Source: Chitinophagales bacterium (GTDB taxonomy: Bacteria > Bacteroidota > Bacteroidia > Chitinophagales > LD1). From it: a stretch of 64,000 bases of DNA. The position numbers were made by a program, and so were the translations under genes. The notes beneath the pieces are model-generated. The model was not told the DNA's origin and made no database searches. It saw only the letters and a program-made list of their open reading frames with translations. This document shows positions 1 through 64,000 of the stretch, one piece after another. How positions within the stretch are numbered: the stretch's first letter is position 1; the number at the start of each line of letters is the position of its first letter. Location: the NCBI GenBank assembly GCA_016786765.1, contig JAEUUZ010000003.1, positions 186,001-250,000 on the forward strand. Direction: 5' to 3'.

Positions 1-926
1 GCTTCAATCAAACTTACCGGAGTACCTTCGTTAAAAGAGGTTAGGGTGATGATATCCATACCGGCATTCGATACATCAATTTGTTTAATCCACGAAGTAA
101 ACGTGAGGGGTTGTTTTACGCCTTTGTCTGCTGTAAAAGGAATACCTAACTCTGATGCTAAGGCTTCTATTTTTGCGCGTTCCTCGCCATCGCCAATAAT
201 GAAAGCGCGTACTTTTTTGCTAGAGGTTTCTAACACATGTTTTAACGAACGAAGAAAAAGTGCGTGGTTTTTTACAGGTACTAATCGACCCACAATACCT
301 ATGGCAATTTCGTCATCGCCAATGTTCCATTCTTCGCGAAATTGCTTGCGTTTAGCGTCTTTATCGGTAATGAATTTATGTAAGTCGAAGCCTAAGGGAA
401 TAATGTGAAACTTATCGGGAGTGGCAATTTTAAAAACCTCAGTAAGTTCTTGATGTTGAATTTCACTCAAAGTAACAATACCCGATGAACGTTTGCCCAA
501 GTAGCGTTCAATCTCAATAAACACTCTTGTTTTGAGCGGACTGAAATAAGAATGAAATACATGACCGTGGAAAGTGTGTACTACAACCGGCACCTTAGCA
601 TGCAATGCAGCTAATCGCCCTACAGCTCCGGCTTTTGCGGCATGTGTATGCACAATATCCGGTTTAAACTCATCTATAATCTGACGAATTTTCTTGTAGG
701 ATTTAATGTCTTTAATGGGATGTAATTCGCGATACATTTCATCGATGTAAACGGGTTCAACTCCTAATTCATCGGTAATAAAAGCAGAACTGGCTTCTGT
801 TTCATCGTGATTGCCAGACAGCAGAAGCGTTTCGAACTCCGGAGCCATATACTTGGTAAGGTTAGCAACGTTATACGTTGGACCTCCTAAATTTAATCTG
901 TTAATGATACGTAGAACTCTCGGCAT
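1..926 (-). CDS. Glycosyltransferase family 4 protein (partial, C-terminus outside window)
   Basis: The minus-strand reading frame opens at an ATG at 926 (MPRVLRIINRLNLGGP) and runs off the left edge without a stop, so about 308 residues are visible. The N-terminal IINRLNLGGPTYN segment, the central DIVHTHAAKAGAVGRLAA stretch and IGIVGRLVPVKNH at the start of the second Rossmann domain are typical of GT-B retaining glycosyltransferases of family GT4. The visible end, SFNEGTPVSLIEA, is the acceptor-proximal EX7E region, so only the last helices are missing. The sugar donor and acceptor cannot be read from the sequence. It lies downstream of bshA on the same strand, separated by the repeat-flanked beta-helix gene. 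A role in surface glycan or glycolipid synthesis is inference. Confidence 0.88.
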   Translation of the reverse strand, partial: MPRVLRIINRLNLGGPTYNVANLTKYMAPEFETLLLSGNHDETEASSAFITDELGVEPVYIDEMYRELHPIKDIKSYKKIRQIIDEFKPDIVHTHAAKAGAVGRLAALHAKVPVVVHTFHGHVFHSYFSPLKTRVFIEIERYLGKRSSGIVTLSEIQHQELTEVFKIATPDKFHIIPLGFDLHKFITDKDAKRKQFREEWNIGDDEIAIGIVGRLVPVKNHALFLRSLKHVLETSSKKVRAFIIGDGEERAKIEALASELGIPFTADKGVKQPLTFTSWIKQIDVSNAGMDIITLTSFNEGTPVSLIE

Positions 927-982
927 CCGTTATTGTTTAATTAAAGCTAAAAAACGGGGTGAGATTTCAAAAGACACTAGGG

Positions 983-1001
983 TCAAATATTATACTCCAT
1001 C
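983..1001. repeat. 19-bp direct repeat, left copy
   Basis: The sequence TCAAATATTATACTCCATC is identical to positions 3914-3932. It lies between the glycosyltransferase gene start and the end of the beta-helix gene. The other copy is the stop codon and last codons of bshA, so this copy looks like a displaced duplicate of that gene end. Confidence 0.85.
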
Positions 1002-1210
1002 AATTACAACACATTAGTCACTAGGAAATAATCGCTGTAACTAGAGAACGGAAAGTAAATCTGCAGTGATCTTACACATTCTTATCCCTATTGCTTGTTT
1101 TACTAAAAATAAACGCTCTGTTAACATTGAAGGTATTCTTTTTTTTCTGACTCAAAAAAGCGGTGTTGATTTTGAGAAAAATTTCTTCGATATATATGTG
1201 CGCAGGTCTT

Positions 1211-3781
1211 TTAAAGAGTTTGTTTCTTCACGATTCTTTTGTATAACCTATTGCCCGCCTTATCCGAGAGAATCATGTTGTATATACCTGCTGACAGAGA
1301 AGACATTCCAACTGTGATAGATCTAATGAATTTGTAAGTAACAATTTGTTGTCCATGTAAGTTGTATATCTCGGCATTAATGATGTCTTTGCTATTGGTT
1401 TCTATGGTTAACACATCTTCAATCGGGTTTGGATACAACGCTACATTAAAATCAGAAGAGAAAATGGTCTCTATGCCAACCTCGTTTATTGGTGTAGCTA
1501 CACTCGTGCCCGTGCAGCCATTTGTATCGGTAGCTAAAACAGTATAGTTGCCATTCGTTAGTGCAACATGCTTTTGTGAAGTAGCTCCGCTAATTGGAGA
1601 GCCGTTCAGGTTCCATTGATAAGAAACAAATCCCGCATCTGCATATAATTCAGCGCCAGCATGTGTAAAGCTAACTATTGGTGTTGGTTTAACAGATAAG
1701 TTTAGCGTAATGTCAGAATCGCAGTGAAATATATTTCCCCATGCTATCGTTTTATGATAGCTGCCGGCAGCATTGCATAAAAGGCCATTCCAATTGTAAG
1801 GCAAAGAAGAGGAACAGATGCTTAAGTTGGTTGTAGAATTGGAAGAAAGATTGGTTTGATATTCAAAAGCACCCACATCTACTTTACACACTCTCGGCAT
1901 CCCGCGTTGGTCAGTGATGGGCGCTTTTGAGGTGTCTCCGGCATTGATAGCTATGCTACCAGCAAGTAACGCAAACGTTTTTGTATAGCCGCCATTATAC
2001 GCAAGTGAATCTAAATGTAGCATTGCCGCTGTAACACCTATACGGTCGGAGGGTCTACTACAAGCATAGCTGTTGCTAAAAATGTTATTACCGACCGAAA
2101 AGCAATAAGAAGGGGGGGCTACATCACCGATTATTATTGAGTTTTTTGTACTTAAAGAAGAGTTACTACTATAGATTTCCCCTCCAAAGGAAGCGTTATT
2201 GTTTGCGATTGTACAATTTGTCTGGGCCATAGTTCCACTACTGTAATTACAAACACCTCCTCCATAAACAGAGGTGTTATCCGTTATGGTGCAATTTATC
2301 TGCCTCATAGTTGCCCAGTAGTTATAGACTCCTCCACCATATCCCGGAGGTGAAAGCATAGTCGAGTTCCCGGCTATAGTACAGTTGAATAGGTCAAAAA
2401 TACCACCATCAGAATGCACCCCACCACCCTGATAAGCTGAGTTTTTTTCAATGTTACAGCCGTTTAGGGATGCGACAGCCCAACTACTAAACAATCCTCC
2501 ACCAAAGTAGGCATGATTTTCAGAAAGGGTGCAATTCGTTTGGATAATAGTATCGGAATTATAAACCCCACCGCCTCTTTCGGATGTATCTCTAGATAAA
2601 ATACAACTATCTTGGATTAAATTACCATCATTGAATATACCTCCACCATGTAAATTTGAAGTGTTTCCAGTAATTGTACAGTTCTTCTGAAAAATTAAGG
2701 CGTATCTGTTCAAAATTCCGCCTCCGTCTTCAGTGGCTTTATTTCCTAGAAAGGAGCATCTCTTTTGCGAGAGTTCACCATCCAGAGTACATATACCTCC
2801 GCCAAGTCTAGCTGTATTTCCAGAAATAATACAATTTGTTTGTACAACGTTAGAATAACTAATATATAATCCGCCACCTTCATCAGTATTGTTCCCAGAT
2901 ATAGTACAGTTATTTTGAATGAGCGACCCAAAATCTGAATAAATACCCCCTCCATTAGAAACCGTGGTATTGTTGGAAATAACGCAATTTGTTTGTGTAA
3001 CAACTCCTCTAACGTTCTTTATGCCGCCTCCTATTCCTCCACCAGAAGGGTTGTTTTTGTTTTTTGAGATAGTACAATCAATTTGTGTTAATACTTTGGT
3101 GTTGTAAATCCCTCCACCATCTGAAGATTCATTCCAAGACAAAATACAATGATCTTGTATGAGGACAGAGTCATTAAATACTCCTCCTCCGTACCCAGAA
3201 AGGCTTAGGTTTGTTTTGTTGTTGGAAATCGTACAGTTGGTTTGTCTAAAAACACCATGATTATAACACCCTGCCCCTTGGTTTGACCTATTGCGAATAA
3301 GTGTACAATTGTTTTGAGAAAGTTCGCCATTATTGAAAATCCCACCACCGTAACTAGCCCTGCATTCGGTTATTGTACAGTTTGTTTGAAACAAGACGGA
3401 TTCGTTAAACACGCCTCCACCATAACTCCCACTCCCGTTAATTAGCGTTATGCCCGACATCCATGTTGTGTCGTTAATTGTAAAAATTCTAAGTGTATTG
3501 TTCCCGCTAATCGACAAGCTATCTGATCCGGGACCAATAATTACCAAGTTATTGTCAATGGAAACGGAGAGGACAATTACGTTTGGGTAGCTGATTCCTT
3601 TAAAAACAATGGTGTCTTGATCAGCCTTTATATTGGCGGAGTCTATGGCCCAAAGTAAACAACCGGGTCCACTGCTATTCGTATTCGTTACCGTGAATGT
3701 ATTCTGTGCCTTGGCTGTGAAGACGTTGAATAATAGGTTAAGGAGTGTAAGACAAAATGTTCTTGTAGTAAGCTGTCGCAT
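1211..3781 (-). CDS. T9SS-secreted parallel beta-helix repeat protein (choice-of-anchor Q-like)
   Basis: The 856-residue protein has an N-terminal signal peptide (hydrophobic LTLLNLLFNVFTAKA, cleavage probably before QN). From about residue 110 to 530 there are about 17 imperfect repeats of 23-30 residues with the pattern GGG(I/V)(Y/F)N...(Q)TNCTISxN, the signature of Pmp-like right-handed beta-helix surface proteins. After the helix comes INAGDTSKAPITDQRG...VDVGAFEY, which resembles the region NCBI calls choice-of-anchor Q. The last 80 or so residues (VALYPNPIEDVLTIE...LSAGIYNMILSDKAG...KRIVKK) form a T9SS type A sorting domain, so it should be secreted and surface-attached. Its ligand is unknown. 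The gene is bracketed by a 19-bp direct repeat, which suggests acquisition as a unit. Confidence 0.88.
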   Translation of the reverse strand: MRQLTTRTFCLTLLNLLFNVFTAKAQNTFTVTNTNSSGPGCLLWAIDSANIKADQDTIVFKGISYPNVIVLSVSIDNNLVIIGPGSDSLSISGNNTLRIFTINDTTWMSGITLINGSGSYGGGVFNESVLFQTNCTITECRASYGGGIFNNGELSQNNCTLIRNRSNQGAGCYNHGVFRQTNCTISNNKTNLSLSGYGGGVFNDSVLIQDHCILSWNESSDGGGIYNTKVLTQIDCTISKNKNNPSGGGIGGGIKNVRGVVTQTNCVISNNTTVSNGGGIYSDFGSLIQNNCTISGNNTDEGGGLYISYSNVVQTNCIISGNTARLGGGICTLDGELSQKRCSFLGNKATEDGGGILNRYALIFQKNCTITGNTSNLHGGGIFNDGNLIQDSCILSRDTSERGGGVYNSDTIIQTNCTLSENHAYFGGGLFSSWAVASLNGCNIEKNSAYQGGGVHSDGGIFDLFNCTIAGNSTMLSPPGYGGGVYNYWATMRQINCTITDNTSVYGGGVCNYSSGTMAQTNCTIANNNASFGGEIYSSNSSLSTKNSIIIGDVAPPSYCFSVGNNIFSNSYACSRPSDRIGVTAAMLHLDSLAYNGGYTKTFALLAGSIAINAGDTSKAPITDQRGMPRVCKVDVGAFEYQTNLSSNSTTNLSICSSSLPYNWNGLLCNAAGSYHKTIAWGNIFHCDSDITLNLSVKPTPIVSFTHAGAELYADAGFVSYQWNLNGSPISGATSQKHVALTNGNYTVLATDTNGCTGTSVATPINEVGIETIFSSDFNVALYPNPIEDVLTIETNSKDIINAEIYNLHGQQIVTYKFIRSITVGMSSLSAGIYNMILSDKAGNRLYKRIVKKQTL

Positions 3782-3913
3782 GTGGAAGAATAGTTTAGGG
3801 CGTGGGTTTTACGGTTTTGTTAGAATAGGGATGTGCTATATTGGCAACTCGTTTTATAGTGATTGACTAAATTACTTTGTTGCAATATAATTACAAATAG
3901 TATGCTTTTAACA

Positions 3914-3932
3914 TCAAATATTATACTCCATC
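3914..3932. repeat. 19-bp direct repeat, right copy (3' end of bshA)
   Basis: Identical to 983-1001. Read on the minus strand it covers the last codons of bshA (ending MEYNI) and its stop codon. Integrative elements often duplicate a gene end in this way. Confidence 0.85.
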
Positions 3933-5062
3933 CATCCCGAAGAACCGCATACTTGATCGTAGTAGCGTTCATATCGAGGAAGAATAATGTCGAGGTCGAA
4001 ACGTTTGGCTTGTGCTAGAGCATTTTGTTTGAATTGCAATAAGCGTTCGGCATCTTCTAAAATATACAGCGCGTTTTTGGCCATATCTTCGTAATCGCCT
4101 ACGTTGCTCATAAATCCGGTTTCGCCTTGAATATTTACCTCTGCAATTCCACCTGCATTTGATGAAATCACTGGCACCTCGCAGGCCATGGCTTCTAGCG
4201 CAGCTAAACCAAAACTTTCGCTTTCGGAAGGCAATACAAACAAATCAGCAATAGCCAATAAATCTTCAACGGCTTCTTGCTTACCCAAGAAGCGTACATG
4301 CTCGCAATTGCCTAAATTCCGACATAACATTTCAATGCTCATACGCTCCGGTCCATCGCCCACCAGCAAAAGCTTTGCGGGAATTTTCTTGATTAACAAG
4401 TCGAACATTTGTACCACGTCTTCCACGCGTTTTACTTTTCGGAAGTTAGATACGTGTATCAAAATTTTCTCGCCTTGCGGTGCAATCGCTTTTTTGAAAT
4501 GGTCTTTGTCTGTTTTCTTGAAGCGGCTGAAATCAATGAAGTTGGGGATAACTTCAATATGTTTTTTCACTTCGAAGAAAAGGAGCGTATCGCGTTTTAA
4601 CGATTCTGAAACAGCCGTAATTCCATCGGAATGATTCATAGAATATTCTACCACCGGCTGAAAACTGGCGTCACGCCCAACAAGCGTAATATCTGTACCG
4701 TGTAGTGTGGTGATAAAAGGAATGAAAATGCCTTGCTCTTTCAAAATGTTTTGCGCCATCAATGCAGCAGAAGCATGTGGAATGGCGTAATGCACATGCA
4801 ATAAATCCAATCGCTCGAACTTCACCACATCTACAATCTTACTGGCTAGAGCCGATTCGTAGGGAGGGTTTTGAAACAAAGGATAATCTAGGCCGGATAC
4901 TTCATGATAGAAAATATTTTCGTGGAAGCCATCAAGCCTAACGGGTTCTTTGTAGGTAATGAAGTGAACCTTATGCCCTTTCTTAGCCAAAGCTTTACCC
5001 AACTCAGTGGCTACAACACCACTTCCTCCGTAGGTAGGGTAACAAACTATGCCTATTTTCAT
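3914..5062 (-). CDS. bshA: N-acetyl-alpha-D-glucosaminyl L-malate synthase BshA
   Basis: The 382-residue GT4 enzyme is expected to join UDP-GlcNAc to L-malate, the first step of bacillithiol synthesis. The N-terminus (MKIGIVCYPTYGGSGVVATELG), the segment HENIFYHEVSGLDYPLFQNPPYE and LDLLHVHYAIPHASAA are hallmarks of BshA rather than of generic GT4 enzymes. The nucleotide-binding half has HVSNFRKVKRVEDV and the EX7E motif in SESESFGLAALEAMACEVPV. The length matches the family. Bacillithiol is the main low-molecular-weight thiol in many Bacteroidota; bshB and bshC are not in this window. The 3' end carries the right copy of the 19-bp repeat. A terminator at 5094-5125 separates it from the upstream small gene, so it probably has its own promoter. 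Confidence 0.95.
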   Translation of the reverse strand: MKIGIVCYPTYGGSGVVATELGKALAKKGHKVHFITYKEPVRLDGFHENIFYHEVSGLDYPLFQNPPYESALASKIVDVVKFERLDLLHVHYAIPHASAALMAQNILKEQGIFIPFITTLHGTDITLVGRDASFQPVVEYSMNHSDGITAVSESLKRDTLLFFEVKKHIEVIPNFIDFSRFKKTDKDHFKKAIAPQGEKILIHVSNFRKVKRVEDVVQMFDLLIKKIPAKLLLVGDGPERMSIEMLCRNLGNCEHVRFLGKQEAVEDLLAIADLFVLPSESESFGLAALEAMACEVPVISSNAGGIAEVNIQGETGFMSNVGDYEDMAKNALYILEDAERLLQFKQNALAQAKRFDLDIILPRYERYYDQVCGSSGWMEYNI

Positions 5063-5093
5063 GTGTTTGGTTTTGTGCTATATGCTAGAGAAA

Positions 5094-5125
5094 CAAAAGC
5101 CTCGCAGGTTTGTTGCGAGGCTTTG
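5094..5125 (-). terminator. Rho-independent terminator of the small membrane protein gene
   Basis: An 11-bp perfect stem, AAAGCCTCGCA (5096-5106) with TGCGAGGCTTT (5114-5124), has a 7-base loop and is followed on the minus strand by a T-rich tract. It lies between the small gene (stop at 5148) and the bshA start. Confidence 0.85.
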
Positions 5126-5147
5126 TATATTATTTTGGTTGTTATTA

Positions 5148-5372
5148 TTATTTTCTGTTTGGCTCTGTAGAGAAGAACATGAATACTAAACCTATAGTAA
5201 GCATCAATCCGAACAACAAAGTAGGAACTCCGTACCCTGTTTCGAAATAAGATAGGTGTTTAGCCGGGTCGTTATAGCTTAAATAAGCAGAACTGTTCAT
5301 ATATAAAAAACAAAGACCCATGCAACACAACGTTCCAATCACAGTGAAAATACCTCCAATAATTTTTGACAT
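5148..5372 (-). CDS. Small two-helix membrane protein, unknown function
   Basis: A 74-residue protein with two hydrophobic segments (about residues 4-26 and 48-67) and a short charged tail (STEPNRK). The loop between them, SSAYLSYNDPAKHLSYFETGYG, is polar. I do not recognise a named family. A strong terminator directly downstream and an upstream gap of about 218 bases to the divergent ABC-F gene indicate an independent transcription unit, which supports its being a real gene. It probably sits in the inner membrane with both ends on the same side. Confidence 0.75.
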   Translation of the reverse strand: MSKIIGGIFTVIGTLCCMGLCFLYMNSSAYLSYNDPAKHLSYFETGYGVPTLLFGLMLTIGLVFMFFSTEPNRK

Positions 5373-5550
5373 AGTCGTTAAATTTTGGGCTAAATTAAAT
5401 CTAAAATCGAGTTTTAATAAAAATTAGTCTTAAAAAATTTAGAAGAAGCCTTTAGCGCTTAGCTGAATGTTTCTTTTTTATTCTTCTCTTGCTTCTAGTA
5501 GTTAGTGGCTAAAGGCTACAAAAACAATTAGACATACCAAGTCAAAAAAT

Positions 5551-5558
5551 TATCTTTG
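5551..5558 (+). promoter_or_regulatory. Candidate -7 promoter box of the ABC-F gene
   Basis: TATCTTTG fits the Bacteroidota -7 consensus TAnnTTTG. It lies 33 bases before the ATG at 5591. About 20 bases upstream there is TTA rather than the usual TTG at -33, so the match is partial. Confidence 0.45.
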
Positions 5559-5590
5559 CACCCTTTTAAAAGAATTTTGCTCAAGAAATT

Positions 5591-7501
5591 ATGATTGCTG
5601 TTTCAAATATATCGCTTCATTTTGGTGGACGAACCATGTTCGATGAAGTATCTTTTCTGATCAACGAAACAGATAAAATCGGTTTAGTAGGAAGAAATGG
5701 TGCCGGAAAATCGACATTGCTTAAAGTGCTTACCGGATTGCAACCGCTGGATGGCGGAAATATTATGCTGCCCAAAGGCACCGTAATTGGCTATTTGCCG
5801 CAAGAGTTGGGTTACCAGTCGCAATTAACGGTGATTGATGAGGCCAAAAAAGCATTTGAGGAAGCATTGGATATTCAGGCTAAACGCGACCAAATTTTAA
5901 TTGATTTGGAAACGCGAACCGACTACGAGACCGATAGTTACATGGATCTCATCAACGAGTTGCAAGAAGCAGAACACCTGTTGGAAATGCACGACACCAC
6001 CAACGTGCAAGAACAAACCGAACGTATTTTAAAAGGCCTAGGTTTTGATACACTCGATTTTACCAAAGCTATGAAAGACTTGAGTGGGGGCTGGCAAATG
6101 CGTGTAGAATTGGCGAAAATTTTGTTGCAAAAACCGCAGTTGATCTTGCTCGATGAGCCTACCAACCACTTGGATATTGACTCGATTTTGTGGCTGGAGA
6201 AATTCTTGAAAGATTATAACGGTGCCATTGTAATGGTTTCGCACGATAGGTCGTTCTTAGATAATATCACCAACCGCACCATTGAGGTGGTTTCGGGTAA
6301 TGTGGAAGATTACAACGTAGCTTACTCCGATTATAAAATTTTGCGCGAAGAGCGAAGAGAAAGTACGATTAATGCGGCTAAAAATCAGCAGCGCGAAATT
6401 GCGCAAATCGAGCGCAACATCGACCGTTTCCGAGCTAAAGCATCGAAGGCAACCTTTGCACAATCCTTGATTAAGAAGCTCGACAAGATGGAGCGGATTG
6501 AAGTAGAAGAAGACAAAGTGTTTGCCATGAATTTACGCTTCCCGGTGGCACAACCTTCAGGGAAATTAGTGATTACAGCCGATAAATTATCGAAATCGTT
6601 TGGTCCGAAAAAGGTAATTCAAGAGCAATCGGTAGAAATTTATCGAGGCGAAAAAGTAGCCTTTATCGGGAAAAACGGAATGGGTAAAACCACCTATTCG
6701 CGTATGATGATTGGTGATATTCCGTTTGATCAAGGGGAAGTTACATTGGGGCACAACGTAACTGTGGGTTACTATGCGCAACATGCTGCGGATACTATTG
6801 ATGGGAACGATACCGTGTTAGATGTAGTAGATAAAGTAGCTGTGGGCGATATTCGAACCAAACTACGCGACTTGTTGGGTTGTTTCTTGTTTACCGGAGA
6901 TGACGTATACAAAAAAGTAAAGGTGCTTTCGGGTGGAGAAAAATCGCGATTGGCCTTATGTAGATTGATTTTGGAGCCACGCAACTTCTTAGTACTGGAT
7001 GAGCCTACGAACCACTTGGATTTGGTGTCGAAAGAGATTTTGAAAAATGCAGTGAAGAACTTTGAAGGCACAGTGTTGGTGGTTTCGCACGATAGAGATT
7101 TCCTTTCGGGATTGACTACAAAATTGTTTGAGTTTACTCCGGAAGGTATTAGAGAACACTTGGATGGCATTGATGAATTCCTGGAAAAAAAGAACGTAGA
7201 GAACATGCGCGCGTTCGAAAAGGTGGAGAAACCTGTAGTGCAGAAACAAGAAGCGAAAGTAGAAGATGCTTCGGCAGATAAAGATAAAGAAGTTCAACGT
7301 GTTAAAAAGCAAATCGGGCAATTGGAGCAGAAGATTGAGAAGTTAGAAAAGAGTATTGCCGAATACGATGAGCAACTCCAAAACCCTCAACAATACGCTA
7401 TTCTAACAGCCGATAACCAATTCTTTACGAAGTACGAAAACTTGAAAAAGGAATTGGAGACCACTATGGCTGAATGGGAACGATTGGCAGATTTGCTGTA
7501 A
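5591..7501 (+). CDS. ABC-F family ATPase (Uup/EttA-type translation factor)
   Basis: The 636-residue soluble protein has two ABC cassettes and no membrane domain. The first has Walker A GRNGAGKST (34-42), signature LSGGW and Walker B LILLDEPTNHLD. The second has Walker A GKNGMGKTT (from about residue 360), signature LSGGEKSR and LVLDEPTNHLD. The linker of about 80 residues between them is charged and helical, as in ribosome-binding ABC-F proteins. A C-terminal coiled coil (about 555-636, VKKQIGQLEQKIEKLEKSI) resembles the Uup DNA/RNA-binding tail. Members act on the ribosomal E site; the subgroup cannot be set by eye, and antibiotic resistance should not be assumed. The reading frame is complete, with a plausible promoter box at 5551. 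Confidence 0.93.
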   Translation: MIAVSNISLHFGGRTMFDEVSFLINETDKIGLVGRNGAGKSTLLKVLTGLQPLDGGNIMLPKGTVIGYLPQELGYQSQLTVIDEAKKAFEEALDIQAKRDQILIDLETRTDYETDSYMDLINELQEAEHLLEMHDTTNVQEQTERILKGLGFDTLDFTKAMKDLSGGWQMRVELAKILLQKPQLILLDEPTNHLDIDSILWLEKFLKDYNGAIVMVSHDRSFLDNITNRTIEVVSGNVEDYNVAYSDYKILREERRESTINAAKNQQREIAQIERNIDRFRAKASKATFAQSLIKKLDKMERIEVEEDKVFAMNLRFPVAQPSGKLVITADKLSKSFGPKKVIQEQSVEIYRGEKVAFIGKNGMGKTTYSRMMIGDIPFDQGEVTLGHNVTVGYYAQHAADTIDGNDTVLDVVDKVAVGDIRTKLRDLLGCFLFTGDDVYKKVKVLSGGEKSRLALCRLILEPRNFLVLDEPTNHLDLVSKEILKNAVKNFEGTVLVVSHDRDFLSGLTTKLFEFTPEGIREHLDGIDEFLEKKNVENMRAFEKVEKPVVQKQEAKVEDASADKDKEVQRVKKQIGQLEQKIEKLEKSIAEYDEQLQNPQQYAILTADNQFFTKYENLKKELETTMAEWERLADLL

Positions 7502-7557
7502 CAGCATCGCAATTTATCTCAAGTACTCAACCCAAGTTTACGTAATCGAAATGGCGT

Positions 7558-8226
7558 TTATTTAGTCAGTCTAATGTATGTAGATGCCTTTTTAATTTGA
7601 TAGCTAGTTGTAGTAGCATTTGGATAAGCGGTTGTAGTGCTTGTGTTTTCAAAACTCAACTCTAGTACATTTTCGCTAATCGATTTTACGGTAAAGGCAT
7701 CAAACGGTTGGCTGAAGGCAGTTCCCAAATTCACATCTTTTAATTTCAACATCGAATTGCTCTTTTGGGTTGCACCCCATTCCCAAACACCCCTTCCACT
7801 AATTAATGAGGGTTGGTTCGTAAGCGGTAATGTGCTCACCAACACACCATCTTGATAATACACTTGTTGCGTTTGTTGATTGGAATAGGTATAGCTAAAC
7901 GTACCATCTTTGTTGATAGTGAGTTGTCCACTAAAATTGATGTCGTACACATATCTTGAGTCGGAGTTAAAAGATGTTGATTTGTATAGTGAAGCATCAG
8001 AAGAACTTCCTGTGTTACCCGAAACGGAAATGCCGTTGGCGGTGCTTTGAATGGTTACCGTTGGCGGTATTGAAGAACTGTTGGTTGAAATTGAAGAATC
8101 AGAAATAACAACAGACATACTGCTTACGGCCCATGTACCAGGTAGATAATCGTTAGCCGTTTTCTTTTTACAGCCCATCGAAGACAAAAGCAGAATTGCA
8201 ACAAAGAATGTTAGTGTTTTTTTCAT
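7558..8226 (-). CDS. Lipocalin-like lipoprotein, unknown function
   Basis: The 222-residue protein begins with a lipoprotein signal peptide (FFVAILLLSSMGC, lipidated Cys about residue 19), followed by a lysine pair and the short motif LPGTWAVSSMSV. A GTW motif just after the lipid anchor is typical of the lipocalin-like lipoproteins common in Bacteroidota. The rest is rich in Ser, Thr and beta-prone residues, with a late ...GRGVWEWG... strand. The adjacent gene at 8252-8971 is on the same strand 25 bases upstream and has the same architecture, so they form a pair of diverged paralogues that are probably co-transcribed. It should be anchored in an envelope membrane facing the periplasm. No ligand can be inferred. 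Confidence 0.75.
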   Translation of the reverse strand: MKKTLTFFVAILLLSSMGCKKKTANDYLPGTWAVSSMSVVISDSSISTNSSSIPPTVTIQSTANGISVSGNTGSSSDASLYKSTSFNSDSRYVYDINFSGQLTINKDGTFSYTYSNQQTQQVYYQDGVLVSTLPLTNQPSLISGRGVWEWGATQKSNSMLKLKDVNLGTAFSQPFDAFTVKSISENVLELSFENTSTTTAYPNATTTSYQIKKASTYIRLTK

Positions 8227-8251
8227 AACAATAGGTTTTGATGGTGGAGGT

Positions 8252-8971
8252 TTATTTTGCTAATAAGTAGATTTTATTGATACCGTTGAAATCGCTCTTT
8301 TCCGTGTATAGACCATTCGTATTATCAACCGTTTTGAAGGTGTTCAAAAATTCCAAATCAAGTTCGCTGTCGTTTATTTTGTTGACAATAAAAGGAACCT
8401 GATAGGTAGGAAAATAACTTGAAGCCAGATTGTCTTCACCTACAACGAACTTAAAGAAATCGGGATGATGAAAATAAAGTACGGCTTTGTCGGACGAGTT
8501 GCCGCTCCACTCCCAAGTACCCTCCAACGTTTCAATGTTTGGCGGATTTGTAAATGTGTGCGAGAGATTTATTATTTGATTTCCGTTGGAAATATAAACT
8601 ATAGAATCTCCGGTGAGTTGCCGGCTAAGATCAACATGAAAGGTGCCATTTTCTAAAAACTTAACTACGAGGTTGTTTTTGTAATATTTTACTTTTAAAC
8701 CAACCGTGCCATTGGTTGGATCAATGGAGTCAAAATCTAAGTTTTTCAGGAACTCCACCACATTTCCTTTGTCGTACACAAAATGCAGAATATCGTATCC
8801 GTAACTTGGGGGATTGCCAGGCGAGTACGATGTTCTAAAAACAGTATCTTTTAGAGCCATTGTACTCATTTGCCAACCGTTTGCGCGCATCAAAATATCG
8901 GTAGGTTTTGTTTTTTTGGAACAACTGCTTATCCAAAACAAGGCGGAGAGTATAAGTATAGTTTGTTTCAT
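8252..8971 (-). CDS. Lipocalin-like lipoprotein, unknown function
   Basis: The 239-residue protein has a lipobox (LFWISSC, Cys about residue 17) followed by SKKTKPTD and then ANGWQMSTMAL, the position where its neighbour has GTWAVSSM. A later LEGTWEWSG strand matches GRGVWEWG in the downstream paralogue, supporting common ancestry despite low identity elsewhere. It is upstream of 7558-8226 with a 25-base gap and probably leads a two-gene unit. Two further lipoproteins of this style lie at 26055-26985. The function is unknown. Confidence 0.75.
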   Translation of the reverse strand: MKQTILILSALFWISSCSKKTKPTDILMRANGWQMSTMALKDTVFRTSYSPGNPPSYGYDILHFVYDKGNVVEFLKNLDFDSIDPTNGTVGLKVKYYKNNLVVKFLENGTFHVDLSRQLTGDSIVYISNGNQIINLSHTFTNPPNIETLEGTWEWSGNSSDKAVLYFHHPDFFKFVVGEDNLASSYFPTYQVPFIVNKINDSELDLEFLNTFKTVDNTNGLYTEKSDFNGINKIYLLAK

Positions 8972-9313
8972 GTTCAGGGATTCTAGTATCTAATATAAAG
9001 TATTTTATATATACAAACAATTGAAAGTAATGAAATTGCGGTTTGTCTATCCGTTAACACAATCGGCCTGCTGTGCGTTGCGTGAAGGATAGTAGCGGAA
9101 AGCCCACAGTGGCGCTGCATAGCAACACGAGGACTTGCAGCGGATAGCCTGTGCCCGCTGCATAGCGGGCCACGCCCGGCAACACCAGCATTTGTCAATC
9201 TTCTGTAATAATTCGTAACTAGATTTTGTACACTGCTCAATTACGCTATTTTTATGCTCCTTAAAAAGAGAGGGTTGTGCCTGCGTAAAATTGTGCACAA
9301 GAATAAAACACGG
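8972..9313. other. Intergenic region upstream of gldF
   Basis: This 342-base gap between the divergent lipoprotein and gldF starts contains the palindromic GC-rich element at 9075-9183. I find no convincing gene in it. The frames that cross it are GC-rich artefacts without family features. No clear -7/-33 pair for gldF could be placed. Confidence 0.6.
9075..9183. repeat. GC-rich structured intergenic element (dispersed-repeat-like)
   Basis: This stretch of about 109 bases is much richer in GC than its AT-rich surroundings. It contains a perfect hairpin GCCCGCT-gcat-AGCGGGC (9153-9170). Its ends can pair as an outer stem: GTTGCGTG at 9077-9084 with CACGC...CAAC at 9171-9183, leaving a CCGG bulge. 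Two related blocks, AGCGGAAAGCCC (9094-9105) and AGCGGATAGCC (9139-9149), occur in direct orientation, and CGCTGCATAGC occurs twice. This looks like the dispersed palindromic elements seen between genes in many Bacteroidota genomes, or a structured RNA. Only one copy lies in this window, so repetition itself is not shown here. Confidence 0.55.
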
Positions 9314-10045
9314 ATGAAAGCAATTTATCTAAAAGAGTTACAGCAGTTTTTTAGTTCCCTAATTGGGTATATTACCATTATTGTGTTTTTGGTGGTGACC
9401 GGTTTGTTTTTGTGGGTATTCCCCGATACAAACATCTTGGATTTCGGTTACGCCTCGATGGATTATTTTTTTTATATCGCTCCGTTTATTTTGTTGTTTT
9501 TGATACCTGCCATAACTATGCGCTCGTTTGCGGAGGAAATGAATACAGGCACTATTGAATTACTTTCCACTAAACCGGTGTCGGATTGGGATATTTTGCT
9601 GGGCAAATATTTTGCTGCACTTACCTTGGTGTTGGTGGCTTTGGCGCCTACCTTGGTGTATTGGTACACCGTATATAACTTGGCTTTGCCGATTGGCAAT
9701 GTAGATATGGGAGGAACAGCGGGTTCCTATTTTGGACTTATTTTTTTAGCCGCTGTATTTTGCGCCATTGGTGTGTTTTGTTCATCGATCACATCGAATC
9801 AAATTGTTTCGTTTGTGGCCGGTGTGTTTCTTTCATTTTTCTTGTATTTGGCCTTTGAGAACCTTTCTAAGCTTGGAATTCTTTTTGCCAAGAACGATTA
9901 TTTGGTAGAAAGCTTAGGTTTGAATGCACATTACTCCTCGATGAGTCGTGGTGTTGTGGATTCGCGCGATGTGGTGTATTTTTTGAGTGTGATTTCGTTG
10001 TTTTTATTGTTCACTAGAACCAGTTTGGCAAGCAAAAAATGGTAA
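9314..10045 (+). CDS. gldF: Gliding motility ABC transporter permease GldF
   Basis: The 243-residue membrane protein begins at the ATG at 9314 (MKAIYLKELQQFFSSLIGY), preferred over an upstream ATG at 9254 because homologues start with a KEL..FF.S..GY segment. About six hydrophobic segments are visible, and the region MRSFAEEMNTGTIELLSTKPVSDWDILLGKY is the conserved cytoplasmic loop of ABC-2 type permeases. GldF works with GldG and the ATPase GldA in gliding-associated transport. gldA is not in this window, as expected, since it is usually unlinked. The gene overlaps gldG by 7 bases, indicating translational coupling. Confidence 0.93.
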   Translation: MKAIYLKELQQFFSSLIGYITIIVFLVVTGLFLWVFPDTNILDFGYASMDYFFYIAPFILLFLIPAITMRSFAEEMNTGTIELLSTKPVSDWDILLGKYFAALTLVLVALAPTLVYWYTVYNLALPIGNVDMGGTAGSYFGLIFLAAVFCAIGVFCSSITSNQIVSFVAGVFLSFFLYLAFENLSKLGILFAKNDYLVESLGLNAHYSSMSRGVVDSRDVVYFLSVISLFLLFTRTSLASKKW

Positions 10046-11769
10046 AACTGTTTAAACGTTCGTTGGCGAAAAAAAGCGATGCCCTGCTGATTCTTATTTT
10101 CAGTGTGGTGGTGATTGTGATGGCCAATATGCTGAGCCAATTTTTGCACTTTAGACTAGACTTAACAGCCGAAAAAAAGTATTCCCTGTTGCCTCCAACC
10201 AAGCAGTTGATAAAGGGTTTGAAAGATCAGGTGCTGATTAAAATTTATTTGGAGGGCGATATGTCGGCCGACTTTAAACGCTTGCGCCAATCGGTGTTAG
10301 ATGTGGTGCAAGAAATGCGTGCCGTTGGCGGAAAAAATATTCAATACGAATTAATAGATCCGGTAAACGGAAAGAGCAACGATGAGCGCAAAGCTTTGTT
10401 GCAGGAACTTCTGGAAAAGGGGCTCTCTCCTGTAAATGAACAAACCGGAAAGGTTAATGAGAGTAAAGTAACTATGGTAGTGCCCTGTGCCATTGCGGTA
10501 TACGCAGGGCAAGAATTTCCGATTCAGTTGATTGAAAACCAAATAGGCTTCGATAAAAAGCAAACCATTAATAATTCTATCATTGCCTTAGAATATAAGT
10601 TTGCCAATGCAATCCAAAAACTCACACAATACCGTGCGCCTAGAATTGCGTTCACAACCGGACATGGCGAGTTGAGTGCCCCTGAGCGTGCAGATTTCAC
10701 GCAGCAATTACAAAATTTGAAATACGAAATTCAAACGTTTGATTTAACCCAAAATTACCGGGTGCCCGATCGTTATGATATGTTGATTGTGGCGAAACCG
10801 CAAACGGCTTTTGACGAAAAAGACAAATACAAACTCGATCAGTTTGTGATGCGCGGAGGTAAATTGCTATGGTTGGTTGATGCTACTAATGCTTCCATGG
10901 ATAGTTTAAAAGTGAACCCAACCGGACAGTTTGTAGTCGATCACAATATCAATTTAGATGATTTGTTTTTCAAATACGGAGTACGCATCAACAGCGATTT
11001 AATTCAAGACATTAACTTGTGTAACCAAATCCCGTTAGTGGTGGGAAGAATGGGTAATGCTCCACAAACACAACTGTTTCCGTGGTATTATTTCCCATTA
11101 TTGGTGTCGGATAACAATCATGCCATTAACCGTAACTTAGATCCGGTGGCGACTACCTTTGCTTCGACTATTGATACCATTCAAAACAAGGAAGTGCAGA
11201 AAACCATTTTATTACATACTTCTGATAACAGTAAGGCGGTGTTAACTCCGGCACGTGTGCATTTCGGTATTTTACAACAACGTCCGAATCCGCAGTATTA
11301 CACGCAAGCAAAATTGCCTGTAGCGGTATTGTTGGAGGGGCGATTCCAATCGTTGTACAAAAACAGATTATCGCCCGATTATTTAGCGGCAAGTGATACT
11401 GTTGAACAGTTGAAGTTTTTGGATCAAAGTCCGGGCGACAATAAAATGATTGTGATTTCGGATGGGGATATTGCCCGAAACGAGATGCGAAGCGATGGAA
11501 CAGCCTATCCTTTGGGATTTTCACCTTATACTAACCAATCGTTTGCAAACAAAGACTTTATGTTGAATTGTGTGCAATATTTGGTAGATAAACAAGGCAT
11601 ATTAGAAACGCGAAACAAAGAAGTAAAATTACGTTTGTTGAACACGGTTCGCGTTGGCAACGAAAAATTGAAATGGCAGCTCATCAACATTGTGTTGCCC
11701 ATACTATTAATTTTAGGCTTAGGGTTTGGTTATGGTTATTACCGCAAGAAACGCTACGTTTTGTCCTGA
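10039..11769 (+). CDS. gldG: Gliding motility-associated ABC transporter substrate-binding protein GldG
   Basis: The 576-residue protein has an N-terminal membrane anchor (about residues 17-38), a large extracytoplasmic domain and a C-terminal membrane segment (about 546-566) followed by a basic tail YRKKRYVLS. The segments FRLDLTAEKKYSLLPPTKQLIKGLKD and ITTGHGE-like FTTGHGELSAPERADF are characteristic of GldG and related ABC_transp_aux proteins. It overlaps gldF by 7 bases and precedes two accessory genes and dnaN; a gldF-gldG-dnaN neighbourhood is familiar from flavobacteria. It probably forms the periplasmic part of the GldAFG complex. Confidence 0.93.
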   Translation: MVKLFKRSLAKKSDALLILIFSVVVIVMANMLSQFLHFRLDLTAEKKYSLLPPTKQLIKGLKDQVLIKIYLEGDMSADFKRLRQSVLDVVQEMRAVGGKNIQYELIDPVNGKSNDERKALLQELLEKGLSPVNEQTGKVNESKVTMVVPCAIAVYAGQEFPIQLIENQIGFDKKQTINNSIIALEYKFANAIQKLTQYRAPRIAFTTGHGELSAPERADFTQQLQNLKYEIQTFDLTQNYRVPDRYDMLIVAKPQTAFDEKDKYKLDQFVMRGGKLLWLVDATNASMDSLKVNPTGQFVVDHNINLDDLFFKYGVRINSDLIQDINLCNQIPLVVGRMGNAPQTQLFPWYYFPLLVSDNNHAINRNLDPVATTFASTIDTIQNKEVQKTILLHTSDNSKAVLTPARVHFGILQQRPNPQYYTQAKLPVAVLLEGRFQSLYKNRLSPDYLAASDTVEQLKFLDQSPGDNKMIVISDGDIARNEMRSDGTAYPLGFSPYTNQSFANKDFMLNCVQYLVDKQGILETRNKEVKLRLLNTVRVGNEKLKWQLINIVLPILLILGLGFGYGYYRKKRYVLS

Positions 11770-11803
11770 TTTCCCTTTTCTTCATTACGAATAAATACAA
11801 ACT

Positions 11804-12394
11804 ATGCATCAAGCATTAAACAAAAACAAACTTTTTGTAAAAGAACACACTGGTGTTTTCAAGGCCGCTAACAGCTACGACATTTTTGATTTGGAAACGA
11901 AGGAAATGTTGATGGAGTGCCGAGAACCGGGCTTAGGGTTTTTCACGAAACTGTTTCGTTTTACAAAGTATAAAGCGATGACTCCTTTTGATATTATTAT
12001 TTCTGCCAATGGCGCTCCAATTGTAAATGTGAAGCGGGGTGTCACGTTTATTCGTTCGGTAGTGAGTGTGTTTGGTGAAACCGGTGAGCAGGTAGGAACG
12101 TTGCGAAAGATATTTAAATTGTTTAAGCCGAGTTTTGAAATTCTATCGCTTTCCGGAGAAAAACTGGGGGTATTAGAAGGTAATTTTGTAGGTTGGGATT
12201 TCACTATCAAAAGTAACGATGGTGAAGTGTTGGCTACTATTTCTAAAAAGTGGGCTGGAGCAGGCAAAGAATTGTTTACATCAGCAGATAATTATGCCAT
12301 AATTATTGCCGATACAGTGAAAGAAAACGATCCGATACGGGTGTTGATTTTTGGTGCAATAATGAGCATCGATATGGTATTGAAAGAACATTAA
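11804..12394 (+). CDS. LURP-one-related / phospholipid scramblase-like protein
   Basis: The 196-residue soluble-looking protein is built of beta strands with one C-terminal hydrophobic helix (about residues 175-192, RVLIFGAIMSIDMVL). The pattern NKLFVKEHTGVFKAANSYDIFDLET, then PFDIIISANGAPIVNVKRG, then GVLEGNFVGWDFTIKSNDGEVLATISKKW is typical of the tubby-like barrel of the LURP-one/scramblase superfamily. Bacterial members have no established function. It begins 34 bases after gldG and ends 8 bases before the DUF4340 gene, so it is probably part of the gld transcript. Whether it contributes to gliding is inference from position only. Confidence 0.8.
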   Translation: MHQALNKNKLFVKEHTGVFKAANSYDIFDLETKEMLMECREPGLGFFTKLFRFTKYKAMTPFDIIISANGAPIVNVKRGVTFIRSVVSVFGETGEQVGTLRKIFKLFKPSFEILSLSGEKLGVLEGNFVGWDFTIKSNDGEVLATISKKWAGAGKELFTSADNYAIIIADTVKENDPIRVLIFGAIMSIDMVLKEH

Positions 12395-12402
12395 TTACTA
12401 GC

Positions 12403-13440
12403 ATGAAAAAGCTTTGGCCATATTTGATAGTTGTACTTGTGCTTGGCGGAGCATTGGGTTACTTTTTGTATACCAACGCACCATCTACTATAGAAAAGAA
12501 AGAATCTGATTTTGCGATTAAGGATTTAAAGACGGTTACAAGGGTATTATTAACGAATGAGAAAGGGTGTCGAATAGAGCTAAAAAAGAATGACAAAGAA
12601 GTGTGGATGGTAAATGGTGGCTATGAAGCCGGTGACGAACCATTATCTTTGTTGTTTTCTGCCATTCAAAAGATGACAGTAAGAGGCCCGGTGCCGTTGA
12701 ATGGCATTGATAATGTATTGCGTGAGCTGTTGAAAAAGCATTCTCGTGTTGAAGTTTTTACTTCAGGCGATAAACCCGAAAAGGTGTATTATGTTGGCGG
12801 ACCAACCTTGGACGACAAAGGAACATACATGATTATGGAAGTGGATGGTAAAATGGCTAAGCAACCCTATATTACATACATTCAAGGCCTCAACGCTTAT
12901 TTAACTTCTCGTTTTAATGCCGATTCGATGTATTGGCGAACACGATGGGTGTATAGAAATACCTCCGCCAATATACGATCGGTTGCAGTGGAGTATAAGG
13001 ACGATTCAACGCAATCGTTTTATATCAATAAAAAAGAGGATGGGCAATTTGCTATAGAAAACTATAAGCATGAAGCAGCGCTCCAACCCAAACAAAGTTA
13101 TATTGAGCAGTATCTTGATTTCTTTGGGCAGGTATCGGTAGAAGCGTTCAAGAATAACTATGCGGGGAAAGACAGTATTCTTCAAACCCAACCGTTTTGT
13201 GTGATAACCCTAGTGGATAACGAAGGCGTGTTGCACCGTTCCGTACTTTACCACGCTCCAATTACTGACGCCTCGCGCGTACTAGCCGATGAGCAAGGCC
13301 GACCGTTAAATTTCGACATCGAGCATTTCTATGCACAATACAATAATGGTCGCGATTTTGCGATTGTGCAGTATTATGTTTGGAATAAGGTGCTTCGTCA
13401 ATATCAAGACTTTTTCCGAAAGCCTGTAAAGCGACCATAA
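12403..13440 (+). CDS. DUF4340 domain-containing membrane-anchored protein
   Basis: The 345-residue protein has one N-terminal transmembrane helix (LWPYLIVVLVLGGALGYFLY, residues 4-23) and an extracytoplasmic remainder. The order FAIKDLKTVTRVLLTNEKG..IELKK, VWMVNGGYEA, LLFSAIQKMTVRGPV and VEVFTSGDKPEKVYYVGG matches DUF4340 proteins, which usually accompany GldG-like ABC_transp_aux systems. The link to GldFG is therefore supported both by family habit and by position 8 bases after the LURP-one-like gene. It may be a periplasmic accessory subunit of the transporter; this is inference. Confidence 0.85.
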   Translation: MKKLWPYLIVVLVLGGALGYFLYTNAPSTIEKKESDFAIKDLKTVTRVLLTNEKGCRIELKKNDKEVWMVNGGYEAGDEPLSLLFSAIQKMTVRGPVPLNGIDNVLRELLKKHSRVEVFTSGDKPEKVYYVGGPTLDDKGTYMIMEVDGKMAKQPYITYIQGLNAYLTSRFNADSMYWRTRWVYRNTSANIRSVAVEYKDDSTQSFYINKKEDGQFAIENYKHEAALQPKQSYIEQYLDFFGQVSVEAFKNNYAGKDSILQTQPFCVITLVDNEGVLHRSVLYHAPITDASRVLADEQGRPLNFDIEHFYAQYNNGRDFAIVQYYVWNKVLRQYQDFFRKPVKRP

Positions 13441-13596
13441 CGGTATCTGAACAGTAAAGCCGTTTTTGCTTCGAGGGGTCTACTATTTATACAGAAAAAA
13501 GTGTACGTTTGGAGGTCAAAAACGGGAGTACTTGGTTTTTGCCAAATACGCAAATCGTATTGAATATTAAATTTGAAAATATAAACTGAAAGACGC

Positions 13597-14718
13597 ATGA
13601 ATTTTATTGTTTCAACAACTTCGTTATTGAAAAGCTTGCAAACCATAAGTGGAGTAATTAATTCCAGTTCTGTTTTGCCCATTTTGGAAGACTTTTTATT
13701 TGAAATCAAGAACGGCAAGATGACCGTTTTTGCTACCGATTTGGAAACGTCAATGAGCACTGAACTGAATGTAGAATCGAAAGACAACGTGCGTATAGCC
13801 ATTCCGGCAAAAATTATTTTGGACACATTGAAAACGCTTTCAGAGCAGCCGTTAACGTTCAAAGTAGATACGAAAACCTTTGCCGTAGAAATTGTATCGG
13901 AAACAGGAAAGTACAAATTGAGCGGAGAGAATCCGGATGATTTTCCGAAAGTACCACAACCGGAAGGAACGTCAGATGTGGCTTTAGCAGCAGGCGTTTT
14001 ATCGAGTGCTGTAGCCTCTACATTGTTTGCTGTTTCTAACGATGATTTACGTCCGGCTATGACAGGCGTTTTAGTGCAAGTGAGCCCAGAAGGAACCACT
14101 TTTGTTGCCACCGATGCCCATAAATTGGTGAAAATGAAACGCGAGGACGTGAAGAGCCCAAAGGCGAATCAATTCATTTTGCCCCGCAAGGCGTTAAACT
14201 TGTTGAAGTCCACATTGCCGCATTCTGAAACATCGGTTCAGGTGGCGTACAATAAATCGAATGCATTCTTCACTTTTGAAAACACACGATTGACTTGTCG
14301 TTTGATTGACGCACAATATCCTGACTATAATGCTGTAATACCGGTAAACAACCCAAACAAATTAACCTTAGATCGTTTGGAGTTTCAGAACGCATTGAGA
14401 AGAATTTCTATTTACTCCAATAAAACGACTTACCAAGTAATTTTGTCTATCTCCGGAAGCGAGTTAAAAATCTCTGCGCAAGATTTAGATTTTTCAAATG
14501 AAGCAACGGAAAAATTGGCTTGTAGTTATGAAGGTAACGACATGGATATCGCTTTTAACGCACGTTTCTTGATAGAAATGTTAGGCGTGTTAAGTACAAA
14601 AGAGATTGAAATTGAACTGTCAACGCCAACAAGAGCGGGCGTTATTCGTCCGGCCGATAAAGAAGAAAACGAAGACTTATTGATGTTGATTATGCCGGTG
14701 ATGATTAACGTGGGGTAG
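13597..14718 (+). CDS. dnaN: DNA polymerase III subunit beta (sliding clamp)
   Basis: The 373-residue protein has the normal length of the beta clamp and its three repeated domains of about 120 residues. MNFIVSTTSLLKSLQTISGVI at the N-terminus, NDDLRPAMTGVLVQ in domain 2, ATDAHKLVKMKR and the C-terminal LLMLIMPVMINV are diagnostic. It encircles DNA and tethers the replicative polymerase. Two TAnnTTTG-like sequences, TACGTTTG (13504-13511) and TAAATTTG (13568-13575), lie in the 156 bases upstream, but neither has a well-spaced TTG at -33. It follows the gld genes and is followed by a palindrome at 14729. Confidence 0.97.
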   Translation: MNFIVSTTSLLKSLQTISGVINSSSVLPILEDFLFEIKNGKMTVFATDLETSMSTELNVESKDNVRIAIPAKIILDTLKTLSEQPLTFKVDTKTFAVEIVSETGKYKLSGENPDDFPKVPQPEGTSDVALAAGVLSSAVASTLFAVSNDDLRPAMTGVLVQVSPEGTTFVATDAHKLVKMKREDVKSPKANQFILPRKALNLLKSTLPHSETSVQVAYNKSNAFFTFENTRLTCRLIDAQYPDYNAVIPVNNPNKLTLDRLEFQNALRRISIYSNKTTYQVILSISGSELKISAQDLDFSNEATEKLACSYEGNDMDIAFNARFLIEMLGVLSTKEIEIELSTPTRAGVIRPADKEENEDLLMLIMPVMINVG

Positions 14719-14728
14719 TTTTAACAAA

Positions 14729-14743
14729 TATGACAGTGTCATA
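14729..14743. promoter_or_regulatory. Perfect 15-bp palindrome after dnaN, candidate operator
   Basis: TATGACA-G-TGTCATA is a perfect inverted repeat with a single central base. It lies 10 bases after the dnaN stop and about 90 bases before the metalloprotease gene. There is no room for a hairpin loop, so it fits a dimeric protein-binding site better than a terminator. No cognate regulator can be named. Confidence 0.35.
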
Positions 14744-14831
14744 AAAACGTCAAATTTACTATAGGAGGTAACAAGTTCTCCCTGTTTTTCAAACTTGTGA
14801 TTATATTCGTTTTGTATAAAAAAGAGAATAC

Positions 14832-16934
14832 ATGAAAAAAATCTTTACACTAATGTTAGTACTAACTTTTGCCTTGGTACTAAACGCGCAAAATCACTTT
14901 TGTGGAACCGATGAAAATTTTCACCGTTTAGCGGCAAAGTATCCGGAAATTCTTCAGTCGCATGAGGAGTTGGAAGCATTAACGAAATGGATCACTCAAA
15001 ACAAAAGTTCATTATCTGTAAACCGATCCGGAGCATACATTATACCTTGTGTATTTCACATATTACATGATGGTGGGAAAGAATATCTATCAAATGCAAT
15101 GATAGATTCACAAGTGTTGTATTTAAATCAATATTGGAACAAGTATAATCCCGAACTACCATTGGTAACGGCAGTATATCAACCCATTGTAGCAAACATG
15201 GGGGTTGAGTTCAGACTAGCACGTTTGGATCCACAAGGCGTTTGTACCGATGGTATAGACAGAGTTATGACATTTGCAACGAATGTTGGGAACAACAATA
15301 CAAAATTGAACCCTTGGCCACCGGATAAATATGTGAACTTTTGGGTGAATAAAGCTATTGAACGCGATTCATCTAATTTTGGAACAATTGCCTTCTCTAT
15401 GTACCCGGTTAACGTACAAACCTGGACAAACAATGATATTATTGACGGAATTATTACTAAAATAGCCGGGGTAAATGGTGGTCCAATTGGCCGTTCTACT
15501 TTGGCTCACGAAGTAGGTCACTGGTTAAACTTAAAACACGTTTGGGGGGACACCAATAGTCCTGGTGTTTCATGTGGTGATGACGATGTGGATGACACAC
15601 CAATCACTAAGGGTCAATCTTCAGGTTGCAATACGTCTGTTATTGAATGTGGAAACACTGTTCCAAGTAACGTTCAAAACATTATGAATTATTCTTCTTG
15701 TGAATACATGTTTACTGAGGGTCAAAAAACGAGAGCTTTAATTGCATTGCAGTCTTCTATTTCAAACCGAAATAATTTATTCTCGGATGTAAATCTTGCA
15801 GCAACTGGAGTGGAGCCATTGGTTACTTGTTTACCAGCACCTAAAGCAGAATATGGTACAAACAAAAGGTTTGCTTGTGTGGGCGAGAATATAAGCTTCA
15901 AAGACTTTACCTATAACACTCCACAATGGGATAGAACCTGGTCGTTCCCTGCTGATGCAGTAGGTGCAAGTACAACAGATTCTGCACAAACGATTTCGTT
16001 CTCTACTCCGGGATGGAAAGAGGTAACCTTAGTTAGCTCGAATGCCAGTGGCGCTTCCACAAAAACGAAATCAAATATTTATATTGCCGATGTAGCAGGT
16101 GATTTACCTTATCCGCATTTCGAATCTTTCGATAATCCTAATGTAACACAATCTTGGATTGGTATTAACTACGATAACAATCAAACCTTGTTTACCCACA
16201 GAGCAACACTAGGGCACAATAGCAATGGTTGTTTTGGCTTGAACAATTACGATGTTCGCTATGAAGGCGACAGAGATGAATTAATTTCTCCTTCTTTTGA
16301 TTTGACCGGCATTGCAGCAGCAGACTATCGTTTGTCGTTCGACTATTCTATGGCAACTCGGTTAGAGCAAGATGTTAATGATTCATCAGTATCTTTAGAA
16401 GTATTTGCTTCTACTAATTGCGGAACTTCATGGAAAAAAGTTTCTTCGATAACTGCAAGCAAGTTGTTGAATGGAGGGTTTACGGTAAATCCATACTATC
16501 CTGCAGCTGGCGATCAATATTGGAGACGAGCGGTGGTTGATTTAACAGCGCAAGGAGCACAGTTTAAAACTGCAGGTGTTCGATTCAAATTTGCTGTTAC
16601 AGCAAACAAATTGGGGAACAACTTTTATTTCGATAATTTCAATTTAGGAAATTCAACGTTGGGTATTGATGGGTCGGCTCTAAATATGGATATCGATCTT
16701 TATCCAAACCCTACGAAAGAGAATGCTTTGTTGGATATCAATACAGAAAAGCCGGAGAAAATTACTGTGGTGTTGAACGACTTGTTAGGCAATAAAGTTA
16801 TCGACTTGTTTAATGGAGAAATTGATGTAAACAAGAAAATTACAATTCCTACAAGTACATTATCTTCAGGTATGTATATTGTACAGATCCAGTCGAATGG
16901 TAAAATAATCCAAAAGAAACTCACAAAGATGTAA
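14832..16934 (+). CDS. Secreted M43 (pappalysin-type) zinc metalloprotease with T9SS sorting domain
   Basis: The 700-residue protein has a signal peptide (IFTLMLVLTFALVLNA, cleavage before QN), an N-terminal pro-region and a metzincin catalytic domain. The zinc motif HEVGHWLNLKH spans residues 226-236, giving three His ligands and catalytic Glu227. The Met-turn NIMNY (Met285) follows, and the CGDDDVDDTP segment is typical of M43B cytophagalysin/ulilysin-like enzymes. A PKD-like domain (about 350-415, VCVGENISF...WSFPADA...GWKEVTLVSSN) and a jelly-roll-like domain (about 430-610) come next. The final 80 or so residues (LYPNPTKENALLDIN...LSSGMYIVQIQSNGK) are a T9SS type A domain. It is expected to act outside the cell. 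The hairpin at its 3' side may terminate its transcript. Confidence 0.93.
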   Translation: MKKIFTLMLVLTFALVLNAQNHFCGTDENFHRLAAKYPEILQSHEELEALTKWITQNKSSLSVNRSGAYIIPCVFHILHDGGKEYLSNAMIDSQVLYLNQYWNKYNPELPLVTAVYQPIVANMGVEFRLARLDPQGVCTDGIDRVMTFATNVGNNNTKLNPWPPDKYVNFWVNKAIERDSSNFGTIAFSMYPVNVQTWTNNDIIDGIITKIAGVNGGPIGRSTLAHEVGHWLNLKHVWGDTNSPGVSCGDDDVDDTPITKGQSSGCNTSVIECGNTVPSNVQNIMNYSSCEYMFTEGQKTRALIALQSSISNRNNLFSDVNLAATGVEPLVTCLPAPKAEYGTNKRFACVGENISFKDFTYNTPQWDRTWSFPADAVGASTTDSAQTISFSTPGWKEVTLVSSNASGASTKTKSNIYIADVAGDLPYPHFESFDNPNVTQSWIGINYDNNQTLFTHRATLGHNSNGCFGLNNYDVRYEGDRDELISPSFDLTGIAAADYRLSFDYSMATRLEQDVNDSSVSLEVFASTNCGTSWKKVSSITASKLLNGGFTVNPYYPAAGDQYWRRAVVDLTAQGAQFKTAGVRFKFAVTANKLGNNFYFDNFNLGNSTLGIDGSALNMDIDLYPNPTKENALLDINTEKPEKITVVLNDLLGNKVIDLFNGEIDVNKKITIPTSTLSSGMYIVQIQSNGKIIQKKLTKM

Positions 16935-16968
16935 TCTGTCAGTAAAGTTGACGACTATTCAATAGATT

Positions 16969-17010
16969 TACCGCTTCAAACTAAAACGTATGAAGCGGTA
17001 TTTTTTTTTT
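16969..17010 (+). terminator. Terminator-shaped hairpin overlapping the next start codon
   Basis: A perfect 10-bp stem, TACCGCTTCA (16969-16978) with TGAAGCGGTA (16991-17000), has a 12-base loop and is followed by ten T residues. It has the full form of an intrinsic terminator for the metalloprotease transcript. However, the ATG at 16990 of the next gene lies at the base of its right arm. It may be a terminator, an attenuator or a translation-blocking hairpin. Confidence 0.55.
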
Positions 17011-18366
17011 CTGTTTTTGGTTCCGGTAGCCGGCTTTTCTCAATCCGAAATGGTTAAACGTTGCATCCCACTAATCGCAGCACAGAAGTTTGTTGAAGTG
17101 GATAAGTTCGTAGATTCTATTCTGCTTTCGAACCCTAAAGAGCCTGATGCATGGATGATGAAAGGGAATTCAATTTTAAACAGGCATTTACTGAGCTTAA
17201 ATAGTAACCCAATTATTACACAAGCCGATGAAGATATTCTATCCATAGAGGCCAACGGCTTAAACAGTCCTCCCCAAATTCCTGAGAAAAAGGTAATAGA
17301 CAGTGTGGAACAATATTGGAAGAAAACCCTTGCTGCCGACAGCACTCGTGAAGATGTGTATATGGGTCTTTGTACGGTTTATGGGATGAGTATGCAAACG
17401 GATAAATTACTCTCTTGTTTGCCGGTACTCAAAAAGCATTCGCGAAAAGGTGTACAACTCGCCTATCTTATGGAAGACTATGCTAGACTTTTACGCGAGC
17501 GAGGTAAAGTGATTGACGCACAGAAGGTGTTTGGAGTCATTACCACTATGTATCCAAAAGAATCCGGCATTTGGAGCGATTGGGCCGGTGAATGCTTGTT
17601 GAATGCCGATCTAAAAGGGGCTGTGGAGAAGGCTGATAAAGCAATGCAATGTAAGGCGATAGATGAGGCAACCCGTGAAAATTTGATTGCTATCTATTTG
17701 TATGCGCAACAGCCGGAAAAGGCAGTGAAAGCAATTGAGCTTTACCAAAAGAGCGATACAAGTTATACTTATGCGCCTCTTTACCTTGCGTTATATGGTT
17801 TTGCCATAGATGATACCCTTTGGAAAAGTAGAATTACTAAGTTAATGACCGACAGTAAGTATCAATCCGATACAAATGAAGTTGTTCAGGTGTGTAAGTT
17901 TCTTTCGTCTTCAGTATATAGCGGAAAGAACTACGACATAACAATGGCTATGCTTTCAGCGCCATTAAACAATTTTTGTTCTTGGTCTGTGATTCATCGG
18001 GCGAAAAAAGAGTTTCCCGATTCCGCCAATGTTCAGCTTATTGCCGCAGAGTTTTATCTAAATGGAAAAAACTATGCATATGCTAATTCTATTTTCAAAA
18101 AAGCGCAAACATTAAAAATGGATAGCATAAACCGTTCCGACATGAACATGGTTTATGCATATTCTTCGTATCGGGCAGACGATAAACCTACTGCCACAGC
18201 ATTGTTTAATAGTATTTCAGCAGATGATAATCTGTTTAAACGGCAAGCTGCTTTATATTTTTTAGGGAAAATGAGTTTGCCGAATACTTTTTTGCTTAAA
18301 AAGTTGGTGGCGGAGAAACAAAAAACGAAGTATTATTATTTAGGCCAATTATTGTTGGATAGGTAA
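16990..18366 (+). CDS. Exported TPR-like repeat protein, unknown function
   Basis: The 458-residue protein has a signal peptide (RYFFFLFLVPVAGFSQ, cleavage probably after FS) and then is helix-rich with TPR-like periodicity. Examples are PKEPDAWMMKGNSILNRHL, KVIDAQKVFGVITTMYPKESGIWSDWAGECLL and YAYANSIFKKAQTLK. The start at 16990 gives an intact signal peptide and is preferred to a later Met, even though this ATG lies in a terminator-shaped hairpin. Such proteins usually scaffold protein interactions in the periplasm. No specific partner can be read. Its 3' end almost abuts the minus-strand terminator of the convergent small gene. Confidence 0.75.
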   Translation: MKRYFFFLFLVPVAGFSQSEMVKRCIPLIAAQKFVEVDKFVDSILLSNPKEPDAWMMKGNSILNRHLLSLNSNPIITQADEDILSIEANGLNSPPQIPEKKVIDSVEQYWKKTLAADSTREDVYMGLCTVYGMSMQTDKLLSCLPVLKKHSRKGVQLAYLMEDYARLLRERGKVIDAQKVFGVITTMYPKESGIWSDWAGECLLNADLKGAVEKADKAMQCKAIDEATRENLIAIYLYAQQPEKAVKAIELYQKSDTSYTYAPLYLALYGFAIDDTLWKSRITKLMTDSKYQSDTNEVVQVCKFLSSSVYSGKNYDITMAMLSAPLNNFCSWSVIHRAKKEFPDSANVQLIAAEFYLNGKNYAYANSIFKKAQTLKMDSINRSDMNMVYAYSSYRADDKPTATALFNSISADDNLFKRQAALYFLGKMSLPNTFLLKKLVAEKQKTKYYYLGQLLLDR

Positions 18367-18370
18367 AAAT

Positions 18371-18393
18371 AAAAAAGCGCAGATGAACTGCGC
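18371..18393 (-). terminator. Rho-independent terminator of the 133-residue exported protein gene
   Basis: On the minus strand GCGCAG-ttcat-CTGCGC (18377-18393) is followed by six T residues (18371-18376). It lies 31 bases after the stop of the gene at 18424-18825 and just beyond the stop of the convergent repeat-protein gene. Confidence 0.8.
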
Positions 18394-18423
18394 CTTCTAT
18401 AACTAAACCCTAACCGAGTTTTC

Positions 18424-18825
18424 TCAGTGCAAAGCTACAAGCTGCACCGGAGCATAAGTTTTGGTAACACCGTCTTTTGCAATAGTTTTAACTCTATAGT
18501 ATACATCAGCAGTAGCCGGTAACGGGAATCTGTCTGAATTTCTTAAATAGTCGCCATCAACAATTTTTTGAGAAGCCACATCAATCGTTTTACATGCCGT
18601 GAAGTTTTGCATGTTATCGCCACTTCTTTCAATGATGATTTGCTCCATGTCGGCCAAGTATTGCGATTGAATATGAACAATCACTTCGCCCTTAACTCGC
18701 TCTAAGTCTAAGTTAATATCATAGCTGTTGTTTTTGAACATATGTTTCTCTGGTGCCGGTCCTCCAGCAAAAATGTTAAGAGAGAATAATAATCCTAGTC
18801 CGAGTGTGATAGTAAACTTTTTCAT
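18424..18825 (-). CDS. Small exported protein, unknown function
   Basis: The 133-residue protein has a signal peptide (KKFTITLGLGLLFSLNIFAGG) and a mature part of about 110 residues rich in beta strands. It reads VIVHIQSQYLADMEQIIIERSGD..FTACKTIDV and ends with DVYYRVKTIAKDGVTKTYAPVQLV. The strand pattern, with an IIIERS strand and a YYRVK strand, resembles a single fibronectin-III-like domain of the kind that precedes T9SS tails, but here no tail follows. It has its own terminator and diverges from the biotin carrier gene. The function is unknown. Confidence 0.7.
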   Translation of the reverse strand: MKKFTITLGLGLLFSLNIFAGGPAPEKHMFKNNSYDINLDLERVKGEVIVHIQSQYLADMEQIIIERSGDNMQNFTACKTIDVASQKIVDGDYLRNSDRFPLPATADVYYRVKTIAKDGVTKTYAPVQLVALH

Positions 18826-18949
18826 GGTGCTATATTTTAGAGACTAAATAATGTTTATGCTAGTATTTACGCCCCCGATTAAAGAATGTTTCACTTTCGG
18901 CAAAAAAAAATTAATCTTTTTTTAGCTTCGGGCAAATAAAGGTGGCGAT

Positions 18950-19438
18950 ATGATAAAAGCAACGATAAATGGTGGGCGTCAGCTTACCATAGACAGCAAT
19001 TCAATAGATGGGCTGGAACGCGCAATAGAATTGGTTCAGGTGGGCGAAAACAACTATAGTTTACTGTTGGATAACGTATCGTATAATGCGCAAATGGTCA
19101 GCTACAACAAAGAGGAAAAAAAGTTGGTTTTATTGGTAAACGGGAATGAATATGAGGTATCCATTAAAGATAAAACGGATATTCTGTTGCAGGAAATGGG
19201 CATTAATGTAACCTCTGTGGCAAAACATAACTTGTTTAAAGCTCCCATGCCGGGTTTAATAAGAACAATTGTAGCTACAGAAGGACAAGCCGTTAAAAAA
19301 GGGGACGTTATCCTCATTTTAGAGGCCATGAAAATGGAAAATGCGCTAAAATCACCTGCAGATTTAGTGGTGAAGAACATAAAAGTACAACAAGGACAGG
19401 CCGTAGAAAAAAATCAACTCTTAATAGAGTTTGAATAG
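18950..19438 (+). CDS. Biotin carboxyl carrier protein subunit (biotinyl domain)
   Basis: The 162-residue protein has an N-terminal half of unclear fold and a C-terminal biotinyl domain (about 88-162). The biotinylation motif EAMKMEN places the modified lysine at residue 128. The flanking FKAPMPGLIRTIVATEGQAVKKGD and VQQGQAVEKNQLLIEFE strands complete the barrel. This form is annotated in Bacteroidota as a carrier of acyl-CoA carboxylases such as acetyl- or propionyl-CoA carboxylase. The biotin carboxylase and carboxyltransferase genes are not adjacent, so the substrate is undefined. The gene meets glpD tail to tail with a 2-base gap. Confidence 0.88.
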   Translation: MIKATINGGRQLTIDSNSIDGLERAIELVQVGENNYSLLLDNVSYNAQMVSYNKEEKKLVLLVNGNEYEVSIKDKTDILLQEMGINVTSVAKHNLFKAPMPGLIRTIVATEGQAVKKGDVILILEAMKMENALKSPADLVVKNIKVQQGQAVEKNQLLIEFE

Positions 19439-19440
19439 TT

Positions 19441-21066
19441 TTAGTTGAAATGCGTAGCGTTTTGAATCGCTTCGTTTAATAGTCGTTCTTCTTCGGCTCT
19501 TTTATCGGAACTCCATTCCAATTGCTCTCCTATAAATGAAAGAATGATTTCTTTTGCTTTTTGAAGTTCCACCATGTCAAAAAACAACATGCCCGATCTT
19601 CGTATAGCAAAGTCGGTGGCCGACTGTACCATCTCTTTTCGGATACAATAGCTGATTTCAGCCTTCAAAGGCCCGTTAGCATCAGTTTTAAAGCATTCTT
19701 TATAGCCTTCGATAATTTCAGGAGTGTTTGATCCGTAGCGGAACACCCATTTTTTAATGGTTTTTAAATCCAGCCCTGATTCATTCTGCAACGTTTCAAC
19801 GTAAGTCGCAATTTCTTGTTCAGACGAAAAATTTCCTCCGCTCAATTTATAGTTAGCGGTGCTGCATTTCGCAGGCGATGCCGGATTTATTTGTTTTTGA
19901 ATCAAGTTCACGATTTTATCGGCCATTAACCGATACCCTGTAAGTTTACCTCCGGCAATAGAGATAAGTCCAGATTTCGAAATGATGATTTCATCTTTTC
20001 TCGATAATTCGGAAGGCGATTTACCGTCTTCGTGAATGAGCGGGCGTAAGCCGGCCCAACTGGAAACGAGGTCTTCCTCCTTTAGTGCTAAACTTGGAAA
20101 TAGATTGTTCACGGCTCGAATGAGATAGTCAACATCCTCTTTCGAGGCCAGTGGATTATCAATGTCTTGGTTGTAGACTGTATCGGTTGTGCCCACATAT
20201 GTAATTCCATCGCGCGGAATAGCAAAAATCATTCTGCCGTCTTCTACATCAAAATAAACCGCTTGTTGCAGGGGTAGTTTTTCATAAGGGAAAACAATAT
20301 GCACTCCTTTTGTTAACTGAAGGCGTTTGCCGAACAACGATTGATCAGCTTTTCGAATAAGATCAACCCCCGGACCGCAAGCATTAACAACAGTTTTGGC
20401 GCTCACATTATATGTGTTTCCGGTAATTGCGTCTACGATAGTTGTGCCTGTAATTACACCATCGCTATTGTAAACAAAGGATTCAGCTTTTGCATAATTT
20501 AAACACGTTGCTCCTTCATGAATTGCACTTTTGGCCAATTCAATAACAAGTCGGGCATCATCGGTGCGGTATTCGTAATACAATCCTCCTCCAGTAAGTT
20601 TTGATGCATTGAGGAGTTTTTCGTGCTGCAGGGTCTCTTCTTTAGACAGCATTTTTCTGCGCTCCTTTTTTTTCACACCGGCTAGAATATCATAAACAAG
20701 CAAACCTAAAGAAGAAGAGTTTTTGCCAAGTGAACCGTTTTTGATTATAGGCAAAAGCATTTTTTCGGGACGTACGATGTGTAGTGCATTGTTGTATACA
20801 ATTGCCCTTTCACTACCCACATCTTTTACCAGCTTTAGCTCCAGTTGTTTGAGGTAACGAAGGCCACCATGTATGAGCTTTGTGGACCGACTGCTGGTGC
20901 CCGAAGCGAAATCGCTTTTTTCGATAAGCAATGTTTTAATTCCACGAAGTGCAGCGTCTAGGGCAATACCACAACCGGTTATGCCTCCGCCAATAATGAG
21001 CAGGTCGAATTCCTGGTTAGCAATCGTTTCAAAGGTATTAGCGCGTGACTTCTTATTTGATGGCAT
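19441..21066 (-). CDS. glpD: Glycerol-3-phosphate dehydrogenase/oxidase (FAD)
   Basis: The 541-residue flavoprotein should oxidise sn-glycerol 3-phosphate to dihydroxyacetone phosphate. The FAD-binding motif FDLLIIGGGITGCGIALDAALRG is near the N-terminus, followed by SGTSSRSTKLIHGGLRYL, the GlpD/GlpO substrate-site segment. IPRDGITYVGTTDT, SWAGLRPLI and SIAGGKLTGYRLMAD are further conserved blocks. A C-terminal helical domain (about 400-541) completes the family length. The N-terminus is basic and not an export signal. It is the last gene of a minus-strand run that begins with two S41 proteases; the 58-base gap to the ArsR-type gene allows co-transcription. Confidence 0.93.
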   Translation of the reverse strand: MPSNKKSRANTFETIANQEFDLLIIGGGITGCGIALDAALRGIKTLLIEKSDFASGTSSRSTKLIHGGLRYLKQLELKLVKDVGSERAIVYNNALHIVRPEKMLLPIIKNGSLGKNSSSLGLLVYDILAGVKKKERRKMLSKEETLQHEKLLNASKLTGGGLYYEYRTDDARLVIELAKSAIHEGATCLNYAKAESFVYNSDGVITGTTIVDAITGNTYNVSAKTVVNACGPGVDLIRKADQSLFGKRLQLTKGVHIVFPYEKLPLQQAVYFDVEDGRMIFAIPRDGITYVGTTDTVYNQDIDNPLASKEDVDYLIRAVNNLFPSLALKEEDLVSSWAGLRPLIHEDGKSPSELSRKDEIIISKSGLISIAGGKLTGYRLMADKIVNLIQKQINPASPAKCSTANYKLSGGNFSSEQEIATYVETLQNESGLDLKTIKKWVFRYGSNTPEIIEGYKECFKTDANGPLKAEISYCIRKEMVQSATDFAIRRSGMLFFDMVELQKAKEIILSFIGEQLEWSSDKRAEEERLLNEAIQNATHFN

Positions 21067-21124
21067 TGTTATCGTTCAGTATGTGCCGAGTGGGCAGTTT
21101 AGCCAACAAAAGTAACCCTTTAAA

Positions 21125-21433
21125 TCAATCTATGAAGAAAGAATTCAACGCGTTTTGTATTTTTTCGAAAAGTGAAAAATTGATGGAATAGAATCGTTCT
21201 TTTTTATCTTTTCGAACCACAACTAAATGCGTGTCTTTAAGAATTTTCAGTTGTTGCGAAGTAACAGATTGCGGTATATCCAATACATGATAGATGCTTT
21301 GTACATTTGTTTCCACCTTCTTATTGATGAAGTTCAAAATCTCTATTCGTAATGGATGTGCAACGGCTCGCAATACGCTATGCGATTGCTCTAGCTTTTT
21401 TTCATCGAACCGTTTTTTTGTAGTATTACCCAT
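21125..21433 (-). CDS. ArsR-type winged-helix regulator
   Basis: The 102-residue protein is a compact winged helix. LRAVAHPLRIEILNFI is the typical ArsR entry, IPQSVTSQQLKILKDTHLVVVRKDKKERFYSIN the recognition helix and wing. It contains no cysteine, so it lacks the classic metal site and probably senses something else or acts constitutively. It lies 45 bases after a second ArsR-type gene of about the same size and shares the HPLR..I pattern with it, so the two look like an old tandem duplication. Its position just upstream of glpD suggests a possible target, but this is only inference. Confidence 0.85.
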   Translation of the reverse strand: MGNTTKKRFDEKKLEQSHSVLRAVAHPLRIEILNFINKKVETNVQSIYHVLDIPQSVTSQQLKILKDTHLVVVRKDKKERFYSINFSLFEKIQNALNSFFID

Positions 21434-21478
21434 CTTTCTCCAACAAAAGAAAGAAAAAACTGAGAATAGCGATAAAAA

Positions 21479-21826
21479 TTATTGCGCTAATTGTTCAACC
21501 AATTTAGCAATCTCTTGCATTCTTGTATGGTTGATAGAATAGTAAATGAATTTGCCGTCTCTTTCGGTGTTCAATACATCTGCTTTTCTAAGGATGGCAA
21601 GATGTTGTGATGCCACAGATTGTTCTATACGCAAACGAATGTAAATTTCGGTAACTGTCATTTTTCCTTTCCCTTCAATTAACGACATGATTTCTTTGCG
21701 CAATGGGTGGTTAACAGCTCTTAATGTAAGTACAGCGCGCTTTAGTGTTGAATAGTTAAGTAAGATTTTGTTATCTGCTTCAGTGTTGGTTAGTTCAAGT
21801 ACATGAGCCTCATTTTTAGTACGCAT
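21479..21826 (-). CDS. ArsR-type winged-helix regulator
   Basis: The 115-residue protein has a winged helix spanning about residues 30-105 (LRAVNHPLRKEIMSLI, RIEQSVASQHLAILRKADVLNTERDGKFIYYSIN). Like its neighbour it has no cysteine, and so no thiol-based metal site. The N-terminal extension of about 25 residues is longer than in the downstream paralogue. It lies 48 bases after tsaB on the same strand. The two regulators could form heterodimers or have separate targets. Binding-site dyads were not identified near them. Confidence 0.85.
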   Translation of the reverse strand: MRTKNEAHVLELTNTEADNKILLNYSTLKRAVLTLRAVNHPLRKEIMSLIEGKGKMTVTEIYIRLRIEQSVASQHLAILRKADVLNTERDGKFIYYSINHTRMQEIAKLVEQLAQ

Positions 21827-21874
21827 AGCTTTCGTTTTTTATTCAATAATGGTTAGATGTTTATCAATCGAGGT

Positions 21875-22549
21875 TTAGAAATTCTTACCAAAACCGGTCA
21901 TATAGAATGGTTCGAATAATAAATTGTCTTCAAATACGTTTTTTTCAAATTTTGAAAAAGCCAATTCACATCCATTTGATGAAACATATTCAAAATAAAC
22001 AATAATTATGCCAAATGAGCGGAATGTGGCTGTGGTAGAATCGGTTAAATTGAAAAAACCGGCCGTTGGTTGATTGTCAGCTTTCTTGATTTTTTCAGCT
22101 ACCTCATTCAACCCGCCAACGCTTTCTTCCACTAACACTTCCAAGCGTGGATTATACATAGCATAGTAAACTGCGTCTTTTCTGGCTTGGATTAGCGGAA
22201 CAAATGTGGTATCAATGTTTGCGTCAATTTCGCTACGCATCCGCCAAGCTAGCGATTGGAGCGATGACACAGCGATTAGCGGCTTATCGGCTGTAAAACA
22301 GAGGCCTTTAGCAACCGCAGTGCCTATTCTGAGGCCGGTGTAGGACCCCGGACCTTTACTAATAGCAATAGCATCTATTTGTTGCAGGGTATAACCTGTT
22401 TCTGCTAATAATTCTCGAATCAAAACGGTAAGTACAGCAGCATGTTTGTTGGGTAAAACCTCTTTGCGTTCTCTAATCAAAATACCATTTAAAGAAATAC
22501 AAACCGAACAAGTAGGCCCACCGGTTTCAATATTCAGAATCAGTGCCAC
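21875..22549 (-). CDS. tsaB: tRNA threonylcarbamoyladenosine biosynthesis protein TsaB
   Basis: The 224-residue protein has the ASKHA-fold N-terminus ALILNIETGGPTCSVCISLNG and the diagnostic segment AIAISKGPGSYTGLRIGTAVAKGLCF followed by VSSLQSLAW. TsaB pairs with TsaD and TsaE to make t6A37 in ANN-decoding tRNAs. The length matches bacterial TsaB. The start lies 3 bases after the stop of the upstream S41 protease gene, so translation is probably coupled. The expected partners tsaD and tsaE are not in this window. Confidence 0.92.
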   Translation of the reverse strand: MALILNIETGGPTCSVCISLNGILIRERKEVLPNKHAAVLTVLIRELLAETGYTLQQIDAIAISKGPGSYTGLRIGTAVAKGLCFTADKPLIAVSSLQSLAWRMRSEIDANIDTTFVPLIQARKDAVYYAMYNPRLEVLVEESVGGLNEVAEKIKKADNQPTAGFFNLTDSTTATFRSFGIIIVYFEYVSSNGCELAFSKFEKNVFEDNLLFEPFYMTGFGKNF

Positions 22550-22552
22550 AGA

Positions 22553-24196
22553 TTACTTTTTTGACGTTAGCAGTTCGTTGTATTCTTTAGGGTTGGCCAA
22601 GAGCTGTAAGGCTTTTTTAACCCATGGGTCAGATTGCAGAGACTTCTCGATTTTTCCATGAATGTAGAAATAGCGATTGCAGATTTCGTTTTCCAATAAA
22701 GTGCATATTTCCGCTTTGTTGGCGATAACATCTTTTTGCTTCGCTTTACTCAGACTCGCTAATGATTCTTCATAAGCGGGTTTGATGGCATCGTAATATT
22801 TTTCCTCACTTGTGGTTTCTTTCAGTTTTGCAAAGAGCTTATCGGTTGCTGACGTGTAGGTAAAGTTTTTTGATTGTACAAAAGCCACGAATTCTTCAAA
22901 ATCTTTGTCGGATAATTTGAATTTATCGGGATCCTCGATGGATTCGTGTTTAGAGCGATATAGTGAAGCAAAATCGAATAATAAATGCTGTTTTGCGAGT
23001 GCATCAACAACGGGGCTGTGCTCGGGTTTTTCAATTAGCACATCCGGATCAATTCCTCCTCCATCAAACACTTTTCTATTGCCGGCTGTACGGAATTCGT
23101 GTTTCAACGAATCGGGAATTTTTTTCACACTGCCATCTGCATTTCTTTCCGCATAGTTAATGGCTTGAATACACCTGCCTGAAGGAATGTAATACTTAGC
23201 TGTAGTCACTTTCAGCATGGTACCGTAAGAGAGGTTTTTAGTTACTTGAACTAATCCTTTTCCATAGGTTTTTTGTCCCAATATCACACCCCTATCATAA
23301 TCTTGAATACACCCCGAAACAATTTCTGATGCAGATGCTGATTTATTATCGGTAATCACAACTATTGGGATTTTAGTGTCCACCGGATCATTTAGTGTTT
23401 TAAACGTAGAATTCCACTCAGCTACTTTCCCCTTCGTTGTAACAACGAGTTTGTTTTTCTCTACAAACAGGTTTACAATGTTTACGGCCTCGTTGAGCAA
23501 ACCACCCGGATTTCCGCGCAAATCTATGATCAAACTTTTCATGCCGGGGTTTTCTTTTTTCAACGATTGAAATGCGTCTTTTACATCTTTGCCTGCATCC
23601 GGATTGAAAATTTTCAAATTGATTAACCCCGTTTCTTTGTTCAACATGCCGAAAAAAGGAACGTTGGTTTCGTGGAATTCTTGGCGTTTAACGGTTACTT
23701 CTTCCGTTTTGCCATTTACTCGTTGCAGTGTAAGGGCTATGGTTGTTCCTGCTTCTCCTTTTAGGGCTTTACTTACATCGTCAAAACTTTTTCCGGCAGT
23801 TGATTTTCCGTCTATGGCAATCATCTTATCGCCTGAAACAATACCTGCTTTATCGGCCGGTAAATCTTTAATAAGGTCGGTAATTACAGGTGTTTTATCG
23901 AACAACTCAAAATAAATACCAATGCCGGTGAGCTTTTCAGAGTTTTGAATTCTTGAATTTTCAATTTGCGATTCAGAATAATAATTAGTGTAAGGGTCTA
24001 ACTGTTTCAACATACCGTCAAGGCATGCACGCATTAATTTTGACGGTTCAGTTTCGTCAACATACACGTTGTTTATTTCCTTGAACAATGCACCGAAAAT
24101 GTCGAGCTGTTTCGATAATTCGAAAAAGGAATTTCCGGCACTGGTTAGCACTACAATGAGCGTTAGTCCTGCTATAATGGATGCGATCTTCTTCAT
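22553..24196 (-). CDS. S41 family C-terminal processing peptidase (second of a tandem pair)
   Basis: The 547-residue protein has an N-terminal hydrophobic segment (ASIIAGLTLIVVLTSAG), a PDZ domain (about 85-170, GIGIYFELFDKTPVITDLIKDLPADKAGI...GDKMIAIDGKS) and an S41 domain. LIIDLRGNPGGLLNEAVNIVNLF and DNKSASASEIVSGCI carry the catalytic Ser near residue 288, and GQKTYGKGLVQ the catalytic Lys. It should be a periplasmic Tsp/CtpA-type endoprotease that trims C-termini or degrades envelope proteins. It is closely related to the gene 25 bases upstream on the same strand, and the pair lies directly before tsaB. Confidence 0.92.
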   Translation of the reverse strand: MKKIASIIAGLTLIVVLTSAGNSFFELSKQLDIFGALFKEINNVYVDETEPSKLMRACLDGMLKQLDPYTNYYSESQIENSRIQNSEKLTGIGIYFELFDKTPVITDLIKDLPADKAGIVSGDKMIAIDGKSTAGKSFDDVSKALKGEAGTTIALTLQRVNGKTEEVTVKRQEFHETNVPFFGMLNKETGLINLKIFNPDAGKDVKDAFQSLKKENPGMKSLIIDLRGNPGGLLNEAVNIVNLFVEKNKLVVTTKGKVAEWNSTFKTLNDPVDTKIPIVVITDNKSASASEIVSGCIQDYDRGVILGQKTYGKGLVQVTKNLSYGTMLKVTTAKYYIPSGRCIQAINYAERNADGSVKKIPDSLKHEFRTAGNRKVFDGGGIDPDVLIEKPEHSPVVDALAKQHLLFDFASLYRSKHESIEDPDKFKLSDKDFEEFVAFVQSKNFTYTSATDKLFAKLKETTSEEKYYDAIKPAYEESLASLSKAKQKDVIANKAEICTLLENEICNRYFYIHGKIEKSLQSDPWVKKALQLLANPKEYNELLTSKK

Positions 24197-24221
24197 GAAT
24201 ATGCGTTTCGTGCGTTTGATG

Positions 24222-25925
24222 TTATTTTTTTACCTGCAAAAGCTCTTGTAATTTGGCTTTGTCCTTCAATAGTTCAATCGATTTGAGCACTTCCGGATCT
24301 GTTTTTACAGTAGCTTCAATTCTACCGGTATTCAAATAATAATGCGATGCAATTTCTTGTTCCAACATTTCTTTCAACACCTTTTTTTCTTTCATTAAAT
24401 CTTGCTTCTTGTCGTGTTCGAGTTTTTGCTTCATTTGCTCGTAGTCGCTTTTAAAGGCGTCAAATGTTTTTTCTTTTTCGGCAGTGGCCTTCAACTCTTC
24501 CAATAGTTTTTCGCTCGAGGTAGAATATTTAAAGTCTTTTTTCTCAGACACATATTTCACAAAATCTAAATATTCGGCATCGGTGAGCGAAAAGTTTTTG
24601 GCGGAAGGAATAGCTTCGTGTGCAGTGCGATACTTTTGCGCATAGTCGAAGAATACGCTTTGCACATAAAGCGCGATAGCAATTTGAGATATTTTTTCTT
24701 CTTCCGTTTTCACATCCGGGTCTATACCTACACCATCGTATACAATTCTGCCTCCTTTGGTTTTGAAAGCAACTTTAAGCGAATCGGCTTTTTTCTGAAC
24801 CGAACCATCTTCTTTCTTTTCAGCATAGTTGATGGCTTGTATACATCTTCCCGATGGGATATAATATTTGGCGGTAGTGATTTTCAATTTTGCATTGTAG
24901 GGTAAAGAATGGGTGGATTGTACAAGTCCTTTTCCAAAGGTGCGTTGACCCACAACAACAGCACGGTCTAAGTCTTGCATCGATCCGGTAACAATTTCTG
25001 CAGCCGAAGCAGAACCCCCATCGGCTAAAATCACCATTGGAATTTTAGTGTCTACAGGGTCGTTAAGTGTTATGTATTCTTTGTTCTGGTCTATAATTTT
25101 CCCTTTGGTGCTAACAATGGGGGTTCCTTTATCGATGAAACAGCTGGCTACATTGATAGCTTCATTTAGCAATCCCCCCGGGTTTCCTCTTAAATCGAAC
25201 ACTATCCCTTTGGCTTTATTTTTCGAAATCAAAGCAATCATTGCATTTCGAACTTCGGTACCTGCCCTTTCGGTAAAGCCGTTCAAGCGGATATAGCCAA
25301 TGTTTTCATCGAGCATACCGGAGTAGGGAACGTTTTTAATTTTGATTTCTTCTCGTACTAATGTTATAGGCATTTCTTTTTCAGTGCCATCACTTTGCAA
25401 TCGCGCTATTTTTAGCATTAGGGAAGTGCCGGCTTTTCCTCGCAAATGTTTACTTACATCATCGGAGTTGGATTTGCGCATAGATTTACCGTCTATCTCC
25501 AAAATTTTATCTCCCGGGCGAAGACCGGATTTTGCTGCAGGAAAGCCCTCATAAGGATCGGTGATAATAACAAAATCGTTTCTTGTACCTATCAACGAGC
25601 CAATACCGCCATACCGTCCAGTAGTTTGTTGTCGGTATTCTTGAATATTATCTTCAGGAATATAATCAGTATAGGGGTCTAAGGAGCTACACATCTCGTA
25701 GATGCCTGATTGTATCAGCTTTTCCGGGTTTAATGTGTCAACGTAATAGGTGTTGAGTTCACGGTAAAGTGTAGTGAAAATATCGAGCTGCTTGGTGACC
25801 TCAAAAAAAGAATTAACAGGTGTTGCGGCAATTAAAACAAACAGCCCAACACCAATACTTGCTCCGGTAAACCAATGCTTGAAACGCAAACCCTTCATGC
25901 GGTATATATATTTAAGAATAAACAT
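24222..25925 (-). CDS. S41 family C-terminal processing peptidase (first of a tandem pair)
   Basis: The 567-residue protein has an N-terminal membrane or signal segment (WFTGASIGVGLFVLIAATPV), a PDZ domain (about 100-190, YGGIGSLIGTRNDFVIITDPYEGFPA...GDKILEIDGKS) and the S41 core. FDLRGNPGGLLNEAINVASCF and DGGSASAAEIVTGSM contain the nucleophile (about residue 307), and GQRTFGKGLVQ the general-base lysine. A long charged helical tail (about 470-567) follows. It is the first gene of a minus-strand run of six closely spaced genes ending with glpD. The high similarity to its neighbour indicates tandem duplication. The ATG chosen is the first; a Met at residue 10 (MKGLRFKHW) is equally plausible. 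Confidence 0.92.
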   Translation of the reverse strand: MFILKYIYRMKGLRFKHWFTGASIGVGLFVLIAATPVNSFFEVTKQLDIFTTLYRELNTYYVDTLNPEKLIQSGIYEMCSSLDPYTDYIPEDNIQEYRQQTTGRYGGIGSLIGTRNDFVIITDPYEGFPAAKSGLRPGDKILEIDGKSMRKSNSDDVSKHLRGKAGTSLMLKIARLQSDGTEKEMPITLVREEIKIKNVPYSGMLDENIGYIRLNGFTERAGTEVRNAMIALISKNKAKGIVFDLRGNPGGLLNEAINVASCFIDKGTPIVSTKGKIIDQNKEYITLNDPVDTKIPMVILADGGSASAAEIVTGSMQDLDRAVVVGQRTFGKGLVQSTHSLPYNAKLKITTAKYYIPSGRCIQAINYAEKKEDGSVQKKADSLKVAFKTKGGRIVYDGVGIDPDVKTEEEKISQIAIALYVQSVFFDYAQKYRTAHEAIPSAKNFSLTDAEYLDFVKYVSEKKDFKYSTSSEKLLEELKATAEKEKTFDAFKSDYEQMKQKLEHDKKQDLMKEKKVLKEMLEQEIASHYYLNTGRIEATVKTDPEVLKSIELLKDKAKLQELLQVKK

Positions 25926-25973
25926 AAAAATAAAAAACGAGAGCAGACTTTCTGTTAAGAAGAATTTGTAAAT

Positions 25974-26008
25974 AAAAAAGACCGCCTGTTGAACAGACAG
26001 TCTTTTTG
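25974..26008 (-). terminator. Rho-independent terminator of the lipoprotein gene pair
   Basis: The 14-bp stem AAAAAGACCGCCTG (25975-25988) with CAGACAGTCTTTTT (25994-26007) contains two mismatches and has a TTGAA loop. It lies about 47 bases after the stop of the lipoprotein gene at 26055 and before the promoter region of the S41 gene run. The run of A and T on both sides makes it potentially bidirectional. Confidence 0.8.
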
Positions 26009-26054
26009 GGTTGTGTGGCGGAACTAAATACGTGCCGCCATAAAAAGTGTTGAT

Positions 26055-26543
26055 TTATTTTGCTTCTAACTTGAACTCTTCGTTTCCTCTAAACAATTCC
26101 AACGATGATTTACTGTGCGAAACAATTTTGTATTCACGAACTCCGGAAGATCCCGCATCTCTTAATTGTAGATACTTGTTGCTGTTGGTTAACACCCATT
26201 CTCCGGAAACTAGATTCGATTTTTGATTTAGATTAAACAGGTTGTTGGTGTCGATGTCATCTAACACCTTGTTGCCTAGTGTATCTGTTACAAAGGTTGA
26301 ATCGTAGGTAGTGTAGAAGGTGGTGTCGAAATAATTATAGGATTCTGAAAATGTTTTGTCGGCATTGAAAATCCAGCGAAACTGTGGTTTTTGTTTGTTG
26401 AAGTCGGCCGTTTTGTCTTTTGTTTCAAACAAATACTGTTTAACACCCCAAGTGCCTTCTACATCGCCTAATAATTTTTTTTCATTACATCCTACTAAAA
26501 TCACAAGAAGAGCTGCTAAGGATAAAAAGATGGTTTTTTTCAT
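26055..26543 (-). CDS. Lipocalin-like lipoprotein, unknown function
   Basis: The 162-residue lipoprotein has a signal peptide ending in the lipobox LVILVGC (Cys about residue 19), then NEKKLLGDVEGTWGVKQYLF. The GTW motif after the anchor, the central FRWIFNADKTFSESYNYF strand and SGEWVLTNSNKYLQLRD are typical of Bacteroidota lipocalin-like lipoproteins. It follows a paralogue of the same style at 26590 by 46 bases, and a terminator lies downstream. The ligand and role are unknown. Confidence 0.8.
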   Translation of the reverse strand: MKKTIFLSLAALLVILVGCNEKKLLGDVEGTWGVKQYLFETKDKTADFNKQKPQFRWIFNADKTFSESYNYFDTTFYTTYDSTFVTDTLGNKVLDDIDTNNLFNLNQKSNLVSGEWVLTNSNKYLQLRDAGSSGVREYKIVSHSKSSLELFRGNEEFKLEAK

Positions 26544-26589
26544 GGTTAAATGTTGTTTTAATATATATTGAGCCTTAAATGAAAATGTT

Positions 26590-26985
26590 TTATTGTTTAC
26601 GTAAATAACGGTTCTGTCCTCCTCTTCTCAACTCCACGTGATTACCTTCTAAATTGAAGATGGTATATGAGCGTTTTTTATAAATAGTGTCGGTGAGCGT
26701 AAGGGTTTCGTTGTTGTTTTCAAACACCCAATTGCCCGGAATTTGAGTGGTATCGGTTACTACAGGAGGGTAATACGTTTCAGTAAATGTTCCTCCGGCA
26801 GTGAATTCGATAGTGTAATTGTCGTTGATAGAATCGGAATAAGGCGCAATATTTGTTTTGTCAATATTGTCCTTGATAAGTTTATAGACATTCCATTTGC
26901 CGGCCAAGTTATCGGTTAACGATTTTTTTTGATTGCATGAGGCCACTAAAATAAGTACCGCAACAATAAGTGTAATTTTCTTCAT
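26590..26985 (-). CDS. Lipocalin-like lipoprotein, unknown function
   Basis: The 131-residue lipoprotein has a lipobox (LVASC, Cys about residue 17), NQKKSLTDNLAGKWNVYKLI at the mature N-terminus, and the strands YTIEFTAGGTFTETYYPP, IPGNWVFENNNETLTLTD and NHVELRRGGQNRYLRK. The order of strands matches the adjacent gene at 26055, so they are paralogues that are probably co-transcribed. It is the shorter member. It should be membrane-anchored in the envelope. The function is unknown. Confidence 0.8.
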   Translation of the reverse strand: MKKITLIVAVLILVASCNQKKSLTDNLAGKWNVYKLIKDNIDKTNIAPYSDSINDNYTIEFTAGGTFTETYYPPVVTDTTQIPGNWVFENNNETLTLTDTIYKKRSYTIFNLEGNHVELRRGGQNRYLRKQ

Positions 26986-27046
26986 GGATGTTCAGGTGTT
27001 TTGATTCTCGAATATAGATAAAAATGCAAATGTTCAAAAGGGAATC

Positions 27047-27544
27047 TTAAGATAGTTCTTCAAATGTGCCGTTGCTTTTGTTTTTGCGCACGTTGTTCCA
27101 CTTGAAATATCGTCCGTTCATAGCCACATAAACCCCTGCCGGTAAAGATTGGGCAAAGGCTAATGCTGTTCCTAAATTGAAGAGCCCATCGGAACTGCCG
27201 AACTTATAAGGAATCATTGCGCCTGTAAGCACAATGGTTTTATCGAGTTGAGCTTCACCCAAAAGTTTAGCTGTTATTTCCATTGTATCGGTGCCGTGGG
27301 TGATTACAATTTGACTTTCTTCGCTTTTCTCACAGGTGTTCAGAATCAACGCTCTGTCGGAGTCGTTCATTTCCAAACTGTCAATCATCATTAACGTACG
27401 GACATTTACTTGCAAGTTGCAACGCCCTAGTTTAAGCAGTTCGGTAAGGTGCGAATCTTTGAAGAAAAGCTTTCCGTTCAATTCGTCATATTCTTTATCG
27501 AATGTGCCACCGGTAACGAGTATTTTAACAGAAGGATTAGACAT
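27047..27544 (-). CDS. Single-domain asparaginase-like protein
   Basis: The 165-residue protein corresponds to only the N-terminal domain of type I/II L-asparaginases (usually about 330 residues). VTGGTFDKEYDE puts the predicted nucleophile at Thr14, and VITHGTDTMEITA gives the second catalytic pair Thr85-Asp86; TIVLTGAMIPYKFGSSDG follows. The C-terminal domain, which completes the active site across the dimer in classical enzymes, is missing, and there are only about 60 bases before the next gene, so this is not a simple frameshift. Short asparaginase-domain proteins of this size occur in other bacteria. Whether it hydrolyses asparagine is unclear. Confidence 0.85.
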   Translation of the reverse strand: MSNPSVKILVTGGTFDKEYDELNGKLFFKDSHLTELLKLGRCNLQVNVRTLMMIDSLEMNDSDRALILNTCEKSEESQIVITHGTDTMEITAKLLGEAQLDKTIVLTGAMIPYKFGSSDGLFNLGTALAFAQSLPAGVYVAMNGRYFKWNNVRKNKSNGTFEELS

Positions 27545-27576
27545 GTAAAATTGTATGGCTTATGATTGAATGCAAA

Positions 27577-28020
27577 TTAACGTAAGCGGTCGTAGCTTTT
27601 CAATAGGTTTTCGTCTTTTACAATGCCCCAGATGGCCAATAGATTCAACACAACGATAACCCAAGGTGTAATATTTCCGTAGTAAAAAATGGTATCGTCT
27701 TTATAGTCGCCTACGCTCCAGAAATGATATGCGTAACCAAAGCAAAACAGCATGTTCAAAATACTTAGTATGCAAAATAGCTTTTGAATGGTTGGGTATT
27801 TATAAAGAAAGATACTGAGAAGATTTGCGCCAATGGAAATGCCTGCTGCAATAGCCGCCACGAAAATCCAATAGCCTTGCACAAAATATTTTAGTTCATA
27901 AGCGCGGTAGTAGCCGTATAGCTCTGTTGGTCCAACAAAAACAACAACGGGGCTATATAAGTATAATCCGCCCAAGATAGCTGCAATCAATAAAAAAACG
28001 GTTTGAATACGCTGAATCAT
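27577..28020 (-). CDS. DUF4293 family membrane protein
   Basis: The 147-residue protein has four hydrophobic segments (about residues 7-27, 49-72, 80-100 and 118-135). MIQRIQTVFLLIAAIL at the N-terminus and the overall layout match the DUF4293 family, which is confined to Bacteroidota and has no known function. A -7-like box lies 18 bases upstream at 28038-28045. It is followed on the same strand, 32 bases downstream, by the short asparaginase gene. Confidence 0.85.
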   Translation of the reverse strand: MIQRIQTVFLLIAAILGGLYLYSPVVVFVGPTELYGYYRAYELKYFVQGYWIFVAAIAAGISIGANLLSIFLYKYPTIQKLFCILSILNMLFCFGYAYHFWSVGDYKDDTIFYYGNITPWVIVVLNLLAIWGIVKDENLLKSYDRLR

Positions 28021-28037
28021 GTTTGATTTATTTTCCC

Positions 28038-28045
28038 CAAACCTA
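28038..28045 (-). promoter_or_regulatory. Candidate -7 promoter box of the DUF4293 gene
   Basis: On the minus strand the sequence is TAGGTTTG, matching TAnnTTTG, 18 bases before the ATG at 28020. No TTG is found at the expected -33 position. Confidence 0.35.
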
Positions 28046-28156
28046 AATAATTTTTTGTGTTTGTATTGATTCTACTATTCCGAGGGAAGGGTGTGTTTCG
28101 AAAAATTTAACGGCTCGATGAAAACAATGTTTAAATTCGAGGCTTAAATAAAAGGC

Positions 28157-29347
28157 ATGGAAGCGTTTATAGTAGATGCAGTAAGAACTCCAATAGGTAA
28201 GCTAGGGGGCTCGTTGAGCGGTATTCGTCCGGATGATTTGGCCGCTTTGGCCATAAAGGCGCTTTTGGCGAGAAATCCGAATGTAGCGCCTGAAGATATT
28301 GAAGAAGTGATTTTAGGTGCCGCCAATCAAAGCGGAGAAGATAACCGCAATGTGGCGAGAATGGCGGGTTTGTTGGCCGGTTTGCCGATATCGGTAGCCG
28401 GTGTAACCGTAAATCGTTTGTGTGCATCGGGCTTACAAGCTATTGTGGATGCTACACGTGCCATTCGAAATGGTGATGGTGATGTGTATGTGGCCGGTGG
28501 TGTAGAGAGTATGAGCCGTGCTCCATTGGTGATGAGCAAAGCACTTTCTGCCTTTGACCGTTCGCAACAATTGTTTGATACTACATTAGGTTGGCGATTC
28601 ACCAATCCGGCCTTTTCTTCAGATTACACTTTTTCGATGGGGCAAACGGCAGAGAATGTGGCCAACGAATGGAAAATAACCCGAGAAGAACAAGACGCAT
28701 TTGCTGTAGCTTCGCAAACCAAATACCAAAAGGCGTTTGAGGCCGGTAAGTTTAACGATGAGTTAGTGACTGTGGACATCCTGAAAGGCAAAGAAAAAGT
28801 GTTGTTTGGAAAAGATGAGTTTCCGCGATTATCGTCTATGGAAGATTTAGGGAAATTGAAACCTGCATTTCATAAAGAAGGAACAGTAACAGCGGGTAAT
28901 GCTTCAGGCCTGAATGATGGTGCTGCGGCTACATTGGTGGTGAGCGAGCGTTATCTGAAAGCACACAATTTAACGCCACTGGCACGTGTAGTATCGGTTG
29001 GAGCAGCGGGTGTGCATCCGGCAACAATGGGCGTTGGTCCTGTGCCGGCCACTCTAAAAGCCTTGCAGCGAGTAGGTTTAACAGTGAACGATTTAAGTTT
29101 GGTAGAATTGAATGAGGCTTTTGCTTCGCAAAGTTTGGCCTGTATACGCGACTTAGGTTTGGATCAAAATATTGTGAACGTAAATGGCGGTGCAATTGCG
29201 ATTGGACATCCCCTTGGCTGCTCCGGTGCAAGAATTACGGCTACATTATTACATGAAATGAAACGCACGGCCGGTGCACGTTACGGCTTAGCCACTATGT
29301 GTATTGGTGTTGGTCAGGGTTTGGCAGTGGTTTACGAAAAGTGTTGA
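28157..29347 (+). CDS. Acetyl-CoA C-acyltransferase (thiolase; 3-oxoadipyl-CoA thiolase-like)
   Basis: The 396-residue enzyme has all thiolase motifs: the nucleophile Cys in [12 protein letters not shown] (about residue 89), [15 protein letters not shown] with the active-site His, and CIGVGQG with the second Cys. The segment [22 protein letters not shown] and [13 protein letters not shown] are especially close to PcaF/PaaJ-type 3-oxoadipyl-CoA thiolases, but general beta-oxidation thiolases of Bacteroidota are also similar. No other phenylacetate or protocatechuate genes are nearby. It may serve beta-oxidation together with the 3-hydroxyacyl-CoA dehydrogenase at the right edge. truA follows after 31 bases. 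Confidence 0.92.
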
Positions 29348-29378
29348 TGCTATTTAAAAACAATTACTTTTCGACCCT

Positions 29379-30239
29379 ATGGCAGACGAGTTGATAACAG
29401 AAGAAATATTAGAAGATGAAGTAGTGTTTACAAAGCAACGCTATTTTATTCATTTGGCGTATGATGGCGGAGGTTTCTGCGGTTGGCAGATACAGAAAAA
29501 TGGGGATACGGTGCAAGCGGCTTTGAATTTTGCCTTGTCGAAAATACTCAATGAACATGTAGCTTCTATGGGTTGCGGCAGAACCGATACCGGTGTACAC
29601 GCCACATCGTTTTATGCGCACTTTACTACAGGAAAAGAGTTGCCAAGCCGTTTTGCCGATCGGTTGAATTCCGTTTTGCCGCAAACGATTTCTATTTTCG
29701 AAGTGATACCCGTACACCCCAAGGCACACACGCGGTTTGATGCGTATAGTCGTACGTATGAGTACTATATTAATTTCTACAAGTCGCCATTTTTGCGCAG
29801 TTACAGCATGCATTGTTATGTGAACGATTTGAATTGGGACGCTATTCATCAAGCTTCGGCTATGCTCACCACGTTTAAAGATTTTACTTCGCTGTGCCGA
29901 CCGAGCGATGATTTCAAAACCAATATTTGTGATGTGACCGAAGCGCGTTGGGATGCAGTAAAAAAAATGCCTGTGGCTGGACCTGGTGAAGATGAGTTCA
30001 TGCGTTTTACAATAACCTCAAACCGTTTCTTGCGGGGCATGGTACGCAAAACAGTGGGTACATTATTGATGGTGGGAAGCGGAAAAATTTCAGTTGAGCA
30101 GTTTCAGGATACAGTAGCAAATCAAAAAGAGTTTTACAAAACGGCATTAGCCCCTCCCAATGGTTTATATCTTACTGATGTGAAATATCCGTACCCGTTA
30201 GACGGAAATGTACATTGGGTTAGACCACAGCAGCAATAA
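29379..30239 (+). CDS. truA: tRNA pseudouridine(38-40) synthase TruA
   Basis: The 286-residue enzyme isomerises uridines 38-40 in the anticodon arm. The core starts at YFIHLAYDGGGFCGWQIQ, and the catalytic Asp is in MGCGRTDTGVHA. RTYEYYINFYKSPF and FTITSNRFLRGMVRKTVGTLL are further conserved motifs. The N-terminus has an acidic extension of about 20 residues (MADELITEEILEDEVVF), which is longer than usual; a later in-frame Met that keeps the whole core was not found. It follows the thiolase gene closely and abuts the small gene on the opposite strand. Confidence 0.95.
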   Translation: MADELITEEILEDEVVFTKQRYFIHLAYDGGGFCGWQIQKNGDTVQAALNFALSKILNEHVASMGCGRTDTGVHATSFYAHFTTGKELPSRFADRLNSVLPQTISIFEVIPVHPKAHTRFDAYSRTYEYYINFYKSPFLRSYSMHCYVNDLNWDAIHQASAMLTTFKDFTSLCRPSDDFKTNICDVTEARWDAVKKMPVAGPGEDEFMRFTITSNRFLRGMVRKTVGTLLMVGSGKISVEQFQDTVANQKEFYKTALAPPNGLYLTDVKYPYPLDGNVHWVRPQQQ

Positions 30240-30467
30240 CTATTTCAGCTTTAAACCAAAATCGACAGGCACTTTTTTGCGTTGGATTTGATCTTCGAAG
30301 TTGCAGAAAAAGCCTTGGGTTGGCGGAGGAATAATCAACAACAATTGGTTGCTGGGAGCTGGAATAAGTTTTTCTTTTACGAACAAAACACTTTGTTTAT
30401 GATAGGTAGAAGTATCGCTACCGCTGTGTTGTAAGAGGAAAACTAAAAGTAGGTTCAATGCCGTCAT
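30240..30467 (-). CDS. Small exported protein, unknown function
   Basis: The 75-residue protein starts at the ATG at 30467 (MTALNLLLVFLLQHSG), preferred to a TTG six bases upstream. The N-terminus is hydrophobic and could be a signal peptide. A middle segment LLLIIPPPTQGFFCNFEDQIQRKKVPVDFGLK is rich in prolines and has one Cys; the QGFFCNFED part resembles short unnamed proteins of Bacteroidota. It lies tail to tail with truA, with the two stop codons adjacent. It is real if the hydrophobic start and compact spacing are taken at face value, but evidence is limited. Confidence 0.55.
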   Translation of the reverse strand: MTALNLLLVFLLQHSGSDTSTYHKQSVLFVKEKLIPAPSNQLLLIIPPPTQGFFCNFEDQIQRKKVPVDFGLKLK

Positions 30468-30555
30468 AACCAATGGTTGTGGCTAAGGTAAATATTTAAT
30501 GCGTAACGAGGGTTATCTCTTTTTTTATATTTTCATGCTCAATAAGCCCTGTATT

Positions 30556-31287
30556 ATGAAAAAAGCAATTCTGTTTATTGTACTTATTTTTGGAAACCTT
30601 ACGGTGTTTGCGCAAACAGATACAGCTAAAATCCAAGAATCCAAAGTATTTACCATAGTTGAGCAAATGCCTGAGTTTCCGGGTGGTGACGCTGCACTTT
30701 TGAAATTTTTACAAAACAACATACAGTATCCTAGTTTAGAACGCGATAATGATATTCAAGGAAGAGTTATAGTTGGTTTTACTGTGTTTGAAGACGGTAC
30801 AGTGGGCGATGTTAATGTAAAACGAGGGGTTTCAAAAGGGCTGGACGAAGAAGCTGTACGTGTTGTGAAAAAGCTACCCAACTTTAAGCCTGGTAAACAA
30901 CAAGGTAAGCCTGTAAATGTCTATTACTCTTTGCCTATTGTATATAAATTAACATCAGATGTTGATCCCATAGTAACAAAAATTAATCCGCAATTTCCTT
31001 TCTCATCCCCACTTTCGGGCGCAGCTATAGTAGGGGTAGAGAAGGGCTTTTCCGATTGCTTTAAGTCGTCAACAGTTAAGGAACGTAGGCGTTCCATTAC
31101 AATGGTAATTGATTTCTCGCTTAATAGTAAAGGGGGATTGGCTGCCTTTAAAGTTAGAAGTGGCGGAGGTGTATATGACGAAAAGAAAATGAAGCAATGC
31201 TTATCGGCAACCCTAGAAAATCTTCAGTCGATGTTTCCTGAAGAATTGCTTAAGGCTAAATATTGGATGTCGATAGTGGTGAATTAA
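30556..31287 (+). CDS. TonB-like energy transducer domain protein
   Basis: The 243-residue protein starts best at the ATG at 30556, which gives a clean signal peptide (KKAILFIVLIFGNLTVFAQ); an upstream ATG at 30499 would add 19 residues. The mature part has the TonB C-terminal pattern EQMPEFPGGDAALLKFLQNNIQYP, GRVIVGFTVFEDGTVGDVNVKRG and LPNFKPGKQQGKPVNVYYSLPIVYKL. A second half (about 150-243) with ITMVIDFSLNSKGGLAAFKVRSGGG looks like a degenerate second copy of the same fold. There is no N-terminal membrane anchor as in true TonB, so it is probably a periplasmic binding module. Its partner is unknown. Confidence 0.85.
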   Translation: MKKAILFIVLIFGNLTVFAQTDTAKIQESKVFTIVEQMPEFPGGDAALLKFLQNNIQYPSLERDNDIQGRVIVGFTVFEDGTVGDVNVKRGVSKGLDEEAVRVVKKLPNFKPGKQQGKPVNVYYSLPIVYKLTSDVDPIVTKINPQFPFSSPLSGAAIVGVEKGFSDCFKSSTVKERRRSITMVIDFSLNSKGGLAAFKVRSGGGVYDEKKMKQCLSATLENLQSMFPEELLKAKYWMSIVVN

Positions 31288-31315
31288 TACTTACGCAGGC
31301 TATACATTAGATCAA

Positions 31316-32791
31316 ATGAAAAGTAGTATTCGATTTAGAGAAAAATTGTTCCTCGTTGGAGTCTTTTTGGGGTCTTTGTTTTTTAATCTCAAGTATATTT
31401 CACAACACGCCTTTCTTCATGATTGGGATGAACGTTTTCATGCCTTAGTTGCTAAAAATTTGGCCGAAAACATGTTGTTGCCTTTGCTTTACAACGGCTC
31501 TCCTGTTACGGTGTGCGACCATACATCATGGGTTTGTAATACCGTTTGGTTGCACAAGCAACCGCTATTTTTGTGGCAAATGGCGTTATCCATTAAAGTG
31601 TTTGGTGCAACCGAATGGGCGGTTCGCTTTCCTTCTGCATTAATGCTTTCCCTATTAGTATTTCCTGTTTTTAGAATTGGGAAAATTATGTTTAATAGCC
31701 AAACCGGTTTATTGGCAGCTTTATTAACGGTGTCTAATTGGTTTATTTTGGAGCATATTGATGGACAAATGGGTATGGACCATAACGATGTAGCGTTTAT
31801 GTTTTATGTTATACTCTCAATTTGGGCATTAATGGAATATATTCAACGTCCCCAATGGCGGTATTTAATATTAATGGGTTTGTTTTCGGGATGTGCGATG
31901 CTCAATAAATGGGTAATAGGGTTGTTAGTTTTTGAAGGGTTTTTTATATATAGTTTGATGCAGGGCGTTAAAGTACTTCCACAAAACAGCTTACGTTTGT
32001 GGCTTTCAGCCATTATTGCCTTTGTGTTGTTTTTGCCTTGGCAAGTCTATTGTTTCACTCATTTTCACGACAATGCAATGTACGAGTGGTCTTACAATCA
32101 ACGCCATTTTTGGGAAGTATTGGAAGGTCATTGGCATGAACGATATTTTTATTTGAATCAGTTAAAATATCAGTTTTCTCTACTTCAAGCCTTTGTTTTT
32201 ATTGGAATTATTTTGGCTTTACTTAAAATAGAAAAAATAAAACTTGTTCTTCCTGTTGTAATAATGGTGATATCAATTTATGTGTTTTTCACCGTAGCAG
32301 CAACAAAAATTGTATCTTATGTAATGGTTACTATGCCCCTTCTTTTTATTTTTATGGCCTATGCTTTTACTGCATTAATTGATTTGATTCGGACAAGAAA
32401 TACTGGTGTTGGGGTTTTGCTTTATCTTCTGCTTATTCCTTTGGTTTTGTTGCAGAACTTTAACTTATCACAACTTCAAACAGATTATAATTTAAATGGC
32501 AGGTCATGGTTTCAACACTCGAGTTATAATAAAGATCAAAACACAATTGCCTATAAGGCTATTGCACGTTTGGGTTTAGGGCAAAAGATAGCGATTGTTG
32601 GGTATGAGAACAATGCCGAAATTGAGGGTATGTTTTATACTGACGCTCCCTGTTACGGGTTTTATATACCTGAAAAAGACATAAAAGCAATTCGTTCACA
32701 AGGTTATAAAATAGTTGTGTTCAAAAATAAAATCCCACCATTGCTACAAGGCGATAGTTCGGTAATTATTTTGCCGTATAATTATTTATAA
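31316..32791 (+). CDS. Glycosyltransferase family 39-like (ArnT/PMT-type) membrane protein
   Basis: The 491-residue protein has about ten to eleven transmembrane segments and a small C-terminal soluble domain (about 395-491). The first periplasmic loop contains HDWDERFHALVAKNL, where the acidic pair after the first helix is the metal-binding signature of GT-C/PMT_2 enzymes. KQPLFLWQMALSIKVFGATEWAVRFPSALM is the second conserved block. Such enzymes transfer sugars from polyprenyl-phosphate donors to lipids or proteins on the outer face of the inner membrane. It precedes an ABC exporter and another polytopic protein, and the three may act in one glycan pathway. Confidence 0.88.
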   Translation: MKSSIRFREKLFLVGVFLGSLFFNLKYISQHAFLHDWDERFHALVAKNLAENMLLPLLYNGSPVTVCDHTSWVCNTVWLHKQPLFLWQMALSIKVFGATEWAVRFPSALMLSLLVFPVFRIGKIMFNSQTGLLAALLTVSNWFILEHIDGQMGMDHNDVAFMFYVILSIWALMEYIQRPQWRYLILMGLFSGCAMLNKWVIGLLVFEGFFIYSLMQGVKVLPQNSLRLWLSAIIAFVLFLPWQVYCFTHFHDNAMYEWSYNQRHFWEVLEGHWHERYFYLNQLKYQFSLLQAFVFIGIILALLKIEKIKLVLPVVIMVISIYVFFTVAATKIVSYVMVTMPLLFIFMAYAFTALIDLIRTRNTGVGVLLYLLLIPLVLLQNFNLSQLQTDYNLNGRSWFQHSSYNKDQNTIAYKAIARLGLGQKIAIVGYENNAEIEGMFYTDAPCYGFYIPEKDIKAIRSQGYKIVVFKNKIPPLLQGDSSVIILPYNYL

Positions 32792-32862
32792 CATAGGGAC
32801 TTCGTTCATATTTTAAAATCTTCAATAGCTGTTTAATAAAGCCAGTTTATTAGATTCGCAAC

Positions 32863-34680
32863 GTGCAAGCATCACCATCTACTACCGAGCAAACTACTTT
32901 TCGAAAAATCCTATCGTTAACCGATGGTCACAAACCTGCCTTTTATTCGGCTATGGGTTTATCACTTTTATTGGCAATCATTGGCCCAATTCGTCCAAAA
33001 TTGGTGGAATATGCCGTAGACAAGAACATTGCAGGAAAAGACTTTACGGCTTTGAAATGGACGGTAATGGGCATTTTCGCTTTGTTGGTATTGGAAACTA
33101 TTGTGCGCTATGCCTTTTCTTTTTTGGCTTCGTGGTTAGGGTCAAGTATCATTAAAGATTTGCGTATTCGTGTGTATTCGCACATTATTCAAGCCAAGTT
33201 ATCTTATTTCGATACAACACCTATTGGCACTTCAACTACGCGAACCATTACCGATGTAGAAGCCATTAACGATACCTTTTCGGAAGGGTTGATTACCATC
33301 TTAGCCGATATTTTGGTGATTTTACTCGTGTTGTTTTTCATGTTTGCCGGAACGTTTTCCATGCATCCAACGCACTATGGTTTTTCGGTTCCAATATGCG
33401 ATTTCAGTACATGGAAAGTGGCGTTAGTTTCACTTACAACATTGCCTGTGTTGCTCGTTGTTACACGTTGGTTCCAGCAAGGCGTGAAAGTGTCTTTTCA
33501 AGAAGAGCGGGCACAAATTGCCAAACTCAATGCTTTTCTGCAAGAACATATCAGCGGTATGCGCATTGTACAAATATTCAACGTGCAAAAAAGAGAGTTT
33601 CAGAAATTCGATAGCATAAACACGTCCCTGCGCGATGCAAACGTTAAGGGCATTTGGTATTACTCGTTGTTCTTCCCGGCAGTAGAAATTTGTATGGCAG
33701 CAGCCATAGGCATTACAGTGGCTGTTGCCGCTAAATATATTCTCAACAAAGAGCTCGAGATTGGGATTATCATGTCGTTCATTTTGTATATCAACATGCT
33801 GTTTCGTCCGTTGCGATTTATTGCCGATAAGGTGAATACTATTCAACGCGGAATGATTGCCGCAGGTCGTGTGTTTCAGTTGTTGGATACGCCATTGGCT
33901 ATTGAAGACAAAGGAAAATTAGAAAAAAACATGGACGGCAACATCGCTTTTTCTAACGTTTACTTTGCGTATAATGACGATGATTATGTGTTGAAAGATC
34001 TTTCTTTTTCCATAGATCAAGGACAAACACTGGCGATTGTGGGTTCTACGGGCTCCGGTAAAACCTCTACTATTAGTGTGTTGAACCGTATGTATGAAAT
34101 CAACAAAGGAGCCATAACCATTGATGGAATAAATATTCACGATTACACATTAGCTTCGTTACGCTCGCAGATGAGTATCGTTTTACAAGATGTGTTTTTG
34201 TTTTCGGGAACAGTTTTTGAAAATATTACCATGCGTAACCCTGCCATTTCTAAGACAGAAGTGGAAGCGGCTGCAAAAGCCATCGGAGCACACGAGTTTA
34301 TTATGCAATTGCCCGGAGGTTACGACTATAAAGTAATGGAACGTGGACTAGCATTGTCGTTGGGACAGCGACAGCTAATTTCGTTTGTGCGAGCTTTAGT
34401 ATTCAATCCTAAGATTTTAATTTTGGATGAAGCAACATCGTCTATCGATTCATACACTGAAGCCATTGTGCAGAAAGCCATTGAGAAAATGATAAAAGGC
34501 AGAACATCGGTGGTGATTGCACATCGATTATCAACGATTCGTAATGCCACCAAAATTTTGGTGATGGAACATGGCGAGCGCAAAGAATTTGGCAGTCACG
34601 AAGAACTGCTTGCGTTGAACGGTCGATATGCAAAATTATATTACAATCAATTTCAACAAGGCGCAGCAACAATAGACTAA
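32863..34680 (+). CDS. ABC transporter permease/ATP-binding protein (MsbA-like exporter)
   Basis: The 605-residue half-transporter starts at a GTG at 32863. Six helices (about residues 25-340) are followed by a nucleotide-binding domain with Walker A GSTGSGKTS, signature LSLGQRQLISFVRAL, Walker B ILILDEATSSID and H-loop IAHRLSTI. The signature is LSLGQ rather than LSGGQ. A stretch of about 16 residues (SMHPTHYGFSVPICDF, about 167-182) sits between helices 3 and 4, where MsbA-like proteins have a short loop. It probably works as a homodimer to export a lipid or glycolipid. A membrane protein gene begins 2 bases after its stop. Confidence 0.92.
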   Translation: MQASPSTTEQTTFRKILSLTDGHKPAFYSAMGLSLLLAIIGPIRPKLVEYAVDKNIAGKDFTALKWTVMGIFALLVLETIVRYAFSFLASWLGSSIIKDLRIRVYSHIIQAKLSYFDTTPIGTSTTRTITDVEAINDTFSEGLITILADILVILLVLFFMFAGTFSMHPTHYGFSVPICDFSTWKVALVSLTTLPVLLVVTRWFQQGVKVSFQEERAQIAKLNAFLQEHISGMRIVQIFNVQKREFQKFDSINTSLRDANVKGIWYYSLFFPAVEICMAAAIGITVAVAAKYILNKELEIGIIMSFILYINMLFRPLRFIADKVNTIQRGMIAAGRVFQLLDTPLAIEDKGKLEKNMDGNIAFSNVYFAYNDDDYVLKDLSFSIDQGQTLAIVGSTGSGKTSTISVLNRMYEINKGAITIDGINIHDYTLASLRSQMSIVLQDVFLFSGTVFENITMRNPAISKTEVEAAAKAIGAHEFIMQLPGGYDYKVMERGLALSLGQRQLISFVRALVFNPKILILDEATSSIDSYTEAIVQKAIEKMIKGRTSVVIAHRLSTIRNATKILVMEHGERKEFGSHEELLALNGRYAKLYYNQFQQGAATID

Positions 34681-34682
34681 TT

Positions 34683-35960
34683 ATGGAATGGCTGATAACA
34701 GGTGTTGTTTTTCTTGCACTCCAATATTGGATATGGAAATCGTCATTTTTTAAAACAAAGCATTTTCCGGTTTGGTTTAGTAATGCGCTATTCACGGCAA
34801 AGGCATTAGGGGGTATTGCTCTTTTTTTTATTTACACGCTCTATTATACCAATCGTGAACACGCTGATATTTTTAAGTTTTATGATGATGGAATTACATT
34901 ACGCCACATTATAAATGAAAACCCAAACATAGGCAACAAATTGTTTTGGGGCGATGGTGATGAAACTACTTTAGTGGAAGAGGCAAAACTCTGTAATTGG
35001 CGAAGACCATTCAGCAAAACCATGTTGAACGAAAATCGAATGTTGATACGCTTTCATACAGCATTATCGTTCATTACCTTTGGTATGTATCAGTTACACA
35101 ATTTGTTGTTTTGTTGGTTGGCCTTTTTAGGTGTTTGGCTTATAACCAAAACGATTTCACCCTTCTTGTCACAACGCAGCGCTTCGATTTGGGCAGTTTT
35201 GCTCTTTTTTCCTTCTGTAGTCCTCTGGGCTGATGGCTTGTTGAAAGAGTCGGTATTGTTATTCGCACTTGGTGTTGTGGTTTGGATGGCTAGTCGAGCG
35301 GGTTTTTCGTTAATACGACTTGCGGTTATTCTCATTGCCCTATTGGTTATGGCTTATACACGAACCATTCTTGCCGTAATTGTTATTGTTGCTGTAGGAG
35401 GATATTGGGCATCAACAAAAGTCAATAGAAATCGCGCGATGTTGGGCTTACATGCAATGCTCTATGTTTTATTGATTGCTATAGCACTTGTATTGCCTAA
35501 GATAGATCCACTGTATGATTATTTTAAAGTAATTGCTAAAAAGCAACACTATACATATGAAGAAGCGAAGGCAACTGGAGCGAAGAGTTTGGTAGCGCTG
35601 CCTCGAATAGATAAAAGCCCGATTTCTGTTATCTCCACAGTGCCCCTCGGTTTCTTTTACGCCTTGCTACAGCCTATGCCATTACAGGCACACGGCAAAG
35701 CTATAGTGTTTATTAATGGTGTAGAAAATTTGCTTTACGTACTGCTTTTCGTTTACCTTTTATTGAAGATACAAAAGCAGAAAGGAGATCGAGCTCGATT
35801 GTTTTGGTTTCTCTTTTTTATTGCTGCCGTTTATTTATCCTTCATCGGCTTGTTGGTACCTGTGTTAGGGAACATGGTGCGTTACAAGGCTGTTGTTATT
35901 CCTCTTTTAATGGCGTCATTATTGCTTTTGCAGAAAGAGCAGCCCACACATAAAAACTAG
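34683..35960 (+). CDS. Polytopic inner-membrane protein, unknown function
   Basis: The 425-residue protein has about nine to ten hydrophobic helices and a soluble loop between helices 2 and 3 (about residues 60-120, ITLRHIINENPNIGNKLFWGDGDETT) plus another near 285-330. It begins 2 bases after the ABC exporter stop, so translation is probably coupled. The layout resembles polysaccharide-related membrane proteins (GT-C or Wzy-like), but I see no decisive motif. A role with the adjacent exporter and GT39 enzyme is inference. The 3' end overlaps the serC stop codon on the opposite strand by 4 bases. Confidence 0.75.
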   Translation: MEWLITGVVFLALQYWIWKSSFFKTKHFPVWFSNALFTAKALGGIALFFIYTLYYTNREHADIFKFYDDGITLRHIINENPNIGNKLFWGDGDETTLVEEAKLCNWRRPFSKTMLNENRMLIRFHTALSFITFGMYQLHNLLFCWLAFLGVWLITKTISPFLSQRSASIWAVLLFFPSVVLWADGLLKESVLLFALGVVVWMASRAGFSLIRLAVILIALLVMAYTRTILAVIVIVAVGGYWASTKVNRNRAMLGLHAMLYVLLIAIALVLPKIDPLYDYFKVIAKKQHYTYEEAKATGAKSLVALPRIDKSPISVISTVPLGFFYALLQPMPLQAHGKAIVFINGVENLLYVLLFVYLLLKIQKQKGDRARLFWFLFFIAAVYLSFIGLLVPVLGNMVRYKAVVIPLLMASLLLLQKEQPTHKN

Positions 35961-37042
35961 GACTTCGTTTTTTCGAATTCTTTCATGGCCAGGATCAATG
36001 ATTCAACACCACTTAGCGGCATAGCATTGTATATAGACGCTCTGAAACCTCCTACACTTCTATGTCCTTCCAATCCAATCAAACCATTTTCCTTTGCGTA
36101 TTGTGCAAAGAGCGGTTCTAAATTCTTGTCTTCCATCACAAAGCAAACATTCATTTTTGAGCGATCTTCTTTTGCCACCGTGCCTTTAAAAAGGGAAGAA
36201 TTATCAATGGCTTCATAGAGCATTGCAGCCTTGGTGTTGTTTTGCTGTTCAATGTTATTGAGCCCTTTTTCTTTGATCCATTGCAAAGTAAGATAGGAAA
36301 CATAAACAGGCAATACTCCCGGAGTGTTTTTCATAGAGCCATTGGCAATCTGCACTTGATAATCGACCATGCTTGGAATGTTTCGGTTTACTTTTCCTAA
36401 TAACGATTTTTTTACCGCCACCATGGTTGCGCCAGATGTGCCCATGTTTTTTTGTGCACCTGCATAAATTAAATCGAAATCAGCAAAAGGGATAATCCTT
36501 GAAAAAATATCAGATGACATATCCGCAATTAATGGATACTCAACGCCAAAGTATTCTTTAGGCGATTTATTGAAGTGATATTGTGTGCCGTAAATGGTGT
36601 TGTTTGTGGTGATGTGAAGGTAAGCAGCTTGTTCGGGCATATTCCATTGTTTAGGAATAAAGGAATAGTTGCTGTCTTTAGATGAAGCAGCTACATTTAC
36701 ATTGCCGAATAATTTGGCTTGCTCTAAGGCACCATGTGCCCAAGTTCCGGTATCTAAATACACTCCTGTTTTTGTTTCATCGAGTAGGTTGTATGGAATC
36801 GAGTAAAACTGTGTGCTTGCACCACCTTGCAAAAACAGCACTTCATATTCATCATTCAGGCCCATCAACTCTTTCGTAAGGGATCTTGCTCCTTCCATTA
36901 CCGCTACAAATTCTTTCGAGCGATGCGATATTTCAAGTAACGAAAAACCGGTGTTTTCAAATTCGGTTATCGCATCTTTTGTTTTTTCAAGTACTTCTTG
37001 CGGTAAGATGGCCGGACCGCTGTAGAAATTTATTTTCGTCAT
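35957..37042 (-). CDS. serC: 3-phosphoserine/phosphohydroxythreonine transaminase
   Basis: The 361-residue PLP enzyme makes 3-phosphoserine in serine synthesis and has a parallel role in pyridoxine synthesis. The N-terminus KINFYSGPAILPQEVLEK, FLQGGASTQFYSIPYNLL and the PLP-lysine segment FDLIYAGAQKNMGTSG are diagnostic. The C-terminal GLIGLEGHRSVGGFRASIYNAMPLSGVESLI is typical of SerC. The length matches the family. serA is not adjacent in this window. It ends 4 bases into the convergent membrane-protein gene. Confidence 0.96.
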   Translation of the reverse strand: MTKINFYSGPAILPQEVLEKTKDAITEFENTGFSLLEISHRSKEFVAVMEGARSLTKELMGLNDEYEVLFLQGGASTQFYSIPYNLLDETKTGVYLDTGTWAHGALEQAKLFGNVNVAASSKDSNYSFIPKQWNMPEQAAYLHITTNNTIYGTQYHFNKSPKEYFGVEYPLIADMSSDIFSRIIPFADFDLIYAGAQKNMGTSGATMVAVKKSLLGKVNRNIPSMVDYQVQIANGSMKNTPGVLPVYVSYLTLQWIKEKGLNNIEQQNNTKAAMLYEAIDNSSLFKGTVAKEDRSKMNVCFVMEDKNLEPLFAQYAKENGLIGLEGHRSVGGFRASIYNAMPLSGVESLILAMKEFEKTKS

Positions 37043-37117
37043 AATTATTTTGAGTGCTATTGGGCTGCAAAATAATGTTTAAAAGCGGTGATTTTGGATT
37101 TACACCAAAACAAAATA

Positions 37118-37151
37118 AAAACGCCCCATTGGTTTGAGCAATGGAGCGTTT
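37118..37151 (-). terminator. Rho-independent terminator of mscL
   Basis: AAACGCCCCATTG (37119-37131) pairs with CAATGGAGCGTTT (37139-37151) with one mismatch and a 7-base loop, and is followed on the minus strand by TTTTATTTTG. It begins 17 bases after the mscL stop. Confidence 0.85.
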
Positions 37152-37167
37152 AGACAAAATAGTTCGA

Positions 37168-37545
37168 TTACTTTTTAAGTAAGTCTCTAATTTCTGTAAG
37201 AAGCGCGATGTCAGCCGGTGGAGCTGCTGGTGCAGCCGGAGCTTCTGCTTCTTTTTTCTTTAATGAATTCAACGCTTTAATTACCAAGAAAAGGAAAAAG
37301 GCTACGATTACAAATTTAATTGTTGCTCCAATGGCAACTCCATATTTTAATTGAGCATCTCCAACTTTTATTGCAATGGTATCAAAGTTTATACCTCCTG
37401 TGAGAATTCCTACAATCGGCATTAAAACATTATCTACTAAAGCTCCAACAATGGCATTAAATGCCCCACCTAAAACTGTTGCAATGGCTAAATCAATAGC
37501 ATTTCCTTTAACAGCAAAATCCTTAAATTCTTGTAACATTCCCAT
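37168..37545 (-). CDS. mscL: Large-conductance mechanosensitive channel protein
   Basis: The 125-residue protein forms the pentameric pressure-relief channel. The N-terminal helix MLQEFKDFAVKGNAIDLAIATVLGGAFNAIVGALVDNVLMP, the periplasmic loop with FDTIAIKVG, and the second helix YGVAIGATIKFVIVAFFLFLVIKALN match MscL. An Ala/Pro-rich linker (EAEAPAAPAAPPAD) precedes the cytoplasmic bundle helix IALLTEIRDLLKK. The size is slightly smaller than the E. coli protein. It is a monocistronic gene with its own terminator. Confidence 0.97.
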   Translation of the reverse strand: MGMLQEFKDFAVKGNAIDLAIATVLGGAFNAIVGALVDNVLMPIVGILTGGINFDTIAIKVGDAQLKYGVAIGATIKFVIVAFFLFLVIKALNSLKKKEAEAPAAPAAPPADIALLTEIRDLLKK

Positions 37546-37634
37546 AATTAAATAGTTTTTTGGTTCGTTAATGTGACCAAGTTACACTGTTTTTTTAAAA
37601 AACGAATAAGAAAAAAGCGATATATGTTGCATGT

Positions 37635-38387
37635 TTATATCGTTGTTGCTTCATCGCGAAGCATCCAACCCACACGTCCATCGGCTATTTTGACTTTCCA
37701 GTAGTTTTCGACTTTATCTAGAATTTCCACTTTGGTGCCTTCGTGTAATTGAAACAAATCGGTAGAAGAATCATCCGGAGCGCTTTTTACATAGCTTTGC
37801 GTTTGCGTGATAATCGCAGAACTGCATTTGTTTTCAAACGAGAATTGTTTTTTGGAAGCGAAAAAAGTAATGCATGATATAGCAGCACAGCAACAGCCTC
37901 CAAATAATAATAGCCCCCTGTAGTTATTTTGAAAGAGGAATAATAATGCAAAGCCAAACGTTAACCACAGTAAAGCAATTGAAATCCAGCACCATGAGGT
38001 TGAAGATAAAACAGAAAGTGTATTTTTGAGAATGGCCTGCGTTCCAAAACTTTTCGTTGGGTCAACTTTGTCGATAGTCTTTAAACGCGCAAAGGCAATA
38101 TTATGTTGAATATCCTCATCGTTTGGCGATAATCGTTCAGCCCGCTCATAGTTGAGCATTGCCTTGCCAATATTTCCATTTTTGAAATAGGCATTACCTA
38201 AGTTAAAATAGATAGTTGCCGTTTTGCAGCCTTTATCAATCAGCGATTCATTCAGCACAATAGCTTTTTCAAAATCATTGCCTTTGTAGGCTGCAACTGC
38301 TTTGTTGAACAAATCACTGTTCGATTCTGCATTCACTAATGTAGCGCTGAAAAGCAAAAAGATAATATGGAAAATCGACTTAAGCAT
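37635..38387 (-). CDS. batE: BatE-like TPR and SH3 domain protein
   Basis: The 250-residue protein has a signal peptide (IFHIIFLLFSATLVNA), two to three TPR units (about 25-115, AVAAYKGNDFEKAIVLNESLI, ATIYFNLGNAYFKNGNIGKAMLNYERAERLSPND), two transmembrane helices (about 130-180) and a C-terminal SH3-like domain (about 195-250, LFQLHEGTKVEILDKVENYWKVKIADGRVGWM). This order is that of BatE, the last gene of the Bacteroides aerotolerance operon. It overlaps batD by 8 bases. The Bat proteins are envelope proteins connected with stress and aerotolerance, but the mechanism is not settled. Confidence 0.88.
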   Translation of the reverse strand: MLKSIFHIIFLLFSATLVNAESNSDLFNKAVAAYKGNDFEKAIVLNESLIDKGCKTATIYFNLGNAYFKNGNIGKAMLNYERAERLSPNDEDIQHNIAFARLKTIDKVDPTKSFGTQAILKNTLSVLSSTSWCWISIALLWLTFGFALLFLFQNNYRGLLLFGGCCCAAISCITFFASKKQFSFENKCSSAIITQTQSYVKSAPDDSSTDLFQLHEGTKVEILDKVENYWKVKIADGRVGWMLRDEATTI

Positions 38388-40278
38388 TTTTCAATTCATC
38401 TTCTAGTTCAGCAATAGTCGTTACAGCATTCGTGTATTGTTGCTGCATATTTTCGTTCCCTGTCAAGTTCGTGTAAAGTGCAAATTCACAGGTTTCGAGC
38501 AGTTGCTTGAGCGAATTTATTTTCTCTTCATCCACATTCTTGTTGCGCAGTTTTTCTTCGATATTATCTTTCGAAAGGTCGGCTACATCAATATGGAGCT
38601 TGTCGCTCACATAGCCGAGTAGTGCACGCGACACCTCATCGTAAAACAATTTTCCGTTGTTTTCTCTTAAGTGCTTTTCTGCAACAGCCAATCGCTTTTT
38701 TGCCATTTTATTGGCTTTTCGTAATTTTGAACCTAACACATCGGCCGATTGTTTATCCGCATTTCGTTTAAAAGCAAAGGCCCCAATAAACAATAGGAAA
38801 GGTGCAGCCATTAACCCATATTGAAGTGGAGAGCCTACAAACGTTGTTGCTGGTAGCAATTCTGCCTTTGTTTTGATGAAACGAATATCGCTACCCAGCG
38901 ATTTAATTTCTTTTTTACTCGTACTGTTTAATATGTTTTCTCCATTGGAAACGGTCACTTTCGAAGGCTCTCCGGATATTTTCAAAGCATATTCAGGCGC
39001 TTGAATGTTGACGTATTTTCCCTGACTTGGGTCAAAAAACGAAAATGACAAAGGTTCGATTTTAAACTCACCCGGTTGACGTGGGATGATCAAATAGTCG
39101 GCTTGTTTGGTACCCGAAGTACCGGCTACAATATCTTCTTTTGTTTTTGGATCATATACTTCAAAGCCATCCGGTACATTCGGTTTTGGTAGTTCGAATG
39201 TTTTCATATTGCCGGTTCCACTTACTTTTACAGTATAGGTTACGCCCTCATCGGTTTTCGATTCCTTTTGTGAAACATTGGTTTGGAAAGTGAATTTACC
39301 CACAGCACCCGAAAAATTTTCCGGCTTTCCGGCTTCAGGCAAAGCCTTTACATTAATGGTAACCCCATTGCTTACCGGTTTGTACGGAACATTCTGCAAC
39401 TGTGCTCCTCCAAAAATATCCCATACACTTCTGCGTTTACTTTGTACCTGCACCTGAACAATCATATTTAATTCCGTTGGCGAAATTTGCAAAGCTCCTG
39501 AACGTTGCGGGAATAAGGTGTATTTCTGAATTTCCAACACATAAAATTGTTGTCCGTTAATCGTTTCTACCGTAGGTTTTTGATTGGGATTTTGTTCCCC
39601 TTCCTGACTCCAAAAACCATCAAACTTTGGTGCTTTGGACATTTGTACGTTGCCAAAGTTCAAGCGGTAATACAATTTTAAAGTTGCATTAATTGGCTCG
39701 CCTTCGTACACAGCGTTTTTATTGGTGACCATGCGCACAAATACATTTTCACGAATTTGTTTGTCGATATCGCTCAACGCTTGTTTGGATGGCTGAACGT
39801 CCTCTTCTTGTTGTTGCGCCATGGCTTCAAACGGGTCGCCAAATGGATCCTCAAATGGATCGAATCCGAAAGGACTATTATTTTGCCGTTGCTGTGCTTT
39901 TTGTTGTGCGGGGCCGGTAACGGTAATCGACAATTCGTTAGATTCAAGATTTGCTCCACCTACATTAACAATGGCTTTGCCAATTTTGAAAGTTCCTTCT
40001 TTTTTGGGTTGAAGAATGTAAGAATAGGTAGACGATTGCGATACATTACCATTCACCCATTGCATACTTTGCGAGGTGTTAGGTCCGCTGAGTACATTAA
40101 ATTCGTTCAGGTTCGGCAATTTTAATGTTCTTCCTTCTCCATTTTCAACCGTGTAGCTGAGTTGAAAATTTTGGTTTACAGGAACAGATTTGGTGTTCAG
40201 CGAAGCATAGAATTTTACCTGCCCATAACCGAACAAACCCACCAACAGAAACGCTAGAAAAGAAAACACCTTTTTCAT
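38380..40278 (-). CDS. batD: BatD family protein
   Basis: The protein is about 632 residues from the ATG at 40278 (MKKVFSFLAFLLVGLFGYGQ), which gives a signal peptide; an upstream ATG at 40314 would add 12 residues before it. VKFYASLNTKSVPVNQNFQLSYTVEN and GTFKIGKAIVNVGG are typical of the immunoglobulin-like BatD repeats. The central QQKAQQRQNNSPFGFDPFEDPFGDPFE linker is characteristic. A transmembrane helix (about 477-500) precedes a charged cytoplasmic tail with AVAEKHLRENNGKLFYDEVSRALLGYV. batA, batB and batC, usually upstream, are absent here; a DUF5686 gene sits there instead. Confidence 0.9.
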   Translation of the reverse strand: MKKVFSFLAFLLVGLFGYGQVKFYASLNTKSVPVNQNFQLSYTVENGEGRTLKLPNLNEFNVLSGPNTSQSMQWVNGNVSQSSTYSYILQPKKEGTFKIGKAIVNVGGANLESNELSITVTGPAQQKAQQRQNNSPFGFDPFEDPFGDPFEAMAQQQEEDVQPSKQALSDIDKQIRENVFVRMVTNKNAVYEGEPINATLKLYYRLNFGNVQMSKAPKFDGFWSQEGEQNPNQKPTVETINGQQFYVLEIQKYTLFPQRSGALQISPTELNMIVQVQVQSKRRSVWDIFGGAQLQNVPYKPVSNGVTINVKALPEAGKPENFSGAVGKFTFQTNVSQKESKTDEGVTYTVKVSGTGNMKTFELPKPNVPDGFEVYDPKTKEDIVAGTSGTKQADYLIIPRQPGEFKIEPLSFSFFDPSQGKYVNIQAPEYALKISGEPSKVTVSNGENILNSTSKKEIKSLGSDIRFIKTKAELLPATTFVGSPLQYGLMAAPFLLFIGAFAFKRNADKQSADVLGSKLRKANKMAKKRLAVAEKHLRENNGKLFYDEVSRALLGYVSDKLHIDVADLSKDNIEEKLRNKNVDEEKINSLKQLLETCEFALYTNLTGNENMQQQYTNAVTTIAELEDELKNA

Positions 40279-40350
40279 ACCACTGCGAAAATGCTTCAAT
40301 CCTCTCGAAAACACAAGCAGCGAAAGGTTTTGTTAGATTTTTTTAGGAAA

Positions 40351-42951
40351 TTAAAACTGAAGTTGGAAGCCTAAACGCACTCCAAAATTTCCGTATCGGA
40401 AACTAAATGGCGAGCCTCTTTTGTCTTGATGGGTTACCCGCCAAAACACATCCAAACGAAATACTTTAAAAATGTTTTCGATACCGGTTCCAATTTCTAT
40501 GAAGGGAACTTTATTTGGTGTTTTGAATTTTACCATAGTGGCAACAGTACTGTTATCCAATGCATTATAAAAATTGGCGGCCCTGTTAGCAGCTGTCATA
40601 TCACCCCAAAGCATACGCAGTTGGAAGCTTTCGCGCCACTTCAATTTTCGAATCCCGGGAATACGATTAAAGAGCAATCCCGAGAAGTGGTGATTAATTA
40701 AAATATTAATGTAGCGATCCATCACAAACTCGTATTGCCGCGAGGTATTGAATCCGCTCCAATTGTAAATGTAGTTTTCCGAAACATCGGGGGTGTAAAG
40801 TAAAAGAAATGGAACTCGTCCGAACGTTTTCCCCACTTCAATTCGCCAATACAACCTTCCTAACGGACCACACGGTTGCACATCATCCATCGCGAATGAA
40901 AGTTTGTGATAATTGAAATCGCCTTTTGCCCAACGTTTTAATCCAAGGGTATAGCGCAACACTAAAACAGGATATTTACTGCCTAGTGAAGTACGGTTAA
41001 ACTCTCCGCTGATGAACTTTTCTTGCCAAGCAAAACGGTTGGTGAAACTAAATTCGGTGGTAGTGAATGATTGAAGAGTTTGGTTTTTTCTTAAATCATT
41101 TCCATTCGTAGCATAGTTGAATTCGAACTTACCTAAAGGTTTGTAGAATCGATTCGCAAATCCCGCTATAATGGAGTACCCAAAGTTTGTTTCTTTAAAA
41201 TAGTTGAGTTTCAATTCCCGAACACCCACAATTTTGTATGGAATTACACCATCATGTTCCACTCTTCGAATGCCGGGAATCGAATTCAAAATATTCGAAG
41301 ACGAATAAAATCGATCAAAGTCGGTGGTATAGGTTACATCCTCTTTGTAACTGCCGGAAAGCGATGCGCGCACTTTTTTTCGGATGATCCAAAGAAACTC
41401 GCCTCCATATTTCACTTTTCGATCTTTGATGCCGTATGCTACGTATGCGTTGAGCATAATGTGTTTACTGAATTTATTGCTGGTGCCCATACCGTACTTG
41501 AATCGCCATCCTTCAACAGGATTTACATCTAGAAAAGTCCAAAAATTGCCAATGCTCAGTGGCCCAATATCGTAGTAGCCCAGGTAAATGGTTTGAAAAG
41601 CAGTAAGCCAACTTTTTACTACTGGTAGCGTTTTCAGGGTGTCAATCATGCCGTAAATTCGGTTCTCGTTTTTCGAAAGCGAATCGTGACGGAACTTTTG
41701 CCAATCGGCATTAGAATATTCACTGGCATTGTCTTTTATAGTTATATCTGCTTTCTGCTTTTTAAATAAGCTGTCAATTGTTTTTTGATCTTCCTCCAAG
41801 TTGAACTTACTATACGAAGTGGTTTTCCGACCAATCAATCCCGGTGCGTTTTTGGCGTGAATAAAGTTGATAACAACCTTATCCTTTTTCAATAACCAAA
41901 TAGAATCGCTCAAACTTTCAAACTCGTTATAGATGCTGATTTTCTTCACAAAATTCACATCGGCATCTTTTGAAATTTTCATGCTTAACTGTTTCACGGC
42001 AAAGGCCGAATCGGCAATCCACATGTCGCCTTCAAACGTAAGTTCACCTTTTCTGCGCGGCATAAATTGGATTTTTTTACACCACTTGTTGCCGATAAAA
42101 GCGCTATCCACAATATAGTAGCGGTACGATGATAACCCTACATTAGAAATGGGCGAAACAAAACTTTGATTGAGCAATAAAATCCAATCTTCAAAAATAT
42201 CGAACTGTACGTACATCGACCCCAGAAACTGCGTTACACTAGCATTGTTTACGCCCGAAACCTTAGAGGCTTTAATGATTTCGCGATTGTCGAGCGGGTT
42301 CTTTCGGTGGTGAAAATCCGACATCGTTTCTGTCATAAAGAATGGCAAAAAAGGTTTCTCTTCCGACACACTATCCATGTTGTTAAACACGAATTTGAAA
42401 GGCTTAAAAATTTTTTTGTTTTTGAATTTATCGTTTATTTCTTCCAAGTCTATTTCCATTTTGTTATAGACCTCATAGCCGTATGAGTTCAACTTGTTCT
42501 TGTTGTATTTCCCTTTGTTGGCAATTACTTTTCGCATTAAGATATTGGCCGGATTTTCTCCGGGTTTTATTACCACTTCCATTAATGAATAGTCGGAGCG
42601 GTCGAGCGGCAAAACGATTAGTTGTTTGGTGTTGTTTTTCTGCAAAGGTTTGAAAACCGTTATGTAACCAATGGAAGAAGCTCCAATCGAATCCTCGGGT
42701 TGGTCGACCGTAAGGGTGTAATTGCCATCATAATCAGTAGTGATGCCGGTTGTGGGCTTGCCTTTGATGTATACATTGGCAAATGGAAGCGCTTCTTCAG
42801 TTTGTTTATCCACCACTTTTCCGGTAATGGTAATGGATTGCCCGGAAGCAGAAGGACCAAATCCAAATCCTATTACACAAACCAATACAAAACGAAATGC
42901 ATTTCGGTGCGCTTTATATGTGGAGGTGAAGAATAAAAATTGGCTGAACAC
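40351..42951 (-). CDS. DUF5686 outer-membrane protein with carboxypeptidase-regulatory-like domain
   Basis: The 866-residue protein has a hydrophobic N-terminal segment (FVLVCVIGFGFGPSASG), then a beta-sandwich domain (about 38-120, ITITGKVVDKQTEEALPFANVYIKGK, GITTDYDGNYTLTV) of the CarboxypepD_reg-like type found at the front of TonB-dependent proteins. The rest matches DUF5686, with NPANILMRKVIANKGKYN, GELTFEGDMWIADSAFAVKQL and many alternating strands ending in FRYGNFGVRLGFQLQF, an outer-membrane barrel end with terminal Phe. No plug domain or TonB box is evident. The function of the family is unknown. The 66-base gap to the divergent xth gene should contain both promoters. Confidence 0.87.
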   Translation of the reverse strand: MFSQFLFFTSTYKAHRNAFRFVLVCVIGFGFGPSASGQSITITGKVVDKQTEEALPFANVYIKGKPTTGITTDYDGNYTLTVDQPEDSIGASSIGYITVFKPLQKNNTKQLIVLPLDRSDYSLMEVVIKPGENPANILMRKVIANKGKYNKNKLNSYGYEVYNKMEIDLEEINDKFKNKKIFKPFKFVFNNMDSVSEEKPFLPFFMTETMSDFHHRKNPLDNREIIKASKVSGVNNASVTQFLGSMYVQFDIFEDWILLLNQSFVSPISNVGLSSYRYYIVDSAFIGNKWCKKIQFMPRRKGELTFEGDMWIADSAFAVKQLSMKISKDADVNFVKKISIYNEFESLSDSIWLLKKDKVVINFIHAKNAPGLIGRKTTSYSKFNLEEDQKTIDSLFKKQKADITIKDNASEYSNADWQKFRHDSLSKNENRIYGMIDTLKTLPVVKSWLTAFQTIYLGYYDIGPLSIGNFWTFLDVNPVEGWRFKYGMGTSNKFSKHIMLNAYVAYGIKDRKVKYGGEFLWIIRKKVRASLSGSYKEDVTYTTDFDRFYSSSNILNSIPGIRRVEHDGVIPYKIVGVRELKLNYFKETNFGYSIIAGFANRFYKPLGKFEFNYATNGNDLRKNQTLQSFTTTEFSFTNRFAWQEKFISGEFNRTSLGSKYPVLVLRYTLGLKRWAKGDFNYHKLSFAMDDVQPCGPLGRLYWRIEVGKTFGRVPFLLLYTPDVSENYIYNWSGFNTSRQYEFVMDRYINILINHHFSGLLFNRIPGIRKLKWRESFQLRMLWGDMTAANRAANFYNALDNSTVATMVKFKTPNKVPFIEIGTGIENIFKVFRLDVFWRVTHQDKRGSPFSFRYGNFGVRLGFQLQF

Positions 42952-43017
42952 TTCTTTTTTTTAGTTTCGTGAAGCGTTCAAAATAATTCTTTTATAATAA
43001 CTTTTAAGTGTTTTTTA

Positions 43018-43791
43018 ATGAGTGAACTAAATGTCCTAACATACAACGTTAACGGTGTTCGAGCGGCTATAAAGAACGGTTTTTTGCAATGGTTGTCCGA
43101 CAAAGATTTTGATGTGATTTGTTTACAAGAAATCAAAGTGGCACTGGAAGATTTCGACCCAAAACCATTTGAAGCATTGGGTTATACCTGTTATTTGTTT
43201 CCTGCGCAAAAAAAAGGGTATAGTGGTGTAGCTATCTTTTCTAAAATCAAACCCGATAATGTAGTGCGCGGCATGGGTGTTGCGGAGTATGATGCCGAAG
43301 GAAGAAATATTCGAATTGATATTGGCGACTTATCTATTCTTTCAGCTTATTTCCCTAGTGGCACAACTGGGGATGAGCGTCAGAGTGTGAAGATGAGTTA
43401 TTTAGATGCGATGTACGACTACCTACACGAGTTGAAAAAAACACGACCAAACTATTTAGTGTGTGGCGATTTTAATATTTGTCATACTGAAATCGATATT
43501 CATAATCCGTTACAGAATAAAGACACATCGGGCTTCAAACCCGAAGAGCGCGCATGGATGACGAAGTTTTTTGATTCCGGATTTATCGATACGTTTCGCA
43601 CATTGAATCCTCAACCGAACCAATATTCCTGGTGGAGTTACAGAGCCAATGCTCGTCAGAATAACAAAGGTTGGCGTATTGATTATATCGCTGCAAGTAA
43701 GTCGTTGGACGGAAAAGTTAAATCTTCACTCATGTACCCTGATGCGGTGCACTCGGATCATTGTCCGGTGTTTTGTAAGGTCGAGATTTAG
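43018..43791 (+). CDS. xth: Exodeoxyribonuclease III
   Basis: The 257-residue DNA-repair nuclease has the standard motifs LTYNVNGVRAAIKNG, ICLQEIKVA (metal-binding Glu), YSGVAIFSK, GDFNICHTEIDIHNP and the C-terminal SDHCPVFCKVEI with the catalytic Asp-His. These enzymes incise abasic sites and remove 3' blocks. The length is standard. It ends head-on to a cold-shock gene with a strong hairpin between them. Confidence 0.95.
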   Translation: MSELNVLTYNVNGVRAAIKNGFLQWLSDKDFDVICLQEIKVALEDFDPKPFEALGYTCYLFPAQKKGYSGVAIFSKIKPDNVVRGMGVAEYDAEGRNIRIDIGDLSILSAYFPSGTTGDERQSVKMSYLDAMYDYLHELKKTRPNYLVCGDFNICHTEIDIHNPLQNKDTSGFKPEERAWMTKFFDSGFIDTFRTLNPQPNQYSWWSYRANARQNNKGWRIDYIAASKSLDGKVKSSLMYPDAVHSDHCPVFCKVEI

Positions 43792-43799
43792 TATAGGCA

Positions 43800-43831
43800 C
43801 AAAAAAAAGAAACCCGCCATTGGCGGGTTTC
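43800..43831 (-). terminator. Rho-independent terminator of the cold-shock gene
   Basis: A perfect 10-bp stem GAAACCCGCC (43809-43818) with GGCGGGTTTC (43822-43831) has a 3-base loop and is followed on the minus strand by an uninterrupted T run. On the plus strand there is no T tract, so it mainly serves the cold-shock gene. Confidence 0.9.
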
Positions 43832-43856
43832 GATATAAAATTGAATGCGCGTAAAA

Positions 43857-44048
43857 TTAAGCTAACTTAACGTTTACTGCGTTTAATCCTTTTTTACCAT
43901 CCTGAAGATCGAACATTACGTTATCGCCTTCTTTGATTCGGGTGGTTAAACCAGAGCTATGCACGAAATACTCTTTAGAAGAGTTTGCATCTTTGATAAA
44001 TCCAAATCCTTTCTCGTCATTAAAAAATTTCACTGTACCGTTTTCCAT
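43857..44048 (-). CDS. Cold-shock protein (CspA family)
   Basis: The 63-residue protein is a single cold-shock domain with RNP1 KGFGFIKD and RNP2 EYFVHSSGL. It binds single-stranded nucleic acid and may act as an RNA chaperone or transcription antiterminator. GTVKFFNDEKG at the start and VMFDLQDGKKGLNAVNVKL at the end are typical. A -7 box lies at 44117-44124, leaving a leader of about 60 bases, in keeping with cold-shock genes that are regulated through their leaders. A strong terminator follows. Confidence 0.95.
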   Translation of the reverse strand: MENGTVKFFNDEKGFGFIKDANSSKEYFVHSSGLTTRIKEGDNVMFDLQDGKKGLNAVNVKLA

Positions 44049-44116
44049 AAAAATTGTTTTTTGCGTTGTTACTAATTAAACGCATGCTCACCAACAACAA
44101 ACGTGACCATACCATG

Positions 44117-44124
44117 CAAAGGTA
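44117..44124 (-). promoter_or_regulatory. Candidate -7 promoter box of the cold-shock gene
   Basis: The minus strand reads TACCTTTG, an exact TAnnTTTG match, 69 bases before the ATG at 44048. The -33 TTG is not evident. Confidence 0.45.
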
Positions 44125-44211
44125 TCAATATTTTCATCATCGGCAGGTTTATATTCCTTTTGCACCAAGGCATTCTTTCATTCCACAAAAAAATTACGTA
44201 GAATAGCACTA

Positions 44212-45966
44212 GTGAAAAACAAAACAAACAACGCGTTTACCTACACAAAGTCGATAGTCATTTTGTCGGCTATGGCACTTTTATTTTACTCTTGTAATAA
44301 TAACCAAGAGACCATGAAATTCAACCATCCTGTGCCTAAAGGCGATATAAAATATGGAGGTGTATTTCGACAAAACGAAACCGAATATTTCCGCTCGCTT
44401 TATCCTCAAAATATTACCGAGGTGGTGGGTCATCGGATTATTACACAAATTTATGAAGGTTTGGTAGCTTTTAACCCGGCCGACTTAAGTTTACAGCCCT
44501 GTATTGCAAAAAGTTGGGAAATCAAAGATTCTGCAACTTTCTTTGTTTTTCACTTACGTAACGATGTGTACTTTCATGACGACCCCTGTTTTCCGAACGG
44601 AGGTAAAGGCAGAAAAGTAACTGCACAGGATTTTGCGTTTTGCTTTCAGCAACTTTGCAGGCCCAATGCCAGTAATCAAGGCTTTTGGATCTTTCAAGAC
44701 ATTGTAAAAGGTTCTAGTGAGTGCTATAATGATTCTTCAGCGAATGGCAAAAATCATGTGTTGGAGGGTGTGAACGTGATTGACGACACTACACTTACTA
44801 TTCAACTTAACAAACCTTTTGCGGGTTTCCTGTTCCGATTGGCATTGCCCTTCACGGCAGTTTTCCCCAAAGAAGCCCTCGTTTATTATGGCAAAGATAT
44901 GCGTGAACATGCTGTAGGCACCGGCCCTTTTCGCATCAAAAAAGTAATTCCGGATGTAGGTGTGTTTCTAGTGCGCAATCAGCGCTACTGGGGTAAAGAT
45001 TCATTAGGGAATCAATTGCCGTATTTGGATGGTCTTCGCTTTTCATTCATTAAAGAAGAAAAAGTAGAGATGCTGGAATTCCAAAAAGGCAATATTGATT
45101 TGAAATACCGTCTGCCGGTAGATATGGTAACCGAAATCATCGACTCAGCCGATCAATTGCAGGAGGGCTACAAACAATTTCAGCTGCAGAATGTACGCGA
45201 ACTTTCGTCACAGTATTATGGGTTTTTGACTATTGATCCTGTGTATAAAAATGTGCATGTACGAAGAGCATTTAATTACGCTATCGACCGCAATAAAATA
45301 GTGAACTACACCGTAAAGGGTGAAGGAACGGCAAACACCTACGGCATTACCCCTATTGGTGTTCCCGGTTTTGATCAAAGTAAATTGAAGGGCTATTCGT
45401 TTAATCCGCAGTTAGCCCAAAAGGAAATGGAGTTAGCCGGATACCCTAAAGGCAAAGGCTTTCCAAAACTCACATTGCATATTAATAGCGGTGGCGGAAG
45501 AAACGAAAAAGTGGCAGAAGCCATTACCACCATGTTGCACGATAATTTAGGCATAGAAGTAGATATCGCACAATCGTTGTGGGCGCAGCATACCGAAAAT
45601 TTGGAATCGGGTAAATTTCAGTTTTGGCGATTGGGATGGGTGGCCGATTACCCTGATGCAGAAAATTTTTTGAATTTGTTTTATGGAAAGCATGTGCCGA
45701 AAAACCCTACTGATAAGGCTTACATCAATTCGTTTCGCTATCAAAACTCGGCTTACGACAAATTGTTTGAAGACGCTTTAGCCACTGCAGATGTTGCCAA
45801 ACGCAACGAAAAATACGTTTTACTCGATCAAATGATTATTGATGACGCCCCTGTGCTTTTTATTTATTTCAACATGAACCGCAGATTGTTGCAACCCTTT
45901 GTGCGCAATATGCCGGCAAATAGTATGGAATACCGATCGTATCGTGAAGTGTGGCTTAATAAATAA
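44212..45966 (+). CDS. Peptide ABC transporter substrate-binding lipoprotein (SBP_bac_5 type)
   Basis: The 584-residue lipoprotein starts at a GTG at 44212 and has a lipobox (ALLFYSC, Cys about residue 28). LQPCIAKSWEIKDSATFFVFHLRNDVYFHDD, ALVYYGKDMREHAVGTGPFRIKK, NVHVRRAFNYAIDRNKIV and FWRLGWVADYPDAENFLNLFYG follow the order of family 5 solute-binding proteins such as OppA and DppA. It should bind a peptide or similar solute outside the inner membrane. No permease or ATPase genes lie next to it, so it is an orphan or uses a distant transporter. Confidence 0.92.
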   Translation: MKNKTNNAFTYTKSIVILSAMALLFYSCNNNQETMKFNHPVPKGDIKYGGVFRQNETEYFRSLYPQNITEVVGHRIITQIYEGLVAFNPADLSLQPCIAKSWEIKDSATFFVFHLRNDVYFHDDPCFPNGGKGRKVTAQDFAFCFQQLCRPNASNQGFWIFQDIVKGSSECYNDSSANGKNHVLEGVNVIDDTTLTIQLNKPFAGFLFRLALPFTAVFPKEALVYYGKDMREHAVGTGPFRIKKVIPDVGVFLVRNQRYWGKDSLGNQLPYLDGLRFSFIKEEKVEMLEFQKGNIDLKYRLPVDMVTEIIDSADQLQEGYKQFQLQNVRELSSQYYGFLTIDPVYKNVHVRRAFNYAIDRNKIVNYTVKGEGTANTYGITPIGVPGFDQSKLKGYSFNPQLAQKEMELAGYPKGKGFPKLTLHINSGGGRNEKVAEAITTMLHDNLGIEVDIAQSLWAQHTENLESGKFQFWRLGWVADYPDAENFLNLFYGKHVPKNPTDKAYINSFRYQNSAYDKLFEDALATADVAKRNEKYVLLDQMIIDDAPVLFIYFNMNRRLLQPFVRNMPANSMEYRSYREVWLNK

Positions 45967-46026
45967 CAATTGTTATTAACCAATTTTAAATACTACAATC
46001 TCTGAGTTTCGATTATTTTTGACGAA

Positions 46027-49000
46027 ATGCAAAATAACAACGCATATACATCTCTGATCACCAAGCTCGATCAGTTCATTCGTAAGTTTTATACGAATGA
46101 GGTAATCCGTGGTGTACTGTTTTCGGCCATATATATATTGGTTTTGTTTCAAGCCATTAACTTGATGGAGTACTACCTCTATCTTCCAACATATCTGCGC
46201 AAGATTTTGTTTTTCGGTTTTATATTTTCTTCATTAGCTTTTGTGGTGCGGTTTGTATCTGTTCCATTGCTCAAGTATTACCGTTTAGGAAAAACCATTT
46301 CGCACGAAACAGCATCACAAATTATCGGCAATCATTTTCAAGAAGTAAAAGACAAACTGCTTAATATTTTACAATTAAAAAAACTTGAAACCCTTGATGA
46401 ATACTCGCTAGTGAACGCTTCCATCAATCAAAAAATTGATGAACTCAAGCCGGTTTCATTTACTCAAGCCATCGACTTAAAGCAAAATAAAAAGTATGTC
46501 TATTATTTGTTGCCTCCGCTTGTTTTGTTTCTAGGCATTTTGGTGGCAGCGCCAAATATCATTAAGCAGGGTACAAAGCGACTTTACCATAACGACACTG
46601 CTTTCGAACCGGAAGCGCCATTTCAATTTGTGTTGAAAAACAGCAATCTTAAAACCTTACAGTACGAATCGATTGAAATCAGCGCTACAACAAAAGGGGA
46701 TGTTCTTCCCGCTGAAATGTTTTTAGAAGTAGCAGGCAACAGCTACAAGATGAAACAAACAGAGAAGAATAATTTTGTGTATGAGCTATCGAATGTGCAG
46801 AAAACAAGCGCGTTTCGTTTCATGGCTAATGGCTTTTATTCGAAAGAGTATACGTTGGAAGTAGTAGCAAAACCTGTGATTAAACAGTTTGAAATTCAAG
46901 CAGATTATCCGGAATATGTTGGAAAGCCCGATGAAACCATTGAGAACGTGGGCGATTTAACGGTACCGGCCGGTACCAAGTTAACCTGGAAGGTGCGTAC
47001 CCAAAGTGCTTCAGCCGTTCGTTTTGTTTTCGACAATACCTCGGTTGATGCTGTGTCGAAATCCGATGAACATTTCGTGTACAATAAAACAATGCTGAAC
47101 ACAGCGCCTTATACCATCAAGTTATTAAGTGCCGAAATTGGCGATGCAGATTCCATGACATACTCCATTGCAGTGGTGCCGGATATGTATCCACAAGTCA
47201 ATGTCACAGAAAAGCGCGATTCGCTCAACGACCGTTATTTTTACTATTTGGGCGATTGCTCCGATGATTATGGCATTAGAAAATTAACGTTTAATTATCA
47301 GATAAGTCGCGCTGATGTAGACTCACCGGCTATTGCAAAATCTGTAACTGTAAATATCGCATCAGGCACTGCCTCTACTTTTCAATATTTCTGGAACATG
47401 GCGGAAATAGGTATGCAGCCGGGTGATAAAATGGCGTACTATTTTGAAGTATGGGACAACGATGGCGTTCACGGAAGCAAGTCCACCAAATCGGCATTAA
47501 TGAATTTTGCTATGCCAACCGAAGATCAGTTGCAGAAAGAGTTTGATAAGGAGAACAAAGAAATCAAAGATGATTTAAAGCAAAGTATCAAAGATGCCAA
47601 AGACCTGAAGAACAAAATGCAGGAAATGCAGAATAAGCTCATGGAGAAAAAGAACTTGAGCTGGGAAGACAAAAAAAATATTCAAGACCTGCTCGACAAA
47701 CAAAAAGAATTGGAGAAGCAGATGCAGGAAATGAAAGAGAAGTTTGCCGACAACATTCAAAAGCAGGAAGATTTCAAACAGCAAAACGAATCGATTCGAG
47801 AAAAGCAACAACAATTGCAGGAATTGTTCGACAAAGTGATGAACGATGAGATGAAGAAAATGGCAGAGAAACTCGAAAAAATGCTTGATGAGTTGCAAAA
47901 GAAAGATGCCATTCAAAAAATGGACGATATGAAAGCCAACAACGAAAAAGCCGAAAAAGAACTCGACAGGATGTTGGATTTGTTTAAGAAACTTGAGTTG
48001 CAGCAAAAGACACAGGAGACCATAGATAAGTTAGAAAAAATGGCTGAAAAGCAAGATCAATTAGCTAAACAAGCTGAGCAAAAAAATCCCGATTCAAAAG
48101 CATTGGAAGACAAGCAGAAAAAACTCAATGAGGAGATGAAGCAGGCACAAAAAGATGTGCAAGATATTGAGAAGATGACCAAGGAAACGAAGCAGGAAGA
48201 TGCCGATACCAAAGAGACTAAAGAAGACATGGAGAAGGCGGAGCAAGACATGACCGATGCGGAACAAGATTTAAATCAAAAGCAAAATCAAAAAGCTTCA
48301 CAAAACCAGAAGAGCGCTTCGAAGAACATGAAAAGTGCCGCTAAAAAGTTAGGCAAAATGAAAGCGGCTATGGAGCAACAAGAACAGGCAGAAGATATGC
48401 AAGCCATTCGTCAATTGCTCAAAAACATTTTGTCTCTTTCTTTCGATCAGGAAAAATTAATGCAGCAGCTCAAATTGGTAAACGTTAACAATCCTAAGTA
48501 TGTGGAGTTGATGAAGGAGCAACAACGCATCAAAGATAATTCTACAATGGTAGAAGACAGTTTGTATGCATTGGCAAAACGCGTTTTTCAAATCAAATCG
48601 TTTGTTACTAAGCAAATGACTGATGCTAACCGAAACTTAAATACTGCTATTGCTGACATGGAAGAGCGAAACACATACAAAGCTGCCGGCCATCAGCAGT
48701 ATGTTATGACAGCCTATAATAATTTGGCCTTGATGTTGAGTGAAACACAACAAGAAATGCAACAGCAAAGTGCCGAAAGCGATCCCAAAGATGGTCCCCC
48801 AAAGATGTGCAAGAATTGTAAAAAGCCGGGTAACGGAAAACCAAACATGTCGCAAATGCAAAAACAGTTGAGCGATAAAATTTCTCAGTTAGCCGAAAAA
48901 ATGGAAAAGGAGGGTAAGGAAGGAAAAGAAGGGAAAGGTGGAAAAACCGGACAAGCAGGACAAAGCGGCAAAGAAAACAGCCGCGAGTTTGCTGAACTTG

Positions 49001-49407
49001 CTGCACAACAAGCTCAACTTCGCAAAATGTTGGAGAAATTAAACGCTGAACAAAATAAGGATGGGAAGAATTCGCTAGGTAATTTGGGTAAAACCATCCA
49101 ACAAATGGAACAAACTGAAACCGAATTGGTAAATAAACGTATAAGTAACGAAATGTTAAGGAGACAGCAAGAGATCATGGTTCGTTTGTTGGAATCAGAA
49201 AAAGCCCAAAAGGAAAGAGGCGAAAAACAGGAACGCGAATCAAATTCGGGAAAAGAACTAGAAAAGAAAGTGCCTCCTTCTTTGGAAAATTATTTGAAGC
49301 AACAACAGTCTATGGTCGATTTATATAAGAAAGTGCCACCAACCCTTAAACCCTTCTATAAGCAGTTGTCGGAAAAATATTTCAAAACAATTGCTGGCGG
49401 ACAGTAG
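46027..49407 (+). CDS. DUF4175 family membrane protein with long coiled coil
   Basis: The 1126-residue protein has three transmembrane helices near the N-terminus (about residues 28-50, 57-80, 155-175), an extracytoplasmic beta-rich part (about 190-495) and a highly charged helical tail rich in K, E, Q and M (about 500-1126). The tail shows repeated heptads such as LQKEFDKENKEIKDDLKQSI. The DUF4175 assignment rests on N-terminal FYTNEVIRGVLFSAIYILVLF and the overall design. A Cys pair C928-x-x-C931 (MCKNCKKPG) lies in the tail. It is followed by the RsbW-like and ybeY genes. The function is unknown; a structural or envelope role is likely. Confidence 0.87.
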   Translation: MQNNNAYTSLITKLDQFIRKFYTNEVIRGVLFSAIYILVLFQAINLMEYYLYLPTYLRKILFFGFIFSSLAFVVRFVSVPLLKYYRLGKTISHETASQIIGNHFQEVKDKLLNILQLKKLETLDEYSLVNASINQKIDELKPVSFTQAIDLKQNKKYVYYLLPPLVLFLGILVAAPNIIKQGTKRLYHNDTAFEPEAPFQFVLKNSNLKTLQYESIEISATTKGDVLPAEMFLEVAGNSYKMKQTEKNNFVYELSNVQKTSAFRFMANGFYSKEYTLEVVAKPVIKQFEIQADYPEYVGKPDETIENVGDLTVPAGTKLTWKVRTQSASAVRFVFDNTSVDAVSKSDEHFVYNKTMLNTAPYTIKLLSAEIGDADSMTYSIAVVPDMYPQVNVTEKRDSLNDRYFYYLGDCSDDYGIRKLTFNYQISRADVDSPAIAKSVTVNIASGTASTFQYFWNMAEIGMQPGDKMAYYFEVWDNDGVHGSKSTKSALMNFAMPTEDQLQKEFDKENKEIKDDLKQSIKDAKDLKNKMQEMQNKLMEKKNLSWEDKKNIQDLLDKQKELEKQMQEMKEKFADNIQKQEDFKQQNESIREKQQQLQELFDKVMNDEMKKMAEKLEKMLDELQKKDAIQKMDDMKANNEKAEKELDRMLDLFKKLELQQKTQETIDKLEKMAEKQDQLAKQAEQKNPDSKALEDKQKKLNEEMKQAQKDVQDIEKMTKETKQEDADTKETKEDMEKAEQDMTDAEQDLNQKQNQKASQNQKSASKNMKSAAKKLGKMKAAMEQQEQAEDMQAIRQLLKNILSLSFDQEKLMQQLKLVNVNNPKYVELMKEQQRIKDNSTMVEDSLYALAKRVFQIKSFVTKQMTDANRNLNTAIADMEERNTYKAAGHQQYVMTAYNNLALMLSETQQEMQQQSAESDPKDGPPKMCKNCKKPGNGKPNMSQMQKQLSDKISQLAEKMEKEGKEGKEGKGGKTGQAGQSGKENSREFAELAAQQAQLRKMLEKLNAEQNKDGKNSLGNLGKTIQQMEQTETELVNKRISNEMLRRQQEIMVRLLESEKAQKERGEKQERESNSGKELEKKVPPSLENYLKQQQSMVDLYKKVPPTLKPFYKQLSEKYFKTIAGGQ

Positions 49408-49502
49408 GCGTAATATGCTCATTATCAATATAATAAAATTGTGACATTTTTCATATTCTCGAAATAGATTTTAAAATATACATTTAAAAATTAATTAATA
49501 AC

Positions 49503-49904
49503 GTGAGTAGCGCAATCAAAATAGCATCTGAACCACAAAACATCGCCCAAGTGGAGTCGTTTATCGATGATGTTTGTAAGCAATACAATGTTTCGGAGGA
49601 GTCGTATGGAAATATCTTAATTTCTTTGACTGAGGCAGCTAACAATGCCATTATTCACGGCAACAAATCAAATCGGAATAAAGAGATAGAGATAATTGCT
49701 GATTTTGATAACGAAAGAAGAAAACTTACTTTTTTTATAAAAGATAGTGGCAACGGATTTGACTATAAAAGTCTACCGGATCCTACAGCACCCGAAAATT
49801 TAGATCGTCCATGCGGTCGTGGTGTATTTCTAATGATGCAATTGGCAGATTTAGTTATTTTTTCCGATAATGGTTCCACCGTTGAAATGCAGTTCAGAGT
49901 GTAA
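49503..49904 (+). CDS. RsbW-like serine kinase/anti-sigma ATPase domain protein
   Basis: The 133-residue protein starts at a GTG at 49503 and is a single GHKL-type ATPase domain. ISLTEAANNAIIHGNKSNRNKEI is the N box, FFIKDSGNGFDYKSLPDP the G1 box, and LDRPCGRGVFLMMQLAD the G2 box. This is the arrangement of RsbW/SpoIIAB anti-sigma kinases and of related regulators that phosphorylate STAS-domain partners. No STAS protein or sigma factor is adjacent, so the target is unknown. The stop codon overlaps the ATG of ybeY, so the two are translationally coupled. Confidence 0.87.
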   Translation: MSSAIKIASEPQNIAQVESFIDDVCKQYNVSEESYGNILISLTEAANNAIIHGNKSNRNKEIEIIADFDNERRKLTFFIKDSGNGFDYKSLPDPTAPENLDRPCGRGVFLMMQLADLVIFSDNGSTVEMQFRV

Positions 49905-50335
49905 TGGCTGTTCGTTTTCATAAAGCGGATGTTTCTTTTCGCGTTCCTCAATCCAAAGCCATTAAGTCTTTTTTACAGCAACAGTTTTCTTCTGCAACAG
50001 GCAAAATGCTTGACTTGGATTGCATATTTTGTTCCGATGAATACCTGCTAAATGTAAATCGCACTTTTTTGCAGCACGATTACTACACAGATATTATCAC
50101 GTTTCCATTGGACGAAACCGAAAAAAAAACGGTTGCTGAAATATACATCAGTATTGATCGAGTAAAAGAAAATGCAACTACCGAAAAGGTGACGTTCGAG
50201 AACGAATTACACCGTGTTATTTTCCATGGTGTATTGCATTTGTGCGGTTTCAAAGATAAAACCAAAGCAGAATCTAAGATGATGCGTCAAATGGAAAATC
50301 GATGGTTGGCTGAGTTCACAAAATTTGTGGCTTAG
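49904..50335 (+). CDS. ybeY: Endoribonuclease YbeY (rRNA maturation)
   Basis: The 143-residue protein has the UPF0054 core: LNVNRTFLQHDYYTDIITFPL and AEIYISIDRV, then the zinc segment FHGVLHLCGFKDKT. The first two His ligands are His108 and His112. At the third ligand position, where the classical motif HGxLHLxGYDH has His, this protein has Asp118. Other Bacteroidota YbeY proteins appear to share a GYKDK form, so this is probably a lineage variant, not a loss. YbeY acts in 16S rRNA 3' end processing and ribosome quality control. The start overlaps the stop of the RsbW-like gene. Confidence 0.92.
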   Translation: MAVRFHKADVSFRVPQSKAIKSFLQQQFSSATGKMLDLDCIFCSDEYLLNVNRTFLQHDYYTDIITFPLDETEKKTVAEIYISIDRVKENATTEKVTFENELHRVIFHGVLHLCGFKDKTKAESKMMRQMENRWLAEFTKFVA

Positions 50336-51237
50336 TCTTTCAGCATACTTTTTGCAAAACGGAAAATCGAAAACGACTGTTCTTCAATGGCAGCGGCCAC
50401 AGATCGTTTAAGTTGTTGTTTATCGAAGCCTTTCATTTTTTCTTCTTGTAGAATGCGATAGACTTTATCGGTGATTAACTGCAAACGAAGCGGACTCTTC
50501 GCTTTATTGACAATCGTAGTTTGAAGCGTTGAAAACAGCTCTTCAATCCCTATCGATTGAACAGCAACGGTTTTTACTATAGGCGTATCAGGACGATTAT
50601 TGATATGCAGTTGCTGAGAAAGATTGTTGTAAAAAAGCTCTGCATCAGGGCGGTCGGCTTTGTTAATCACAAACACATCTGCAATCTCCATAATTCCTGC
50701 CTTCATGGCTTGTACACTGTCACCGGCTTCCGGTACAAGTACTACGACTGTAGCATCAGCCAGACCTGCTATCTCTACTTCACTTTGACCCACTCCAACC
50801 GTCTCAACAAAGATATAGTCGAAAGCATAACTTTTCATCACTTCAGTTACCTCAATAATTTTAGACGACAATCCCCCCAACGAACCTCTAGAGGCTAATG
50901 ACCGAATAAACAAATTCGGATTGTTGAAGTGGTGTGACATGCGTAATCTGTCGCCTAACAACGCACCAAAATTGAATGGCGAAGAGGGATCAATTAAAAC
51001 CAATCCAATTTTTTTGTCTTGCGATAATAAAAGTTGCAAAAGTGCGTTGAGTAACGTGCTTTTCCCTGCACCCGGAGGTCCAGTGATGCCGATAATGGGA
51101 ATAGCACTTGGTTCCAAATGTTGTAAGATGTCTAGTCCTTGCATCGTATCATTCTCCACTAAAGAAATAGATCGTGCAAGTGTTTTGAAATCGTTGATAT
51201 GGTTAATCTTTGGCAACAGAAAATGTTTAGATTGCAT
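50332..51237 (-). CDS. meaB: Methylmalonyl-CoA mutase-associated GTPase MeaB
   Basis: The enzyme is about 301 residues from the ATG at 51237 (MQSKHFLLPKINHIND). GITGPPGAGKSTLLNALL is Walker A, VLIDPSSPFNFGALLGDRLRM the family-specific segment with switch residues, VETVGVGQSEVEIAGLAD the G3 region and VINKADRPDAELF the base-binding NKxD. MeaB escorts cobalamin to, and protects, methylmalonyl-CoA mutase; the mutase genes are not in this window. An ATG further upstream would extend it by 11 residues into the divergent gene. The stop overlaps ybeY by 4 bases. Confidence 0.93.
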   Translation of the reverse strand: MQSKHFLLPKINHINDFKTLARSISLVENDTMQGLDILQHLEPSAIPIIGITGPPGAGKSTLLNALLQLLLSQDKKIGLVLIDPSSPFNFGALLGDRLRMSHHFNNPNLFIRSLASRGSLGGLSSKIIEVTEVMKSYAFDYIFVETVGVGQSEVEIAGLADATVVVLVPEAGDSVQAMKAGIMEIADVFVINKADRPDAELFYNNLSQQLHINNRPDTPIVKTVAVQSIGIEELFSTLQTTIVNKAKSPLRLQLITDKVYRILQEEKMKGFDKQQLKRSVAAAIEEQSFSIFRFAKSMLKD

Positions 51238-52494
51238 AAAAATAAAAAAGCTGCATTGACTTCTGCACAAAAATTATTTGGCGTTGAAAATCTCTCATTA
51301 TCTGAGCGGCTTGTTCTGTTCTTTTGTAGTCTGATTTTTATAGGTTTTGTTTCTTCAAGAGTGTTGATCTCAATTGGAGTAGTTGGGCTATTACTTAGCG
51401 GGATTTATATGCGAACGGTTTCAAAAGAAACACATTGGCGCTGGATTCTCTTTACACCGATTTTATTTTTCGCAATCCTTCTTCTTTCGTGGTTTAATTC
51501 CGATAACAAAGAGATGTGGGCCATGTGGCTTGCGCTCAAGTTGCCATTTTTAATTTTACCGATTGCGTTCATTTTGATGGAAGACTTTTCAGCAGTCTTT
51601 ATTCGCCATGTTTTTACCGTCTTTATTGGAGTCATGATTGGTAGTATGATAGTTGTTTTTATTCGCTACACACTGGATTACGAGCAAATCAACATTTCGT
51701 TAAGTGCAGGAGGCCGAATGCCGGTGCCTTATTCGCATATTCGTTATAGCTTGTTGCTTACGGTTGCTAACTTTGTAAGTATTTGGTTGTATTGGACAAG
51801 GAAGCATATGTTTTATCTTTTTGCTGCACTTTTTTTCTTTGGCTCATTGCATTTCATTTCAGTGCGCAGTGGGTTGTTGGCTTTGTATGTAGGACTAACA
51901 TTTATACTGATTTATTTTGCTGTTGTCAAAAAACATTGGAAATACGGACTTATAGGTATTGTGGCATCCATTTTGATTTCAATTACTGCATACCAAACAA
52001 TTCCTTCTCTACAAAACCGAATAGCTTTTATGCGTTACGATTTCGGGCAATGGAAACAAGGTAATATTGACGGAAATTCTGACGCTATGCGCCTTGCATC
52101 CATTGTAACGGGCTATCAACTATGGCAAAAGAATGTTTGGCTAGGTGTAGGATCAGGCGATATTTTACATGACTCAAAACAACTAGAGCAATCGCTATTT
52201 CCCAACATTCACGATGCAACAAGTTTAAAGATGCCGCACAATGAATTCCTTTGGACAGTTTGTGTTTTGGGTGTTTTAGGCCTAGTTTTATTCTTCGTTG
52301 CTTGGATATTGCCATTTTTTGTTTTTGCACACCAACTCCATTGGCTGTATGTAGCCATTCAACTTGTTTTTTTTGTTTCCTTTATGGTGGAATATACCAT
52401 TGAAGAGCAAATCGGAGGCACCTTCTTTGTGCTGTTTCAATTGTTGTTTTATAAATGGTTTAGCACAGAAAAATGGAACCCGTCTCGGTTGTAA
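51223..52494 (+). CDS. O-antigen ligase/polymerase-like (Wzy/WaaL) membrane protein
   Basis: The 423-residue protein starts at 51223 (MFRLHKNKKAALTS), overlapping the 5' end of meaB by 15 bases; an ATG 24 bases upstream is also possible. About ten to eleven transmembrane helices are visible, with a large periplasmic loop (about 260-345) containing WLGVGSGDI and ending in KMPHNEFLWTVCVLGVLGL, the pattern of the Wzy_C/O-antigen ligase family. The SVRSGLLALYVGL segment fits the conserved Arg region. It leads a four-gene set whose other members are soluble glycosyltransferases, so it probably polymerises or ligates the glycan they make. Confidence 0.85.
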   Translation: MFRLHKNKKAALTSAQKLFGVENLSLSERLVLFFCSLIFIGFVSSRVLISIGVVGLLLSGIYMRTVSKETHWRWILFTPILFFAILLLSWFNSDNKEMWAMWLALKLPFLILPIAFILMEDFSAVFIRHVFTVFIGVMIGSMIVVFIRYTLDYEQINISLSAGGRMPVPYSHIRYSLLLTVANFVSIWLYWTRKHMFYLFAALFFFGSLHFISVRSGLLALYVGLTFILIYFAVVKKHWKYGLIGIVASILISITAYQTIPSLQNRIAFMRYDFGQWKQGNIDGNSDAMRLASIVTGYQLWQKNVWLGVGSGDILHDSKQLEQSLFPNIHDATSLKMPHNEFLWTVCVLGVLGLVLFFVAWILPFFVFAHQLHWLYVAIQLVFFVSFMVEYTIEEQIGGTFFVLFQLLFYKWFSTEKWNPSRL

Positions 52495-53231
52495 TTATTA
52501 CTTTCAACGAAGCCGAAAACATCGGCCGATGTATTGATGCTGCAGCAAAGGTTGCGGCCGAAGTGGTTGTGTTGGACTCCTACTCTACAGATGGAACAGA
52601 AATCATTGCTAGGCAAAAAGGTGTTCGTTTTTTTCAGCATAAATTCGAGGGCCATATTCAGCAAAAAAACAAGGCACTCACTTTTGCAAAAAACGAATGG
52701 GTGTTATCGTTAGATGCCGATGAAGTCCTTTCAGAAGAGGCTATTCAGGAAATACAACAACTAAAAGATTGGAACAAATATGATGCGTTTTCTTTTAATC
52801 GGTTGAATAATTATTGCGGACAATGGATCAAACACGGAGGTTGGTATCCTGATAGAAAAACAAGGTTGTTTAAAAAATCAGCCGGACAGTGGGGCGGTAC
52901 AAATCCGCACGATAAATTTGAATTGAAGAATCCGTCAAGTGTTAAGCATATTGATGCGGATATCTTACATTATTCCTATCGAACACAAGCAGAACATATT
53001 GCACAATCTCAAAAATTTTCAGCAATTGCAGCCAAGGCTTTGTATGCCACGGGTAAACGTAATGTTTTATTAAAAGTGCTTTTTGCCGCACCGGTGAAAT
53101 TTATACGGGATTATATTTTTCGTCTTGGTTTTTTAGACGGCACGAATGGATTTAATATTGCCTATATTTCAGCAAAGGCAGTGTATTGGAAATACAGTAT
53201 GCTTCAACAACTTAATCGCACAAAAGCATGA
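52473..53231 (+). CDS. Glycosyltransferase family 2 (WaaE-like)
   Basis: The 252-residue enzyme has the GT-A fold: VSVVIITFNEAENIGRCIDAA, VVVLDSYSTDGTEIIA, and the DxD-like SLDADEVLSEE. FSFNRLNNYCGQWIKHGGWYPDRKTRLFKK and GGTNPHDKFEL are close to the WaaE/KdtX group that adds beta-glucose to the LPS core. The C-terminus has an amphipathic or membrane-associated helix (FIRDYIFRLGFLDGTNGF). The gene overlaps the ligase-like gene by 22 bases and the next gene by 4 bases. The acceptor is inferred from family and context only. Confidence 0.9.
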   Translation: MEPVSVVIITFNEAENIGRCIDAAAKVAAEVVVLDSYSTDGTEIIARQKGVRFFQHKFEGHIQQKNKALTFAKNEWVLSLDADEVLSEEAIQEIQQLKDWNKYDAFSFNRLNNYCGQWIKHGGWYPDRKTRLFKKSAGQWGGTNPHDKFELKNPSSVKHIDADILHYSYRTQAEHIAQSQKFSAIAAKALYATGKRNVLLKVLFAAPVKFIRDYIFRLGFLDGTNGFNIAYISAKAVYWKYSMLQQLNRTKA

Positions 53232-54268
53232 AAGTGTTTGTTGACATGGAGAAACTTAAAGCGCCTAATAGTGGCTTGGGTGTGTTTTGTAACGAACTTG
53301 GTAAAGCATTTATGCGACAAGCTAAAACCGTTTCGTTCTCTTTTTTTGTGCCGAAAGAAATGTTCGGTTGCTTTGGAACAACGGCCAACTACATAGCTCA
53401 ATCCATTCATCACAAAATCTTTGCACCGCAAGAGGCGTTTGATGTGTGGCATTGTACTCACCAAGATTCGACTTATTTTCCGGGCAATCGAAACACCAAA
53501 GTTTTATTGACTATACACGATTTAAATTATTTGCACAAGTACACCGGCATAAAGCGTAAGCTAAAGCAGTATCGTTTGCAAAAACGCATTGAACGAGCAG
53601 ATGCACTTTCCTATATTTCAGAATATACCAAACAGCAAGTACATCACAACTTTAATTTACAACACAAGCCGGAGTTTGTTGTGTACAACGGGCTTTCAAC
53701 AAGCATAACAGCTGAAAGACCCGCTTTAGTTGAAGAAAATGCAAAGTATTTTTTCACCATTGGCGTTATCAGCCCCAAAAAAAACGTACATGTTTTACCG
53801 CAATTATTATCGGCATATCCTGATCATAAGTTGATGATTGCAGGCAAATGCGATTCAATTTATCAACAGAAAATTATGGATGAAGCGGTCAAAAACCAAG
53901 TGGCTAAACGAGTTGTGTTTTTGGGTGAAGTGAAAGACACAGAGAAAAATTGGCTCTATCAGCACTGTGCCGCTTTTTGTTTTCCTTCATTGGCTGAAGG
54001 CTTTGGATTACCTGTGGTGGAAGCCATGCATTTTGGCGTCCCCGTTTTTTTAAGCAATAGAACAGCTCTTCCTGAAATTGGCGGTGATGTTTGTTTTTAC
54101 TGGTCGTCTTTTGAAAAAGAGGAGATGCTTGAAACTTTAAATGCAGGAATGATGCAGTTTCATCAATCAACAGCGCATAAAGCAAGAATGCTCGAACGGT
54201 CAACGTTGTTCAATTGGGATTTAACAGCCATGCAGTATTTAAATATCTATAAACAATTGGCAAAATGA
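53228..54268 (+). CDS. Glycosyltransferase family 4
   Basis: The 346-residue GT-B enzyme has an N-terminal domain with NSGLGVFCNELGKAF and VWHCTHQDSTYF, then LLTIHDLNYL, and a C-terminal domain beginning FFTIGVISPKKNVHVL. The EX7E motif is in FPSLAEGFGLPVVEAMHFGVPV, followed by NRTALPEIGGD, a common feature of mannosyl- and rhamnosyl-transferases. Four-base overlaps on both sides indicate translational coupling. The donor sugar is not determined. Confidence 0.9.
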   Translation: MKVFVDMEKLKAPNSGLGVFCNELGKAFMRQAKTVSFSFFVPKEMFGCFGTTANYIAQSIHHKIFAPQEAFDVWHCTHQDSTYFPGNRNTKVLLTIHDLNYLHKYTGIKRKLKQYRLQKRIERADALSYISEYTKQQVHHNFNLQHKPEFVVYNGLSTSITAERPALVEENAKYFFTIGVISPKKNVHVLPQLLSAYPDHKLMIAGKCDSIYQQKIMDEAVKNQVAKRVVFLGEVKDTEKNWLYQHCAAFCFPSLAEGFGLPVVEAMHFGVPVFLSNRTALPEIGGDVCFYWSSFEKEEMLETLNAGMMQFHQSTAHKARMLERSTLFNWDLTAMQYLNIYKQLAK

Positions 54269-55374
54269 ATATAGGTTTTGACGCCAAAAGGGCATTGAAT
54301 AATCATACAGGCTTAGGGGTATACTCCAGAAACCTACTGAATGCGCTTTTTCAACATTTCCCTAGCGAGTCGTACCATCTGTTTTCAGCAGCTATCAACG
54401 AAGATTTGTTAGCCGAGTTAAAAGGCGTCTTCAGAATTCACACACCACAAACGGCATTGAGCGAAATGTTTCCGGCACTTTGGCGATCAAAAGGGATAGT
54501 AAATGATCTAAAAACAAACCGAATTCAAGTTTTTCATGGCTTGTCGAATGAATTACCAATTTTTGGCACCTCCGCCCGACATATCAAAAAAGTGGTTACC
54601 ATTCACGATTTGATTTTTTTGAAGGAACAACAACAATACCCGTTTATCGATCGACAGATTTACAAAGCTAAAGTGGGTTATGCTTGTAAACATGCAGATG
54701 TAATTGTGGCCACCAGTGAACAAACGAAACAGGATTTGGTAAATTATTTTAAAGTTTCGGAACAACGCATAAAAGTGGTATACCAAAATTGCGACAGTAG
54801 ATTTTTTGAACCGGTAACCGATACCGAAAAACAAGCAGTTCGATTGCGGTATAATTTACCGGACCAATTTATTTTGAATGTTTCTTCATTCTATCCGCGA
54901 AAAAATCAAATAACACTCATCAAAGCCTTTGCAGCAATTTATAATAGAACGAACCATCATTTAATACTTATTGGCGGTAGCGAAAGCGAGCGCAATAAGT
55001 GCGAGCGTTTAGTGATGGAGCTGCATTTGTCAGAACGCATAATGTTTCTTTCCGATATCCCTGCATCCGATATGCCGGTGATATACAAGTTAGCCGACAT
55101 ATTTGTGTATCCATCATTTTTAGAAGGTTTTGGAATTCCAATTGTAGAAGCCTTGGCAAGCGGAACAAGTGTGTTATGTAGCGATATACCCTGTTTTCGA
55201 GAGTTTGGGGAAGATATGGTGGGCTATTTTAATCCAAACGAGCCAATTGCTTTGAGCGAACAAATGCTATCGGAATTAGCAAACATCAAAAGAGATAGCC
55301 CTATTGAAAAAGTCGTTAAACGCTTTTCCACACTCGCGTTCGCCAAGGAAATGATTTCCGTATATACAGATTAA
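54265..55374 (+). CDS. Glycosyltransferase family 4
   Basis: The 369-residue GT-B enzyme starts NIGFDAKRALNNHTGLGVYSRNLLNAL, a form common in Bacteroidota surface-glycan clusters. VTIHDLIFLKEQQQYPFIDR, ILNVSSFYPRKNQITLIKAF and the EX7E region YPSFLEGFGIPIVEALASGTSV identify the fold. It is the fourth gene of the overlapping glycan set. The similarity of layout to the preceding GT4 suggests successive sugar additions. The donor and acceptor are unknown. Confidence 0.9.
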   Translation: MNIGFDAKRALNNHTGLGVYSRNLLNALFQHFPSESYHLFSAAINEDLLAELKGVFRIHTPQTALSEMFPALWRSKGIVNDLKTNRIQVFHGLSNELPIFGTSARHIKKVVTIHDLIFLKEQQQYPFIDRQIYKAKVGYACKHADVIVATSEQTKQDLVNYFKVSEQRIKVVYQNCDSRFFEPVTDTEKQAVRLRYNLPDQFILNVSSFYPRKNQITLIKAFAAIYNRTNHHLILIGGSESERNKCERLVMELHLSERIMFLSDIPASDMPVIYKLADIFVYPSFLEGFGIPIVEALASGTSVLCSDIPCFREFGEDMVGYFNPNEPIALSEQMLSELANIKRDSPIEKVVKRFSTLAFAKEMISVYTD

Positions 55375-55406
55375 ATTTTAAACTTGTCAATCAAAAAATC
55401 ACACGA

Positions 55407-56225
55407 ATGAAAAAGATAGCTACAGTTTACTTATTGTTTATTAACCTTCTCGCCTTTGCCGGAAAAGGAGGCGATGACTTTTCAAAGCACGATAAAGTTT
55501 TTTACAAAAGCGGTTCTGTTGAACTAGGTGATGCAACCATAAGTATTGAGAATGCCGTTGCTACAGATGCCTTTATCAAGTTTAAAATGGTTGTAAAAAA
55601 TAATACTAAAGAGTATTTATTAGTTAAGCCGGGTGAAATTGTATTGGTGATAGACGGGAAGGAATACAAGGCTATAGAAAAAGATATGATTATTGATCCG
55701 AATGATATTGCCTCAAAGGTGGTTGATATTAAAGGCCTTCAATTTAGAGTACAGCAGGTGGTCATTAAGTTTAACGGTTTTAGCAAAGTAGAGGTGTCGA
55801 AAACACCAATTGATGCGCCTAATTTTAAATTGCCGGTGTCTCAAAATAGCTTTGAAGCGGGAGCGTTTACGTTGGATCATTTGAGCAACGAAAAGCAAAC
55901 AGATGTTGTATCGGTTAAATTTAATGTAACGTATTATGGTTCCAACATTGGAATTGTATCTCCTACTCTTGCAGCGCTTAGGTTTCCCAATGGTTCAGAA
56001 TTTGCGAATATGAAAACAAGGTCGAAATCAATACTTTTAGAAAAAGGGGGAACAGATGATTTTCGTTTGACATGGCACGACATGCCTAAAAGTAATGGCG
56101 ATGCTCAATTTGCCAACTTAGAGATTTTATGGCGCGAAACGTTTAAAGAAGGGAAACTCATTCCAATCACACCTCAAAGTTATACTATGGAATGGGATCC
56201 GGACTTAACAAAAGGCAAAAGATAA
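55407..56225 (+). CDS. Exported beta-rich protein, unknown function
   Basis: The 272-residue protein has a signal peptide (KKIATVYLLFINLLAFAGKGG) and alternating strands throughout. A first domain (about 35-135) has ATISIENAVATDAFIKFKMVVKNNTKEYLLVKPGEIVLVIDGKEY, and a second (about 145-265) has FTLDHLSNEKQTDVVSVKFNVTYYGSNIG. The NNTKEYLLVKPGE segment suggests an immunoglobulin-like periplasmic fold. I do not recognise a named family. It begins 33 bases after the last glycosyltransferase and could be co-transcribed, but a direct role in glycan synthesis is unsupported. Confidence 0.75.
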   Translation: MKKIATVYLLFINLLAFAGKGGDDFSKHDKVFYKSGSVELGDATISIENAVATDAFIKFKMVVKNNTKEYLLVKPGEIVLVIDGKEYKAIEKDMIIDPNDIASKVVDIKGLQFRVQQVVIKFNGFSKVEVSKTPIDAPNFKLPVSQNSFEAGAFTLDHLSNEKQTDVVSVKFNVTYYGSNIGIVSPTLAALRFPNGSEFANMKTRSKSILLEKGGTDDFRLTWHDMPKSNGDAQFANLEILWRETFKEGKLIPITPQSYTMEWDPDLTKGKR

Positions 56226-56291
56226 GTTCACCCAAAAGAGCAACCAATACTTCGTTATATTGATTTCGAGCTTTTCAAAGTGTAATGACCA

Positions 56292-56633
56292 CTAGAGTAC
56301 AATCTTCTTTTTAAAGTAGAAGCGGACTTCTATACCTTCCTTAGTTTTAGTTTGTATGGCTGTTACTAATTCAAATCCACTTTTACCTAACAAGGCCATG
56401 GTCTCATCCACGGTTTTGGCATAATAGAAACCTTTGTCTATTTCTTTGCTTTCTGCTTTCATGGAGCGACTAACGCTTTGAATTAAGTCTTCCGATTGCT
56501 TGAATTTTTGTTCTCCAATATCATTATAAGTAACTGCAAATGAGGTGTATTCAAATTGAACCTTTTCGCTAGTTTGCCCAAAAGAGAACTGAATAAAACC
56601 TACAAATAAAAGGGCTGTAAGATATTTTGACAT
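56292..56633 (-). CDS. Small exported DUF4177-like protein
   Basis: The 113-residue protein from the ATG at 56633 (MSKYLTALLFVGFIQFSFGQ) has a signal peptide. An upstream ATG at 56765 would add 44 hydrophobic residues without a family counterpart and is not preferred. The mature part has a strand VQFEYTSFAVTYND and ends with DETMALLGKSGFELVTAIQTKTKEGIEVRFYFKKK, which has the pattern of DUF4177 (a short strand-helix-strand unit with a GWEL-like segment). The function of that family is unknown. It diverges from the giant T9SS gene across a gap of about 200 bases. Confidence 0.72.
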   Translation of the reverse strand: MSKYLTALLFVGFIQFSFGQTSEKVQFEYTSFAVTYNDIGEQKFKQSEDLIQSVSRSMKAESKEIDKGFYYAKTVDETMALLGKSGFELVTAIQTKTKEGIEVRFYFKKKIVL

Positions 56634-56835
56634 CACTTTTTTTTTCAAATATAGTAAACTATAGACAATTAAAAACAAGCACGAATCAACAATAATACAC
56701 TGAAAATCAATAAGATAAACCCAATTTGTTTGGTTTAGTAGACAAAGACTCAAAAAGAGCAACAAAAAATGTTGAGTGTTTTTTAGGGTGTTTAAAGAAT
56801 TCTAGTAATATTTACCTTTACAATAAACTTTATTT

Positions 56836-59800
56836 ATGAAGAAAACATTTACTTTATTACGCGTTTTAGCAATATGTCTCTTCGCATTATTTAGTGTTCA
56901 TTTTGCAAATGCTACAGTTTGCGGTAGCGCTACTAATATTCCAAGTGTTCCTGTAACAAGCCAGGCTTTGGTTTGTGGCGCTGCGAATGATTTGAGTTCC
57001 ACTACAGTTCCTACTGCATGTGGAGGAGCTAGTAATAACTATAAAGGTGGGCAAGAAGCACTTTACACATTTACTCCGTCCACTACAGGAACATATACTG
57101 TTTCAGTAGCAGGGCAAACTTGGACGGGTATATTTGTTTATGCCGGATGTCCATCTTCGGGAGGTACATGTATTGGATCAGTAGGTAGTTCTAATTCTTC
57201 AAAAAGTATAAATGTTTCGCTTACATCTGGCACAACCTATTACATCTGGTTTGACACATATCCAACACCAAACAGCCCATGTCCAGGAACATTTAGTTTA
57301 GTGCTTGCGCCACCGCCACCGGCAAATGATAACTGTTCGGGAGCTATCGCTTTCCCTTCAATTCCAACGAACGGAACATGTGCTTCCGTTACAACTAACA
57401 CAGCTAGTGCCACACAATCTTTGGCGGCTTGTGTCGGTTCTGGAGCAGACGATGATGTTTGGTATTCTTTTGTTCAACCTACCGGTTTTACTACTTTGAA
57501 TTTTGCACATACAGATATTAGCGGTAACACAGATAGAGTAACACAGTTTTTTAGCGCTTGTGGGGGCACAAGCTTATTGTGTAGCGACCCTGAATCTGGA
57601 ACAGTTACCGGTTTAGTTGGCGGAAATACATATTATGTTCGCGTTCACACTTATGGAACGGGCACATCAACGAGTTCAACACTTTGTTTAAGTGTACCAC
57701 CACCACCACCTGCAAACAATGACTGTGCAGGGGCAACGGCTTTCCCTGCAATTCCTACAAATGGAACTTGTGCAAATCTAACACTTAACACAGCTAGCGC
57801 TTCACAATCCTTAGCAGCTTGTGTAGGTTCAGGGGCTGACGATGATGTTTGGTTTTCATTTGTTCAACCTGCCGGAAACACCACAATTAATTTTACAAAT
57901 ACTACAGTAAGTGGTAATACCGACAGAGTGATTCAGTTTTTTAGCGCTTGTGGAGGAACAAGCTTATTATGTAGCGACCCTGAAACAGGAACTGTTACTG
58001 GTTTAACACCGGGCGTTACTTATTATGGCCGTATTCACACTTATGGTACAGGTACATCCACAAATGTTACCGTATGTTTAAGTGTACCACCACCACCACC
58101 GGCAAATGATGATTGCGCTAATGCAATTACTTTAGGAGCTGCGTGTGCCGGTTCTCCGGTTGCCGGTTCAACGTTACAATCTACTGTTGACGCTATCTAT
58201 TCGAATTGCGGAGCAGGAGGATCTAACACTACCGAAAGAGGGGTTTGGTATAAATATGTTGGTGATAATAACAATGTAACCATTAACACTTGTAACGCAA
58301 CGGGTTATGATTCGAGAATAACTGTTTATTCCGGAACTTGCGGAGCATTGACTTGTGTAACAGGGAATGACGACATGGGTTCTACTGCTTGTTCAGTGAG
58401 TTTTAATCGATCACAGGTATCGTTTGATGCTTTTGCAGGAACAGATTACTATGTGTTTGTTCATGGATATCAATTAAATCCAAGTTTAAGTGCTACCGGT
58501 AATTTTGTACTCAGTATTTCTTGTACTGCATTATGTACTCCTATTGTAAACAATTCTACATGTGCTACAGCTATTAGTAAAACAGTGCCAACATCATGTT
58601 CAAGTTTTGCATTAAATAATACCTGTGCAGGTACAGCATTATCAGAACCTCCGGGTGCACCACTTTTCGGCACGTATCCAAACTTGTGGTACAGTTTTGT
58701 AGCCCCTGCCACTGATGTAGATATCAGAGCAACACTAAGTGGTACAGCAACGAATGTTGGTTTTGTTGTTTATCCGTCATGTGGAGGAACAAATGTTGGA
58801 TATGTTTATCCTGCAACCTCAGGTACAAATTATGTGTTTAGTGGGTTAACAATTGGGAATACCTACTATGTTCAGGTATATACTCCAATAGCGAATAAAG
58901 GAACCTTCGATCTTTGTTTGTTTTATGAGCCTTGTCCAACACCACTTACGCTTACAGCTACATCAATTACTTCTTCTCAGGCTAATTTAGGATGGACTTC
59001 TCCCGGAACCTTGTTTGATGTTGAATTAGGATCCTCTGGTTTCACACCAACAGGTACACCTACAACTGCCGGAGTTACCAATCCATTTACACAAACCGGA
59101 TTAAGTCCAGCAACAACATACACTTACTACGTAAGACGCGATTGCGGTGCAGGGGTTTATAGTACTTGGAATGGACCTTTCAGTTTCACGACATTACCTA
59201 CACCTCCAGCAAACGATAATTGTGCAACGGCAGTTTCCATTAATCCTGATGTAACTTGTACAGGTGCAGCAAGTGTTAATGGTACAATTCAAGGAGCGAC
59301 CAATTCAGGTGTAGCAGCAACCACAGGAACAGCGGATGATGATGTTTGGTATTCTTTTGTTGCGGAAAATACAACACAAATAGTTACACTTACCAATCCA
59401 AATTTTACAGATTTTGTAACACAGATTTTATCGGGTTCTTGCGGGTCATTTACTTCCTTGGGTTATTATGATGCCGACCCTAATAATCTATCTGTTACCG
59501 GTTTAACGGTTGGTAATACCTATTATATTCGTGTTTATTCATACTCGAATGGCACTTTGTTCTCCAACCCAAATGCACAATTTAGTTTGTGTGTTCAAAA
59601 TCCACCACCACCACCTGCCAACGATGAATGTGCAGGAGCAATAGCGTTCCCAACAATTCTTACAACAGGGGCCTGTGCTAGTGTAACTGTTAATACTGCT
59701 GGCGCAACGCAATCCTTGGCAGGCTGTAGTGGAACGGCCGATGACGATGTGTGGTATACTTTTGTTGTCCCAGCCGGCAAAACTTCAGTCGACTATTCAA

Positions 59801-62742
59801 CATCAAATATTAGTGGGAGCAGCGATAGAATTTTCCAACTTTTTGATGCTTGCGCAGGAACAAGCTTATACTGTAATGATATAGAGAATGGAACATTCTC
59901 CGGCCTAATAAGTGGTAATACATATGTTTTAAGAACGTACACCTATTCCAGCGGAGCTGTTTCGAATTTCTCATTGTGTTTAAACATAACTCCGCCACCA
60001 CCTGCAAATGATAATTGCGCTTCAGCTAAGCCATTAGTTTCTTGTGGTGCACCTGATTCAATAAGTTTACTTTCAGGAGCAACACAATCGTTAGCTGCTG
60101 GTTCTTGCGGTGGTACAGCCGGAGATGATGTTTGGTACTCATTTGTTGCTGATGCAACTACAATGTACATAACAACAAAAGGCTTTGGTGGATATGATCC
60201 GGTAGTTGAGGTACGAAGTGGTTCTTGTAACGGAACAGAGTTAGATTGCGTTGATTTATCAGGCTCTGATGCATTTGAAGACATCAGTGTTTCCTTTTTA
60301 ACAGTTGGCCAAACCTATTACGTAAGAGTGTACGACTATTATAATGCTCCTCCTACTGCACTAATGGGCTTTTGGATTCAAGTTGGTCCTGCAGGATGTT
60401 GGCAAGGCGGAAACAGTTCCGATTGGAGTGATGCAGGAAACTGGAATAACTTTAGTGTTCCTAACTCATGCGCATCTAATGTTGTTATCCCTGCAGGAAC
60501 ACCTAATGCACCAGCTATTACAACCGCAAACTATACCGTGGGTAATGTAAATATTGCGAGTGGAGTGAATTTAACATTAACAGGAAACAACTTGAATGTT
60601 TGTGGAAATTGGGCTGCAGGAACAGGTTCAAATGCTGTAACAGTCGGTACAGGAAGAGTGATATTGCAAGGAACAGGATCTCAAACGATTACAGGTAATA
60701 CTAGGTTTGAAAGTTTAACGGTGAATAGTGTTGGTGGAAGTTATACCAATACAGGAATAGTGGAGATTGCTTCACGTTTAAGACCTCAATCCGGAACATT
60801 AACGAATAGTGGTACGCTACATTTCTTAAGTACTTCTGCCACTGACATTGCTACTATAAATTTAGCTGTTGGTAATACAGGTACAATTTCGGGCAATATT
60901 ATTGCCGATAGATATGTGCCAGTTTCAGGAAGCAATCAACACTATGTTAGTTCTCCTGTTAATAGCTTGCCACTCGCTCAGTTTGGCGCTAGTGGAGGAG
61001 GTGGTTTTGTAGTGCCTACTCCAACATGTGATGAAACGGTGTTGGCATCAGGTTCACCATATGGAACGGTGTTCCGTTACAATGAAGCGAACGGTACTGC
61101 CTGCTCACTAGCCGGTTGGGAAGTAATGGGAAGTGGTAATGCGGATAACGCAAGAGGTTACTCTGCTTATTTAACAGGCGCAGGAGCTCCTCTTTCTGTA
61201 ACTGGAGCACCAAATATGACTGCGAGCTACTCGCTTACAGGACTTACAAATACTGGATGGACGAATACAACCTTACAAGGAAGAACACAAAATGGCGGGT
61301 GGTCACTTGTAGGTAACCCTTACCTTTCTACTGTTAACCTTGCTGCTAAAGCAGGCTTAGATGCGCAAGCACAAGTTTGGCAAACTTCTGGTCCATATGC
61401 TGGAACATATCAAGCTGTAATTATGGGAGGCGGCTCCGCTTTTATTGCTCCTTTCCAAGGCTTTATGGTACACAAAACTACTGTAGGCGGGACAGCTACA
61501 TTTGATATCGGAAGAGCAGAATGTGTAAATAGCACGTCTACTTTCTATAAAACAGGTAGCTCTAACGGAACGTTAAGTTTAAAAGTTAGCGGTAATGGCT
61601 ATAATGATGTTACTACCATTGCTTTTGACCCACAAGCTACCAACCAATTTGACGTAGATAAAGATGCAAACAAATTGCCTGGACGATTGGTTCAACCGAT
61701 GATTGCTTCTAAGGTAGGAAACGATAAGTTCTCTATCAATACATTAGAGTCGATTTCAACCAATCCTTCAGTTGATATTGAGTTTATGGCCGGAACAAAT
61801 GGTAACTTTACGATTACTGCAGATGACCTGTCTACGTTTGATCCAACTGTAATGGTATACTTAGAGGATAAAATGACTACAGCCGCTTGGAAAGATTTAC
61901 GTCAATCGAATACCTATACCTTCAGTAGTAATGTCGCAGATTCAAAAGACCGATTTGTATTGCACTTCACACCTGCTGCTTATATCAATACAGAAGATGC
62001 AGTTTGTGAGAAAGGTGGGGTAATTTCTATGGAACAGGAAGGCGATGTAAAATGGATGGTTGAAGTTAAAAACACTAGTACACAAGCCATTGCTGCGAAA
62101 GCTCAGCCTTTAAACGCAACAAACGCAGTTACACTTTCTAACATTCCTGTTGGAACGTATGATATCGTTTTAACAAGCGGTAATGGTTATGTAGCAACCA
62201 AAACGGTTACTATCAATGGAACAAATGCTCTAGTAGCACATTACACTTCTAGTTCAATTGCACCAACAGTTAACCAAACTGTAGCTTTTAACAGCTCGGT
62301 TAACCAAGCGGCTACTCTTTCTTGGAACTTTGGTGATGGCTCAACAAGTACGATTGCAAATCCAAACCACATCTACACAACGCCTGGTATTTATACCGTT
62401 GTTTTAAAGGCTATAAATAGCGATGGTTGTGAAGCTACTTTTGCTCAAACGATAACTGTTGCTGATGTTACAGGAATTGGAAATGTAAATTCTACAGGAA
62501 AAGAAATTTCGATGTATGTAAATAGTGGAAAAAATCTTAATATTACGTTCTCAGGGTACAAATCAGAGGTGGCAAATATTCAAGTGTTTAATATTATTGG
62601 TCAGGAAATTATAAACGCTAAACACAATACTGGCACAAAATTTGTCCAAGAGATCAGTCAAGTTGAAGCTGCTTATTTAATTGTAAAAGTTACAATTGCA
62701 GGGCAGACGACTACTAAAAAAGTATTAATAACTAAAGAATAA
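56836..62742 (+). CDS. Giant T9SS-secreted adhesin-like protein with PPC-like repeats, FN3 and PKD domains
   Basis: The 1968-residue protein has a signal peptide (VLAICLFALFSVHFANA). Eight PPC-like beta-sandwich repeats of about 130 residues follow, six of them (starting near residues 158, 288, 418, 787, 923 and 1052) opening with PP(PPP)AN(D/N)(D/N/E)C and most having a DDVWYSFV strand and a T(Y)YVRV end strand. An FN3-like domain interrupts at about 698-786. A beta-rich region (about 1184-1720, starting GCWQGGNSSDWSDAGNWNN) precedes a PKD domain (about 1805-1878, WNFGDGST). A T9SS type A domain ends the protein (about 1890-1968). It is probably a surface adhesin or filament. A small gene begins 8 bases after its stop. 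Confidence 0.92.
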   Translation: MKKTFTLLRVLAICLFALFSVHFANATVCGSATNIPSVPVTSQALVCGAANDLSSTTVPTACGGASNNYKGGQEALYTFTPSTTGTYTVSVAGQTWTGIFVYAGCPSSGGTCIGSVGSSNSSKSINVSLTSGTTYYIWFDTYPTPNSPCPGTFSLVLAPPPPANDNCSGAIAFPSIPTNGTCASVTTNTASATQSLAACVGSGADDDVWYSFVQPTGFTTLNFAHTDISGNTDRVTQFFSACGGTSLLCSDPESGTVTGLVGGNTYYVRVHTYGTGTSTSSTLCLSVPPPPPANNDCAGATAFPAIPTNGTCANLTLNTASASQSLAACVGSGADDDVWFSFVQPAGNTTINFTNTTVSGNTDRVIQFFSACGGTSLLCSDPETGTVTGLTPGVTYYGRIHTYGTGTSTNVTVCLSVPPPPPANDDCANAITLGAACAGSPVAGSTLQSTVDAIYSNCGAGGSNTTERGVWYKYVGDNNNVTINTCNATGYDSRITVYSGTCGALTCVTGNDDMGSTACSVSFNRSQVSFDAFAGTDYYVFVHGYQLNPSLSATGNFVLSISCTALCTPIVNNSTCATAISKTVPTSCSSFALNNTCAGTALSEPPGAPLFGTYPNLWYSFVAPATDVDIRATLSGTATNVGFVVYPSCGGTNVGYVYPATSGTNYVFSGLTIGNTYYVQVYTPIANKGTFDLCLFYEPCPTPLTLTATSITSSQANLGWTSPGTLFDVELGSSGFTPTGTPTTAGVTNPFTQTGLSPATTYTYYVRRDCGAGVYSTWNGPFSFTTLPTPPANDNCATAVSINPDVTCTGAASVNGTIQGATNSGVAATTGTADDDVWYSFVAENTTQIVTLTNPNFTDFVTQILSGSCGSFTSLGYYDADPNNLSVTGLTVGNTYYIRVYSYSNGTLFSNPNAQFSLCVQNPPPPPANDECAGAIAFPTILTTGACASVTVNTAGATQSLAGCSGTADDDVWYTFVVPAGKTSVDYSTSNISGSSDRIFQLFDACAGTSLYCNDIENGTFSGLISGNTYVLRTYTYSSGAVSNFSLCLNITPPPPANDNCASAKPLVSCGAPDSISLLSGATQSLAAGSCGGTAGDDVWYSFVADATTMYITTKGFGGYDPVVEVRSGSCNGTELDCVDLSGSDAFEDISVSFLTVGQTYYVRVYDYYNAPPTALMGFWIQVGPAGCWQGGNSSDWSDAGNWNNFSVPNSCASNVVIPAGTPNAPAITTANYTVGNVNIASGVNLTLTGNNLNVCGNWAAGTGSNAVTVGTGRVILQGTGSQTITGNTRFESLTVNSVGGSYTNTGIVEIASRLRPQSGTLTNSGTLHFLSTSATDIATINLAVGNTGTISGNIIADRYVPVSGSNQHYVSSPVNSLPLAQFGASGGGGFVVPTPTCDETVLASGSPYGTVFRYNEANGTACSLAGWEVMGSGNADNARGYSAYLTGAGAPLSVTGAPNMTASYSLTGLTNTGWTNTTLQGRTQNGGWSLVGNPYLSTVNLAAKAGLDAQAQVWQTSGPYAGTYQAVIMGGGSAFIAPFQGFMVHKTTVGGTATFDIGRAECVNSTSTFYKTGSSNGTLSLKVSGNGYNDVTTIAFDPQATNQFDVDKDANKLPGRLVQPMIASKVGNDKFSINTLESISTNPSVDIEFMAGTNGNFTITADDLSTFDPTVMVYLEDKMTTAAWKDLRQSNTYTFSSNVADSKDRFVLHFTPAAYINTEDAVCEKGGVISMEQEGDVKWMVEVKNTSTQAIAAKAQPLNATNAVTLSNIPVGTYDIVLTSGNGYVATKTVTINGTNALVAHYTSSSIAPTVNQTVAFNSSVNQAATLSWNFGDGSTSTIANPNHIYTTPGIYTVVLKAINSDGCEATFAQTITVADVTGIGNVNSTGKEISMYVNSGKNLNITFSGYKSEVANIQVFNIIGQEIINAKHNTGTKFVQEISQVEAAYLIVKVTIAGQTTTKKVLITKE

Positions 62743-62750
62743 TACCAACC

Positions 62751-62963
62751 ATGAAATCATACATGAGAACGAAAGGGTTTTACATCTTAAATCTTGTTTT
62801 GGTAGTAGGGCTTATGCTTGTTGCCACTACGGTTATTGCCCAGCCACCGCCACCACCACCACCGCCACCGCCACCACCGGGAGTTCCTGTTGATGGAGGT
62901 ATCATAGGGTTACTTGCTCTTGGTATTGGTTATGGTGTAAAGAAAATTTACAGCAGAAATTGA
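62751..62963 (+). CDS. Small polyproline membrane protein with PID-CTERM-like tail
   Basis: The 70-residue protein has a signal-like N-terminal helix (FYILNLVLVVGLMLVATTVIAQ), then twelve consecutive prolines, GVPVDGG, a second hydrophobic stretch (IIGLLALGIGYGV) and a basic end KKIYSRN. The PVDGG-hydrophobic-KK arrangement resembles the PID-CTERM class of putative sorting tails described in Bacteroidota, while the polyproline part echoes the PPPPP linkers of the giant protein 8 bases upstream. The first Met is at 62751; a Met at residue 5 is possible. The function is unknown. A strong terminator follows, so the two genes form a transcription unit. Confidence 0.8.
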   Translation: MKSYMRTKGFYILNLVLVVGLMLVATTVIAQPPPPPPPPPPPPGVPVDGGIIGLLALGIGYGVKKIYSRN

Positions 62964-62979
62964 TAAGCCGTTTATAGTA

Positions 62980-63009
62980 AAAGGGGAGTTATTCGACTCC
63001 CCTTTTTTA
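62980..63009 (+). terminator. Rho-independent terminator after the giant-protein unit
   Basis: An 11-bp perfect stem AAAAGGGGAGT (62980-62990) with ACTCCCCTTTT (62997-63007), with a 6-base loop, ends in a T run. It lies 17 bases after the stop of the small polyproline gene. Confidence 0.92.
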
Positions 63010-63102
63010 GTTTGAGGATAAAGCCTTGCTGTATAATCTCGTTATGTAAAATGAAGTTCGCTTTTTTAAATCAATGTTGAAAGAAGTGGATAGTCAAGAA
63101 TA

Positions 63103-63657
63103 TTAGGGTTTAAAGTCCGGATTTGCAGCTCTACGTTTGTTTTTCAATTTTTCGTAGATGGTAGAAATTGGATTGTAGAATTTAGCCTTTTCCTTATGGT
63201 AATATTTTGCAGGTTCCATGCCCGGAATGTTTACAACTTGTGGAACCCCGTCACCTTTCACAAAGGCTACCTCAAATTCTTGTTTGTTGCGAAACGGGTA
63301 AATGGTAACTTCTTTTAATTTATAAAAGTCTTTTACTAACTCAACCGTAAGAGAGTATCGCATTTCCTCCGGAATGCCGCTGATAGGAATTTCTTTGTAG
63401 ATATACCCAAGCGATGTGAATTTCAACGTATCTGTTGGGTATACATAGATTTGAAAGTCGCCATTTAAGTCTGCTGTAATACCTTTTTTCCGATTAGTTA
63501 TTACAATAGCTGCATTTGGAAGCGAAGATTTTGTTTGTAAATCAACCACTTTGCCCTTCAATAAAATTTTCCCCTCGGTATTTTCGAAATTGAGCTGACT
63601 TTTGGCCGTTAAGCTACAACTGGCAATGGCAATTAAAATGAAATGTTTGCAATTCAC
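63103..63657 (-). CDS. Exported carboxypeptidase-regulatory-like domain protein
   Basis: The 184-residue protein has a signal peptide (FILIAIASCSLTAKS) and one CarboxypepD_reg-like beta-sandwich (about 32-120): ILLKGKVVDLQTKSSLPNAAIVITNRKKGITADLNGDFQIYV with LKFTSLGYIYKEI. A short helical C-terminus (about 150-184, YYHKEKAKFYNPISTIYEKLKNKRR) follows. Such domains occur at the front of TonB-dependent and DUF5686 proteins, but this one stands alone. It is similar in fold to the N-terminal domain of the gene at 40351. The function is unknown. Confidence 0.82.
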   Translation of the reverse strand: MNCKHFILIAIASCSLTAKSQLNFENTEGKILLKGKVVDLQTKSSLPNAAIVITNRKKGITADLNGDFQIYVYPTDTLKFTSLGYIYKEIPISGIPEEMRYSLTVELVKDFYKLKEVTIYPFRNKQEFEVAFVKGDGVPQVVNIPGMEPAKYYHKEKAKFYNPISTIYEKLKNKRRAANPDFKP

Positions 63658-63750
63658 TGGATAAATATAAGGAATAGGCCAACTTAGGTCCTATTCGTTT
63701 GCGCAAATTAACAAGTTTCTTTCGTCTTTCTTCAAACCAAAATTTATTTT

Positions 63751-63766
63751 TACCAAACGTTTGGTA
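63751..63766. promoter_or_regulatory. Perfect 16-bp palindrome, candidate TetR-family operator
   Basis: TACCAAACGTTTGGTA is a perfect 8+8 inverted repeat 61 bases before the ATG of the 3-hydroxyacyl-CoA dehydrogenase gene. It contains AACGTTTG, which differs by one fixed base from the TAnnTTTG -7 consensus, so a bound repressor could block the promoter. The arrangement resembles operators of TetR-family fatty-acid-degradation regulators; the regulator is not in this window. Confidence 0.6.
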
Positions 63767-63827
63767 GATAAAAAAAATGCCTATACATTCGTTACCTCAA
63801 AAAATTATAAACCAAAAATTAAGATAA

Positions 63828-64000
63828 ATGGAAGCAGTTCAAGGAAAAAGTGCAGTAAAAGTGATTCCTGCTAAACAACGCAAAATCAAGAACGTAGCCG
63901 TTTTGGGTGCGGGTGTGATGGGGTCGCGTATCGCATTGCATTGTGCCAACGTAGGGTTGAAAGTAACCTTGTTGGATATTGTTACACCGGGTCTATCGGA
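63828..64000 (+). CDS. 3-hydroxyacyl-CoA dehydrogenase (partial, N-terminus only)
   Basis: The reading frame starts at the ATG at 63828 ([21 protein letters not shown]) and runs off the right edge after about 57 residues. [30 protein letters not shown] is the GxGxxG NAD-binding start of the dehydrogenase domain of beta-oxidation enzymes. Since the domain is at the N-terminus, this is likely the large Bacteroidota type in which a crotonase-like domain follows, but that part lies outside the window. The palindrome at 63751 suggests control by a fatty-acid-responsive repressor. Confidence 0.88.

Follow-up and report, generated by a model that had tools for sequence, protein, structure and literature searches.

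Among C-terminal sorting signals, those of the PEP-CTERM/EpsH and GlyGly-CTERM/rhombosortase systems are tripartite and are served by an integral membrane sorting enzyme, and in single-target systems enzyme and target tend to be adjacent (PMC3237569, PMC7468200); a connection of exosortases with exopolysaccharide loci has moreover been described (PMC7468200 and references therein). PID-CTERM (NF046080) likewise combines a tripartite signal with a membrane sorting enzyme, with the difference that the proteins carrying it are mostly tiny, have no folded domain and are in many cases paired with T9SS giants. The consecutive accessions of PID-CTERM, the exosortase XrtX (NF046081) and the XrtX-associated protein (NF046082) suggest that the NCBIfam curators treat the three as one system; no T9SS partner appears in the NCBIfam names met for these families, and a literature search found no paper on PID-CTERM, XrtX or their link to the T9SS. 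As for XrtF of Flavobacterium johnsoniae (Fjoh_1448), another Bacteroidota exosortase, its deletion impaired biofilms and zorbs in the same way as deletions of the T9SS genes porU, porV, porZ and sprA, and the study named the substrates of XrtF as future work (PMC10936215). That phenotype fits a link between T9SS and exosortase; XrtF and XrtX are, however, separate NCBIfam models. Finally, in the SprB/SprF type, the gene that comes right after that of a type B T9SS adhesin encodes its PorP/SprF-like partner (PMC9143113, PMC12618676).

The window, that is the whole stretch of 64,000 nucleotides analysed here, encodes a giant T9SS protein and, starting 8 bases after its stop, a small PID-CTERM protein (Table 1). 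The arrangement is similar to SprB/SprF, with a large T9SS surface protein and, directly downstream, a candidate dedicated partner gene that could serve secretion or anchoring. It differs in that an SprF-like partner is a barrel of the outer membrane that recognises type B tails, whereas the candidate partner in the window is a 70-residue peptide bearing an exosortase signal, and the tail of the giant is predicted to be of the Ig-like type A; no PorP/SprF-like barrel is encoded directly downstream of the giant, and the product of the gene located there has only one helix after the putative signal peptide. With the XrtX set, the window shares a PID-CTERM protein that scores over the cut-off; sister loci pair PID-CTERM with XrtX and with XrtX-associated proteins scoring over or below cut-off, whereas in the window it is paired with a T9SS giant, with no local exosortase, and no XrtX-associated protein was found in the genome. 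The earlier note knew of no described function for such a pair, and this stands for the pair itself but not for its components, PID-CTERM and XrtX being named NCBIfam families.

Table 1. Features of the giant/PID-CTERM locus (window coordinates), and the unpaired exosortase of the same genome (locus coordinates)
Feature	Position	Strand	Basis or content
Polysaccharide gene cluster: Wzy/O-antigen-ligase-like protein and three glycosyltransferases	51199..55374	+	PF04932, PF00535, PF00534
Giant T9SS protein, 1968 aa	56836..62742	+	Signal peptide, 7 GBD_T9SS_assoc, fn3, C-terminal module, PKD, T9SS tail
C-terminal module of giant, residues 1181-1790	60376..62205	+	Also in almost every giant that directly precedes a PID-CTERM gene
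PKD domain of giant	62266..62460	+	PF18911, 52 bits
T9SS C-terminal sorting domain of giant, without YPNP motif	62515..62730	+	TIGR04183 and predicted fold
Small PID-CTERM protein, 70 aa	62751..62963	+	ORF; NF046080 match
Predicted signal peptide of small protein, residues 1-30	62751..62840	+	Translation; probable cleavage between VIA and Q
Twelve-proline linker, residues 32-43	62844..62879	+	Translation; CCA/CCG codons mixed
PID-CTERM sorting signal (PVDGG, helix, basic end), residues 45-69	62883..62957	+	NF046080
Terminator-like hairpin 3' of small gene	62979..63006	+	12 pairs, loop 4, T-rich tail; consensus match only
Unpaired XrtX-like exosortase and overlapping 285-aa membrane protein	L040:6567-7978 (contig C46)		Beside gldB (TIGR03514, 234 bits)

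Regarding the small protein, its translation consists of MKSYMRTKGFYILNLVLVVGLMLVATTVIA, then Q, twelve prolines, GVPVDGG, IIGLLALGIGYGV and KKIYSRN, hence a putative signal peptide, a proline linker, PVDGG, one membrane helix and a basic end; by eye, the N-terminal hydrophobic segment ends at VIA-Q. The PID_CTERM model matched the last part of the protein over all its positions (1-25 of 25) with 34.8 bits and E 1e-8, against a curated cut-off of 26 bits, and our own 48-row PID profile, of which the window tail is itself one row, matched this tail with E 1.3e-10. What the earlier note had called a PID-CTERM-like tail is thus a true PID_CTERM, and the 8-base gap, the twelve prolines, the PVDGG motif, the helix and the basic end that it described are all confirmed in the sequence. 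The scan that located the terminator-like hairpin after the small gene found no hairpin between the two genes, so that a terminator shared by the pair is plausible. As for the proposed match between the polyproline of the small protein and the hinges of the giant, the giant does contain five runs of 4-5 prolines, but the match is coincidental, as the other PID-linked giants do not have such runs: in the order sample, a run of four prolines occurred in none of the other giants or other genes directly upstream of PID-CTERM, and linkers rich in Pro or Gly are the norm in PID-CTERM proteins, whatever the neighbour. In many loci of the class sample, among them L112, L116 and L159, a Cys-x4-Cys pair (CWPPPC or similar) is conserved just before PIDGG, a pattern that suggests a disulfide or a metal site in the mature peptide; the small protein of the window does not have this pair.

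The giant, in turn, contains seven PF23759 domains (GBD_T9SS_assoc), fn3 and PKD, as identified by profile search. Its tail scored 22.6 bits with TIGR04183, just under the cut-off of 23; the last 95 residues were predicted to form seven strands in an Ig-like fold (pLDDT 86), and the top PDB matches of this model, with E values from 1e-3 to 2e-3 and TM scores of 0.65-0.82, include the T9SS cargo tails of translocon structures (8glk_D, 8gl6_D, 8gl8_D). On this modelled fold, the tail is assigned as a T9SS C-terminal domain of the Ig-like type A. The possibility of a special tail subtype tied to the PID linkage was set aside: YPNP occurs in 6 of 57 PID-linked giants and in 3 of 14 other module genes, so its absence seems to characterise the module family as a whole; the comparison with other T9SS genes is biased, the profile having been built from YPNP tails.

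The genome of the window has at least 150 T9SS tails, hence a single adjacency means little, and the pairing could in principle have no function at all, with T9SS genes so common that chance or shared inheritance would suffice. PID-CTERM genes were therefore sampled at two levels, in the order (150 genomes) and in the class (295 genomes), and 143 neighbourhoods were read, the background being the other genes in the same stretches; gene calling was crude, and the counts that follow allow for kinship only through a tally of families and genera. A T9SS tail was present in the directly upstream, same-strand gene at 16 of 42 order loci (background 6/311) and at 37 of 99 class loci (background 20/600); counting a tail or the C-terminal module described below, the class figure was 42 of 99. 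These paired cases come from 19 of the 32 families and 34 of the 61 genera, a spread that makes the effect of a single lineage unlikely, and the median gap from giant to PID gene was 26-40 bp. The lack of function is very improbable in view of these numbers: T9SS neighbours precede 37% of PID genes at class loci, against a background of 3.3% and 3 of 173 for other small ORFs, the pairing extends to 34 genera, and the partner belongs to one module family instead of being any T9SS protein. The giant/PID pairing is recurrent across many Bacteroidota families and not incidental. The survey that the earlier note had proposed accordingly returned a preference for T9SS neighbours and not the indifference that would have spoken against its idea, and the two distinct sorting signals that it thought might be coupled do lie next to each other within a single gene unit, repeatedly. 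It should be noted that more than half of the PID-CTERM genes (e.g., L043, L044, L064) have no T9SS gene directly upstream, which counts against a partner role.

Almost all giants upstream of PID-CTERM genes have in common a C-terminal module of ~540 residues, with an identity of roughly 25-45% among them. No Pfam family matched it over cut-off, SoxZ-like matches being weak; its structure was modelled with a pLDDT of 83.7, and a PDB fold search with this confident model gave no significant match. Searching named genomes with the module only retrieved 80 loci, from assemblies of Chitinophagales, Hymenobacter, Rufibacter, Bacteroidales and Chlorobiota, among others. A PID-like small ORF started at most 100 bp after the stop of the giant in 28 of 79 module-found loci, of which at least 6 are in genomes of the order sample, so that not all are independent; within 2.5 kb of these giants the only other PID-like ORF was at 739 bp. 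Some of the giants of the order sample have PID genes that the PID_CTERM model missed (L095, L097, L098, L099, L106, L108, L109), and several Bacteroidales tails read APIGGG or APIGSG in place of PIDGG. Off-consensus tails (PIGGG, PIGSG, PIGNG, SISGG, SIGGG) directly after module giants were noted at L235, L238, L240, L242, L249, L271 and L273, mostly in Bacteroidales assemblies. Against a partner role, five of the seven module giants in the genome of the window have no adjoining PID gene, nor do most T9SS proteins, which indicates that the peptide is not generally needed. Two giants of this genome, on contigs C40 (L090) and C6 (L091), have the module and a tail of the window type but lack a PID gene; a single PID peptide may be enough for several giants.

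As for the enzyme, an exosortase (TIGR04178) was found in 127 of 132 PID-positive versus 57 of 163 PID-negative genomes of the class (Fisher 4e-31), and in 29 of 30 versus 37 of 120 genomes of the order (1e-11). At 52 class loci it was encoded within three genes downstream of PID, and full triads of T9SS protein, PID and exosortase occurred in 11 families. Three PID-adjacent exosortases of the class were tested, and all were XrtX with 180-249 bits (cut-off 170 bits); each was followed by a match to the XrtX-associated model, one of these matches passing the cut-off and two falling short of it. XrtF was set aside as the PID enzyme, as the PID-adjacent exosortases tested scored best as XrtX. The processing enzyme that the earlier note suggested looking for hence has a candidate, an exosortase of the XrtX type that co-occurs with the tail and is often adjacent to it. 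This co-occurrence, nearly perfect at genome level, and the frequent direct adjacency of XrtX make it unlikely that the small protein works unprocessed, as a peptide tethered to the inner membrane that, for instance, holds or guides the periplasmic giant until the T9SS exports it; such a role would be in line with the absence of an exosortase beside the window pair, with the very short mature part, and with the spacing of 3-40 bp at many loci, which would allow coupled expression. In one genus of the family of the window, PID genes (L044, L048, L064 and relatives) have neither a T9SS gene directly upstream nor a nearby exosortase, and adjoin a small alkyltransferase-like gene and a trmB-like gene; their products are apparently substrates served in trans.

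In the genome of the window, these searches found three PID-CTERM proteins and three exosortases. All three exosortases pass the TIGR04178 cut-off and contain the family's expected Cys, Arg and His residues, but with 74-82 bits they remain under the XrtX cut-off of 170, a point against the partner role, and they are therefore called XrtX-like. The genome search matched exosortases only on contigs C17, C41 and C46 and none beside the window pair, which also counts against that role. On C41, the gene of a giant is followed by PID, then by that of a 285-aa membrane protein and then by the exosortase, whereas on C17 the exosortase directly follows PID; the C46 exosortase, which has a membrane partner of its own, adjoins gldB and has no PID gene beside it. 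As two PID/exosortase pairs are adjacent, the window PID and the C46 exosortase are left as unpaired halves, and we infer that they work together. The best relatives of the C46 exosortase are in loci with the order giant, PID and exosortase, such as L041/L211 (37% identity), but matching it to the PID of the window by similarity is only suggestive. NF046082 had no match over cut-off in this genome, and the 285-aa membrane protein encoded ahead of the exosortases of C41 and C46 does not match it. Within the triads of this family, a membrane protein of ~285-294 residues with no strong family match is encoded between PID-CTERM and exosortase (L038:7992-8849; also L066, L098, L099, L106, L214, L215), apparently in the position that XrtX-associated proteins hold elsewhere.

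The polysaccharide cluster of the window lies directly upstream of the giant and may belong to the same unit; in the class sample, a Wzc/Wzz-like protein was encoded within the fetched stretch at 39 of 100 loci, and polysaccharide genes around PID loci agree with the link already known between exosortases and exopolysaccharide. These data are in keeping with the partner role, and they also bear on the main rival explanation, by which the peptide serves the exopolysaccharide, in a role like that thought for PEP-CTERM proteins, and the giant is a co-regulated component of matrix or adhesion, with no direct contact or anchoring between the two, which would share a gene unit because both contribute to one surface layer. 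It draws on the Wzy and glycosyltransferase genes upstream in the window, on the Wzc/Wzz-like genes of the class loci, on the exopolysaccharide association itself (PMC7468200), and on the absence of a T9SS gene from many PID loci; polysaccharide genes are nevertheless not present at all loci, conservation of the module is specific to the immediate neighbour of the PID gene, across 19 families, and the median gap is tighter than simple co-regulation needs. On the whole, we regard this explanation as a serious one, though rather doubtful.

Our preferred reading, to which we give about an even chance, is that the 70-residue protein is the processed peptide of an XrtX-type exosortase system and a dedicated partner of the T9SS giant in surface assembly or anchoring. 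Its starting points are the observed identity of the tail, the pairing, the co-occurrence and frequent adjacency of exosortases, the shared module, and the predicted fold of the giant's tail. Sec would take both proteins into the periplasm, and the C-terminal helix of the small one would keep it in the inner membrane, leaving the proline linker and PVDGG on the outer side. Cleavage near PVDGG would fall to an XrtX-like exosortase, probably acting in trans and most likely the unpaired one beside gldB, which would pass the short peptide to an envelope acceptor, possibly a lipid or a polysaccharide. The giant would cross the outer membrane by the T9SS and, through contact with the modified peptide, would be assembled or retained at the surface, surrounded by exopolysaccharide. 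A more specific version, advanced only tentatively, envisages a third route for T9SS cargo, which is neither A-LPS attachment by PorU nor an SprF-like barrel: the exosortase-cut peptide, on an envelope or exopolysaccharide carrier, would be the dedicated surface receptor of the module giant.

In conclusion, the pairing links two export systems that are normally treated as separate, and the analysis identifies an unnamed module of ~540 residues. A class-wide link between T9SS and exosortase at the gene level points to a definite candidate substrate and a definite partner, with small genes that can be deleted, and it addresses both the substrates and purpose of Bacteroidota exosortases and the surface retention of T9SS giants without the usual tail motifs; it would also give a role to the many proteins of 60-100 residues annotated as "PID-CTERM domain-containing". 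If the third route were true, one conserved unit would join T9SS and exosortase sorting across Bacteroidota.
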